Part shown: one piece after another, positions 1-40,995 of the stretch | Numbering within the stretch: position 1 is the stretch's first letter | Layout of the letters: the number at the start of each line of letters is the position of its first letter | Virus record (IMG/VR): IMGVR_UViG_3300003321_000292 | Span: 1-40,995 of that record | Direction: 5' to 3' (one strand) | From: a virus | Length of the DNA: 40,995 bases | Notes under the pieces: model-generated | Database searches by the model: none | Told to the model about the DNA's origin: nothing | The model's input: the letters and a program-made list of their open reading frames with translations, nothing else | Program-made: the position numbers and the translations under genes

Positions 1-116
1 GCTTCTTTTGTGATGATGTCTCCCTGGCTGTCCAGAGAAGTTGTGGACGCGTAGCCGTAAACCATTCTTTGGTCGTCGTCTACCTTTTGGATTTCCGCAA
101 AAATTTGTAATTCCAT
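1..116 (-). CDS. Prohead protease, N-terminal part (continues at 40995 across the circle junction)
   Basis: Start ATG at 116-114, preceded by a GGGAG-type ribosome site. The 38 complete codons contain VYGYASTTSLDSQGD, the typical N-terminal strand of XkdF-like/HK97-type prohead serine proteases. The frame runs off base 1 after GC and resumes at base 40995 with A, giving KEA then LVEALPEYLKF. The joined protein is 465 residues. The good family match across the join is the main evidence that the molecule is circular and complete. It is the first gene after the late promoter at 171-143. Confidence 0.9.
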   Translation of the reverse strand, partial: MELQIFAEIQKVDDDQRMVYGYASTTSLDSQGDIITKE

Positions 117-142
117 TTGCCTAGGCTCCCTTGTATCATGCG

Positions 143-171
143 AATATAAATGAGTTAAAACAAAATGTAAA
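143..171 (-). promoter_or_regulatory. Late promoter for the capsid/tail operon
   Basis: On the minus strand, TTTACA (171-166) and TATATT (148-143) are separated by exactly 17 bp. Transcription would start near 136, about 20 bases before the prohead protease ATG. The -35 hexamer lies inside the repeated GTAAACAGTAAGTAAAC element, so that element may bind a regulator. Assigned from spacing and consensus only. Confidence 0.6.
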
Positions 172-183
172 CAGTAAGTAAAC
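162..183. repeat. Copy 1 of a 22-bp repeat overlapping the late promoter
   Basis: The element contains two direct GTAAAC hexamers 11 bp apart (about one helical turn), centred on AGTAA. It recurs with one mismatch in 22 at 11689-11710. Here it covers the -35 box of the late promoter, which suggests an operator. The binding protein is unknown. Confidence 0.45.
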
Positions 184-233
184 AAAAAAAGTTACTGCCT
201 ATTAACACTTAAGACAAAAAAAATCCGCTTCGC

Positions 234-374
234 TTAAATTCCAAACTCTTTTTTGGCTCTCTCAAAATCTTCTAAAGTTCTAATAGGCTTTGTTACCGGA
301 TATAACAAATCTTTTAATTGTGGCATTTTGATTTCATTTATTGTGTAATCAATTTTCTTCCGTATTTTCTTCAT
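234..374 (-). CDS. Small protein nested at the end of the portal gene
   Basis: A 46-residue frame whose ATG at 374-372 lies inside the 3' end of the portal-MuF gene, with purine-rich AAGAGACAG just upstream. The protein begins MKKIRKKIDYTINEIK, then has an acidic/basic helical tail ending in TLEDFERAKKEFGI. No family is recognised. Its overlap with the portal gene suggests translational coupling. The body after the portal stop looks coding (balanced residues, no low complexity), but existence rests on position and composition only. A shorter start at 326 would give 30 residues. Confidence 0.45.
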   Translation of the reverse strand: MKKIRKKIDYTINEIKMPQLKDLLYPVTKPIRTLEDFERAKKEFGI

Positions 375-2703
375 CTGTCTCTTGTTCAGGTTCTTCATTG
401 TCTTCCCCTTCAATTACGGACGGTACTAAATCACATCTACAGTTAGGATGATATGGGGGTGCATCATCGCCGCTTGGAAAATCTTCATCAAGTGGTATTA
501 CGCCAGCGTCAGCGTTTTCCTGACATTCATCATCATCGTCATAGTCGAATGATAAAAGGCTTTCTTTGCCTTGTACAACACCAGATTCTTTATAAGCACT
601 TAATGAGCCTTGCATATCAGCACGTTTAATCTCTGTGCGCGCAATGGTCTCGGCCCGTGAAGATGAAAACGCAAAATTGTTTTCAAGCTCATCGGCTAAG
701 TGGTCATTGCTCCAGCCTTCTTCGAGGGCTGTTGTGACTGTGCTACGCAGCATATCGCGGGTGCTATCCGTGATTGCCCATTTCGCGTTGGGATTTTCAA
801 TAAGGTCGCCCTCAGCAGTGTATCGCATACCCACAAGTTCGGCTGCCCTGCGCTTTGCATAGTCATTAGTAACAGCATCAGAGCTAGAAACAATTGTTTT
901 GTCATCGGCTATCCCTCCGAGTTGTAGTAAGGCGAGTTTCGCTCCATCTTCGCCCATGCTTTGCAGCATTTCCTCTACATCACCAACAATAACACTCCAA
1001 CCTTGAAAATCTATATCGTCCAGTATTTTTTGCACATCACTTGGAATATCTGCTTTGTTTATTTTTCCAATGATTTTCGCTGTTATTTTCTTTCCTTCTT
1101 TTTTTAAGAACTTGGAAAGATATTTTTTAAGTTGGAATGTTTTTTTATTTACAAGTGCGCGCTCACGATTAATACGTTTTAAAACACGCTTTTTTTTTTG
1201 GCGTTTTAATAGCTTCTGTTCTTCAGTATTTTTTTCCTCATCAGGTTTAGGTTTCTCTTTTTCTTTTTCGTTTACATTGGAATTATCTTGTAAACTCAAT
1301 TGCGCATTTTGTTGCATTTTGGCATCTTGATAATTTGGGTCTATTAAATCTTTTACAAACTCAACACCCATCGAACCATACACAGCGTTACTCATTCCAA
1401 TTGGGTCAAGTCCTAATTCTGCGCGTACTTCATCAACTGACTTCACACCATTACGAATATACAAATCGTTAATCTGTGATTGCGTGAGAGGGTCTTGGTC
1501 TTGTTCTTCTTTCCATGTAAATTCAACATCGGTATAACCAAAGTATTTGACAATAATTCCATTGATGAAGTTTTTAATCCAATTCATTAATGGCGTTAAA
1601 CCTTCCTCAACTGCTGTCTCTTGTGCGGTTTGTGCAGTTGCACGATTCATCTGTTTGATTAATGCTTGAGGCGAGATGTTAAAGCAATAGCATACGATAC
1701 GCGCGAGCCACTCATCATATTCGTCTTTTAAAGGGTTTTCGCGTGTTTCGTGAATCTGTGCGCCGCCAGCAATAAATTTGGCTTTTCTACGCTCACCCGT
1801 GTTGCCGCTCATGTAAGAGTCCCAAGCAATTTGGAAATCTTTTATCTGGTTTGTGTTCCAACTTTCAGGACAGGTGATAAACGCATCAGGTATATTTCCC
1901 TCGGTATAATATTGCAATTGAGAAAGCTGACGTCGAATTGCAATGTTAACGGTCATGATAATTTGTTCGACAGGTGAATAGCCGTACACTGTATTTGGTC
2001 TTAAGTTCCTGGGTGCATAAATCAATTCATCAAGTGAATAATCAACCGCTGGGATGCCTTTTAAAATCTGCTGATATGCAGGAGATGGGGGCAATGGCGT
2101 ACGACCACTATCGTCAATTAGCCTGCGAATAGTTGCGCCGTCCATAATCTCAAGTGAATATAACTTATTGCCGTTTGTAAATCGTGGGTAAAGAGTTGGC
2201 GCATCAATGACAAGTAAATCCTCCATCAACATTCTTAGCCATAAATCCCAGTTATTTAATTTGTCAGGGAATGCAAAAAACTTGGTGAGTTCGTCAATCT
2301 TTGCATTTTCTACATCCGCTTTTTTGTCTTTAGGAGAGATAATCCATTCAAGTTTTGATACTTGGTCTTTGCGTGTTTCAATGGCACAGCGTAGTAAATC
2401 GTAGTTATTGGCAAGTGCGCGTAATTCATACCAGCTAACGCCTGCAAGTACACGGTTTGAATAGTCAATGTTTTGAGCAACGCTAAAATCATACTGACGC
2501 CCTGCGACTTCTTGGGCTGCTGGCTGCATGGGTTGGCTTGGCCCCATCCATGTATCAGGTGTGACCCCTGAAATCATGTACTTAACGCCCTGCGTCACAC
2601 GTCTTATCAGTCCTTGCTCGATTGGTTTTTTGTTGCCTACTCTGTCAGGCAAATTGCTTTTAGGCGCATCGCGAGTATCGCTGTATATCACTCTATCTGC
2701 CAC
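349..2703 (-). CDS. Portal protein fused to a MuF-type minor head domain
   Basis: 784 residues, GTG start overlapping the end of terminase by 11 bp. Residues about 60-480 look like a phage portal: an early YELRALANNYDLLRCAIETR helix, then RNLRPNTVYGYSPVEQI and a long helical C-terminus. A Lys/Glu-rich linker at about 480-525 leads to a MuF domain with ETIARTE (685-691) and the metal-binding-like HPNCRC (752-757), followed by an acidic tail. The portal forms the dodecameric DNA gate; MuF domains are minor internal head proteins. They are usually two genes, so a single fused chain is notable. Fusion is seen directly in the frame; the domain names come from motif recognition. Confidence 0.88.
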   Translation of the reverse strand: MADRVIYSDTRDAPKSNLPDRVGNKKPIEQGLIRRVTQGVKYMISGVTPDTWMGPSQPMQPAAQEVAGRQYDFSVAQNIDYSNRVLAGVSWYELRALANNYDLLRCAIETRKDQVSKLEWIISPKDKKADVENAKIDELTKFFAFPDKLNNWDLWLRMLMEDLLVIDAPTLYPRFTNGNKLYSLEIMDGATIRRLIDDSGRTPLPPSPAYQQILKGIPAVDYSLDELIYAPRNLRPNTVYGYSPVEQIIMTVNIAIRRQLSQLQYYTEGNIPDAFITCPESWNTNQIKDFQIAWDSYMSGNTGERRKAKFIAGGAQIHETRENPLKDEYDEWLARIVCYCFNISPQALIKQMNRATAQTAQETAVEEGLTPLMNWIKNFINGIIVKYFGYTDVEFTWKEEQDQDPLTQSQINDLYIRNGVKSVDEVRAELGLDPIGMSNAVYGSMGVEFVKDLIDPNYQDAKMQQNAQLSLQDNSNVNEKEKEKPKPDEEKNTEEQKLLKRQKKKRVLKRINRERALVNKKTFQLKKYLSKFLKKEGKKITAKIIGKINKADIPSDVQKILDDIDFQGWSVIVGDVEEMLQSMGEDGAKLALLQLGGIADDKTIVSSSDAVTNDYAKRRAAELVGMRYTAEGDLIENPNAKWAITDSTRDMLRSTVTTALEEGWSNDHLADELENNFAFSSSRAETIARTEIKRADMQGSLSAYKESGVVQGKESLLSFDYDDDDECQENADAGVIPLDEDFPSGDDAPPYHPNCRCDLVPSVIEGEDNEEPEQETDEENTEEN

Positions 2704-4069
2704 TGTGTTGCTCCCTGTTATCTTGCTGCTCTTTCTCTCTGTCTTCCATTAGAGATTTGTAAAAATCAATCATTCCAGTTTCACTTAACAAAGCTAAATG
2801 ATTCAAAGCTTGCGTGAATGCGTCCACTCTATCATCATGCGCGCTATTAGGAAACAGTGCGCATTCTTCTATGAAGTCAAAAACCCAATCACCATTCTTG
2901 GGAAGAAAAACCCTTTTTGCTTCCAATATTCCTGTGACAGCATTTGCCCGTGCAATTTTATCTTTGTCTATTTTTATTGCTCTGATTGGCAATCGTGTAT
3001 CACGCTGTAGTTCTTGTATTAAACTCTGTCCACTTGCTTTATCTTCAATCAAAATCCTATTTGGTTTATATTTATCAGCAAGCGCAATTGCTGTGCTTTT
3101 AAGCTCAGGATATTCCACCTTGTTACACCAGCAATGTAATAAGTAATACCCATCTTTTGCAACACCAACAGTGATACAAACACTATTGTCGCTTTCTTCT
3201 TTTGCTTTAAAAGCGGTGTCCCATGACTGGATAATCTCACTGAAAACTGGCTCTTGTTCGTAATACTGCCAATATTCACGCTTTAAGATTGACCCTTCTT
3301 GTTGAGCATTCCAGTCACCTTCAAGCCATGCACGGACCAACCACGCAGCCCCAGAACCCATTAAACGATTGCGATAATTCGGGTCGTTCTGACACAAAAT
3401 CTTGTTATCTTCGAGACGTGATGGAATGTAAACACGAAAAACTCTTGTGTTCGTATCATAGAATGGTTTTAAAGGCGGAGAGGGTTTGATATATCTGTCT
3501 TTTATCCATGTATGCCCAACACCACCAGGGTTACCCGTTGCAACAAGCTGACAAGGCACACCGTGCGGACTTCTTAATGTTGCTCTTATTTTGTCGATAG
3601 CGTCAGAAGTCGCCCAGTTTCCCAACTCATCAAATACAACAAACGTGTAACTATGCCCTTGATACTTCATCGCATCGTCATCGTTTTCCAAAAAGCGCAT
3701 TTTTAATTTTGCGCCGTTTGGCATCGTCCAAACCTTTTTTGAAGCTTTAAACTCAGCCCCTAATGGAAAAAATATTTCATAGGAGCGATTAATCACTTCA
3801 TCAAGTTCAGGCATTGACCGCCTGAATAATATTCCTTTGGCATTCGCTCCATAACGTCCGCAATGCCCAAGCCATTTGCCAAGGATGCCATCAGTCTTCC
3901 CCCCACCTCGCGCACCACCGAAGAAAATATCTTCAACTGGACACGTCATCAGCAGGGTTTGTGGCCCCGCTTGCGGCTTCCAAATTATTCTTTGTCCAGT
4001 CTTCAAGCGAAGATTCTGCGGGGATAACGGCAACAAATCCTGTGTGTGAGTGTTCGATTGCATCTCCAT
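2693..4069 (-). CDS. terL: Terminase large subunit
   Basis: Packaging motor ATPase and headful or cos nuclease, 458 residues from this start. Visible motifs: WKPQAGPQT near the N-terminus, Walker A GGARGGGKT (residues 51-59), Walker B VVFDE, and nuclease-domain acids in SWDTAF, ILIEDKASGQ and HDDRVDAF. The GPQ segment is normal in this family, so the start must lie upstream of the internal ATG at 3949. ATG 4069, preceded by AGGAAAAG, is preferred. This makes a 137-bp overlap with the terminase small subunit gene in another frame, which is longer than usual. The frame stays open up to 4132. Confidence 0.92.
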   Translation of the reverse strand: MEMQSNTHTQDLLPLSPQNLRLKTGQRIIWKPQAGPQTLLMTCPVEDIFFGGARGGGKTDGILGKWLGHCGRYGANAKGILFRRSMPELDEVINRSYEIFFPLGAEFKASKKVWTMPNGAKLKMRFLENDDDAMKYQGHSYTFVVFDELGNWATSDAIDKIRATLRSPHGVPCQLVATGNPGGVGHTWIKDRYIKPSPPLKPFYDTNTRVFRVYIPSRLEDNKILCQNDPNYRNRLMGSGAAWLVRAWLEGDWNAQQEGSILKREYWQYYEQEPVFSEIIQSWDTAFKAKEESDNSVCITVGVAKDGYYLLHCWCNKVEYPELKSTAIALADKYKPNRILIEDKASGQSLIQELQRDTRLPIRAIKIDKDKIARANAVTGILEAKRVFLPKNGDWVFDFIEECALFPNSAHDDRVDAFTQALNHLALLSETGMIDFYKSLMEDREKEQQDNREQHSGR

Positions 4070-4493
4070 CTTTTCCTGTATGCTCTGCCGTAATTTTATC
4101 GCCGTATTTCTTAGGCAATAATTTGCTGGCAATCCATTTCCTTGTGTCTACTCGAAGCTTTGAACGTTGAATCACGTCGTAGTTTGTTCTTTCATGTCCT
4201 GTTTCATCATCAATGATAGTATCAAGCCGACCATCATCCGCGATATCAATCATCTCATCTATCATAAGTTCGGCTTGAAGCTCTTTAGCGCGCGCGTATT
4301 TGTCGGAAAAAATAGGATTACTGAAAACCCACTCATGAATCGTATCTCTGCAAGGAAAGTCAGGGTTTTCCTTACAAAGATGCGAAAGACCGCGTGTAGA
4401 ATTAGCAATCGCCGTGCAAATTTTATTGGCTAATTCTTCACTATACAGCGTAGGTCTACCCTGTTTTTTTACGGCTTTTGCTTTATCAGGCAT
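3933..4493 (-). CDS. terS: Terminase small subunit
   Basis: 186 residues. Start MPDKAKAVKKQGRPTLYSEE was chosen at ATG 4493, which overlaps the stop of the preceding gene (ATGCCTGA). The N-terminus RPTLYSEELANKIC followed by a helix-turn-helix-like region and RDTIHEWVFSNPIFSDKYARA is typical of phage small terminases that read out short DNA-binding folds. The middle (QRSKLRVDTRKWIASKLLPKKYGDK) also matches this group. It binds the packaging site and recruits the large subunit, encoded immediately downstream. Confidence 0.85.
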   Translation of the reverse strand: MPDKAKAVKKQGRPTLYSEELANKICTAIANSTRGLSHLCKENPDFPCRDTIHEWVFSNPIFSDKYARAKELQAELMIDEMIDIADDGRLDTIIDDETGHERTNYDVIQRSKLRVDTRKWIASKLLPKKYGDKITAEHTGKDGDAIEHSHTGFVAVIPAESSLEDWTKNNLEAASGATNPADDVSS

Positions 4494-4866
4494 ACAATAA
4501 CGGAATCTGTACAAATGTTATTACGGTATCTTGTCCCTGCGATACAGATGAGATGACCTGTACTGCGTCAATACCTGCAAAGACACCTGCTGGGACAGGA
4601 TAATAACCGTTAGCACTCACGCCGCTTAATGTAAAGGCAGCCTGCTCACTGTCATAAACCGTTTTTGTGGCGTTACCTGATGAATCACCAAGACCAATTT
4701 TTTTAAACGTTAAATCACCCGTTGTGAAAGCGGCTGGTGTTTCAATGGCAATGACATTCATGCCTTGAATATTAAAAATATTACTCTGCGTTTTACCGCT
4801 TGGGATGGTTGCAGTGATTGTCCCTTGTGTTGCAATACGCTTTTGAAAATCTGTATTTGATGGCAT
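4486..4866 (-). CDS. Structural protein of unknown role, upstream of terminase
   Basis: 126 residues from ATG 4866 (MPSNTDFQKRIATQGTI). Rich in Thr, Val, Gly and Ala with beta-prone stretches (SNIFNIQGMNVIAIETPAAF, DTVITFVQIPLLYA) and no membrane helix. It sits between a fibre-like protein and the small terminase subunit, overlapping the latter by 8 bp. The composition suggests a virion beta-sandwich protein such as head decoration or a fibre accessory; this is inference, with no clear family recognised. Confidence 0.6.
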   Translation of the reverse strand: MPSNTDFQKRIATQGTITATIPSGKTQSNIFNIQGMNVIAIETPAAFTTGDLTFKKIGLGDSSGNATKTVYDSEQAAFTLSGVSANGYYPVPAGVFAGIDAVQVISSVSQGQDTVITFVQIPLLYA

Positions 4867-4868
4867 CC

Positions 4869-5321
4869 TTAAACTCCTCCGAAAACGTCCCAAGCATTAA
4901 CGCCAGCATTAATTTCAGATAATGAAATTCCTGCATCCCCAGTAGAGCTTGCACCTGTTGCTGTATTTCCTGCGATTGTATCTGAACCCTCAGCAACGAT
5001 TGTGCCACCACCTGCGCCCCGTGTTCGTATAAGACAGCTAAAACCAACAGCTAATGTTTCAGTATCTTGCTCTGGCAAAGTAATGGTAACTGCTGAAGCA
5101 TTTGTGAAGATGATTGCTTTGCCATTATCTGAGGCTGTGAGCGTGTATGTAGTACCTGTTTGAATATTAGGGACAAAAGGCGTGACCTTCGTAAATTCAT
5201 CAATATCAGATACCAAGGCAAGACCTGTCGTTCCTCCCTGGTCACCCAAAAGCTTTTCAGTACCATCAAGGGGATTTACAAAATCGGGAATGTCTTGAAC
5301 TTCAACTTGTGGAGTTGCCAT
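4869..5321 (-). CDS. Fibre- or decoration-like beta protein
   Basis: 150 residues, ATG at 5321. The central part (YTLTASDNGKAIIFTNASAV then TITLPEQDTETLAVGFSC and IRTRGAGGGTIVAEGSDTIA) is a pattern often found near the tips of phage tail or head fibres. A similar C-terminal pattern occurs in the 210-residue protein at 26546-27178, at the other end of the operon. No catalytic motifs. Its place ahead of terminase is unusual for a tail fibre and leaves a capsid fibre possible. Confidence 0.6.
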   Translation of the reverse strand: MATPQVEVQDIPDFVNPLDGTEKLLGDQGGTTGLALVSDIDEFTKVTPFVPNIQTGTTYTLTASDNGKAIIFTNASAVTITLPEQDTETLAVGFSCLIRTRGAGGGTIVAEGSDTIAGNTATGASSTGDAGISLSEINAGVNAWDVFGGV

Positions 5322-5333
5322 AATTTTTGCGTC

Positions 5334-5531
5334 CTATGCTGAGATAAATTGCCCATCGCTTGTCTTAATCATACGGCCAAGATTATCTGATAATGCCCTC
5401 GTGCCGCTTGTCAAAATAAACGCTCCTGTGTTTGTAGTAATATATTGCTTTTGATTTGTTGCGATAAATCGGGATGTACCAACGATGATGGGATTGCTCC
5501 CCGTTTCAAAAAACAAGACAAGTTTTTTCAT
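5334..5531 (-). CDS. Small protein of unknown function
   Basis: 65 residues, MKKLVLFFETGSNPIIVGTS at the start, then Thr/Ser-rich with short repeats (RFIATNQKQYITTNTG, RMIKTSDGQFIS) that look like successive beta hairpins. Lies between the CII-like regulator and the fibre-like protein, same strand, 12-18 bp spacing. Probably a small virion protein; not recognised. Confidence 0.5.
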   Translation of the reverse strand: MKKLVLFFETGSNPIIVGTSRFIATNQKQYITTNTGAFILTSGTRALSDNLGRMIKTSDGQFISA

Positions 5532-5549
5532 GGCATTCCCTTTTAAAAT

Positions 5550-5975
5550 CTAATCGCTTCCTGTTACCCTCTTAATTTTATTTTTTAAAACTTCTTTTCT
5601 GTGAAGTTTTTCAAATAGATTTCTGTGAAGATTTGCAATATCTTCATCCAAGTCTATCATTTCTTTTTCTGCAATTTTGCCTGATTCGCTTTCAATGCGT
5701 TCAGGCATTTCATACCCTAATTCGTGGCAAATGTACCGGAGTGTGTTATCAACACAGCCAATCTCCTTTGCGCCGTTAATAAATTCTGTTACAGTAAGAC
5801 TTGGCCTTCTCTTTGGGTCAAGCTTATAATGTAAATAATCATACGCTTGTTTGTCGCTTCTGTTTTTCCACATGATTGAAGCAAACTTCTGACGATTCAG
5901 AGGTGATTCATCTAAATCAGCCGTGAAAGCTTCTTCAAAGCATGTAAATACTTCCTTTTTTTTAACGTTGGACAT
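5550..5975 (-). CDS. CII-like phage regulatory protein
   Basis: 141 residues. The segment KQAYDYLHYKLDPKRRPSLT followed by VTEFINGAKEIG and LRYICHELGYEM resembles the phage CII regulator family, which has a short helical DNA-binding core that ends in a helix-rich tail. A coiled-coil-like tail (residues 100-135) could oligomerise. The gene is divergent from the CI-like repressor with a 110-bp intergenic region, the classical place for a Cro/CII switch protein, and heads the whole minus-strand structural run. It ends in RVTGSD, close to the RVTGDEVD tail of the ribbon-helix-helix protein at 15553-15756. Family call is moderate. Confidence 0.6.
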   Translation of the reverse strand: MSNVKKKEVFTCFEEAFTADLDESPLNRQKFASIMWKNRSDKQAYDYLHYKLDPKRRPSLTVTEFINGAKEIGCVDNTLRYICHELGYEMPERIESESGKIAEKEMIDLDEDIANLHRNLFEKLHRKEVLKNKIKRVTGSD

Positions 5976-5990
5976 TCCTTATCCCCTTAT

Positions 5991-6006
5991 TTTGCGATTG
6001 CGCAAA
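5991..6006. promoter_or_regulatory. Putative operator between CII-like and CI-like genes
   Basis: Inverted repeat TTTGCG-ATTG-CGCAAA in the divergent control region. Related half-sites follow (TTGTGCATCAAAT and TTGTGTAAATG at about 6020-6045). A set of repeated half-sites between two divergent regulators is expected of a lysogeny switch. The binding protein is inferred to be the CI-like product. Confidence 0.45.
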
Positions 6007-6085
6007 TCTTTTTTTTGAATTGTGCATCAAATTTGTGTAAATGTTAATAGATAAAAAACATTTTTTGTTACATTCAGGAAACATT

Positions 6086-6733
6086 ATGACCCCTATAGAC
6101 ATTTTTGGAAAGAACCTCAAGGCTATCAGAAAAGCTAAAAAAATATCAGCCAGTGAGCTTGCAAGATTGACAAATTTTACAAGAAGCTATATTTCAAGAA
6201 TTGAAAATGAATTACATAATCGACCTGTTTATCCCACTGTTAAAAAAATAGCTGATGCGCTTAATGTTTCTGTTGATATGTTGCTATACGGCAAAGAATA
6301 TAAAAATTTTGAGAACTTTGATAGAGTAGTGAACTTTGCGCCCATAGTGAAATGGGACGAGATTGAGGATTGGCTAACACAGGGAGATAGTATGTTGAGT
6401 AAAAGGGTATTTGAACATGTAGCTTTATCATCTGACAGAAAAAAAGATTGCTTTGTTGTGAAGGTCGAATCAGATGTCATGCAGAGTAAAGGCGGTATCA
6501 CTTTCAATCCAGGTGATTACGTCATCGTCGAACCTGCAAAAGATGCTGACAATGGCAAGTTTGTCATCTGTAAGTATGGTCAAAATGATACTCCCGTTTT
6601 AAGGCAGCTATTCAAAGCTGAAGGACGCATCACATTAAATTGTCTTAATGATAAATATGGACATAATGTATTTGATGATTTATCAAAAATTGAGATATTG
6701 GGTGTTGTCGTCGAACGTCGTATCATGATATAA
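6086..6733 (+). CDS. CI-like repressor with degenerate S24 peptidase domain
   Basis: 215 residues from ATG 6086, preceded by AGGAAA. The N-terminal Cro/CI helix-turn-helix (FGKNLKAIRKAKKISASEL, then ARLTNFTRSYISRIENE) is followed by a LexA/CI-type C-terminal domain. In that family the catalytic Ser lies in an S-M pair and the Lys in a V/F-K-K/R-L strand. Here the aligned segments read ESDVMQSKGG and PVLRQLFKAEG, so Ser is Val and Lys is Arg or Gln. The protein should repress and dimerise but not self-cleave. It should hold off the minus-strand operon. An earlier in-frame ATG at 6041 lacks a good ribosome site. Confidence 0.85.
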   Translation: MTPIDIFGKNLKAIRKAKKISASELARLTNFTRSYISRIENELHNRPVYPTVKKIADALNVSVDMLLYGKEYKNFENFDRVVNFAPIVKWDEIEDWLTQGDSMLSKRVFEHVALSSDRKKDCFVVKVESDVMQSKGGITFNPGDYVIVEPAKDADNGKFVICKYGQNDTPVLRQLFKAEGRITLNCLNDKYGHNVFDDLSKIEILGVVVERRIMI

Positions 6734-6739
6734 AGCCGA

Positions 6740-6770
6740 GCGGTCTTAATGATTAAGACTGCTTTTTTTT
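6740..6770 (+). terminator. Intrinsic terminator after the CI-like gene
   Basis: Stem 6740-6749 pairs with 6753-6762 (one G-T pair) around a 3-base loop and is followed by eight T residues. It lies 7 bp after the repressor stop codon and separates the repressor from the origin region. Confidence 0.85.
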
Positions 6771-6794
6771 ATCTCTGAAAAAAAACTCTCTAAA

Positions 6795-6820
6795 CCATGT
6801 CTTTAATGTCTTGAAGTCTT
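6795..6820 (+). repeat. Origin direct repeat, copy 1
   Basis: 26-base element built from CCATGTCTT, AATGTCTTG and AAGTCTT. It matches 21 of 26 positions with 7242-7267, the differences being mostly C/T. Each copy has an internal ATGTCYT repeated about every 9-10 bases. Likely a protein-binding iteron. Confidence 0.5.
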
Positions 6821-6930
6821 TTGGATTTTTTAACCGTCTATTTTATCCATAGGTTGGATATTTTAAGGGGCTATTTTAGCCAAACATCATGCGACCGTTT
6901 TATTGATAGTCGATAAAATCGTCTGAAAAG

Positions 6931-6939
6931 TTATCCACA
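6931..6939 (+). promoter_or_regulatory. DnaA box 1
   Basis: Perfect TTATCCACA. One of three plus-strand boxes between the repressor and Rep genes; a fourth, in the opposite orientation, lies in the Rep leader. Confidence 0.75.
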
Positions 6940-7039
6940 GATTCACTTGATAAACCTGTTAATAAAATCTTATTTGTAAGTAATTTGCTTACATAAACTC
7001 ACTTGTTTAATTTTTGACCATTTTTCCGATGTCGGCAAA

Positions 7040-7054
7040 TAGGTATGATACCTA
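7040..7054. repeat. Inverted repeat TAGGTAT-G-ATACCTA
   Basis: A 7-bp perfect inverted repeat around a single base. Related sequences GGTACGATAC and GGTATCGTAC occur at 7179-7215. Size and symmetry fit an operator for a dimeric regulator, either Rep itself or the CI-like repressor. Confidence 0.45.
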
Positions 7055-7122
7055 CCCGTTAAACAGTGAGGTATGGTTTCTTACCCAGTTTATCACATCT
7101 CATTCACGGTTAAGCTCACTTT

Positions 7123-7168
7123 GTGAAAGTGTGAAACTTGGCGTGAAAAAATGAATGAAAACGTGAAA
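7123..7168 (+). repeat. Cluster of GTGAAA repeats
   Basis: GTGAAA occurs at 7123, 7131, 7143 and 7163, with an ATGAAA between the last two. The 20-bp distance between 7143 and 7163 and the 8-bp distance between the first two fit phased binding sites. Possible short iterons. Confidence 0.4.
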
Positions 7169-7179
7169 ATAAAATATAG

Positions 7180-7215
7180 GTACGATACTCACTCACTTTT
7201 GAATAGGTATCGTAC
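7180..7215. repeat. Inverted repeat GTACGATAC / GTATCGTAC
   Basis: Two perfectly complementary 9-mers at 7180-7188 and 7207-7215, separated by 18 bp. Each resembles half of the 7040-7054 element. As DNA this could be two operator sites about 27 bp apart; as RNA, a weak hairpin. Confidence 0.45.
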
Positions 7216-7241
7216 TTTTGACAAGAAGTTAATTTTTATAT

Positions 7242-7267
7242 CCATGTCCTGCATGTCCTGAAGTCCT
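7242..7267 (+). repeat. Origin direct repeat, copy 2
   Basis: Second copy of the 6795-6820 element, containing ATGTCCTG twice at 9-base spacing and then AAGTCCT. It lies 31 bp before DnaA box 2. Confidence 0.5.
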
Positions 7268-7297
7268 ACCAAGGGTAAAATTTGTACCCCTCTTGAG

Positions 7298-7306
7298 TTA
7301 TCCACA
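7298..7306 (+). promoter_or_regulatory. DnaA box 2
   Basis: Perfect TTATCCACA, immediately before an AT-rich stretch that would be the natural place for duplex opening. Confidence 0.75.
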
Positions 7307-7372
7307 GATTTAATGCCTTTTATTCAAAAAACACAAAACAAACAGAATATTTAAAGACAGTATTATTTTGAC

Positions 7373-7409
7373 GGGACAGGTTTTTTAATACAGTAAGGGA
7401 CAAGTTTTT
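7373..7409 (+). repeat. Iteron-like direct repeats GGGACARGTTTTT
   Basis: Two 13-base copies at 7373-7385 and 7397-7409, identical at 12 positions and 24 bp apart start to start. The spacing is close to that of plasmid iterons (about two helical turns). They lie between DnaA boxes 2 and 3. Confidence 0.5.
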
Positions 7410-7437
7410 AGAAAGACTCTTGGGTTTATGAACAGGG

Positions 7438-7446
7438 TTATGCACA
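7438..7446 (+). promoter_or_regulatory. DnaA box 3
   Basis: TTATGCACA, which fits the TTATNCACA consensus. Same orientation as boxes 1 and 2. Confidence 0.65.
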
Positions 7447-7544
7447 GAAAAGGAAATTTTAAAAAAAATAAGTCAACGCAACTGCGAAAAATAGGTTCGT
7501 AATTGCGAAAATTTGAGTTTAAACCACGGGCTTTCCTTCTGTGG

Positions 7545-8252
7545 TTAGAAGGCGAAGCGTTTGAGGATAATCTGCATAATACTTCGAGGGATTTTTTCAG
7601 TGTAGTTTTTGACGTGATGTCCTTTGTGGTCAAAAACATTTCGTTGAACGAATTGAGCATCTTGAACATGAAAGGATTGCTTTGATTGAATCTCAGCGCG
7701 TTGCTGCTCTTTGAATCGTTTAATCTTTTTGAGGGTCTTCTCTTTGATGCCTAAGTGATAAAAAAACTTAGCCGTGAGTTTCTTGATTGAGGTGTAGGAT
7801 TTAAACATCATCTCTGAGAGCCTACGAACACGTTTTTTGCTTTCAAAATAAAAAGTGATGGTTAAGTCTTCCAAAGCTCTTTTCGTGCGTCTTAAGCCTA
7901 TCCCTGCGTAATAGGCGATACTTCCAATACTCATGTGCTTAAATTCGCCTGTCTTTTTGCAAAACTTCCCAACATATCCTGTTTCAAAATCTGTGAAGTA
8001 AACAAGGGTTTGTGCCACAGTGATACACGCTTCAAGGCGTGATTGGTCTATTACTCTACCACTTGGGTTTTTTAATAACAGATGAACCAATCCGGTTTCA
8101 GGTTTATCAGCAGACTTATCAAGCTTTTTAATCGCGTTTCTTATGTGATAGGGTCGAAGGTTATCACCTTTTGGTGGCTGAAAAAAACGATAAACCTTTG
8201 TTTCATGCGGTTGCAAGACGTTCCGTAATGTTTTATTATTGTTACAAGACAT
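7545..8252 (-). CDS. Plasmid replication initiator, RepA-like
   Basis: 235 residues, ATG at 8252 with AAGGAG six bases upstream. The chain resembles the IncFII/Coxiella-type RepA group: an N-terminal DNA-binding-like region, a central MSIGSIAYYAGIGLRRTKRA helix-turn-helix-like segment (residues about 115-135), then SEMMFKSYTSIKKLTAKFFY and a basic helical region KTLKKIKRFKEQQRA. It lies between the repeat- and DnaA-box-rich region and a ParA/ParB cassette and is transcribed toward the origin. This context strongly supports a plasmid initiator; the exact family is less sure. Confidence 0.65.
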   Translation of the reverse strand: MSCNNNKTLRNVLQPHETKVYRFFQPPKGDNLRPYHIRNAIKKLDKSADKPETGLVHLLLKNPSGRVIDQSRLEACITVAQTLVYFTDFETGYVGKFCKKTGEFKHMSIGSIAYYAGIGLRRTKRALEDLTITFYFESKKRVRRLSEMMFKSYTSIKKLTAKFFYHLGIKEKTLKKIKRFKEQQRAEIQSKQSFHVQDAQFVQRNVFDHKGHHVKNYTEKIPRSIMQIILKRFAF

Positions 8253-8274
8253 ACATGCTCCTTTTTTGTTTTCT

Positions 8275-8283
8275 TGTGGATAA
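8275..8283 (-). promoter_or_regulatory. DnaA box 4 in the Rep leader
   Basis: TGTGGATAA on the plus strand, which is TTATCCACA on the minus strand, 22 bases ahead of the Rep ATG. It could let DnaA affect Rep expression. Confidence 0.55.
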
Positions 8284-8319
8284 ACAAAAGGCTTGTTGTA
8301 TGTTTTGTGTATCTCTGTA

Positions 8320-8379
8320 GTCCCCGTAAGTGACTATCGCGCCGCTGCGAAACTTTGCAATAGTTATCCTTGTGGGGAC
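8320..8379 (-). promoter_or_regulatory. Stem-loop in the Rep mRNA leader
   Basis: GTCCCC at 8320-8325 pairs with GGGGAC at 8374-8379. Inside it ACTAT (8333-8337) pairs with ATAGT (8360-8364), leaving a GC-rich loop. The structure lies between the inferred Rep promoter and the Rep start, the position used for antisense-RNA copy control in IncFII-like plasmids. No antisense promoter was identified with confidence. Confidence 0.45.
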
Positions 8380-8431
8380 AGTTTCTCTGTCTTTCATCTC
8401 GCATCATCCTATGAGCTAATTTAAAACCACC

Positions 8432-8460
8432 ATTTAACATCAAAAAAAATTCGTTGTAAA
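8432..8460 (-). promoter_or_regulatory. Promoter for the Rep gene
   Basis: Minus-strand TTTACA (8460-8455) and TTAAAT (8437-8432) separated by 17 bp. It would give a leader of about 170 bases containing the 8320-8379 stem-loop and DnaA box 4. The gene-free stretch 8253-8623 thus holds the Rep leader and promoter on one strand and the ParA promoter on the other. Confidence 0.5.
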
Positions 8461-8538
8461 TAGCATTTTTTTATTTTCATTAAGTCTTGACAATTCCTTG
8501 ATATATATGGCTTTCAGAGAGTTTTCGTGTTATTTTAT

Positions 8539-8586
8539 ACATAAAATTTACATAAGCTTTACATAAAGTTTATGTAACGATATACT
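8539..8586 (+). promoter_or_regulatory. ParA promoter embedded in ACATAAA repeats
   Basis: ACATAA(A) occurs at 8539, 8550 and 8561, exactly 11 bp apart, followed by the inverted TTTATGT at 8569-8575. TTTACA (8558-8563) and TATACT (8581-8586), 17 bp apart, form a promoter within the array. Repeats on one face of the helix over the promoter are typical of ParG/ParR-type autoregulation and may also be the centromere. The same motif recurs after the ParB-like gene. Confidence 0.65.
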
Positions 8587-8623
8587 CTGAAACAATTGAT
8601 AACTTTGGATTTAAGGAAAGTCA

Positions 8624-9457
8624 ATGAAAAAAGTTGCGTTTTGTAATCAGAAAGGCGGCGTCGGAAAATCATCGGGCGCTGTTAATTCGGCTGATGCCTT
8701 ATGTAATGACCAAGTACCCGTATTATTAATAGACCTAGACCCTAACGGCTCATCGACGAGAGTTTTTTATGACCCTAGCAATTACCCTGAGAGGGAAAAC
8801 TTTTATACATTAACGGATGTCTTACAAGACAAACACTTCGACCCAATGCAGGCTATTTATCCGGCTTTCATTGATGGCATTAAACGTAATGACTTATATA
8901 TTATGCCCTCTGACATTTCACTTGCCGTTTTTCAATCAACATTATCAGGAAAGATGCACAAGGAAAAATATCTTAAAAGACAAATTGATAAAATTGAGGA
9001 GAGATTTACAAAAAGAAATTTAATAATTTTAATTGATTTACCATCAACATTATGTGATTTATGTATAAATGGGGCTTATGCTGCTGACCTTCTGGTGATT
9101 CTGACACCTTACGAATCAGACGGATTACATGGTATCAAAGACTTTTTTAATATGGTCTCAGAGGCAAAAGAGTCACAAAGCTTTGATTATCGCTTTTTAA
9201 GAAATAGGCGAGATGAAAGAATGACGATTGCTATAAATTTTATGAAAGACCAATTAACAGACTTTGAGAGCAAATTATTTGACACAATTATCCGGTCTGA
9301 CGCCACGATTAACAATGCTAAGATTCACAATAAAACTGTCTTTGCATACAAACCGGATTGCAACGCGGCACAAGATTATAGAAATTTTTCAAGAGAATTG
9401 AGGGGGATGTTGGGTGAAGAAGAAATCATCTTCGGCAGTAAAAAAAATCTTAAGTAA
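8624..9457 (+). CDS. parA: ParA-type partition ATPase
   Basis: 277 residues, ATG preceded by AAGGAAAG. The deviant Walker A motif NQKGGVGKSS lies at residues 7-16, the switch strand VLLIDLDPNGS follows at about 33-43, and Walker B-like NLIILIDLPSTL at about 126-137. It lacks an N-terminal DNA-binding domain, fitting short type Ib ParA. It would move plasmid copies on the nucleoid together with the small protein that overlaps its 3' end by 44 bp. The upstream repeats suggest autoregulation. Confidence 0.9.
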   Translation: MKKVAFCNQKGGVGKSSGAVNSADALCNDQVPVLLIDLDPNGSSTRVFYDPSNYPERENFYTLTDVLQDKHFDPMQAIYPAFIDGIKRNDLYIMPSDISLAVFQSTLSGKMHKEKYLKRQIDKIEERFTKRNLIILIDLPSTLCDLCINGAYAADLLVILTPYESDGLHGIKDFFNMVSEAKESQSFDYRFLRNRRDERMTIAINFMKDQLTDFESKLFDTIIRSDATINNAKIHNKTVFAYKPDCNAAQDYRNFSRELRGMLGEEEIIFGSKKNLK

Positions 9458-9701
9458 AGACGATTTGCCAGTTACTAAAAAGCAAGAGAAATCCAAAAGT
9501 GCAGGGTTCTTATCACGCACAAGAAGGATTAGGAAAAACTTTGTCGTTGATATTAAGACGGTTGAGAATATGGAAACGCTGGTTGAATATGCCAGAAAAA
9601 AATTAAACGTTAATAAAATGACAACGACAGATATTGTTGTTATTGCTATGAGCGGACTTGCTAAAAAGCCCTCATTGCTGGCAAAATGGATAAAGACATA
9701 A
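9414..9701 (+). CDS. Small ParB/ParG-like centromere-binding protein
   Basis: 95 residues, GTG start at 9414 with GAGGGGG upstream, overlapping ParA. The basic, disordered N-terminus (KKKSSSAVKKILSKDD, RTRRIRK) is followed by VVDIKTVENMETLVEYARKK and a KMTTTDIVVIAMSGL helix pair, consistent with a C-terminal ribbon-helix-helix fold. Size and position match type Ib ParB proteins, whose flexible N-terminus stimulates the ATPase. Not a direct family recognition. Confidence 0.65.
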   Translation: MKKKSSSAVKKILSKDDLPVTKKQEKSKSAGFLSRTRRIRKNFVVDIKTVENMETLVEYARKKLNVNKMTTTDIVVIAMSGLAKKPSLLAKWIKT

Positions 9702-9737
9702 TTCATACATAAACTTTACATAAAATTTATGTATGAA
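9702..9737. promoter_or_regulatory. Par-site inverted repeat after the ParB-like gene
   Basis: TTCATACATAAA (9702-9713) and its exact complement TTTATGTATGAA (9726-9737) are separated by 12 bases that contain another ACATAAA. The motif is the same as in the ParA promoter array. It may be a second partition site; it could also act as a weak terminator, but no T-run follows. Confidence 0.6.
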
Positions 9738-9752
9738 ATAGGCTTAAAAAGC

Positions 9753-9780
9753 TTGACATGATTGAATATGTATTTATAAT
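9753..9780 (+). promoter_or_regulatory. Strong promoter for the recombination operon
   Basis: Consensus TTGACA (9753-9758) and TATAAT (9775-9780), 16 bp apart, the best sigma-70 match in the window. Transcription would start near 9787 and leave a leader of about 80 bases with stable hairpins. Confidence 0.8.
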
Positions 9781-9786
9781 TATGTA

Positions 9787-9836
9787 ACGCTATTTTGAAG
9801 CGTCGATGACCAACCGTAGGGCGGAAGGTCACCGAC
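9787..9836 (+). promoter_or_regulatory. Structured leader of the recombination operon
   Basis: Hairpin of 11 bp in three blocks: 9802-9805 with 9833-9836, 9808-9811 with 9827-9830, and 9814-9816 with 9822-9824. These are separated by symmetrical 2x2 internal loops and capped by TAGGG. An alternative hairpin ACGCT (9787-9791) with AGCGT (9799-9803) overlaps the first block by two bases, so the two cannot coexist fully. The leader contains GGA in GCGGAAGG and in the ribosome site AAGGATTG, the core of CsrA targets. Confidence 0.45.
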
Positions 9837-9866
9837 TAATCACACACAACCGAGTAAGGATTGCGT

Positions 9867-10823
9867 ATGACTAACGAGAGTTTAAAAGAAAACAACCGCG
9901 CCGACCATAAATTATCTGAGGATAAAGGGGCGTCGCGCATGGAAGATAAAGACTACACAACAGGGATTTACGATATCTCAAATGAGGAATATCACAAGCA
10001 CAAAGGCATAAGCAGAAGTGCGATATCAGAATTAAAAAAATCACCTTTGCATTATTGGGATAAATATATTAACCCTGAGCCAAAAGAGCCAAAAGCATCG
10101 CCAGCTTTTTTATTAGTCGGGAGTGCAGTGCATACGCTTGTGTTAGAACCTGAAAAATTCTTGGAAGAATTTGCCGTCATGGAAAAGGTCGATTTACGAA
10201 CCACCAAAGGCAAAGATTATCTTAAAAGCTTTGAGGAAAATGCTGTCGGCAAAAAAATATTAAGAGAAGAAGATGCAATACTTGCCAAGGCTATTTCAAA
10301 AGCTGCACTTGACAATAAAAGCGTCAGCAAATTATTAAGCGGTGCGCTCTCTATTGAAAAATCTCTCTTTTGGGTGGACGAAGAATCGGGCCTTGTTTGT
10401 AAAGCGCGTCCCGATATTTGGAGCCATACCTATTCGATGCTTTGCGATTTAAAAACAACGAATGACGCATCACCTGAAAACTTTATCTATTCCGTTCACA
10501 GATACAATTATCACATCCAGGCTGCTATGCAGATTGATGCAGTATTTAGAAACACAGGTGAGTTGGTAGAGCATTTCACTATCATTGCAGCCCCAACGGA
10601 TGCACCTCACAAACCTTACGTTTATGAACTCGATGAATTAACTATCGAGCAAGGACGGCGTGAGTATAAAGACGCATTAAAGCTATTAAGAAAATGCTAT
10701 GACAATCAAAAATGGGACTTAGATAGAGAGACTATCACTAAAATTAATATGCCTCCCTATACCCTGAACCAAAATCCTTTTCATACTTTAATGGAGATAT
10801 ACGAATGCAATTCCAACCTGTAA
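9867..10823 (+). CDS. RecE/exonuclease VIII-like PD-(D/E)xK nuclease
   Basis: 318 residues from ATG 9867. After a charged 25-residue N-terminus the chain has YHKHKGISRSAISELKKSPL, VGSAVHTLVLEP, then the nuclease core VCKARPDIW and MLCDLKTTNDASPENF, and the later RYNYHIQAAMQIDAV. RPD and DLK supply the metal-binding Asp and catalytic Lys of the exonuclease VIII group. It would resect linear DNA 5' to 3' and load the annealing protein encoded by the next gene (18-bp overlap). A start at 9939 is also possible. Confidence 0.8.
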   Translation: MTNESLKENNRADHKLSEDKGASRMEDKDYTTGIYDISNEEYHKHKGISRSAISELKKSPLHYWDKYINPEPKEPKASPAFLLVGSAVHTLVLEPEKFLEEFAVMEKVDLRTTKGKDYLKSFEENAVGKKILREEDAILAKAISKAALDNKSVSKLLSGALSIEKSLFWVDEESGLVCKARPDIWSHTYSMLCDLKTTNDASPENFIYSVHRYNYHIQAAMQIDAVFRNTGELVEHFTIIAAPTDAPHKPYVYELDELTIEQGRREYKDALKLLRKCYDNQKWDLDRETITKINMPPYTLNQNPFHTLMEIYECNSNL

Positions 10824-11575
10824 GTACAGTATCAAAAATTGTTAATGTTGAATTAGACACTCAGATTTCTACCGCCAAAAATTACCCCAGAAATCCTGAA
10901 AAATTTCTGGCTGAGGCTATCATGCTTGCCACCATTGACGAAGAAACAGCAGAGTCATGTATTTATTCTTTGCCACGCGGTAGCGATACAGACGGCTCAC
11001 AATCGTTTTTAAAAGGTGAATCTATCAGACTTGCTGAAATTATTGCGAGCTGCTGGGGTAATCTTCATGCTGGCTCACGCGTTATTGATAACGACGGTAA
11101 ATCCATCACGGCTGAAGCGGTTTGCTGGGACTTAGAGAAGAACGTCAAAATCACAAAGCAGGTTAAAAGAAGCATCCTGACACGAGCCGGAAAGACATTC
11201 AGCCAAGATATGCAGGTCGTCACAGGCAACGCCGCACAATCCATCGCCCTTCGTAACGCCATTTTTAGCGTCGTCCCAAAGTCTTTTGTCAAAAAGGTTT
11301 ACACGGCTGCTGTTAATTTTGCCATTGGCGACCAGACAAAAATATCCCAGAAGGTTAAAAACCTATTTGACCGCTTTCAAAAGATGGGCATTCCTAACGA
11401 AAAAATACTGGCTTATTTTAAAAAGGGTGCTATGCAGGAAATCACGCCTGAAGATGTTGAGGAAATGATAGGTATCGGCACAGCTATTCGTGACGGTAAT
11501 TTGAAAATAGATGTCGCGTTTGTAGAAGCCAAAGAGGAGAACAAGCTATCAAGTCTTAACGATAAACTTTCTTAA
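10805..11575 (+). CDS. Putative single-strand annealing recombinase
   Basis: 256 residues, ATG at 10805 overlapping the nuclease gene. Conserved-looking blocks include EKFLAEAIMLATIDEE, KGESIRLAEIIASCWGNLHA and TGNAAQSIALRNAIFSVVPK. I do not see a textbook RecT or Erf signature. Its position directly after a RecE-like nuclease, before SSB, and its size make a phage annealing protein the best guess. It would coat ssDNA and pair complementary strands for recombination-dependent replication or end joining. Confidence 0.55.
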   Translation: MQFQPVSTVSKIVNVELDTQISTAKNYPRNPEKFLAEAIMLATIDEETAESCIYSLPRGSDTDGSQSFLKGESIRLAEIIASCWGNLHAGSRVIDNDGKSITAEAVCWDLEKNVKITKQVKRSILTRAGKTFSQDMQVVTGNAAQSIALRNAIFSVVPKSFVKKVYTAAVNFAIGDQTKISQKVKNLFDRFQKMGIPNEKILAYFKKGAMQEITPEDVEEMIGIGTAIRDGNLKIDVAFVEAKEENKLSSLNDKLS

Positions 11576-11581
11576 ATCAAC

Positions 11582-11615
11582 GACCGTCGAGTTACGGGCA
11601 AGTTCCCCGACGGTC
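11582..11615 (+). promoter_or_regulatory. Hairpin before the receiver gene
   Basis: GACCGTCG (11582-11589) pairs perfectly with CGACGGTC (11608-11615), and inside it GGG (11596-11598) may pair with CCC (11605-11607). No T-run follows, so it is not a clear intrinsic terminator. Just downstream are two GGA motifs (ATGGAG, AAGGAG) over the ribosome site of the receiver gene. This is a plausible RNA control site or processing signal. Confidence 0.45.
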
Positions 11616-11644
11616 ATCTATCTCATGGAGCAAGGAGAAAATTT

Positions 11645-12076
11645 ATGCAGATGAAACATAAACAAGTTAAGTCTAATACCAACACACCAAAATGTAAACA
11701 GTCAGTAAACATTTTAGGGGTCGATGACAGTCCCATTTGTCAGTTCGCTTTAGAGGACGTTATCAAGACCATTGACAGCAATGCAAAGGTTGTTGGAAGC
11801 GGTAAAGAGGCGGTTAATGAGGTCATACATAGCGGTAAGAGATACCACATTGTTATTACCGATTTAAACATGCCTGAGATGGACGGCTATGAAGTAGCAA
11901 CACAGTTAAGGGCCTATGCTGTCAAAAACAAAATGAGAATATTAATTTATGCACACACGGCCTCTGAGATTGGGATGGTTGAGGATAAATGTGCGAAGGC
12001 TGGCTTTGATGGGGTAGTGATTAAACCTGTGAGTGCAGATGCCATCAGGTCAATCATTGAGGAAAATTTTAAATGA
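11645..12076 (+). CDS. Stand-alone response-regulator receiver domain
   Basis: 143 residues with no output domain. A basic tail of about 22 residues precedes NILGVDDSP (acidic pair Asp27-Asp28), the phosphoacceptor Asp73 in ITDLNMPEMDGYE, Thr105 in YAHTAS and the Lys127-Pro128 pair in VIKPVSAD. All phosphotransfer residues are present. Single receivers act through protein contacts or as phosphate sinks. It is followed by CsrA (15-bp gap), and a soluble histidine kinase is encoded 1.4 kb away on the other strand, so they may form a pair. Its N-terminal codons contain copy 2 of the late-promoter repeat. Confidence 0.85.
   Translation: MQMKHKQVKSNTNTPKCKQSVNILGVDDSPICQFALEDVIKTIDSNAKVVGSGKEAVNEVIHSGKRYHIVITDLNMPEMDGYEVATQLRAYAVKNKMRILIYAHTASEIGMVEDKCAKAGFDGVVIKPVSADAIRSIIEENFK
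11689..11710. repeat. Copy 2 of the 22-bp late-promoter repeat
   Basis: Differs from 162-183 at one base (GTAAACAGTCAGTAAAC instead of GTAAACAGTAAGTAAAC). It lies within the coding region for the basic N-terminal tail of the receiver protein, 45 bp after its start codon, so a bound protein could block transcription of the CsrA operon. It may also be a chance match in AT-rich DNA. Confidence 0.35.
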
Positions 12077-12091
12077 TAGAAGGGATTGAGA

Positions 12092-12397
12092 ATGCTAAAT
12101 TTAACGCGGCGTGTTGGAGAGAACATAAAAGTTTTTAAGAATGATGATTATGAATCTCTGGAGATGACGATTACTATTTTGCAGATAAACGGAAATCAAG
12201 TGAGCGTTGGTATTGATTCAGATAAAATTTACACGTTTTTAAGAGATGAAATCTACCAAAAGGTTTGCAGAGAAAGGGGAATAGAGCCAGTGCAAGATAG
12301 CTATACAAAAGAAGATGTTATCAAGGCTCATTATTTAAAGAAAAGGGCTTGGAGAGACAGGATGGAAAAGGAGAGAGAACAATGCAGCGCGGAGTAA
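12092..12397 (+). CDS. csrA: CsrA-family RNA-binding regulator
   Basis: 101 residues from ATG 12092 with AGGG eight bases upstream. [12 protein letters not shown] matches the start of CsrA, including Leu4, Arg6, Arg7 and Glu10. Later GNQVSVGID and LRDEIYQKV match the core and the RNA-contacting Arg44 region. A short insertion (KNDDYESLE) lengthens the beta1-beta2 region, and a basic C-terminal extension of about 35 residues is unusual. CsrA binds GGA in leaders and blocks or stabilises mRNAs; in Legionella it controls the replicative/transmissive switch. A phage copy could reset host physiology. It sits between the receiver and SSB genes. Confidence 0.88.
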
Positions 12398-12792
12398 ACA
12401 AAGTAATTTTGCTAGGTAACCTTGGGGCCGACCCTGAGATACGTTATGCACCCAGTGGGGACGCTGTGGCGAATTTTCAGATTGCTACAAGTGAAAGCTG
12501 GAAAGACAAAAACACGGGTGAAAAAAAAGAATCGACGGAATGGCACAAGGTTGTCATTTACAAGAAACAAGCCGAACTTGCCAAAGAGTATTTGAAGAAG
12601 GGGTCAAAGGTTTACGTCGAGGGAACGCTACGAACGCGAAAATGGAAAGATAAAGGCGGAAACGACCATTACACCACTGAAGTCATTTGCACCTCATTTC
12701 AGATGTTAGACGCGAAGGAAAAGGGTGATAATCAATCCTATAGTGATTTACCTGCAAAGGAGAATGATGATGGACTCGAAATCCCGTTTTAA
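12382..12792 (+). CDS. ssb: Single-stranded DNA-binding protein
   Basis: 136 residues. [44 protein letters not shown] and [15 protein letters not shown] are the classic bacterial SSB OB-fold. After a short linker the chain ends DGLEIPF, the acidic tip that recruits replication and repair partners. It overlaps the CsrA gene by 16 bp, so the two are probably coupled. It would protect ssDNA during Rep-driven or recombination-dependent replication. Confidence 0.95.
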
Positions 12793-12982
12793 AATGGCTT
12801 TTAAGCGCGACAATGGCATGAATTTTCTTGATACCCTAGGCTTAATCTTTGTCGTTCTCAAGCTTTGTGGCTTAATTAATTGGTCTTGGTTTTATGTCGC
12901 CCTTCCTTTTCTCATTCCTATCATTTTTTTCCTGATTGCTGGTTTTGTCACCGTGTGTTTAAATAAAAATAGACATAATTAA
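12764..12982 (+). CDS. Small membrane protein
   Basis: 72 residues starting at one of three tandem ATGs after AAGGAG, inside the end of the SSB gene. Two hydrophobic segments, [20 protein letters not shown] and [20 protein letters not shown], suggest a helical hairpin in the inner membrane. The start and end are basic. No family recognised. Confidence 0.6.
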
Positions 12983-13034
12983 ATTCTATTTATTCGGTAT
13001 AATAATCAGCTTTTAACGGAGATTTAATCAGAAA

Positions 13035-13211
13035 ATGGATGTACGAGAAATTGTAAATTTCTTAAACGAAAGGATTGAAAGCACGGAAAAGAAACAATCA
13101 GAAGACATTGCAAACCTAAACAGAACCCACGAAAAAATGCTCGAAGGTAAAATACAAGCCTACAATGACGTATTAAATTTTGTGCTTAATAGTCCAAAAA
13201 AACGACACTAA
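13035..13211 (+). CDS. Small coiled-coil protein
   Basis: 58 residues, ATG at 13035. MDVREIVNFLNERIESTEKK followed by QSEDIANLNRTHEKML is strongly helical and polar with heptad-like spacing. A TATAAT hexamer at 12998-13003 could serve as its own -10 box. It ends by overlapping the convergent gene at 13208 by 4 bp. Function unknown. Confidence 0.5.
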   Translation: MDVREIVNFLNERIESTEKKQSEDIANLNRTHEKMLEGKIQAYNDVLNFVLNSPKKRH

Positions 13212-13489
13212 AACATGGTGGGGACATTTCTTGCCTGCGTGTTTTGATACGCAATTTGAGCCTCCCACGAATAAGGGGCCATAACACCAAGCCATGTCGT
13301 TGAATCAATCTGATTTCTCAAAGCATCATTAAAGTTGATGTATTTCGCACACCCAGGAAAGCTGCGCGCAAGGCGCAGCAATTCAATAGGATTAAAAAAG
13401 TCATGAGCTTCCCTGCTCAGGAGTTTTAAAGCGATATCACTATCATTAAATGCCCTTTGTTTTAATTCTCTTTCTCTATGTTCAATCAT
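13208..13489 (-). CDS. Unknown 93-residue protein, last gene of the CDPS/kinase operon
   Basis: MIEHRERELKQRAFNDSDIA, then KLLSREAHDFFNPIELLRLA, a Cys/Gly-containing SFPGCAKYINFNDA and an aromatic C-terminus (TWLGVMAPYSWEAQIAYQ). Soluble and mainly helical, with no catalytic motif that I recognise. It starts 12 bp after the histidine kinase stop, so it is probably co-transcribed with the kinase and the cyclodipeptide-synthase-like gene. Confidence 0.6.
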   Translation of the reverse strand: MIEHRERELKQRAFNDSDIALKLLSREAHDFFNPIELLRLARSFPGCAKYINFNDALRNQIDSTTWLGVMAPYSWEAQIAYQNTQARNVPTMF

Positions 13490-13501
13490 TAAAATTCTCT
13501 C

Positions 13502-14539
13502 TTAAACAGGTAAATAAACATCAAATGTTGAGCCTTTCCCAAGTTCACTTTTAACGCTTATGCTGCCTTGCATATTGCGAAGATGGTTTTTGACAATGCT
13601 TAATCCTAAGCCTGAACCGTTATAGCGTGGTTCTAAATAGCTTGGATTAACTCTCTGAAAATGTTTTTCAAAAATCTTTTCTTGATATTGTTTTTCAATG
13701 CCGATGCCAGTATCAATGAATAATAAATTCATGCCTATACCTTGGCCCTTTTTCTTAAACTTTGCAACGACTGACACTTTTCCTTTTTCAGTAAATTTTA
13801 TTGCATTTGTAATAAGATTTAATGAAATCTGCTCAAAATCAAGTTTACTGCAATAAATTTTCTTACTTGGACACTTAAGCTCGACATCAATTTTTTTATC
13901 TTTCATAATTGGCTCAATCATTTTTATTACACCTTGTAATGATTCTTTGATGTTAAATTCTTCTTTAACTTGATAATTTGAGCTTGAAACAAAAGACACT
14001 ATTTTTTCAAGAAACTGCAAAAGATAATCTGAAGACGTTGAAACCATCCTCAACTTTTCTTTTTTATCAGCATTTTTTTCATCACGCGCAAGTGCTTCAG
14101 TAAGATAACGAATAGCGCAAAAAGGATTTCTTATGTCGTGACTAATACTATTTATGAAATTTCTTTTTGCAATATCGGCTTGTTTTACGTCAGTAATATC
14201 ATGACTAATGATTGATATGCCGACACACTTTCCTTTCTTATCATAAACAGGCTGTTTCACAGACATCAGAAACCGTCCGTTATATTCTTCCTCAACAATT
14301 TTGCGTTTACCGCTTTTCATTACAGCAACACAATCTTTCCAAGCATCCGTTGCTTGCAAACAATCCTTTTCAAGCATTGGAAAATCCGACATAAACTTTT
14401 CGTTTTTGACGATAAAGTTTCCTTTAGTGTCAATGACGTTGTAATAAACGCCCATAAAATCAGCAATACAGTCTATTGCTTCGCCAGCAGAAGCCTTAAT
14501 TATTGACTCCCACCCCTTTTGGTCTGTGCCCTTGTACAT
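13502..14539 (-). CDS. Soluble PAS-domain histidine kinase
   Basis: 345 residues without membrane segments. A PAS-like sensor occupies about residues 20-115 (FMGVYYNVIDTKGNFIVKN ... VYDKKGKCVGISIISHDIT). The H box is NSISHDIRNPF with His134, the N box NLITNAIKF with Asn245, then DTGIGI (Asp276) and GSGLGLSIV. All catalytic boxes are intact, so it should autophosphorylate in the cytosol. Its ATG, preceded by GGAGA, lies 44 bp inside the end of the cyclodipeptide-synthase-like gene, indicating coupled translation. The only receiver in the window is at 11645-12076. A sensor kinase on a phage genome is rare. Confidence 0.92.
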   Translation of the reverse strand: MYKGTDQKGWESIIKASAGEAIDCIADFMGVYYNVIDTKGNFIVKNEKFMSDFPMLEKDCLQATDAWKDCVAVMKSGKRKIVEEEYNGRFLMSVKQPVYDKKGKCVGISIISHDITDVKQADIAKRNFINSISHDIRNPFCAIRYLTEALARDEKNADKKEKLRMVSTSSDYLLQFLEKIVSFVSSSNYQVKEEFNIKESLQGVIKMIEPIMKDKKIDVELKCPSKKIYCSKLDFEQISLNLITNAIKFTEKGKVSVVAKFKKKGQGIGMNLLFIDTGIGIEKQYQEKIFEKHFQRVNPSYLEPRYNGSGLGLSIVKNHLRNMQGSISVKSELGKGSTFDVYLPV

Positions 14540-15470
14540 AATTGTCTCTCCTTTCTATCTCCGTTGACGATTCACCACAAACCAACGTCGGAACCATGCT
14601 CATGCAAGGCTGCATTGATTTAAGGTATTGACTAAAAAACTGCTCCCTTTGCTCAATTTTTGTTATGCCGTGTTTTCCCATGAGTAAAGCTAACTTACTG
14701 CATCCGACCATCAATTCCTCTGGGTAGCAATAAGATGGTTGAACGCGTGAAACTGATACGTATGATAAATAACTGTTGACTGTGCTTGTATTTGAATTTT
14801 GCTGTGTAATTTGCTGCTGCTGTAATTGCATGGAAGGATTAAACTCATCAGATTTTTTTCGTTTATCGAGTCTATAAGGAAAAAATAATAAATCGTTATT
14901 ATATTTTTGAATGAGGTGCATACAGGCAGAATTTAATTTGTCGGCAGGATAAGTTAGATATCCTGTTTTATAGATAAAATACGCGCATTCTTCGAGTAGA
15001 TATTTTTCAACATTTGTAATGTCGCCTTTATCAATATGGCTTTTTGCAACGTTTTGAACTTTGGCTTTGAAGCCCGAATCTTTTTCATAATGTTCTTTTA
15101 TTTTAATTTGTGCTTGTTGAAATTCTGGTTCAGCAAGAATATCTTTCCAGCGCACTATTTTGTAAGGAACTTTTAATTGCTTTAATATTTCTGCATTATC
15201 TCTGAGCCACTCGTCACCAGCGGCTTGTGCTTCTTCTTCTGTCGAATAATGCCGATGCAAATAATCTGCAACCATTATTTCAACATCTGTTATCTTATGC
15301 GTGTGTGAATTAATTAGATTTACAAACGATATTAAATCATTACCGGTTTGTTTCTCGTTACCCATACTAACGCCGAAAATCATTTTTATTTGTGATTTTA
15401 TGTTTCCGTAACCCTTAACAAATTTAGCTGTCTTTATCTCATCTTGTCCCACTTCTTCAGTGTCATTCAT
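14496..15470 (-). CDS. tRNA-dependent cyclodipeptide synthase-like protein
   Basis: 324 residues; ATG 15470 with AGGGG upstream. The first 190 residues follow the cyclodipeptide synthase pattern: a strand ending FGVSMGN with Ser35 where the family has its nucleophile (AlbC Ser37), ITDVEIMVADYLHRHY, EEEAQAAGDEWLRDN, YKIVRWKDILAEPEF, HYEKDSGFKAKVQ, then KYLLEE with Tyr157 and Glu161 (AlbC Tyr178 and Glu182), and a Tyr174-Pro175 pair as in the XYP subfamily. Known members use two aminoacyl-tRNAs to make a cyclic dipeptide. The C-terminal 130 residues (Gln-rich, then KLALLMGKHGITKIEQREQF) are extra. No tailoring enzyme gene adjoins it; a histidine kinase gene overlaps it. Confidence 0.68.
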   Translation of the reverse strand: MNDTEEVGQDEIKTAKFVKGYGNIKSQIKMIFGVSMGNEKQTGNDLISFVNLINSHTHKITDVEIMVADYLHRHYSTEEEAQAAGDEWLRDNAEILKQLKVPYKIVRWKDILAEPEFQQAQIKIKEHYEKDSGFKAKVQNVAKSHIDKGDITNVEKYLLEECAYFIYKTGYLTYPADKLNSACMHLIQKYNNDLLFFPYRLDKRKKSDEFNPSMQLQQQQITQQNSNTSTVNSYLSYVSVSRVQPSYCYPEELMVGCSKLALLMGKHGITKIEQREQFFSQYLKSMQPCMSMVPTLVCGESSTEIERRDNYVQGHRPKGVGVNN

Positions 15471-15552
15471 GTCTTGCCCCTTTTGCTTTAGTTTTTAAAC
15501 ATGAAGTATCCTTCTCTTATTGTCCCTATTTTTATGCCCGTAAAATTAAATT

Positions 15553-15756
15553 TTAATCTACCTCGTCTCCTGTTACCCTTGTTAGCCTGGTTTTCTTATT
15601 AAATACAGTTGTGTACATCAAATTAATAGATTGCCTCAGTATATCGCTTTGGCTTTTATTTTTCGTTTCACTCAGTTCTTTTAGCTGTCCGTGCAAGTCT
15701 GGTGAAACATCAACCGTTACTCTATAAAAAGGTTTTTTATCTTCGTGCGGTTGCAT
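15553..15756 (-). CDS. Ribbon-helix-helix transcriptional regulator
   Basis: 67 residues. FYRVTVDVSPDLHGQLKELS forms the beta strand and first helix, and NKSQSDILRQSINLMY the second helix, of an Arc/CopG-like DNA-binding dimer. It begins 39 bp from a perfect 16-bp palindrome at 15795-15810 that overlaps its -10 box, so it should regulate itself and the divergent RNA. It heads the operon with the cyclodipeptide-synthase-like gene (82-bp gap) and the kinase. C-terminal tail TRVTGDEVD resembles the end of the CII-like protein. Confidence 0.75.
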   Translation of the reverse strand: MQPHEDKKPFYRVTVDVSPDLHGQLKELSETKNKSQSDILRQSINLMYTTVFNKKTRLTRVTGDEVD

Positions 15757-15778
15757 TGTAACGACCCCCTTATTTCAG

Positions 15779-15826
15779 TTTACATGTCTTTTATTGTATT
15801 GTACAATACAGACAACAAACAATCAA
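15779..15826. promoter_or_regulatory. Overlapping divergent promoters with a palindromic operator
   Basis: Plus strand: TTTACA (15779-15784), 17 bp, TACAAT (15802-15807), start near 15814, just before the tRNA-like RNA. Minus strand: TTGATT (15826-15821), 17 bp, TACAAT (15803-15798), start near 15791, for the ribbon-helix-helix gene. The perfect palindrome TGTATTGTACAATACA (15795-15810) covers both -10 boxes. One dimeric repressor bound here would switch off both directions; the neighbouring ribbon-helix-helix protein is the natural candidate. Confidence 0.65.
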
Positions 15827-15981
15827 GGGCGCATCGGCGTTGACAGTGAAACGCAAAAACTACTCCTTAGTTGAACGGGTGGATATTTACAGCTTTTAGA
15901 TTAATCATCTAAAAGCCCGATGAATATCAAAAAGGTTTTATAACCTAAAAGCCGCCAACCAGTGCAATTCTGGTATGCGCC
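15814..15981 (+). ncRNA. Structured tRNA-like RNA, undescribed
   Basis: GGCGCAT (15828-15834) pairs perfectly with ATGCGCC (15975-15981) as a 7-bp acceptor-like stem. A 5-bp hairpin ACCAG/CTGGT (15958-15974) with the 7-base loop TGCAATT directly abuts the 3' acceptor strand, exactly as a tRNA T arm does, keeping the G53-C61 pair and C56, A58. A D-arm-like hairpin (15837-15854) and a hairpin 15858-15872 follow the 5' strand. An 85-base insertion then folds into a long hairpin (15882-15928, 8 + 10 bp) and a short one (15933-15946), perhaps closed by 15878-15882 with 15952-15956. It is not a canonical tRNA: no normal anticodon loop, U55 is G, and no CCA. Confidence 0.6.
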
Positions 15982-15984
15982 ATA

Positions 15985-16006
15985 ATTTTGTTGACGTCAA
16001 CAAAAT
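15985..16006. promoter_or_regulatory. 22-bp perfect palindrome after the structured RNA
   Basis: Centred on TTGACGTCAA, perfect over 22 bp, then TGGTTTTT. As RNA it would form an 8-9 bp hairpin followed by a U-rich stretch, possibly terminating the tRNA-like RNA. As DNA it is an ideal dimer-binding operator in front of the small-gene module that begins at 16030. Both roles are possible. Confidence 0.55.
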
Positions 16007-16029
16007 GGTTTTTCAGTTTAGGGATTAAT

Positions 16030-16269
16030 ATGTTGATGAAAAAAATCAGATATTGTCTGATGAGAATATTTTTACTTTGGTTTTCTCTTTCTTTGTTAAC
16101 AATAGCATGGATAATCGTTGATTATTTCATAAAAGAGACAAGCGTAAATGTTTTCGTGACATTTGGGTTGGGTATAGGAATCTTTTTTTTGCATCATATT
16201 TTATTAACCATAATTGAAATTTTTTATAGCGGAAAAGAAAATCAAATAGTTGTTAACATTAATTTGTAA
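16030..16269 (+). CDS. Small membrane protein, first of the accessory module
   Basis: 79 residues from ATG 16030 (AGGG seven bases upstream); an upstream TTG start would lie inside the palindrome and is less likely. Two hydrophobic helices, IFLLWFSLSLLTIAWIIVDY and VTFGLGIGIFFLHHILLTII, with a basic N-terminus (MLMKKIRYCLMR). Inner-membrane protein of unknown function. Confidence 0.65.
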   Translation: MLMKKIRYCLMRIFLLWFSLSLLTIAWIIVDYFIKETSVNVFVTFGLGIGIFFLHHILLTIIEIFYSGKENQIVVNINL

Positions 16270-16283
16270 TTTAAGGAAGACAA

Positions 16284-16640
16284 ATGATATATGAGGGTTT
16301 TGTTTGCGCAAATTGCAATGATTTTCACAGAGAAAGAAACTTACATAAAATTAAAATCAAAACACAAGGATATTATTATTTGTCATTTGCTGACGAAATA
16401 AACAATCAACCTGTTTTTATTGGTGGTGTTTTTATTAAAGCATCCACATCTGATGAAGCTTACAGAAAAATTAAAGAATCTGAGTTAAGAGAAACAAGAG
16501 GTCAAATTCTTTTTTTTAGGCTCGAAACACACGACAAAATCCCATCGAAAAATTTTATTAACAGACTGCTATCAGAGCAAGAAGTTAAAAATCTTGTGCC
16601 TGATGCCAAAAGGATAGATGAAATAGAGGGATTGCAATGA
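16284..16640 (+). CDS. Unknown 118-residue protein
   Basis: Starts MIYEGFVCANCNDFHRER, a CxxC with a nearby His that could bind metal, followed by a beta-rich part (GYYYLSFADEINNQPVFIGG) and a helical tail with many Lys/Glu. Overlaps the next gene by 4 bp (ATGA). Soluble. Not recognised. Confidence 0.6.
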   Translation: MIYEGFVCANCNDFHRERNLHKIKIKTQGYYYLSFADEINNQPVFIGGVFIKASTSDEAYRKIKESELRETRGQILFFRLETHDKIPSKNFINRLLSEQEVKNLVPDAKRIDEIEGLQ

Positions 16641-17116
16641 GTGAAGACTGGAAAATTGACGGTAAAAAGCTTTGTGAGTTTGTTAATCAAAAGATAGACC
16701 ATCATGAAAACATGATAGCTATGGGAGGAGGTAGAGGCACTTCTGGAACTGCACACCATGTGGGGGCTTCCGGCGCGTACAGATGGATAGTACACGAATT
16801 TCATTTACAAACACTTTTTTCAGGCGATGACCCTTATATTTGCAGATGTGAGGCTTGTCAGAACTCGCGAACAACAAACCGTGACAAATTGTCACGAGTT
16901 GATGAGAAGGTAAACACCGATTGGCTTGAGATTAAAACCATAAGACCTGACTATGATGTATATGTGCTCATATCTAATGGGAAAGAGATTGCTATCGGTA
17001 AGCTTTTCCCTGGCGGTTATTTTCAATTACTAGGTGGACATACAGATTACCACATAGATGACCCAGTATTTAAAATTACGCACTGGATGCCATTACCGAA
17101 CTTACCAATTGATTAA
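16637..17116 (+). CDS. DUF551-containing phage protein
   Basis: 159 residues. The C-terminus VFKITHWMPLPNLPID matches the ITHWMPLP signature of DUF551, common in phage accessory genes. Residues about 30-60 hold GGGRGTSGTAHHVGASGAYR, a Gly/His-rich stretch, and CRCEACQNSR gives a possible metal site. The function of DUF551 is unknown. Coupled to the preceding gene. Confidence 0.7.
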   Translation: MSEDWKIDGKKLCEFVNQKIDHHENMIAMGGGRGTSGTAHHVGASGAYRWIVHEFHLQTLFSGDDPYICRCEACQNSRTTNRDKLSRVDEKVNTDWLEIKTIRPDYDVYVLISNGKEIAIGKLFPGGYFQLLGGHTDYHIDDPVFKITHWMPLPNLPID

Positions 17117-17127
17117 AAGGAGGATTT

Positions 17128-17376
17128 ATGGAAAACGGGAATGTTGGAATTTCGACGGAGGCTATTTGTTCTTGCCCTAAAGTTAGCAAAGTGCCTCATA
17201 AGCCGCCAGCCTTTTATAAGGCGGTCATTGAGAATTGTTATGAGTGTCAAGACGAAATATATGTATCTGAAGTCACAAGGGAATCGCGAGAAACACTTAA
17301 AAAGAATAATAAGGGTTTTAGAACATTATGCCTTGAATGCAGTGAAAAAGTATTGAGGGCGAGAGAAGCTAAATGA
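17128..17376 (+). CDS. Zinc-ribbon-like small protein A
   Basis: 82 residues, good AGGAGG ribosome site. ENCYECQDEIYVS and FRTLCLECSEKV provide two CxxC pairs 46 residues apart, as in a zinc ribbon. The next gene encodes a paralogue with the same two motifs, overlapping by 4 bp. Probably a nucleic-acid- or protein-binding accessory protein. Confidence 0.6.
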   Translation: MENGNVGISTEAICSCPKVSKVPHKPPAFYKAVIENCYECQDEIYVSEVTRESRETLKKNNKGFRTLCLECSEKVLRAREAK

Positions 17377-17633
17377 GAGATAAAAGGATTTACATGATTA
17401 ACGGTCACAAGATTTCAGACGTGAAGCCGGAACAGATAGAAAGGCAAAGCGTAGTTATCGAAAATTGTCAAGAGTGCGATACAAAAATTTATCTCACTCA
17501 GCAAAAAATAGACATCAGAACAATCGCGCAGAATCAAAATGATGATGCAATCACTCTTTGTTGGTCATGTGCGACAGAATTTGTCAAGAAAGAACATCAA
17601 AAATTATCAGAAATTCATTTGGGCGGTGCATAA
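17373..17633 (+). CDS. Zinc-ribbon-like small protein B, paralogue of A
   Basis: 86 residues. IENCQECDTKIYLTQQK and AITLCWSCATEFVKK align with the two Cys pairs of the upstream protein (IENCYECQDEIYV, TLCLECSEKV). The pair therefore arose by tandem duplication and then diverged. Function unknown. Confidence 0.6.
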   Translation: MRDKRIYMINGHKISDVKPEQIERQSVVIENCQECDTKIYLTQQKIDIRTIAQNQNDDAITLCWSCATEFVKKEHQKLSEIHLGGA

Positions 17634-17693
17634 TGGTCACAAGCATACGCCCGTTTGTTTGTGTCCAGTTTGGGCAGTTTTGGAGTTTTTCAC

Positions 17694-17870
17694 ATGGAAG
17701 AAGGACGGATAAAAGGGACGGATATTGTCAAAAGATTTTTGAGAACAGTGAGCGCAACACGAATTAATAAAAATGACTGGGATGAAAAAAATACGTCAAT
17801 ATCTAAACATATTGTGATTGGTCAGATTGATGGTGAGTTATGGGTATATCGGATAAAGGAGAATTTATGA
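17694..17870 (+). CDS. Unknown 58-residue protein
   Basis: ATG 17694 after TTGGAG, MEEGRIKGTDIVKRFLRTVS, ending GQIDGELWVYRIKENL. A competing 44-residue frame from ATG 17632 overlaps, but has less natural composition. The stop overlaps the next ATG (ATGA). Function unknown. Confidence 0.45.
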   Translation: MEEGRIKGTDIVKRFLRTVSATRINKNDWDEKNTSISKHIVIGQIDGELWVYRIKENL

Positions 17871-18160
17871 AAGGAATCACAACCAAATACGCGGATGATG
17901 TAAGAGAGAATGTTAATTTGTTAGCAGAGGACTTATTAAAAGTGACACAAGTATTTTTTGAGTTAGCACATAAAAAATATGCGCATTACGATATAAATTT
18001 TATTGTTGATACTGGTTTCTCTGCGTTTGCACATGCAACGGGTCATTTTGCAAATAATTCAATAAGAAGATTTTCATCAAGCGATGAGCAATTTCAACGA
18101 ATAAAAAGAAAAGCAATTAAAGCTATGGTGCAAACATTAGAGGAGCATCTCGGTGAATGA
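17867..18160 (+). CDS. Unknown 97-residue helical protein
   Basis: ATG 17867 with AAGGAG. Helical, with VRENVNLLAEDLLKVTQVFF, then FSAFAHATGHFANNSIRRFS and a basic amphipathic end QRIKRKAIKAMVQTLEEHL. No membrane segment. Coupled to both neighbours by overlaps. Not recognised. Confidence 0.6.
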   Translation: MKGITTKYADDVRENVNLLAEDLLKVTQVFFELAHKKYAHYDINFIVDTGFSAFAHATGHFANNSIRRFSSSDEQFQRIKRKAIKAMVQTLEEHLGE

Positions 18161-18524
18161 AAATATCTCATATTACAAGTTACACGATAAAGAAGTTGTT
18201 CGATGTACATTTGAAGAATATGCTCAACAAAACAAACATCAAAAAATTGTTAAGCAAGAAGAAATAAGCGATTTATTTTTAAGCACTGTATTTTTTGGAA
18301 CAAGTTTCTCTGATGGTTGTTTCTTTGAATCAATTCTTTTTGATGAAAATTTTAATAATAAGGAAATAAGCAAAGCATTATTATGTGTCAGATATTCAAC
18401 ATATAAAGAAGCTGAAGAAGGTCACAAGGCAATTGTTAAAAAAATAAAAGGTTGGATTGATGAAAATGGATTATTGGCAGTAAAAGACTTTTTAAGAGAC
18501 AAATTCTTACATGGTGAAAAATAA
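18153..18524 (+). CDS. Unknown 123-residue protein
   Basis: GTG start at 18153 after GAGGAG, overlapping the previous gene by 8 bp. Contains FFGTSFSDGCFFESILFDEN and a repeat-free Lys/Glu C-terminus (KGWIDENGLLAVKDFLRDKF). Its stop overlaps the next ATG as TAATG. Soluble, not recognised. Confidence 0.6.
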   Translation: MNENISYYKLHDKEVVRCTFEEYAQQNKHQKIVKQEEISDLFLSTVFFGTSFSDGCFFESILFDENFNNKEISKALLCVRYSTYKEAEEGHKAIVKKIKGWIDENGLLAVKDFLRDKFLHGEK

Positions 18525-18658
18525 TGGAGATTATTATTTTTTGTGCAATTGTTTGGTTGATTGGTGAAGCTATTGATATTCGTAAAACTTTAAAGTCAAT
18601 TGATTCCAGTATGTCATATATTAGAGAGAGCATTCGTGAAGCAAAGGAGGAAAAATGA
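18524..18658 (+). CDS. Single-span membrane microprotein
   Basis: 44 residues. MEIIIFCAIVWLIGEAIDI is one membrane helix; the rest (KTLKSIDSSMSYIRESIREA) is an amphipathic helix. It overlaps both neighbours (TAATG and ATGA), typical of an operon gene. Function unknown. Confidence 0.55.
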   Translation: MEIIIFCAIVWLIGEAIDIRKTLKSIDSSMSYIRESIREAKEEK

Positions 18659-18909
18659 CAATTTATTTGGGAAGTCTTGCCGATTACATAGCTCTATTTT
18701 CAATGGGGGTTACTGTTGCTATTACATATAAAATACTTAAATTTGTATTAAAGATTGACGAAAAAATGACGTTTATTGAAGCTGCAACAAATGCACATGA
18801 GATTACTTATAAAATAGTAATTGAAAATCAAGAGGAAATTATCAGAGACTTAAAATTAAAAATTGAGGGTCTTACTATTAATCAAGGAGAGGTGAAAAAA
18901 TGGAACTGA
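18655..18909 (+). CDS. Membrane-anchored coiled-coil protein
   Basis: 84 residues with AAGGAGG ribosome site. YIALFSMGVTVAITYKILKF is a membrane span near the N-terminus; from residue 35 the chain is a polar helix (EITYKIVIENQEEIIRDLKL). The layout, a membrane anchor plus cytosolic coil, repeats that of the preceding gene. Confidence 0.55.
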   Translation: MTIYLGSLADYIALFSMGVTVAITYKILKFVLKIDEKMTFIEAATNAHEITYKIVIENQEEIIRDLKLKIEGLTINQGEVKKWN

Positions 18910-19196
18910 AAAAAGTTCGTCCAACAGATGAGCAATTAGATGAAATCATCATTGATATTTGCCAGAGAATTGAAAATACAATGATTAATTGTATCAGAAT
19001 CTATCGGCATTATGACATTGAACCTGTACATCTTAGAACATGTATTTTACAGACTTTTGTTATTTCACATTTAGGTCATATCATTCGTGAATCACTTTGG
19101 AATGAGCAGCCAGAAAAACTTTGTGATTCATTTATGGAACACCTAAATCATAACCTTAGAGGCGCATTATCTACTCTAAAACCTACCATTAATTGA
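18900..19196 (+). CDS. Unknown 98-residue helical protein
   Basis: MELKKVRPTDEQLDEIIIDI, then CQRIENTMINCIRIYRHYDI and TFVISHLGHIIRESLW. Helical and soluble, rich in Ile, His and Cys. Overlaps the upstream gene by 10 bp. Not recognised. Confidence 0.55.
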   Translation: MELKKVRPTDEQLDEIIIDICQRIENTMINCIRIYRHYDIEPVHLRTCILQTFVISHLGHIIRESLWNEQPEKLCDSFMEHLNHNLRGALSTLKPTIN

Positions 19197-19202
19197 GAGA
19201 TT

Positions 19203-19373
19203 ATGAAAAAACCAGAATTTACATTTGAACAAGAAGCATATATCTGCGAAATTATAGGAGATTGGTATTTTATTTGGGACAACAGACTTGTTGATTATGA
19301 AAAGAAAATACATAGATTAGCTTTTGCAAAAGAAACTTTAAAAAGAATGTTATTTGACAAAGACTGGGAGTAA
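19203..19373 (+). CDS. Unknown 56-residue acidic protein
   Basis: MKKPEFTFEQEAYICEIIGD, an aromatic centre WYFIWDNRLVDYEKKIHR and an amphipathic end. It lies 6 bp after the preceding stop. Too short for family recognition. Confidence 0.5.
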   Translation: MKKPEFTFEQEAYICEIIGDWYFIWDNRLVDYEKKIHRLAFAKETLKRMLFDKDWE

Positions 19374-19375
19374 CT

Positions 19376-19465
19376 ATGGGATGGCCTGAATGTATTTCAC
19401 TCTGCGTTTTATGTATTTGTTGTGCTGCTATGATAATCGTTTCTATTTGGAGAGGTACTAAATAA
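19376..19465 (+). CDS. WPE microprotein 1
   Basis: 29 residues: MGWPECISLCVLCIC then a hydrophobic helix to SIWRGTK. The next frame, starting in its stop codon (TAATG), encodes the similar MSWPEAIS protein. Conserved W-P-E start, Cys-rich membrane helix and tandem arrangement make both likely real. Confidence 0.5.
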   Translation: MGWPECISLCVLCICCAAMIIVSIWRGTK

Positions 19466-19557
19466 TGAGTTGGCCTGAAGCAATTTCTAATATTGTAGAT
19501 GCTATTTGTACATGTATTGTTTGTGTTGCACTGATTTATTTTTTCACTAAGGATTAA
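19465..19557 (+). CDS. WPE microprotein 2, paralogue of 1
   Basis: 30 residues: MSWPEAISNIVDAIC followed by a Cys-containing membrane helix (TCIVCVALIYFFTKD). Shares the WPExIS start and Cys-rich helix with the upstream microprotein. Inner-membrane peptides of this size can modulate transporters or act as toxins; no function is assigned. Confidence 0.5.
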   Translation: MSWPEAISNIVDAICTCIVCVALIYFFTKD

Positions 19558-19562
19558 TCAAA

Positions 19563-20246
19563 ATGATTGAAACACGCCAAAAATATATTGCTTACTATAG
19601 AGTAAGTACAGATAAGCAAGGAGCGCGTGGTCTTGGAATGGAAAGTCAGAAAATAATGGTAGAAGATTATGTCAAAAGCGTTAATGGGGAAATAATTAAT
19701 ACACATTATGAAGTTATCAGCGGAAAAAGAAATGATAGAAAAGGCATTCTCTTAGCACTTCAAGAATGCAAAAAAACAGGTGCTATTCTCGCAGTTGCAA
19801 AGTTGGATAGACTTGCAAGAGATGTGTTATTTATTGCACAGCTTGTTAAATCAAAGATTAAGTTTGTACCTGTAGAAAGCCCACATATTGATAAAAATTT
19901 TATACACATGCGCGCTGTGTTTTCAGAAATGGAAACAGATTTTATATCAGCACGCACAAAAGCCGCATTAAATGTATTAAAATCTCGTGGCGTCAAATTA
20001 GGCAGTCCAAAAATTAAACAATTAAATGAAATTCTTAAGGAAAATTCTCGTAAATTTATCGAGCAAATATCGCCTATAATTACAGACCTACAATTAAATG
20101 GCTATAATTCTCAAAGGAAGTTAGCAAAAGAACTGACTCGACTTAAAATTAAAACACCGAAAGGACGTGACACATGGGGAAAAACACAAATCACGCGCGT
20201 ATTAAAGGGCTTAAAAACGGAGATATCATCTCACTTGGTGAGTTAG
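19563..20246 (+). CDS. Small serine recombinase (resolvase/invertase)
   Basis: 227 residues. YYRVSTDKQ places the catalytic Ser at residue 15, and AKLDRLARD, together with an arm helix near MRAVFSEMETDFISARTKAA, completes the catalytic domain (residues 1-150). The remainder has helix-turn-helix-like QRKLAKELTRLKIKTPKGRD and GKTQITRVLKGLK. The size is that of resolvases, not of large serine integrases. It may resolve plasmid multimers, invert a segment, or mobilise the accessory module. Confidence 0.9.
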   Translation: MIETRQKYIAYYRVSTDKQGARGLGMESQKIMVEDYVKSVNGEIINTHYEVISGKRNDRKGILLALQECKKTGAILAVAKLDRLARDVLFIAQLVKSKIKFVPVESPHIDKNFIHMRAVFSEMETDFISARTKAALNVLKSRGVKLGSPKIKQLNEILKENSRKFIEQISPIITDLQLNGYNSQRKLAKELTRLKIKTPKGRDTWGKTQITRVLKGLKTEISSHLVS

Positions 20247-20425
20247 ATTACGTTACCGTAACGACCGCTGAAAAGCTTTTAAAACGCACTACAGTACACA
20301 TCAGACGATATATTGCTGATGGGTTATTGCCTGCAAAACGCATTGGCAAAATGTGGCTTATTTCCCTTGAAGATATCGTCAATTTCAAACCCCCCCACAT
20401 AGGCAGGCCCTACTCAAAAAATTAA
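20174..20425 (+). CDS. Excisionase-like MerR-type helix-turn-helix protein
   Basis: 83 residues, overlapping the recombinase gene by 73 bp. DYVTVTTAEKLLKRTTVHIR and RYIADGLLPAKRIGKMWLIS form the winged helix-turn-helix seen in excisionases and small DNA-binding accessory proteins. It is likely a directionality or regulatory partner of the recombinase. The start is uncertain: ATG 20174 or a downstream site. Confidence 0.75.
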   Translation: MGKNTNHARIKGLKNGDIISLGELDYVTVTTAEKLLKRTTVHIRRYIADGLLPAKRIGKMWLISLEDIVNFKPPHIGRPYSKN

Positions 20426-20464
20426 TCTTTTTATTCCCATTTTTGAAAAACTGTACTATACTCA

Positions 20465-20498
20465 TAATTAAGAGGTTCGATATCGAACTACTTAATTA
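20465..20498. promoter_or_regulatory. 34-bp near-perfect palindrome (operator)
   Basis: Core GTTCGATATCGAAC (20475-20488) is a perfect 14-bp palindrome. Outer arms TAATTAAG (20465-20472) and CTTAATTA (20491-20498) are also complementary, leaving only a 2-base mismatch on each side. A TATACT hexamer (20457-20462) just upstream may be the -10 box. It starts a second group of small genes; binder unknown, perhaps the excisionase-like protein. Confidence 0.6.
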
Positions 20499-20510
20499 AG
20501 GGGAAGTGCC

Positions 20511-20648
20511 ATGAACAAAAAAGAAATTAGAGTTGTGATGAAAGAATTAATTGATAAATACACTTATTTTAGAAATGAATGGATTAAACGCAACAACACA
20601 TCTAGCGGTTTTGATGATTGGTTTTTTAATAAAATTTTAAAAGGATAA
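20511..20648 (+). CDS. Unknown 45-residue protein
   Basis: MNKKEIRVVMKELIDKYTYF, then RNEWIKRNNTSSGFDDWFFN. Amphipathic, Lys-rich. First gene after the palindromic operator, with ribosome site AAGGGGAAG. Not recognised. Confidence 0.5.
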   Translation: MNKKEIRVVMKELIDKYTYFRNEWIKRNNTSSGFDDWFFNKILKG

Positions 20649-20666
20649 TAAGTAGGAGTAGCAACA

Positions 20667-20873
20667 ATGACGTACTTAAGAAGAAACAGACAAGATTCGG
20701 TTAATCATAAAAACGACAAAGAAATAATTCGGTTGATGGGCGGCAATGAAGTATTAGGCGAATTTAATAATTGGAAGTCTGCTGAAAATGCTTTTATGTT
20801 GGCAATAAAAGAAAACATGAAAACAAGAAAATATTTTGATGAGCAAGGGCGAAGCACATTGAGATTGGAGTGA
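20667..20873 (+). CDS. Unknown 68-residue protein
   Basis: MTYLRRNRQDSVNHKNDKEI, then GGNEVLGEFNNWKSAENAFM and a basic C-terminus. AGGAG ribosome site. The middle resembles a short alpha/beta unit, but no family is recognised. Confidence 0.5.
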   Translation: MTYLRRNRQDSVNHKNDKEIIRLMGGNEVLGEFNNWKSAENAFMLAIKENMKTRKYFDEQGRSTLRLE

Positions 20874-20885
20874 AGGAGATACACC

Positions 20886-21047
20886 ATGAAGACGATGACA
20901 GATTTAATTGTGATGAAAAAGAAAGCAGATGCGGTGATTAATAGTACTCACTACGGATTAAAAGCAAAACAATTAGCAAAATATTTTAGGGATGAAATAA
21001 CAAAAAGAATTAATCATTTTGAGGGGGAAACAAAATGGTTTTTTTAA
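20886..21047 (+). CDS. Unknown 53-residue basic protein
   Basis: MKTMTDLIVMKKKADAVINS, then THYGLKAKQLAKYFRDEITK. Overlaps the start of the next gene by 13 bp. Basic and helical. Function unknown. Confidence 0.45.
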   Translation: MKTMTDLIVMKKKADAVINSTHYGLKAKQLAKYFRDEITKRINHFEGETKWFF

Positions 21048-21241
21048 TAGGCGCAATAGTTACAGGGCTTTTAATGCTTGTGCATTTTTTCGCACCTGGT
21101 CGTATAGAGTTGGAATATGTATTTGCTCCTCTCACCTTAGCCGTATCATTAATAATAATATCAGTGATAATTAATTCAATAAGAGGAATAATTTTCCACT
21201 TTAAAGCAAAAAAAATATTGAAGACGTATGAGAAGAATTAA
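21035..21241 (+). CDS. Two-span membrane protein
   Basis: 68 residues with FLIGAIVTGLLMLVHFF and FAPLTLAVSLIIISVIINSI as membrane helices and a basic C-terminal tail. GAGGGGG ribosome site within the preceding gene. Function unknown. Confidence 0.55.
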   Translation: MVFLIGAIVTGLLMLVHFFAPGRIELEYVFAPLTLAVSLIIISVIINSIRGIIFHFKAKKILKTYEKN

Positions 21242-21266
21242 TTTTTTATGTAATAGGTAGACAGCA

Positions 21267-21554
21267 ATGAAACAAAATAAGTCAATTAAATTTAGGTTTA
21301 ATGAGGAAAAAACAAAACGCCAAGAATTGGAGGAAATAATAAGAAAATTTACTGAGGTTACAGACTCTCGAACTCCAGATATAAAATTTCAATGGGCGGG
21401 TGGTTTTTCAATAAGAATATTTGACATGCTATTAGATGATGAGGTTGGCTCTTTTAAAATTGAGAGCAAACCTTCAGACATGGATGAGTTGCTTGAACAG
21501 GTGAATAGCATAATTGAATTACTGGATAAGTACAATAAGGATGGGGAGAAATAA
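21267..21554 (+). CDS. Unknown 95-residue protein
   Basis: MKQNKSIKFRFNEEKTKRQE, IKFQWAGGFSIRIFDMLLDD, and an acidic helical C-terminus (DMDELLEQVNSIIELLDKYN). Soluble alpha/beta pattern. Not recognised. Confidence 0.55.
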   Translation: MKQNKSIKFRFNEEKTKRQELEEIIRKFTEVTDSRTPDIKFQWAGGFSIRIFDMLLDDEVGSFKIESKPSDMDELLEQVNSIIELLDKYNKDGEK

Positions 21555-21555
21555 C

Positions 21556-21999
21556 ATGAGCGACTTTCTTGAAATGTTTTCTGACAATCCTTTGTGGTTA
21601 AACATTATATTTATAATTTTAACAATATTTGCTGTAAGTTTTCTTGCATGGCTAGCATGGAATATTTTGTATAGTTTCTATAATTGGATAGGTTTTATTA
21701 GAGCAAAAATACAATACGAAAAAGGTGTAATAACAAACAAATATTATCATGGTTCAAGCAGTCATACTGGTGTTGGAATAACAACCAATGGTCAGATGGC
21801 AGTTACCACCAGTTATGAAGGCGAGGAGTACGTCATCGAATATAAGTCAAATGATGATGGTGAAAAATATCGTATTGATACTGATTCAGATATTTATGAC
21901 AGTGTTGATATCGGTGACAAAGTAAAAGCTTATTTTCAAATAAGTAGAACAACGAAAGAGTTTCGATTCACAGGTGGATTTGAAAAAATAGGAGATTGA
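21556..21999 (+). CDS. Membrane protein with a soluble beta domain
   Basis: 147 residues from ATG 21556 (GGGAG upstream). PLWLNIIFIILTIFAVSFLA with the following LAWNILYSFYNWI is a long hydrophobic region, one or two spans. The remainder, from residue 58, is a Gly/Ser/Thr-rich, beta-prone soluble domain (GVITNKYYHGSSSHTGVGIT ... FRFTGGFEKIG). It looks like a membrane-anchored SH3- or OB-like module; this is a guess from pattern. Confidence 0.55.
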   Translation: MSDFLEMFSDNPLWLNIIFIILTIFAVSFLAWLAWNILYSFYNWIGFIRAKIQYEKGVITNKYYHGSSSHTGVGITTNGQMAVTTSYEGEEYVIEYKSNDDGEKYRIDTDSDIYDSVDIGDKVKAYFQISRTTKEFRFTGGFEKIGD

Positions 22000-22001
22000 A
22001 C

Positions 22002-22454
22002 ATGAATTTTATTTGCTTAATTGATGATAGAAATGGCGAGGAAAGAATTATTAATCTTGCACAGGTTATTGATATTGAAGTCTCAAACTATGTCGATGAA
22101 GAAACCAAAGTGAGGAAATGGGATAAAAATGTTTGCAGAATAACAATGGCAGAATATGAAAATTTTGAAGCCAGAATCTCATTTGAGGCATTAAAGGATA
22201 TTCTTTCAAATGAAGGTTTGATGGTTCAATACAAAGAACCACAAGACAGCTTTTCACTATCTCACCCGAATAACAAACAATATTCTTTTGAGTGGAAAGG
22301 TGGCGGTTCAGTAGAAATTATTGAACATAGAGACGTCTATCATACAAGAGTTGTCAAAGGCGGTATTTCACTCCCTAAACATACAAGAGATTGCGCGTTT
22401 GAAGAAATAACAAAATATATTGACGAAAATCCTTGGATGGATAGAACGGATTAA
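22002..22454 (+). CDS. Unknown 150-residue protein
   Basis: ATG 22002 with AGGAG. A beta-rich first half (MNFICLIDDRNGEERIINLA) is followed by YSFEWKGGGSVEIIEHRD and a Glu/Asp-rich helical end. No transmembrane segment. Not recognised. Confidence 0.6.
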   Translation: MNFICLIDDRNGEERIINLAQVIDIEVSNYVDEETKVRKWDKNVCRITMAEYENFEARISFEALKDILSNEGLMVQYKEPQDSFSLSHPNNKQYSFEWKGGGSVEIIEHRDVYHTRVVKGGISLPKHTRDCAFEEITKYIDENPWMDRTD

Positions 22455-22465
22455 GGAGATGCGTT

Positions 22466-22654
22466 ATGTCTCATTTAGCTTTTGCAATTTACAGTGCAGT
22501 CTCAGTCGGTTTGGTTTTTTGGTTCGCTTATTACGCATACAAAAAGGCTAAAGCAAAAAAAGGATTTTTTGCGCAAGTATGGTTTGTTTTATTCATATTT
22601 GCATTGGTAGGTGGAGTAATGTTGTTTAAGGTTTTAATAACAATTCCAAGTTAA
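22466..22654 (+). CDS. Two-span small membrane protein
   Basis: 62 residues: AIYSAVSVGLVFWFAYYA, a KKAKAKKG loop, then VWFVLFIFALVGGVMLFKVL. A helical hairpin with a positively charged turn inside. Function unknown. Confidence 0.6.
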   Translation: MSHLAFAIYSAVSVGLVFWFAYYAYKKAKAKKGFFAQVWFVLFIFALVGGVMLFKVLITIPS

Positions 22655-22673
22655 TGACTTGGAGAGGTGGTTT

Positions 22674-22745
22674 ATGTTTTTTATGTCTGGTTTTTTATTG
22701 GGTTATTCACTAGGAATAGCCATCGGTTACTTGTTGTTCGATTAA
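22674..22745 (+). CDS. Hydrophobic microprotein
   Basis: 23 residues: MFFMSGFLLGYSLGIAIGYL then LFD, a single membrane helix with Gly zipper-like spacing. GGAGAGG ribosome site with 5-7 base spacing. It fits the run of tiny membrane genes but is supported only by the ribosome site and composition. Confidence 0.35.
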   Translation: MFFMSGFLLGYSLGIAIGYLLFD

Positions 22746-22764
22746 TAAAATTGAGGTATGTGTC

Positions 22765-23328
22765 ATGAAAAAAGTTAATGATGAAAATTCAACCGATGAA
22801 GTTCCAGTTCATCCAAGTTTTTTAAAAATATTTGCAAAGTCAATGATTTTGCCAGTAATTATAGGTGGTGCTATTGGATTGTATGGATTGCATGAATATC
22901 ACAAAGTACAGGATTACAGACAAGAACGTCAATGGATGGATGAAGGTATAAATAACTGTGTGATTAATGACAAAGACAATCATTTTGATGGTTTTGAAGT
23001 TTACAAAATAATTCTTCAGTCAAGCTATTTAGATAATAATAAATACCGTGCATTTTCTTTCGATTCCAAAGGTAAAAAATATCCTGCCGAAATATATATC
23101 GACACTTTTGATGGTTTAAGTTACATCGTAAGGTTTGATGATGGTAGCGATATTTGGATTACATTTAATAAAGATAAGACTTGTCACGTTTATGGTCATA
23201 ATAATGATTCAACCACATTTTCAAAAGATGGTTATACGGGGAGTTCAACCGATTTTAATAATCTTGGAGATTGGGAGTTTTCAAAAGAGATGAATGACTT
23301 AGAGAAAAAAATACATAAGAAAAAATAA
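22765..23328 (+). CDS. Membrane-anchored protein
   Basis: 187 residues. One membrane span near the N-terminus, FAKSMILPVIIGGAIGLYGL, is followed by a polar domain rich in Asp, Gly, Tyr and Lys (DGLSYIVRFDDGSDIWITFN). With a soluble N-terminal stretch of about 22 residues it is probably type II, domain outside. Not recognised. Confidence 0.6.
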   Translation: MKKVNDENSTDEVPVHPSFLKIFAKSMILPVIIGGAIGLYGLHEYHKVQDYRQERQWMDEGINNCVINDKDNHFDGFEVYKIILQSSYLDNNKYRAFSFDSKGKKYPAEIYIDTFDGLSYIVRFDDGSDIWITFNKDKTCHVYGHNNDSTTFSKDGYTGSSTDFNNLGDWEFSKEMNDLEKKIHKKK

Positions 23329-23369
23329 CGGCTTCTATTAAACAAAATATACTATTAAAGGCAAAAAAA

Positions 23370-24086
23370 ATGAACGGGCAAGATGATACAAGCGGCTTCT
23401 CTGCATTTATGCAGAAGGAGAAGGCGGCTGTCGATGAAATAAAAACACGATTGCCGCCAAGAGTTTACAAGCTGATAGCAATCCCAAAAGACGAGCTTGA
23501 TGTACAAGGATTATATACACCAAGAACGGCTGCAAATTCTGACGACTGGGAAGATAGAAGTTACAGAGTGCCAGATATATTTGACGATGACTATCTCGAT
23601 TATTATTCCGAATGGTCTCGTGAAAATCCTGACGACACAGGTGATTCTTATGGTGAATGGCTCAATAAAAAATTTACACCTCCTCAAGACCCCGTGAAAT
23701 TATTCAACGAATATCCTCAAGGTCAAAGGCTTGCGAAAGACTTAGATATATATCATGAACATGATTATATAAGAAAACAGAACAGAAAAATAAATGTCGC
23801 CTCTAATCTTTATTTTATGATGTATGACCTTATCAAGAAAAATTACCCAGAAGATTATGAGAAAGGTGCAATAGAAGCTGAAAAAATGATTGAGGTTGTT
23901 GTGCATTTTGTGACATTTCTAATAAGGGATATTGTCGAAGCTGCGGTATATGATGCTGACGGTGCGCTTGAATTATTTTATGCTCATCTAGGTGTTAATT
24001 ATCAATACCTTTGCGAACATTCCAAGTTAGAAAAAACATTAAAGCCAAGAGAGCATATTAAGACAATAAGATTGTGGAGGTATTAA
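23370..24086 (+). CDS. Unknown 238-residue soluble protein
   Basis: Acidic first half, DDYLDYYSEWSRENPDDTGD, then a helical second half (VASNLYFMMYDLIKKNYPED, MIEVVVHFVTFLIRDIVEAA). Last gene of the plus-strand accessory run; the convergent nuclease ends 4 bp away, with no terminator between. No family recognised. Confidence 0.6.
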   Translation: MNGQDDTSGFSAFMQKEKAAVDEIKTRLPPRVYKLIAIPKDELDVQGLYTPRTAANSDDWEDRSYRVPDIFDDDYLDYYSEWSRENPDDTGDSYGEWLNKKFTPPQDPVKLFNEYPQGQRLAKDLDIYHEHDYIRKQNRKINVASNLYFMMYDLIKKNYPEDYEKGAIEAEKMIEVVVHFVTFLIRDIVEAAVYDADGALELFYAHLGVNYQYLCEHSKLEKTLKPREHIKTIRLWRY

Positions 24087-24089
24087 AAT

Positions 24090-24461
24090 TTATAAATAAG
24101 CCAAATAGTCATCAATACATTCCTTTGCTTTTTCAAAACCATTTGCAACGCAAGCACAATAACCTATTGTGTTTAATCGTTCTATCCACTGTTTTTGAAA
24201 TTCAGAGACGACAAAATTATTCTTTCTTTTCATCTCAATAAACAAGCCATGATAATGTTTGTTAGGAATGAAAATGAGAATGTCTGGCACACCTGGCTTT
24301 ACACCTTGCCTCTTAAGATTAATTGCTTCCAAGAAATGACGTGAGCCACCATTAGGTACAGCAATCATATAATCAGAAAGCCTTTTATTTCCGCTAAAGA
24401 ACTTATACCTTGACCATTGAATCAAAAGCTTTTGTTCTTTGTCTTCACTAAGTTGCAGCAT
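24090..24461 (-). CDS. VRR-NUC-type nuclease
   Basis: 123 residues from ATG 24461; a TTG at 24476 would give 128. PNGGSRHFLEA, KRQGVKPGVPDILIFI and HGLFIEMKRK hold the restriction-endonuclease-like PD-ExK core of VRR-NUC proteins. Phages often carry it in packaging or late operons, where it may process branched DNA or recombination intermediates. Here it is the last gene of the minus-strand operon. Confidence 0.85.
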   Translation of the reverse strand: MLQLSEDKEQKLLIQWSRYKFFSGNKRLSDYMIAVPNGGSRHFLEAINLKRQGVKPGVPDILIFIPNKHYHGLFIEMKRKNNFVVSEFQKQWIERLNTIGYCACVANGFEKAKECIDDYLAYL

Positions 24462-25026
24462 TGTTTTTATTTGCAAGTCTAATATCCTTCATTTTTGAGC
24501 TTAACGATGTGCCGAAATAATAAGCCGCAATGCTTAATATAATTGTCCAAGCTGACACCATCACATTATTAAGCGTTGTTGCTTCCATCGGGTTAAGGTC
24601 GCTTTTCTTAATCCAAAATAAACCACCATACACTACACCATACAAAAATAAGACAATTGAAACCTTAATGAGTTCATCTACCCACTTTTGCTCTGGTGTT
24701 TGGTTTTGGTTATTCGCAGCTCTGGCATTTGCTCTGTCATCAGCCTCAATTTTCAACTGAGAGGTTTCATTTGTAAGGCGGTTATTCTCTGCCGTGACAA
24801 GTAGACCTTGCAGGTTAACCTCTTTGTTTGCTTCTATTTCAGCAAGCTTGGCATCCCGTTCTGGGTCGCTATTAATTCGCTTAAGTAGTTCATCCGGCTT
24901 CGTTGCATCACCACCGAATTTGGCTGCGATAAGCGAACCCGCGACACCACCAGCAGGGCCGCCAAGAAGTGTGCCAAGCAAAGGCGCAGCCTTGATGATA
25001 TTTTTCCCCAACTCTCCAAAGTCCAC
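24448..25026 (-). CDS. Three-span holin, GTA-type
   Basis: 192 residues. N-terminal Gly/Ala/Leu-rich APLLGTLLGGPAGGVAGSLI is a short hydrophobic segment, a charged helical middle follows, and two spans lie near the C-terminus (VSIVLFLYGVVYGGLFWI and TIILSIAAYYFGTSL). The layout and the PEQKWVDELIK turn match the GTA_holin_3TM family. It sits directly after the endolysin gene and should permit its release. Confidence 0.75.
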   Translation of the reverse strand: MDFGELGKNIIKAAPLLGTLLGGPAGGVAGSLIAAKFGGDATKPDELLKRINSDPERDAKLAEIEANKEVNLQGLLVTAENNRLTNETSQLKIEADDRANARAANNQNQTPEQKWVDELIKVSIVLFLYGVVYGGLFWIKKSDLNPMEATTLNNVMVSAWTIILSIAAYYFGTSLSSKMKDIRLANKNNAAT

Positions 25027-25037
25027 ATCATCTCTCC

Positions 25038-25463
25038 TTAAAGAACAAGTTCAAAATGAACGAGGTCGAATAGTGTTTGGTCATGTAAATCATCATCACT
25101 ATTCCAGTCACCACCCCATCGAATAGAGTGCGTGATTTTTCCTTCCTGCTTTAATTTGTAAGCAATACCCAATACAAACCCAGAGAAGTAATAAAACGTT
25201 ATTTTGTCATTCCAGTTGATAGTTTTTTTCTTTGTATCGTATGGTGCTACATCAACAGCGTTGGATGGCGTTGCGTTATGATTTCCGTATGGATATTTTT
25301 TCTGACTTTTTCCGGTTCTGAATGCTTCGTCTTGCGCTTCTTGTCCGCGATGACCTTCCATAACAATGCAATCAAATTCTTTGATGACTTCTTTGAATAA
25401 TGTTTGTAAATCAATATGACAGGTTGATAATTTATCAATTGATGCTTGGCTGAAATTTGGCAT
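25038..25463 (-). CDS. Endolysin, M15-type peptidase
   Basis: 141 residues. VMEGHRGQEAQDEAFRTGKS, then HNATPSNAVDVAPY and DLVHFELVL carry the His/Asp/His metal ligands and the SxxxD pattern of M15 peptidases (L-alanyl-D-glutamate or D,D-carboxypeptidase type, as in T5 endolysin). It would cut peptidoglycan stem peptides. No signal peptide, so release depends on the adjacent holin. Confidence 0.88.
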   Translation of the reverse strand: MPNFSQASIDKLSTCHIDLQTLFKEVIKEFDCIVMEGHRGQEAQDEAFRTGKSQKKYPYGNHNATPSNAVDVAPYDTKKKTINWNDKITFYYFSGFVLGIAYKLKQEGKITHSIRWGGDWNSDDDLHDQTLFDLVHFELVL

Positions 25464-25472
25464 ATACGCTCC

Positions 25473-25814
25473 CTATTTTCCGAAAAATGCTTTTATCCTT
25501 TCGACAACATTCGTATCGTTTGCAACAAAGAATATGATGGTGATTAATCCAACCCACCAATACTTAACCACATGCTCGATGATGATTGTTTTTGCTTCTT
25601 TCTTCCCCTGCTCCTTAATCCTTTCTTTTTCCAAGGCTTCAAGACGTTGTTCAAGTCGTTGTAATATTGCAAGAATCTCATTTTGCTTTTCCTGAATGTC
25701 ATCGTATTGTTTAGACATGACAGCCACCGTCACACTTAAATGTTCAATATTCGATGAGTTTTTTTCTATCTGCTTATAAAATAATTCTGTCAGATGCTCA
25801 TGCTCTTTTATCAT
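25473..25814 (-). CDS. Coiled-coil protein with C-terminal membrane helix (lysis accessory)
   Basis: 113 residues. A helical, coiled-coil N-terminus (LAILQRLEQRLEALEKERIK) precedes YWWVGLITIIFFVAN, a single membrane span near the C-terminus. Located just before the endolysin gene in the operon. Size and topology fit a second holin, antiholin or spanin-like membrane protein, but no lipobox or family signature is visible. Confidence 0.55.
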   Translation of the reverse strand: MIKEHEHLTELFYKQIEKNSSNIEHLSVTVAVMSKQYDDIQEKQNEILAILQRLEQRLEALEKERIKEQGKKEAKTIIIEHVVKYWWVGLITIIFFVANDTNVVERIKAFFGK

Positions 25815-26533
25815 TCATCACTCGGCGATGATGCGCAATTCGTCACAGTCCCTACAACAGAATCAAAATTTCCACCTGTGCCTGAATTAACAAGCTTATT
25901 GGAGCCGTTTTGTCTCAAATATAATATCGGTGCTGTTCCTGTGGGTAAGCTACCATCTGAGCCAAGGTCAACGGGTTTAAAATCTGCGCTGATAAATTTT
26001 CTGCGATTTGCTTCGACTGAGATATCCAAAAATTGATTGGGTGCGAAATAAACTTCAGACAAACACCCTGCAAAACTTACTTGTGCCAAAGTCCAACCAC
26101 TACCCGCCATATCTAAAGTTGCATTGTTTGCAAACTCAAAGCCGTTGGATATACGAACATCGTTCATATACGCGCGAGCAAAATTAACGTTTAAATCCCA
26201 CGCACAAATGACGTGATTCCATTGATTTAATGGCAAGTTTGTCGCTGTATCAATTCCCAATCGTTGATTGTCACTTGAATCTGCACCATAGATATGAAGT
26301 GCTGCGCCACTATAACCGAGGGCTATTCTTCCGTTTCCGTTTGCTAATAATGGAGAATTACCACTGATACTGGTCGCTCTAATCCAAAAGCTGAATATTC
26401 CCTGCTTACCGTCTGCGTCCCCTGTGAAATCTGCTGACTTTGAAAATCCTGCACTTGATGCGAAATCACAAGCCACCGCTGCAAAAGGTGCTTGTGAACT
26501 TAAAACACTGAACATACTTTTGAATGCACTCAT
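25811..26533 (-). CDS. LamG/concanavalin-like tail protein
   Basis: 240 residues. QGIFSFWIRATSISGNSPLL, then INQ-like LNQWNHVICAWDLN and YMNDVRISNGFEFAN follow the LamG/laminin-G-like jelly-roll pattern. It lacks a membrane segment. As one of the last tail genes it probably binds surface sugars for host recognition. It follows the 210-residue fibre protein. Confidence 0.75.
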   Translation of the reverse strand: MSAFKSMFSVLSSQAPFAAVACDFASSAGFSKSADFTGDADGKQGIFSFWIRATSISGNSPLLANGNGRIALGYSGAALHIYGADSSDNQRLGIDTATNLPLNQWNHVICAWDLNVNFARAYMNDVRISNGFEFANNATLDMAGSGWTLAQVSFAGCLSEVYFAPNQFLDISVEANRRKFISADFKPVDLGSDGSLPTGTAPILYLRQNGSNKLVNSGTGGNFDSVVGTVTNCASSPSDE

Positions 26534-26545
26534 TGCGTTACTCTC

Positions 26546-27178
26546 CTAAGATAAACCGTAAACGTCTACGCCTTCGCTGTATAAAAATACTCTATCGCCC
26601 TGTGTAATCGTTAACCCAGTGCCGCCAGATGTTTTCCATGTTAGCGTAAAGGCTCCTGATGTGTTGTTGTAAATCACCCAGAAATAAGGAAGGTCAGGCA
26701 CAATCACGCTGATGTTTCCTGTAAGCGTCCCTGTTAATTCGATGATTTGATTAAAATTTTGTTCGTAATCTAATGTGACATCTGTATTGCCTGACACATC
26801 AATTGAAATAGTCCCAAAGTTTCGATTGTCGCTGATGATTCTCTGGTCTGTGATACTGGATATTGCACCGCTTACTGTAACCACTGTAAAAAGCGGTATT
26901 TTATCCACGCTAAATGCTGTTGTGTTTTTGGTGACCGTCCCTGCTAAATCTCTTTCAACGTAATTTGTGGCGTTATTTGTAAGGCTGACTGTCCCGTCAA
27001 TTATATTGGTTAATGTGCCTGCAACGTTTATGATTCCGCCATAAAACCCAAATGTAAGACCGCTTGTCGTTGATGGTTTGTTTCCAAAACCACCCGCAGG
27101 TGAAACGGCTGCAAAGTTTGCGTTCGCTGTCACTTCCTTTTGTGCTTGTGATTGCATTATCTGCGCAAGTATCGTCAT
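26546..27178 (-). CDS. Tail fibre-like protein
   Basis: 210 residues. Begins MTILAQIMQSQAQKEVTANA, the QAQKEVTAN start common to many short tail fibre proteins, and continues with repeated beta strands (GTLTNIIDGTVSLTNNATNY, SGNTDVTLDYEQNFNQIIEL) and the C-terminal VIYNNTSGAFTLTWKTSG, GDRVFLYSEGVDVYGL. Probably a distal fibre or receptor-binding protein. Confidence 0.7.
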   Translation of the reverse strand: MTILAQIMQSQAQKEVTANANFAAVSPAGGFGNKPSTTSGLTFGFYGGIINVAGTLTNIIDGTVSLTNNATNYVERDLAGTVTKNTTAFSVDKIPLFTVVTVSGAISSITDQRIISDNRNFGTISIDVSGNTDVTLDYEQNFNQIIELTGTLTGNISVIVPDLPYFWVIYNNTSGAFTLTWKTSGGTGLTITQGDRVFLYSEGVDVYGLS

Positions 27179-27192
27179 TGATTTACTCTCCC

Positions 27193-30100
27193 TTAAACTG
27201 TTGCTGCTGCTCCAAAACCACGCCCTACTATCTCGCTCATTTGATAAATAACAATATCAACACTGGATTGTGTAGAGCCAAAATCTGCTACCTGCTGGGC
27301 TGCTGTATATGTCACACTCGGCGTTGTGCTGTCTATCGTTCTTACGACATCACTGCCGTTATAAATATCGACTTGATAGGCTTCTGTAGCCTCACCTATT
27401 GGCACGTCAGCATAATCATTCCATCCGCCAGTAATACGCGTGCGTCTTACCCAGTCGATTAAAATATCAAGTGAAACGTTTCTTGAACCCTTAATATGCA
27501 CTGCTGTTAGTGGCTTAAGACAAACGCCAGTGTCTTGCAAAGGAATGTTAGGGGCTGAAAACAAGTCGTTTCCAAAAGTGATGGGTCTGTATAAGTATGT
27601 CGAATTTATGTCGTTTACCGTTTCGTTATAGCGATGTACGGCGTTATTTAACATGATGAACCGTTCAGGCGCGACGTGCGTTGACATGTATTGCTCAGTG
27701 CCAAATCTTCCCCTGAGCAAGCAGCTTAATTTATAAACCCCTGTAGAAATTAATTCGACATCACGAAAGATAATAATTTCATCGCCAAGGAGAGCAAGAT
27801 TAAAGCCATTAAACGCTTGTAATTCTGAAACGTCTGCAAGCTCACCACTTATCATCATGATGGTCACAGTGTTTTTAAAATCGAATTGATTGCCGCCTGT
27901 CCAATTGCCAAGTACAGTCGATGCCATGCCGGACGTCGATGCGCCGAAGAAGCTTGTCACTTCCTGATATGAGTTTCCATTATCAACAGAACGCAATATC
28001 TGCGACCCCCTCCACGGGGCATTAGGATTGCTCGGAGATGCGCCAATATATACGCCAGGGTTATTGTCGGCATCACGTAAGCAAGGAATATCAAGAAAAA
28101 ACAATCTTGTTGGACTTGGGAAATATATTGTATTGTTTGGGTCTATGGATGGCGCACCAGGACTATCTTGCGTATAGATGGCTGGTACTTCATCGACGCC
28201 CGTGAATTTGATTAAGCCTGCGTCTTGTTCTTTTGTAACGATTCTTATTGAGTATGTCGCACTACCATTAGTGACTGTAATCACGTCTGTTGGCTCAAGT
28301 GCGCTATACGCCAAAGTTGTCATGAACTCATAGGTTGTACGCCCTACCCAAAAATCATATAGGAGAACATCTGCGACCGCTTTTCCTTTGGTATCATCCA
28401 TCGCGATTGGGAAGGTGACAGTCTCAACCTTTTTGTTTTCTTTGTCGATTCTTCGTGAGTATTGTGTGCCTTGTTCGTAGTTCTGGTTTTTATTGAAATA
28501 AACCACACTCACCTCACGCGGAAGGTCTAAGTCTTGCGCGCGCGTGATAGTAATAATATCTGGCGGTGTATCTGAATAAGTGTATGCACCTAAATTATCA
28601 GCGTCTATGGTTAATGCTGATGCTTGTCCACGTGGAACAAATTTAATTTTGTAATCGCTTTCTGTTGCATCAAAATAAAACGCCTGCATAAGCTGCTGAA
28701 GACATGCGCGCACTGTGGAAATATTTGAAATGAAATAACCATCAACACTGCCATCTAATAATGAGAGGTTTAAATCTGACGAAGTTAAATTGACCCTTGT
28801 GCATAAGTCTTCTACGATGGACGCAAGAGAGTGAGGGTCTGGTGTTAGCCTTAACCCAAGGTTTCTGAATAATCCTGTGCCTGTGACAGAATCACGACCG
28901 CCCCATAATTCCGAATCGGTGTTAGGGTCATACGCTGATGACACAATGTCACTGATGCCACTGAAAGGGTAATTGTCTTGTGTGTATGTGGCTGTATCGA
29001 CATCAAAATGGACAATCTTATTGCCTGCGCTTATGTAAAATACGTGACGCTCTTGTGTATTAAACAATGGATTATTTCCGCCATTGGCGACAGGCACTTG
29101 CGTCGTTGATACAATCGTTTGTGTATCAAGGTCAATAATGCAGATATATCCATTGCTTGAATTGCCATTGTAATACGCCATCAATCTACGTGACGCATGG
29201 TCAATCATCATCGCCATTGCATTTGCTCGATTGAGGTTTGTGTTTGGTACATCGAACACATAAGCTGGCTGACCTGAACCGCTTCTCACATCCCAATTCG
29301 CAAATTTTGAAGGCGTTGCAGAGCTTCCGTCACTGTTATCACCCCAAAGATACCCCGTCGCAGGGTCTAAAATACGAAGTGATACATCATTGCCACCCCA
29401 TTGATATTGAAAGATAGCGTTATCATTGGATGGGTTTGTAGCATCCATCACGTTTAATCGACTTGTTATTGTTCCCATTGATAACGTTATATAAGAGCCA
29501 TAGAGACGCTCAACTTGCGTATCAACGATATTAAGGAATTGGTTTGCATCTCCTCCAATACCAGAGAATGCCAAAGCATCCCACGCAAACTTTGTCAGAA
29601 AAGTCGTTGGGTCTACTTCGTAAAATGCGCTGGGTGTCCATGCGTATATTTTTGAATTTACAGGATTATATAACCACGCAATGATACCGACTAAGTGACT
29701 TGAGTTTCCTGTTGCAACGACAGTATTTGTTGCCAGGCTTATGCGAAAGATATCACCATTGCCTGGGTTTGCGACATAGACATCGTTATCAGTTGGGTTA
29801 TACATGATAACAGCAAACGACATACCAGCCGCGCCACTGGTTGCAACTCTTATGCCTTGTGTGTGATAAAAGCCTTGTTTGACCACTTCAAACGTCAAGT
29901 TAGGTATTTGATTTCCAAAGTCTGCAAGTTGGAAGTTTTCAAAAACAACGTAAGCCAACCCACGAAAAGCAGGTGTGTTATTAACGCCTTGGTGAGCCTG
30001 TATCAATCCGTCTGGTGTTTGTGTTTCATTGCCAGGGTAAACTCTCAATGAGCCGCCACCTGTGACACCAAAGCTTGATACCAAAGTGAAGTTACTATCG

Positions 30101-30552
30101 CCTATATCGTAGATGAGTTTTCCATTTGCCCATATTCTACGAACCCCTGCGATTTCACCCTCACATAATCCAACGGCTATATTGGCGGCATACGTGTAAG
30201 TTACGCTTGTTTGTTCAACCGATGGAGGCCCACCCTTACCCATTCCGCCACCGTCTTGTTCTACGGTATCTTCATGGCGAGTTTCAACGATATCAGTTGC
30301 CCAGATGACGTTGCCTGATACTCTGATAACGCCATAGACAACAGGAATCATATTACCATACGTACTGGTTTGGACTTTTAAGTCTGTAAGCCTTGTACCT
30401 TCTTGTGTGATTTTCTGTCCGCCCTGGCTGCTTCCAAAAAGCATGTTGCCAAGTGTAGAACCCACAAGCCAACCAACAGACGCGCCGACTGAACCAAAGC
30501 CAAGAAAGCTGCCTGCTGCTGCCCCTGCGAGTCCTAATGCGAGTGCTGCCAT
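27193..30552 (-). CDS. Large tail-tip protein with inserted beta-propeller
   Basis: 1,119 residues from ATG 30552, which overlaps the NlpC/P60 stop (TGATG). The N-terminus MAALALGLAGAAAGSFLGFG, then YGNMIPVVYGVIRVSGNVIW and the GxxCEGEI-like CEGEIAGVRRIWANGKLIYD match the host-specificity/baseplate proteins of gene transfer agents. About residues 230-560 contain repeated blade-like units (TDNDVYVANPGNGDIFRISL, NSKIYAWTPSAFYEVDPTT, GYICIIDLDTQTIVST) resembling YncE-type propellers, followed by tail-domain sequences. An in-frame earlier start exists but is less likely. It forms the tip that contacts the host. Confidence 0.85.
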   Translation of the reverse strand: MAALALGLAGAAAGSFLGFGSVGASVGWLVGSTLGNMLFGSSQGGQKITQEGTRLTDLKVQTSTYGNMIPVVYGVIRVSGNVIWATDIVETRHEDTVEQDGGGMGKGGPPSVEQTSVTYTYAANIAVGLCEGEIAGVRRIWANGKLIYDIGDSNFTLVSSFGVTGGGSLRVYPGNETQTPDGLIQAHQGVNNTPAFRGLAYVVFENFQLADFGNQIPNLTFEVVKQGFYHTQGIRVATSGAAGMSFAVIMYNPTDNDVYVANPGNGDIFRISLATNTVVATGNSSHLVGIIAWLYNPVNSKIYAWTPSAFYEVDPTTFLTKFAWDALAFSGIGGDANQFLNIVDTQVERLYGSYITLSMGTITSRLNVMDATNPSNDNAIFQYQWGGNDVSLRILDPATGYLWGDNSDGSSATPSKFANWDVRSGSGQPAYVFDVPNTNLNRANAMAMMIDHASRRLMAYYNGNSSNGYICIIDLDTQTIVSTTQVPVANGGNNPLFNTQERHVFYISAGNKIVHFDVDTATYTQDNYPFSGISDIVSSAYDPNTDSELWGGRDSVTGTGLFRNLGLRLTPDPHSLASIVEDLCTRVNLTSSDLNLSLLDGSVDGYFISNISTVRACLQQLMQAFYFDATESDYKIKFVPRGQASALTIDADNLGAYTYSDTPPDIITITRAQDLDLPREVSVVYFNKNQNYEQGTQYSRRIDKENKKVETVTFPIAMDDTKGKAVADVLLYDFWVGRTTYEFMTTLAYSALEPTDVITVTNGSATYSIRIVTKEQDAGLIKFTGVDEVPAIYTQDSPGAPSIDPNNTIYFPSPTRLFFLDIPCLRDADNNPGVYIGASPSNPNAPWRGSQILRSVDNGNSYQEVTSFFGASTSGMASTVLGNWTGGNQFDFKNTVTIMMISGELADVSELQAFNGFNLALLGDEIIIFRDVELISTGVYKLSCLLRGRFGTEQYMSTHVAPERFIMLNNAVHRYNETVNDINSTYLYRPITFGNDLFSAPNIPLQDTGVCLKPLTAVHIKGSRNVSLDILIDWVRRTRITGGWNDYADVPIGEATEAYQVDIYNGSDVVRTIDSTTPSVTYTAAQQVADFGSTQSSVDIVIYQMSEIVGRGFGAAATV

Positions 30553-30986
30553 CAACTTACTCCCTTGTACGAATAAGCCGATACAGTTCGTTTCTTCCAA
30601 ACCTCATCATAGTGATGTTCGCAACATTTTCTGACTTGAGTATAGGAGTGAATAATCTTGATAATCTTGTCATTTTCATATTCAGAAATAATGGCTAGAT
30701 GTTGAGGGGTTTCGTTCGCAAATTTCATAAATAGGATATCGCCTGCGCGCGCGTCTTTAATCTCGATGCGGTCAAGGTACATATCAAGATACTTTTTCAT
30801 ATCAACGCTATTGGGCAGCCGCGAATAGTTTTTCACATCCACATCAGGCGATATATTAACTGCATGAGCAACACCGATAATAAGTCCTGCACAATCAACA
30901 CCAGCACCTTTCACACGACCAAGGTGATGATATTTCGTCCCTACCCATCCTTTCACTTCTTCCACAATGTCAGCGCGCGTCACCAT
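30552..30986 (-). CDS. NlpC/P60 cell-wall peptidase of the tail tip
   Basis: 144 residues. VGTKYHHLGRVKGAGVDCAG holds the catalytic Cys, PQHLAIISE the His, and a downstream acidic residue completes the triad. Phages with GTA-like tails encode this between DUF2163 and the large tip protein; it would open peptidoglycan during DNA entry. Confidence 0.9.
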   Translation of the reverse strand: MVTRADIVEEVKGWVGTKYHHLGRVKGAGVDCAGLIIGVAHAVNISPDVDVKNYSRLPNSVDMKKYLDMYLDRIEIKDARAGDILFMKFANETPQHLAIISEYENDKIIKIIHSYTQVRKCCEHHYDEVWKKRTVSAYSYKGVS

Positions 30987-30990
30987 ATCG

Positions 30991-31830
30991 TTAAATTCCT
31001 TTTGTCAGTTGGTCGTTTCCAGGTACGAAAGGCTCACCACGAAAGTTAATTATGTTGTTAAACTTGTTAAAGCAGGTTGTACTCACCTTGTCGCAGCCTG
31101 CTACAATATCGAAAGTATCACCGACTTGTATCTCATAAGGTAATTGAAGCTGTAAGACAACCTCATTTGTGCTTTGTGTATTGTTCTTAACTTCCATCGA
31201 AAGACCATTGTTATTGCCGCTTGTAAACGTAACCTTTCCACCCTGAAAATAATTGTCTACCTGCGTTAATGCGGTCGCTGTAAATGTTCGGTTGTCGGTT
31301 ACAGTATCGACAGTAGCAGGGAATGTGAAAGGGGTTAAATCAACGGTACATCTGGCATCTCCTAACGTTGCACGGCAAGCGGCAGAATAAAGCTGACCAA
31401 ATTCATTTTGTAATGGCTGCATCATTCCTCGCTGCTCTGCGCTGAATGAATTTCGATGTACAACAACCTGACCTAGAGTCGGTTTTAAAAGTTTTATAAT
31501 GCCACCTGCTGGGTCTGTATAATCAACTTGGAAGATTTCAGCATGTGCAAAATCCCATAATCCAGCCATCAAATCCGGCTCTGTGATAGATGGGCTTTCT
31601 AATACCCCCGTCAATTCCATGTTATCAACATTGAGTTTGTCGCTAACTTGTACTTGTGACTTTGTGTAACCCGTGCGCGCCTCGTAGGTGAGACCATCAA
31701 TCACCAAGTCCTCGTTGTAATCAGTAAAGCCGAAAATCATGCCGTCTGTTCTTGTAATTTTCCAACAGGTTGCAAGGGTTGTGACTGATGAAGCGATAAC
31801 AGTTTGTAAATGTGAGGGAATGACTTTCAT
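30991..31830 (-). CDS. DUF2163 (BR0599-type) tail protein
   Basis: 279 residues. WKITRTDGMIFGFTDYNEDL near the N-terminus and CDKVSTTCFNKFNNIINFRG, then PFVPG near the C-terminus are characteristic of DUF2163/BR0599 tail assembly proteins. The Cys-containing pattern (DARCTVDL, CDKVSTTCF) is conserved. It is part of the tail-tip hub. Confidence 0.88.
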   Translation of the reverse strand: MKVIPSHLQTVIASSVTTLATCWKITRTDGMIFGFTDYNEDLVIDGLTYEARTGYTKSQVQVSDKLNVDNMELTGVLESPSITEPDLMAGLWDFAHAEIFQVDYTDPAGGIIKLLKPTLGQVVVHRNSFSAEQRGMMQPLQNEFGQLYSAACRATLGDARCTVDLTPFTFPATVDTVTDNRTFTATALTQVDNYFQGGKVTFTSGNNNGLSMEVKNNTQSTNEVVLQLQLPYEIQVGDTFDIVAGCDKVSTTCFNKFNNIINFRGEPFVPGNDQLTKGI

Positions 31831-31832
31831 GG

Positions 31833-32453
31833 TTATACCCTTATCTCAACAATGGGTATCGTTTCCCATGTCCAAAGTCCGCCGTCATTTGGTGTTCCTC
31901 GCATCTCGTCGATATCAAATCTACAAGGCACATCAAACTGACCTGCCCATGTGAGCGTGTCCATATTGTCCGGTGGACTTCCCAGAAACGTCACAACCCC
32001 AGTCGTTGCGTTGAATGTATAATCAGTATTTAAAACCTGAATAACGCCATTAACATACACGTTGACTGTTGCTGCAACAGGCTTTGTGATAATTCTGGTA
32101 TCTGTTAATGCACCTGATGTATAGACTTTCTTCATTTGGTAGTTGGCAGTACCGTCACCCATTCCATCACCCAAAATACCGTTTGATGTGGTGACGATAT
32201 AATCCATAAAATCCTTGAATCTAAAACCGTGCGCCTTTCCTTTCACCGCACGAAAAAAAGCAATTGTTGCATCCACATCGGCAAGCGTTCGCATAGCTTC
32301 TGAAATATCGTATTTCGCACGAGATTGTGACCAGTTTATATTGCGCTGCTCATATCCTGAATTAACAACGATGATAGTTGTGTTAAAACCTGCGCCACCT
32401 ACTGCCCAGAAAGCCACTTGGTCAGGAAATCGAGGGGTTTCCAAAAAGCTCAT
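31833..32453 (-). CDS. DUF2460 tail protein
   Basis: 206 residues. MSFLETPRFPDQVAFWAVGG and RAKYDISEAMRTLADVDATI, FFRAVKGKAHGFRFKDFMDY, and DYTFNATTGVVTFLGSPP are typical for DUF2460, the distal tail/hub component next to DUF2163. It overlaps the tape measure gene (TAATG). Confidence 0.9.
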   Translation of the reverse strand: MSFLETPRFPDQVAFWAVGGAGFNTTIIVVNSGYEQRNINWSQSRAKYDISEAMRTLADVDATIAFFRAVKGKAHGFRFKDFMDYIVTTSNGILGDGMGDGTANYQMKKVYTSGALTDTRIITKPVAATVNVYVNGVIQVLNTDYTFNATTGVVTFLGSPPDNMDTLTWAGQFDVPCRFDIDEMRGTPNDGGLWTWETIPIVEIRV

Positions 32454-34459
32454 TAGTTATTCCTCCTCGATGCGCGATTGATTGATATTCCCACACTCGC
32501 TGCAATTTGCTGTTGGCTTTGTTGATTCATCGTCCCTTGAATAAGGAAGTTATTAACAACATTAAATTTTTTACCGCCAGTCGTGGTGTTCGGCACAATC
32601 GTCCCTGGTACGCGTGGCACGAATGTCTCAGGGCCTTTTTCACCAACGATGTACGATGTGCCAGGTTCTACGTCGCCACCACTTGCCAAAAAGCCGCCGA
32701 AACCAAACCCGCTACCAATAAGAGAACCGCCGCCCCCTCCACCACCGCCAAATATGCCGCTGATGATTCCACCTAATCCAAACCCGCTACCAGCAGCACC
32801 ACCACCAAATAACGCTTGAGCAAGATACTGTGCTGCCAGTTTGCTCAATGCTGAGACAATCGAATTGATAAAATCGTTAAATGCTTCACTTAAGCTTTTC
32901 TGTCCGCTTATCACACTTTGAAATAAATCTTGAAAGCTATTTTCGATTGTCTTTGCCGCTTCCATGTTGAACTTTTGCGCTTCTTCAGCCGCTTGCAATT
33001 TGAGTTTTAAAACGGCTGTTTCATGCTGCTGTTCCATCTCAAGCATTTGGTCGAGTGCTTTTTGTTTAGCAGCAGGTGTGGTGTTGGGGTCATTCGCTAA
33101 TAGAGCCGTCCTTTTTTCCATTGCTTGGCGTTTGATTTCATAGCTTTCGTTTTCAAAATCAATTTCTTGTTGGATTAATTGCGCCTTTGTAATCATTCCC
33201 AAATTTAATTCAGATTGTGCAATCGCTCTTTTTTGATTAAGCAACTCATTTTGCATGGCTTCCTGGTGTCTGACTTCTTCTTCAGCCAATTGAGAAGCTG
33301 CACTTTTTCCTCGACCGCCGCCGCCTTTTTCCAAATTAGGCGCGGACTTAACCCCCCCTTTTGGTGCAGAAGATGTCATATCAGGTGATAGAATTTGTTT
33401 GACAGCATTTTTTGTTTTAACGGCTTGGTCTACGATTTTTTTATCAGCCTCAGCAAAGGCATTAACCGTATCAGTACCAATCTGTTTGATGTTTGCTTTC
33501 GCTGCTGAGAAATCTAAGCTTGCAACATTGGCGATTGCTGCTGCTGCATTTCTGGCAGCGGATGCAATCGACGACATAGCTGCCTCAATAGGCGCGACAA
33601 TGGCAACGGCAGCGGTCTCAATGGCATAGAAAGCACCAGCCAAAGCGGCCAATGCAACGCGAGTGATTTCCACAGCAGTTGGGCCAACACTTGCAAACCA
33701 ATTGGCAAGCTCTGTAAGTATTGGAATAAAAGCATCGCCTATAGTTTTCCATAACGCTTCAAATACGTCACCAGCATCATTGCTCGCTTTCTCCCATGCT
33801 TGATATGCAGCAACATTCTGATCGGTGATGGTTAAACCTAACTCTTGATTTCTGATTTTTGCTTCTTCTAATGCTTCGTTATTAAGACGCTGTAATTTGA
33901 TGACATCAGAGACAGACTTTCCAAAAAGAGCCATTGCAACGGTGTCTTGGTCGATACCTGCCTTGTACTCAAATACTTTTGCAAGTGCTTCTTGGAATAA
34001 CACATTACCATCGCGCAAATTGCCGTTAATGTCTCTGAGTTTTAAACCGAAATTCTTTTCTAAATCGCTGCCGTTATTTTTAACCTGACGGACAAACTTT
34101 AAGAATGCGTTTGAGTATGTATCAGTGCTTAAGCCTATTTCTTCAAGAGCTTGTTTTAATGCACTGGCTTGCGCTGTCGTCGTGCCCATGACAGCAGCGA
34201 AATTAAATGCCTCACGGCTCATCTCTGTGGTTTTTGAGACAGCCGTGCCGATGACAAGTCCAAACCCTGCAAGGGCTGCTGTTGCTGCAATAAGTGGGTT
34301 TGAGATAGCGGTTTCGATAGCAGACCCAAGGCTTGAAAAACCGCCTTTCATCTGCCCTAAAGCTTGCTCAACTTGGGATGTGACTTGCGAAAGCCCTGAC
34401 GTTAAGCCTTTAACGTCTGCGCCAAATTGTACATTTACGTTGTCAGTCGAGTTTGCCAC
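32453..34459 (-). CDS. Tail tape measure protein
   Basis: 668 residues. Helical N-terminus (FGADVKGLTSGLSQVTSQVE), a hydrophobic patch (IAATAALAGFGLVIG), TQETE-like helical repeats, a long Ala-rich region and a Gly-rich C-terminus ending EPGTSYIVGEKGPETFVPRV, the typical signature close to the end of tape measures. At about 1.5 angstrom per residue, a tail near 100 nm is expected. It overlaps the tail chaperone extension by 17 bp. Confidence 0.92.
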   Translation of the reverse strand: MANSTDNVNVQFGADVKGLTSGLSQVTSQVEQALGQMKGGFSSLGSAIETAISNPLIAATAALAGFGLVIGTAVSKTTEMSREAFNFAAVMGTTTAQASALKQALEEIGLSTDTYSNAFLKFVRQVKNNGSDLEKNFGLKLRDINGNLRDGNVLFQEALAKVFEYKAGIDQDTVAMALFGKSVSDVIKLQRLNNEALEEAKIRNQELGLTITDQNVAAYQAWEKASNDAGDVFEALWKTIGDAFIPILTELANWFASVGPTAVEITRVALAALAGAFYAIETAAVAIVAPIEAAMSSIASAARNAAAAIANVASLDFSAAKANIKQIGTDTVNAFAEADKKIVDQAVKTKNAVKQILSPDMTSSAPKGGVKSAPNLEKGGGGRGKSAASQLAEEEVRHQEAMQNELLNQKRAIAQSELNLGMITKAQLIQQEIDFENESYEIKRQAMEKRTALLANDPNTTPAAKQKALDQMLEMEQQHETAVLKLKLQAAEEAQKFNMEAAKTIENSFQDLFQSVISGQKSLSEAFNDFINSIVSALSKLAAQYLAQALFGGGAAGSGFGLGGIISGIFGGGGGGGGSLIGSGFGFGGFLASGGDVEPGTSYIVGEKGPETFVPRVPGTIVPNTTTGGKKFNVVNNFLIQGTMNQQSQQQIAASVGISINRASRRNN

Positions 34460-35020
34460 TTGTTACCGTACCACCCATTTGATGAGCAAAACTGATTAAT
34501 TCATTAAAATCACTTTCCTCGTCCTCTTTTAATTCTCTGGGTGGTTTATGACCTGCCATCCCTGCGGCAATTAAGTGGACGGGTGGGTGATTGGCCCAAT
34601 ACTTCATCAAGGCATTAAGACGTGGGATAGTCATATAATCGTCTACATACTCCCAAGTCCAACCCGTTATTGTTATTAGATTGCAATAAACTTCATCCCA
34701 ATCTATAGGTTTTGAGTTTCTACTTGATTTTTTTTTTCAAGAAACCCAGACGCCGCTAATATTGCAGGTATAACCTCCTGCATATTTTTAAGGTCAATTA
34801 TTTCCTCAAGTTCATCCGTTGTAATATCTGGGTAATTTCGAGAAATGGCAGCGTGAATAACTTTAACAACACTATTCATCTGCTCATCTGTAATCGCCCC
34901 TTTAATACTGGTCATTGTCATAATTTCATTTTGAAACTTACGCACTGCCTTTAAATTAAGAGGCGGTATTACATAATCTTTATTACCAAGTTTTAGATTG
35001 ATTCCTTCAAATTGAGTCAT
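34443..35020 (-). CDS. Tail assembly chaperone, frameshift fusion product (G-T type)
   Basis: Two overlapping frames. The first (105 residues, 35020-34703) runs to a TAG. The second is reached by a -1 shift on the A10 run at 34737-34728, giving 97 residues of the first frame followed by 95 more (SSRNSKPIDWDEVYCNLITI, TGWTWEYVDDY, then MTIPRLNALMKYWA), in all 192 residues. The fusion reads as one natural sequence, as in lambda gpG-gpGT. It helps load the tail tube protein on the tape measure. Confidence 0.82.
34703..35020 (-). CDS. Tail assembly chaperone, unshifted product
   Basis: 105 residues: MTQFEGINLKLGNKDYVIPP, LNLKAVRKFQNEIMTM, DITTDELEEIIDLKNMQEVI, ending KKNQVETQNL. Helical, short, located between the major tail protein and the tape measure, exactly where the major (unshifted) chaperone is expected. 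The run GAAAAAAAAAAT near its end allows a minority of ribosomes to continue in the -1 frame. Confidence 0.85.
   Translation of the reverse strand: MTQFEGINLKLGNKDYVIPPLNLKAVRKFQNEIMTMTSIKGAITDEQMNSVVKVIHAAISRNYPDITTDELEEIIDLKNMQEVIPAILAASGFLEKKNQVETQNL
34728..34737 (-). promoter_or_regulatory. Programmed -1 frameshift site (A10)
   Basis: Ten consecutive A residues on the coding strand within CTTG-A10-TCAAG. This includes the A-AAA-AAA slippery heptamer. The zero frame stops within 24 bases and the -1 frame stays open for 95 codons with family-like sequence. Confidence 0.8.
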
Positions 35021-35031
35021 TGATTAATCCC

Positions 35032-35772
35032 TTATTCGGCGGTTGAGAGTGTAAACACATTGTTAGAATCGTCAGCAAAAGCAGAGAACTCAAAATCATT
35101 GATAGTGAAATCTTCCAACTTAAATGGAAAAGAAAGCTTAGAAGATACGCACTTGTTTAATTTCAAATACAAAGCTTTGCTGTTGAATGTGCTGGTTAAA
35201 ATACAACTGAAAAATGGTTGTTGACCTAACAACTGGTTTGCACCTGTGATGGTTTTTCCACTTCCTGATGCGCTGTAGGTATAGCTTAATTTCACGCTTG
35301 CGCTTGCATCACCTGCCGCGAATGTGTAGACACCCGCAGATACAGAATATTGACCAGCCGCAGGGCCGCTCGCAACTTTTGTCAAAGGCAATCCAGTGTT
35401 AGCGTAAATAACGCCTAAGTCTTCAACGAAGTTTGCAGAATTTGCAACCGTGATGGTGTATGTGCTTGAGCCTGGAACAGAACCAGATTCATTGTCAGCA
35501 ACTAATATCGAACTTGATGCAGGGGCAGCCGCTTCGTTAAAAAACAAATCATTAAATGCTCGTGCAAAAAACTGACCGTAGCTTGCTTTGCAATCGACTT
35601 TACCCAATCCTCGACCGATAGCGAGAGGGAATTGATAGGAGCCGTGAAGCATTTTAGTATTAAATGAGAAATCGACCGTTACGTCTTGCAACGCACCCAG
35701 TCGCACGGGTGTTGAGTTTGCGGCGGAGTTTGTCCCCCAGATTGAACCATTACCAAAGCTATATTGTGCCAT
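35032..35772 (-). CDS. Major tail tube protein with an added domain
   Basis: 246 residues. Beginning MAQYSFGNGSIWGTNSAANS, then QDVTVDFSFNTKMLHGSYQF, it matches the major tail protein of HK97-like siphoviruses. About residues 100-175 form an inserted Ig-like module containing GVYTFAAGDASASVKLSYTY. A closely similar motif, NGVYTFAAADVGVNVIITYT, occurs in the protein at 36011-36676. The tail tube is a stack of hexamers of this protein. Confidence 0.85.
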   Translation of the reverse strand: MAQYSFGNGSIWGTNSAANSTPVRLGALQDVTVDFSFNTKMLHGSYQFPLAIGRGLGKVDCKASYGQFFARAFNDLFFNEAAAPASSSILVADNESGSVPGSSTYTITVANSANFVEDLGVIYANTGLPLTKVASGPAAGQYSVSAGVYTFAAGDASASVKLSYTYSASGSGKTITGANQLLGQQPFFSCILTSTFNSKALYLKLNKCVSSKLSFPFKLEDFTINDFEFSAFADDSNNVFTLSTAE

Positions 35773-35817
35773 GTCTTACATCTCCGTGTTAAATTGTCCC
35801 TGTTGTACAAATACAAA

Positions 35818-36000
35818 TTACTTCGTTAACTCTTTCAGCAAATCATCTTTGATTTTAAAAAAGTAGTTATAAATATCGACGTTTCTTGAAATTGGACTAT
35901 CGCAAACATTCGCTGCAAACCACTTATCAAATATCTCTTTGATTTGTTCTGGTGTTTTGCTTGCACCTTTCTCTTTTACAACTTCCATTTTTTCGCTCAT
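35818..36000 (-). CDS. Unknown 60-residue protein
   Basis: MSEKMEVVKEKGASKTPEQI then EIFDKWFAANVCDSPISRNV and a helical end. Acidic/basic, helical, located between the tail completion-like protein and the tail tube. Possibly a small tail-joining protein; no family. Confidence 0.55.
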   Translation of the reverse strand: MSEKMEVVKEKGASKTPEQIKEIFDKWFAANVCDSPISRNVDIYNYFFKIKDDLLKELTK

Positions 36001-36010
36001 GTCTTCCTCT

Positions 36011-36676
36011 CTACGCTGGCACTAAAATATTAATTGGCACAATGGCAATTTCAGTGGTACTGATACGCCCTTCACCTCTTAAAACCTGTCCTGCTATCCA
36101 CGCATGAGAGACCAAACCCCCAAGCGTGCAAACGTTATCCGCAAAGCTATCAATAGATAACATGCTCTCTAATTCATCCAACAAAGGGTTCATCAACTTA
36201 GAGGGTGAGAGCGTCGGGTTTTGCGGCGCATTCACATACAAATACAAATCTAAGTCTATTGACCACTTGGTCGGCATTCCTTTTTTCATGTCATTCGTTT
36301 CAGTCTTTGGCACTAAAAATAGTGCTGGCATCTCATCCGGTGACACATCATCCCAATGTGTCAAAGACATCCACGACGTCAAAATCCCTGTATAGGTGTA
36401 TGTGATAATCACATTCACACCAACATCAGCAGCGGCGAACGTATAAACACCGTTACTGACCAAATATTCCCCTGTACTTGGCGTGCCTGACATAATCTGT
36501 GTCAATGCAACGTTTGTCAGTGCGTTTTTCACGCTTGTATTTGAGACAAACCTATCAGCCCAAAGCACATAAATCTTGTAAGGGTCAGCAGGTATTTCTT
36601 GTGTTTCTGCTGCCGTTAAATTATTTAACGTGCTGAATTTATTCAGCAAAGCTGTATAGATAGGGTCACGGCGCAC
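36011..36676 (-). CDS. Tail completion/head-tail joining protein
   Basis: 221 residues, GTG start overlapping the preceding HK97 gp10-like gene by 11 bp. MRRDPIYTALLNKFSTLNNL, IYVLWADRFVSNTS at the N-terminus and PQNPTLSPSKLMNPLLDELE later match the usual phage tail terminator neighbourhood. An inserted segment (NGVYTFAAADVGVNVIITYT) recurs in the tail tube protein. Role inferred from position between gp10 and tail tube. Confidence 0.7.
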   Translation of the reverse strand: MRRDPIYTALLNKFSTLNNLTAAETQEIPADPYKIYVLWADRFVSNTSVKNALTNVALTQIMSGTPSTGEYLVSNGVYTFAAADVGVNVIITYTYTGILTSWMSLTHWDDVSPDEMPALFLVPKTETNDMKKGMPTKWSIDLDLYLYVNAPQNPTLSPSKLMNPLLDELESMLSIDSFADNVCTLGGLVSHAWIAGQVLRGEGRISTTEIAIVPINILVPA

Positions 36677-37148
36677 GCATTACCCCCGATACTGCTTTTG
36701 TTAATCCATCCTTTATCTTCTGCTCGTTCTCAGCCAAAGACGAACGCATAAATGACCTTTCAGGCATTTTCGAGCCTGGGTGATTGACTCTTTTTGCAAA
36801 GATTTGTTTTCCGCCAACCGTAAACGCCAAAGCTTTTGCCTTTTTAGGCTCAATCACATGAGGAGGTGTATGACCTCCGTACTCATGTATGCGCGCATAT
36901 TCCACATTGGTATAAACTTTTGCTTTTATTAAGTCAGATGTTCTTGTCACTTGTTGTTTTATTGAACCTTGAAGTCTTCCGCTTCTATGGTGCAATGGCT
37001 GACTTTGTAATTTTCGCCTTTGTATATATGCAACCAAATCAATTGCCTGTTTTCTCATTTCTTTTTCAACTGCTGGAAGTAATTTATCTCTCCTCGCTCT
37101 CATGCGATTAATGACTTCTTTATCTCCTGCAATTGTTATGGTGAACAT
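36666..37148 (-). CDS. HK97 gp10-like head-tail joining protein
   Basis: 160 residues. Basic: VEKEMRKQAIDLVAYIQRRK, QPLHHRSGRLQGSIKQQVTR, VYTNVEYARIHEYGGHTPPH and HPGSKMPERSFMRSSLAENE are the landmarks of the HK97 gp10 family, which sits at the neck and helps tail attachment. Confidence 0.9.
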   Translation of the reverse strand: MFTITIAGDKEVINRMRARRDKLLPAVEKEMRKQAIDLVAYIQRRKLQSQPLHHRSGRLQGSIKQQVTRTSDLIKAKVYTNVEYARIHEYGGHTPPHVIEPKKAKALAFTVGGKQIFAKRVNHPGSKMPERSFMRSSLAENEQKIKDGLTKAVSGVMRAP

Positions 37149-37376
37149 TCAAATCACCACATCCAAATTTTTACCTTGCCACTGTCTTAATCTTGTTGCT
37201 GTGTAAAAATCAAGGAAAATATCTCTATTTCCGTTGACCCAATCCCAATCTACAGGTTGATAACAAGACTGATGTTGTTTGTATGTTCTTTTATTGCATT
37301 TCTCACATTCCAAGTAATGTGTAACACCTGTATCACGCACCAATTTCCAACGATGAATAAAATGAAATAATTTCAT
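37149..37376 (-). CDS. Small zinc-binding-like protein in the neck cluster
   Basis: 75 residues: RWKLVRDTGVTHYLECEKCN, KRTYKQHQSCYQPVDWDW. CxxC followed by a third Cys and His residues suggest one zinc site. It overlaps both neighbours, yet such a gene is not part of the standard head-tail cassette. Probably an inserted accessory gene. Confidence 0.6.
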   Translation of the reverse strand: MKLFHFIHRWKLVRDTGVTHYLECEKCNKRTYKQHQSCYQPVDWDWVNGNRDIFLDFYTATRLRQWQGKNLDVVI

Positions 37377-37939
37377 ACTAAAATAACCTTCCTGTATTGA
37401 TTCAAAGTTATGAGAACATCAGCAGGCATCGCGTCTTTACTAAAAGTGACATTTTCACTATTAATAATTTTGCTGACCTGTCCTATTCTCTCTATTTCCC
37501 TATAACGTAAACCTACTAACTCATTACATGCTTGTGACAAATCGTAGGGAATGGTTGAATATCCTGCCGTATATGCGAGAGTGACATTGAGATTTCCTTT
37601 GGAGAAGCTATAGCCATTCAAGACTATGACTTGAGAGTCGAAACGATAACCTGCATCGTTAAAACTCGCTGCCGCAGGAATGTTTGTCCCGTCAATCGTT
37701 ACAGCAGAAACAGCACTCACCGGATAATTTGCAAATACCATTTTTTGCGCATTGCAACCTATGCCGTCCCTAACTTCCGTGTAATCAGTTTCATTAAAAA
37801 CTCTGTTTGTATAAGTTTCGATAAATGCGCTGACGCTTGTGATTAGCGATTCCAATATATCGTCGCCGATATTTGTCCCTGTTAATCGCAAATAAGTCCG
37901 AACCGCATCCAGCGTAGTCAAATCATTTGCGCCAGCCAT
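37373..37939 (-). CDS. Head-tail connector (gp6-like adaptor)
   Basis: 188 residues from ATG 37939. LTTLDAVRTYLRLTGTNIGD, then LESLITSVSAFIETYTNRVF at the N-terminus are the helical core of gp6/gp15-type adaptors; the central part is beta-rich (FANYPVSAVSAVTIDGT), and YDLSQACNELVGLRYREIER is the conserved C-terminal helix. It forms the ring between portal and tail. Confidence 0.88.
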   Translation of the reverse strand: MAGANDLTTLDAVRTYLRLTGTNIGDDILESLITSVSAFIETYTNRVFNETDYTEVRDGIGCNAQKMVFANYPVSAVSAVTIDGTNIPAAASFNDAGYRFDSQVIVLNGYSFSKGNLNVTLAYTAGYSTIPYDLSQACNELVGLRYREIERIGQVSKIINSENVTFSKDAMPADVLITLNQYRKVILV

Positions 37940-37948
37940 TATCAATCC

Positions 37949-38137
37949 CTATTTTTCAACAGCTTTTTTACTTCCCTTTTTTTCTTCTTCCACTACAACC
38001 TCAAACCCGAAAGAAGCAATCAGAGCCTCAGCAGCTTCCGAGGGGACATCCACAATCCCCTGTTTATCTACCAGATACTCCTCACCATTAAAGGAAATAT
38101 TGCCTTGTCCTTCAGGAGCTTTTAACTTAATAGTCAT
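37949..38137 (-). CDS. Small protein after the capsid gene
   Basis: 62 residues. MTIKLKAPEGQGNISFNGEE followed by YLVDKQGIVDVPSEAAEALI and a Lys/Glu-rich end (EEEKKGSKKAVEK). The pattern resembles small head fibre/accessory proteins found next to capsid genes in HK97-like phages. Function inferred from position. Confidence 0.65.
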   Translation of the reverse strand: MTIKLKAPEGQGNISFNGEEYLVDKQGIVDVPSEAAEALIASFGFEVVVEEEKKGSKKAVEK

Positions 38138-38156
38138 GAGTATTTCCTTTTAATCT

Positions 38157-39668
38157 CTAGCCGTCAGCGATATTGGTAATCATTCCGCACGCAGGTACGA
38201 AGAAGTTTTGCAATACACCGTCCATATAAATGCCATAGTCGAAACTACGTTTTGTACGAGGCCATTCAATTTCATAGTAGTCTTGACGCAGTTTCATTTT
38301 CACTGGAGCCTCAACGTTTGAAAGTTGATATGGGAGTTTCTTGGTGTAAAATAAAATTGTTCCAGGTGGCATGTAGGGGTGAAGAACAATGTCAATCACT
38401 TGGTTTCCAGCATAACCGAATTGGTTCAAGTATTGGCTCACCAACGCATTACCTACAATTGCGCCGTTCTTGTCGGCTGCCATTGCGTTAATACGATAAG
38501 CACCAGAAGACCCAGACTGTAAAATCTTCGCAGAAATGTTTTTCAATTCCTGAGCATTTACAAACATGTGAGTTGGAGCTAACTGATAGTTATCCCAGAA
38601 TGCTTTCAATGCTGTATCAATTTGCGTGATACCTACACTACCGTTTGCTGATAATGGTGTGCCTGTTCCTGCTGTACCTGTTGCAAGAGATGCTGTGTAA
38701 CCACCGCTATTGCTTGTGACAATTTGAGAGAAGAACCCGTCAAACACGTAAGCGTTTTGTGAGTTATCTGCACCCGCATTGACAATCGCAGAAGCCAACT
38801 GACCGCTTGAGTTAATAGCAGATAAAACAACGCTGTTAATTGTCGTGATGGCTGCCAATTTCTCAGTGCCAGAAGTTGTGCCAAGATACCAAGCATAAGC
38901 AACTGCACCAGGAATCAATGTAACTGTCGCACTCACCTTGTGTGTATTGTTCGAGTCGTTCGCTGTTGTTACTGTTGCCGCAGTTGATTGTTGTGCAGAG
39001 CCACCGCCGTATGTGGTGGTTGTACCGTCTGCGTTTGTACGTACAACTTGACCCACAACTCCGTTTGCAACACTTGAGGACATAAATCCTTCATGAGTTA
39101 ATGCAACGCAAATCACGCGATAAGTGGTATTTGCCAGCAAGCTTCCACCTGTGGTGATATCGGCAAGTGTTGGTGTGCCAGTTGTACCCAATGCGATTGA
39201 GTTATTGCCACCAAGAATATATTTTTCTTCAGAAATCATTAATGATTCAAGAAGCCCTTGAACGGCTAACGCTTTGACATCATCAAATGACTTTGCTGCG
39301 TAATCTGCTTCATAGGTTACATAGTCTTCAAGACCTAAGCCGAAGAATGGAGCCGTTTTGCTCACAACAGATGTCGTGATAACGCCGCCTCGGTTTCTTT
39401 CTGCTACACCTGATGCAAGGTTTGTGGTATTAATACCTGTAATTGAACGCCAGTTCGTTGCAGTACCAACACCTGTGGCATCACGAGGTAACATGTTACG
39501 AATAGGGGTATTGACAGGATATAATTTCTTCGCTGGCTTTGATAAGTCATACGCGTTAATACCCGTGATTGCACTACCTGGTTGAGTCCAGGACTTTGCA
39601 AGGTCAGTCGGTGACTGATGTGAGGATTTAATCAAATCCAAAGTTTGTGCCGATACTTCGTTTGTCAT
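38157..39668 (-). CDS. Major capsid protein (HK97 fold) with inserted domain
   Basis: 503 residues, larger than a minimal HK97 capsid subunit. N-terminus KSWTQPGSAITGINAYDLSK then YPVNTPIRNMLPRDATGVGT, and the E-loop/spine-helix area ending LLESLMISEEKYILGG are followed by an inserted beta-rich stretch (about 160-330; NTTYRVICVALTHEGFMSSS, AVAYAWYLGTTSG, resembling a fibronectin/Ig-type domain). The P-domain continues with TQIDTALKAFWDNYQLAPTH, and the end has LRQDYYEIEWPRTKRSFDYG. The insertion probably projects from the capsid. Confidence 0.9.
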   Translation of the reverse strand: MTNEVSAQTLDLIKSSHQSPTDLAKSWTQPGSAITGINAYDLSKPAKKLYPVNTPIRNMLPRDATGVGTATNWRSITGINTTNLASGVAERNRGGVITTSVVSKTAPFFGLGLEDYVTYEADYAAKSFDDVKALAVQGLLESLMISEEKYILGGNNSIALGTTGTPTLADITTGGSLLANTTYRVICVALTHEGFMSSSVANGVVGQVVRTNADGTTTTYGGGSAQQSTAATVTTANDSNNTHKVSATVTLIPGAVAYAWYLGTTSGTEKLAAITTINSVVLSAINSSGQLASAIVNAGADNSQNAYVFDGFFSQIVTSNSGGYTASLATGTAGTGTPLSANGSVGITQIDTALKAFWDNYQLAPTHMFVNAQELKNISAKILQSGSSGAYRINAMAADKNGAIVGNALVSQYLNQFGYAGNQVIDIVLHPYMPPGTILFYTKKLPYQLSNVEAPVKMKLRQDYYEIEWPRTKRSFDYGIYMDGVLQNFFVPACGMITNIADG

Positions 39669-39713
39669 GTGTCACTCTCCAGTGTGTTGATTCCATGTTG
39701 TAAAGCTGTAAAA

Positions 39714-40995
39714 CTATTTACTAATAAACTGCTCGTAAGGCACAGGTTTCTCGTGCGCTTTTTTCAATAAATACAAAGGGTTTTCATTATTTTTCTCATC
39801 TTCTTCTGAAGATGTCTTCGGATTAGAAAAATTAATATCTTGACCTTTTTCGACAGACTTCAATGCGCCTTTTGGTGGCTTCGGTAAAGCCTCAAGTTCA
39901 TCAACTCTTTTTTGCAAATCTTGTTTCTCCTGTTCCAATTTGGAGATACTTTTTTGCAAATCATCAAGCTTTGATATGTCTGCGGCTAAATCAGTCTTGG
40001 CACTATCCGCGCCGCCGCAACTAGCACCAAGTTCCATGCTGAGGTCGTGCATTTTTTGAATGCGGTCATTGTCGCTCCTGCTATTTCTCGCTCCTGCTTT
40101 TTCGATATCTTCTGCATTTTCAGCGTAGGCAACTGGTACAACCTCGTTTGATTCTGTCGTGTCGGCTGTCAATTCTTTTGTTTCTTCAACGACCATATCT
40201 TTTAAAATGGACGATAATGTGATGACAGCTTTTTTAAGCTTGGCTGGAAGTGTGGAATTATCGCCCTCGACGATGGCTTCAAATTCTGCACTTGCCTTAA
40301 TGCAATTAACTTGTTCGATAAGAGATGCCAACTGCGCAACGTCCCACATGCCCTTTTGGACATCTTGGGATTGCTCTGATTTCTCTTTGTCATCCTTTTC
40401 AGCAGATGGCGGCTCACCGCCTATCTTGTCTTTCCATGCCGCGAGTATTTTGTTTTTAATAGTCTGAATGTCTTTGGCATCGTATTTGTCAGCGTTCTTC
40501 GGTTTGTTGATGTAATTCCAGGCGGCGCGAATATGTTCTTCAGTATCAATCGGATATTTCTTGTTTTTTTCATCAGCGAATTTTACATCGCCGTATTTGT
40601 CCTCACCCTCTTTAGGGTCAGCATCATCACGAGCAGCAACTTTTTCAATTTCTTTTTCTTCTGGTTTATCTTCTGTAGGTTCTTTCTCTATACCTTCTGC
40701 TTTGTACAACTCAATAACGCATTCGGGGTTTGCTGGTCTATCAACAAGGCTAATTTCACTGATGCGTAATTTGTTGATGGTGTTATCCACCTTAACCAAA
40801 CTTTTACCGCCGATTGAAAATCCTTTGTAAACTTCTTCTTTGACTTTTTTCCACGCATTATCATCAACAATCTTTGCCCCTATATACCAGCCTTTTTCAT
40901 CCACATCGACTGACTTTGTAATGCCAACAGCGGATGGCTGGTGCATTTCTCGGATGTTGGAAAATTTAAGATATTCTGGCAAAGCTTCGACTAGT
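39714..40995 (-). CDS. Prohead protease with scaffold-like tail (C-terminal part; starts at 116-1)
   Basis: Continuation of the frame that begins at 116. Protease landmarks: REMHQPSAVG (His) and YKGFSIGG (Ser), and ISLVDRPANPECVIELYK, typical of XkdF/HK97-type proteases. After about residue 150 the chain has KYPIDTEEHIRAAWNYIN, found in the same phage family, followed by an acidic/helical stretch with a coiled coil (KLDDLQKSISKLEQEKQDLQ), probably a scaffold. Protease and scaffold are fused. The full protein is 465 residues. The next gene is major capsid. Confidence 0.9.
   Translation of the reverse strand, partial: LVEALPEYLKFSNIREMHQPSAVGITKSVDVDEKGWYIGAKIVDDNAWKKVKEEVYKGFSIGGKSLVKVDNTINKLRISEISLVDRPANPECVIELYKAEGIEKEPTEDKPEEKEIEKVAARDDADPKEGEDKYGDVKFADEKNKKYPIDTEEHIRAAWNYINKPKNADKYDAKDIQTIKNKILAAWKDKIGGEPPSAEKDDKEKSEQSQDVQKGMWDVAQLASLIEQVNCIKASAEFEAIVEGDNSTLPAKLKKAVITLSSILKDMVVEETKELTADTTESNEVVPVAYAENAEDIEKAGARNSRSDNDRIQKMHDLSMELGASCGGADSAKTDLAADISKLDDLQKSISKLEQEKQDLQKRVDELEALPKPPKGALKSVEKGQDINFSNPKTSSEEDEKNNENPLYLLKKAHEKPVPYEQFISK

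Follow-up and report, generated by a model that had tools for sequence, protein, structure and literature searches.

In the peptide quorum-sensing systems ComQXP and agr, the synthesis gene co-varies with the sensor half, and the output part of the kinase is conserved, and in arbitrium a signalling system is carried by a phage. Synthase-receptor systems of the LuxI/LuxR type are found on prophages of Phaeobacter (PMC13345283). For the cyclodipeptide synthases (CDPSs), the parts of Aravind et al. 2010 (PMC2922099) that bear on the question give a 'Hiskin+rec' gene among the abbreviations of an operon figure and propose a role in intracellular life, and the corresponding parts of Skinnider et al. 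2018 (PMC5767969) note frequent PAS domains in the neighbourhood of CDPS genes and suggest quorum sensing. Those passages describe no dedicated pairing, no specificity unit of PAS and synthase, no prophage location and no phage example. In our searches of the literature on CDPSs together with histidine kinases, PAS domains, phages or prophages, neither such a paired system nor co-variation of PAS and CDPS came up, nor did an example from a phage, and no receptor was met for what a dedicated CDPS makes. The products of the CDPS of Rickettsiella grylli are cyclo(Phe-Phe) (cFF) and cyclo(Phe-Leu) (cFL) (PMC7566563, PMC12945691), and its crystal structure is available (PDB accession code: 5MLP).

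The window (the whole stretch of DNA that was analysed, an IMG/VR virus record of 40,995 bp) is a tailed-phage genome that carries a CDPS-like gene and, overlapping it, the gene of a PAS-containing sensor histidine kinase. The coordinates are collected in Table 1. Like ComQXP and agr, this cassette looks like a linked two-component signalling unit in which the synthase and the sensor half co-vary; the receptor of those systems is in the membrane, whereas here a predicted tRNA-derived cyclic dipeptide would meet the PAS domain of a mostly soluble kinase. With the Phaeobacter LuxI/LuxR systems and arbitrium it shares a phage-carried synthase and receptor, and modules that are exchanged and diversified on mobile elements, but the enzyme and the chemistry are different and the receptor is a kinase rather than a transcription factor. 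For the phage cassette, a control of lysis-lysogeny is hypothetical. The R. grylli CDPS has in common with the phage protein the fold, the catalytic Ser/Tyr/Glu/Tyr-Pro residues, a long C-terminal part and a PAS kinase next to it. The two are about 26-37% identical, depending on the stretch compared; the phage protein has fewer residues ahead of the helix with the catalytic Tyr, and at the position of AlbC Asn40 (the X residue) it has Asn38 where the R. grylli enzyme has Gln.

Table 1. Features of the phage cassette and its surroundings (positions in the window)
Feature	Positions	Strand	Remarks
Portal/Mu-F fusion and terminase large subunit	349..4132	-	mark the record as a tailed phage
ParA-like partition ATPase	8624..9457	+	
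Exonuclease VIII-like early gene	9861-10823	+	homologues adjoin chromosomal CDPS-kinase pairs
phrog_3657 early gene	10805-11575	+	homologues adjoin chromosomal CDPS-kinase pairs
Stand-alone response-regulator receiver domain, 143 aa	11645..12076	+	PF00072 2.3e-17
CsrA-like post-transcriptional regulator	12086..12397	+	PF02599 2e-11; directly after receiver gene
93-aa ORF	13208..13489	-	directly after kinase; no family match (Pfam)
PAS-HisKA-HATPase_c sensor histidine kinase, 345 aa	13502..14539	-	Pfam HATPase_c 1.9e-21, HisKA 6.9e-10
Kinase phospho-acceptor His134	14138-14140	-	
PAS domain of kinase, residues about 24-116	14192..14470	-	proposed receptor for CDPS product; co-varies with CDPS
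CDPS-like synthase, 324 aa	14496..15470	-	ATG start, intact; catalytic domain about residues 20-205, C-terminal extension about 206-324
CDPS Tyr174-Pro175 codons	14946-14951	-	
CDPS Glu161 codon	14988-14990	-	
CDPS Tyr157 codon	15000-15002	-	
CDPS Ser35 codon	15366-15368	-	
Ribbon-helix-helix (CopG-like) DNA-binding protein, 67 aa	15553..15756	-	first in group; PF01402 E 1.8e-4, above cut-off
16-bp perfect palindrome TGTATTGTACAATACA	15795..15810	.	upstream of ribbon-helix-helix gene; single copy in window

A purine-rich stretch resembling a Shine-Dalgarno sequence, AAAAGGGGCAA, lies 5' of the ATG of the CDPS gene. In a phmmer search against the PDB sequences, its product matches the CDPSs of R. 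grylli (5MLP, 8e-10), Fluoribacter (5OCD, 4e-9) and Nocardia (5e-9). The NCBIfam model for tRNA-dependent cyclodipeptide synthase (TIGR04539) gives an E-value of 6e-4 and 19.4 bits, under its cut-off of 45 bits, and the Pfam model PF16715, by which the initial annotation had proposed to check the assignment, gives no match. PF16715 is also blank in two genomes holding CDPS genes that are clearly related to 5MLP. Because the model misses such relatives, it is blind to this CDPS clade and its absence was rejected as evidence against a CDPS; the scores below cut-off are a limit of the tools and not a biological defining feature.

The second check proposed, that of the structure, came out in favour of the CDPS family. 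A single-sequence AF2 model (mean pLDDT 44) was thrown out, and a model built from five sequences (the ORF and four chromosomal relatives) is usable over residues 30-190, with average pLDDT of 68-89 for the blocks in 31-190. With this model, Foldseek ranks CDPSs before all other folds (Nocardia 9iaj, E 9.4e-12), and VIA-align superimposes it on 9i5m with a Z of 20.5 and an rmsd of 2.6 over 186 residues and on the R. grylli 5MLP with a Z of 17.0. The predicted model thus has the class-Ic aaRS-like Rossmann fold of the CDPSs, with neither an alternative fold nor a loss of Ser35. The nucleophile Ser, the Tyr/Glu pair and the Tyr-Pro pair are where they had been placed, in the motifs G33-V-S35-M-G-N38, Y157-L-L-E-E161 and Y174-P175. 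Ser35, Tyr157, Glu161 and Tyr174 align with AlbC Ser37, Tyr178, Glu182 and Tyr202, the residues that are almost strictly conserved in active CDPSs (PMC7566563). Pro175 follows the cyclisation Tyr174, which makes the protein XYP rather than NYH, with Asn38 at the X position. Sequence and model together confirm the product of 14496-15470 as a homologue of the XYP-type CDPSs, for which cyclodipeptide formation is predicted. The protein is about 32-37% identical to its nearest relatives and is without residues before the Tyr157 helix, so its activity is not certain.

The C-terminal extension is present as had been described, with about 120 residues after a domain end near residue 205, but it is not distinctive. 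Chromosomal relatives commonly have a length of 260-320 aa, and the extension is partly conserved in the closest of them and is therefore not peculiar to the phage; an extra C-terminal domain is known in a Legionellaceae group of CDPSs (Gondry et al. 2018, PMC5816076).

What the initial annotation left out is the overlapping PAS kinase, on which our view of the function turns, the CDPS-kinase pairing across the order of R. grylli and the chromosomal pairs located in prophages. In the phage, the kinase gene overlaps the CDPS gene by 44 nt and starts inside it, and the strong Shine-Dalgarno of the kinase (AAAGGAGAG) lies within the CDPS gene. The kinase carries the HisKA H-box (SHDIRNP) and the N, G1 and G2 boxes of HATPase_c (NLITNAIKF, DTGIGI and GSGLGL). 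A minus-strand group of four, made up of the ribbon-helix-helix protein, the CDPS, the kinase and the 93-aa ORF, sits between plus-strand early genes, and the palindrome is a candidate operator. A unique promoter was rejected, its counts being equal to those in shuffles.

The stand-alone receiver domain, on the opposite strand and 1.4 kb from the cassette, is a possible output partner of the kinase. It is not specially close to the receivers adjoining chromosomal CDPSs, and its placement as a displaced member of a receiver-CDPS-kinase triad was rejected; because its best matches are hybrid-kinase receivers and not triad receivers, the link to the triad is unproven. The receiver and the CsrA-like gene, both 1-2 kb off, are candidate outputs of the kinase. 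In Legionella, the host CsrA is a central regulator.

Of the proposal that the window is a phage-plasmid, the phage half stands. Besides the portal/Mu-F and terminase genes it encodes an Rcc01698-like (gene-transfer-agent type) tail protein, other tail genes and head genes, and there are a CI-like repressor, ParA, exonuclease VIII, SSB, CsrA and a serine recombinase (19563-20246). The plasmid half is suggested only, by ParA and by the lack of a detected integrase among the subset of window proteins searched. A permuted or circular genome is suggested by the contig ends, which divide the structural module into a part with the portal (349-2703) and a part with a protease-like protein (39714-40982). 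In a search for the host, the portal gene has no match in 16 genomes of the R. grylli order or in 369 of the class. Among the genes of the window, none could be recognised as an exporter.

Does the pairing of synthase and kinase exist outside the phage? CDPS genes are present in 13 of the 16 genomes searched of the gammaproteobacterial order that contains R. grylli, with up to nine loci per genome, and a kinase gene lies directly downstream on the same strand in 37 of the 38 CDPS loci of that order (the 38 include the Endohaliclona plasmid and some near-identical loci from sister genomes). These genomes have 3-29 HATPase_c genes each, which is few, and therefore chance cannot explain the pairing. 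In a class-wide sample, 24 of 369 genomes have a CDPS match and a kinase is in the same place at 15 of the 24 new loci. A stand-alone receiver gene lies directly upstream of several chromosomal pairs, and two Coxiellaceae-like genomes have two tandem cassettes each. One paired locus covers 5MLP without mismatch, which puts R. grylli in the order; since the R. grylli enzyme makes cFF and cFL, the adjacent kinase is predicted to sense them. In all these loci the synthase and the sensor are genetically linked, as they are in a quorum-sensing system. The cassettes appear to be greatly expanded in the order, with some decayed.

Two of the carriers deserve description. A genome of 1.9 Mb (G015; L040, L044, L045, L064-L068) has nine loci with a CDPS, and its HATPase_c genes number at least 29. 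The Endohaliclona renieramycin plasmid (L006, MK748464), the only plasmid on which a CDPS relative was found, has a CDPS homologue (5OCD-like, 2e-52) and a double-PAS membrane kinase, annotated as hypothetical, and this pair may regulate the renieramycin pathway of the sponge symbiont.

The two halves of the kinase relate differently to the CDPS. Distances were compared over 27 non-identical CDPS-kinase pairs with 2000 permutations. The CDPS distance correlates with the PAS distance (r 0.775, partial 0.769 with the kinase effect removed, reached in 0 of 2000 permutations) and not with that of the kinase core (partial r -0.003). Along the kinase, the correlation with the CDPS is 0.65-0.8 across the PAS and falls to about 0.1 past residue 115, the PAS/HisKA boundary. 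Nearest neighbours agree for CDPS and PAS in 15 of the 27 pairs and for CDPS and kinase in 2; resemblance to paralogues of the same genome is seen for the kinase cores and is absent for CDPS and PAS. Between the two tandem R. grylli cassettes, identity is 17% in the CDPS, 25% in the PAS and 96% in the kinase, and for two cassettes from different genomes the values are 69%, 82% and 34%. In the phage, too, the loci with the closest CDPS relatives also supply the closest PAS relatives, while the kinase core is nearest to other loci. After dereplication to 14 pairs the CDPS-PAS correlation is weaker (r 0.29, 42 of 2000), and the rank correlation is weak when only distant pairs are taken, so that shared subfamilies and recent swaps are the main basis of the co-variation. 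Physical linkage and recombination breakpoints at the PAS/HisKA junction could partly contribute to it. With the fold and active-site residues of a CDPS, the conservation of the pairing, the co-inheritance of PAS and CDPS against an unlinked kinase core and the several cassettes located in prophages, all computational, we give about a two-in-three probability to the whole explanation as a signalling cassette, in which the synthase and the PAS are the signal-specificity part of a cyclodipeptide-sensing two-component system that is here carried by a phage.

A different and, in our judgement, unlikely explanation is that the cyclodipeptide is an effector, inhibiting competitors or the eukaryotic host cell or modulating metabolism, and that the kinase only regulates its production through self-feedback. 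Bioactivity is indeed common among CDPS products, the idea of host manipulation by intracellular bacteria was put forward by Aravind et al. 2010 (PMC2922099), an MFS exporter is present in some cassettes, and Skinnider et al. 2018 (PMC5767969) report MFS efflux as common near CDPSs. An effector alone, however, leaves unexplained that the synthase and the PAS move jointly across paralogous cassettes and that up to nine divergent cassettes are kept in one 1.9-Mb genome, and most cassettes are without adjoining tailoring enzymes. Tailoring enzymes are absent from the window as well, as the initial annotation said; it had guessed at a product used directly as a signal or an inhibitor, and the co-variation favours the signal over the inhibitor.

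The replacement of a synthase bears on what is sensed. One genome (G008) has two homologous prophage cassettes with regulators 77% and 69%, MFS 84% and kinase core 64% identical. One has a CDPS and the other an A-PCP-FAD (NRPS-like) enzyme at the CDPS position, and their PAS domains are 38% identical. An unrelated small-molecule enzyme in the CDPS slot, together with an altered PAS, points to the product of the enzyme as the thing that is sensed. The A-PCP-FAD enzyme (L097:7818-14422; G008:C1 about 237,800-244,400) is monooxygenase-like, has 1125 aa and lies between the MFS exporter and the PAS kinase, and its cassette is possibly a second signal chemistry. In G009 and at G008:C1 about 412,000-426,000, there are MFS genes that share 60-73% identity with the cassette exporter and are about 15 kb or less from kinases; no CDPS was found near them, and these loci perhaps hold further synthase types.

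One chromosomal locus with homologues of the early genes belongs to a podovirus-like prophage, with head, tail, virion and terminase-like genes. This prophage is unrelated to the structural genes of the window, so different phages carry the cassette. Contiguous genomes have seven prophage marker loci, of which five are no more than 15 kb from a CDPS, against a random mean of 0.65 (P about 1e-4), and some CDPS loci are away from prophage markers. The prophages also bear on whether the phage acquired a host CDPS-kinase pair as passive cargo, with no role for the phage. Like cargo (moron) genes, the cassette runs against the early genes on either side of it, and no second viral copy was found in the INPHARED phages or, by short peptide patterns (an insensitive method, for which absence is weak evidence), in IMG/VR. 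Passive cargo nevertheless seems improbable to us: the CDPS and kinase genes are both intact, their overlap is of the translation-coupled kind, and relatives of the cassette are met again in unrelated (podovirus-like) prophages, where the structural module borders on the early one.

Highly improbable is a CDPS-like protein that is no enzyme and, as a sensor of aminoacyl-tRNA, contacts the PAS to report the state of translation or amino acids, for although such contact would also produce co-variation and the family has several divergent members, nearly every member that covers them retains the nucleophile Ser and the Glu, which tRNA binding alone does not need, the protein of R. grylli is an active synthase (PMC7566563) and one cassette has the unrelated A-PCP-FAD enzyme at the CDPS position.

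For the signalling cassette, the following mechanism is proposed. The phage CDPS would catalyse the joining of two amino acids borne on aminoacyl-tRNAs to a cyclic dipeptide, and this product would exit the cell or build up and then bind the PAS of the overlapping kinase. The binding would alter phosphotransfer to a receiver, possibly the one at 11645-12076. The synthase and the PAS would be an interchangeable specificity unit and the kinase core a generic output. The cassette is one of the group expanded in the R. grylli order, which travels on phages and prophages, and that of the phage would most likely report the density of cells with the phage or related elements. A broader reading, which we put forward tentatively, is that of a phage-borne communication, where a CDPS autoinducer is read by its own PAS kinase, phages pass exchangeable cassettes of this kind among intracellular gammaproteobacteria, and the number of carriers of the same cassette determines what phage or host decides.

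The logic of the cassette and its carriage by a phage appear to be new, while PAS domains near CDPSs and the idea of quorum sensing have been known since 2018. The role of CDPSs in obligate intracellular bacteria is a question that has stood since 2010, and the PAS-CDPS co-variation yields specific synthase-sensor pairs for known chemistry, such as cFF and cFL of R. grylli with the adjacent kinase. If the explanation is true, it would provide a new chemical language for quorum sensing and phage communication, and a natural series of matched synthase-sensor pairs. It looks like a signalling system that is common to phages and their intracellular host bacteria.
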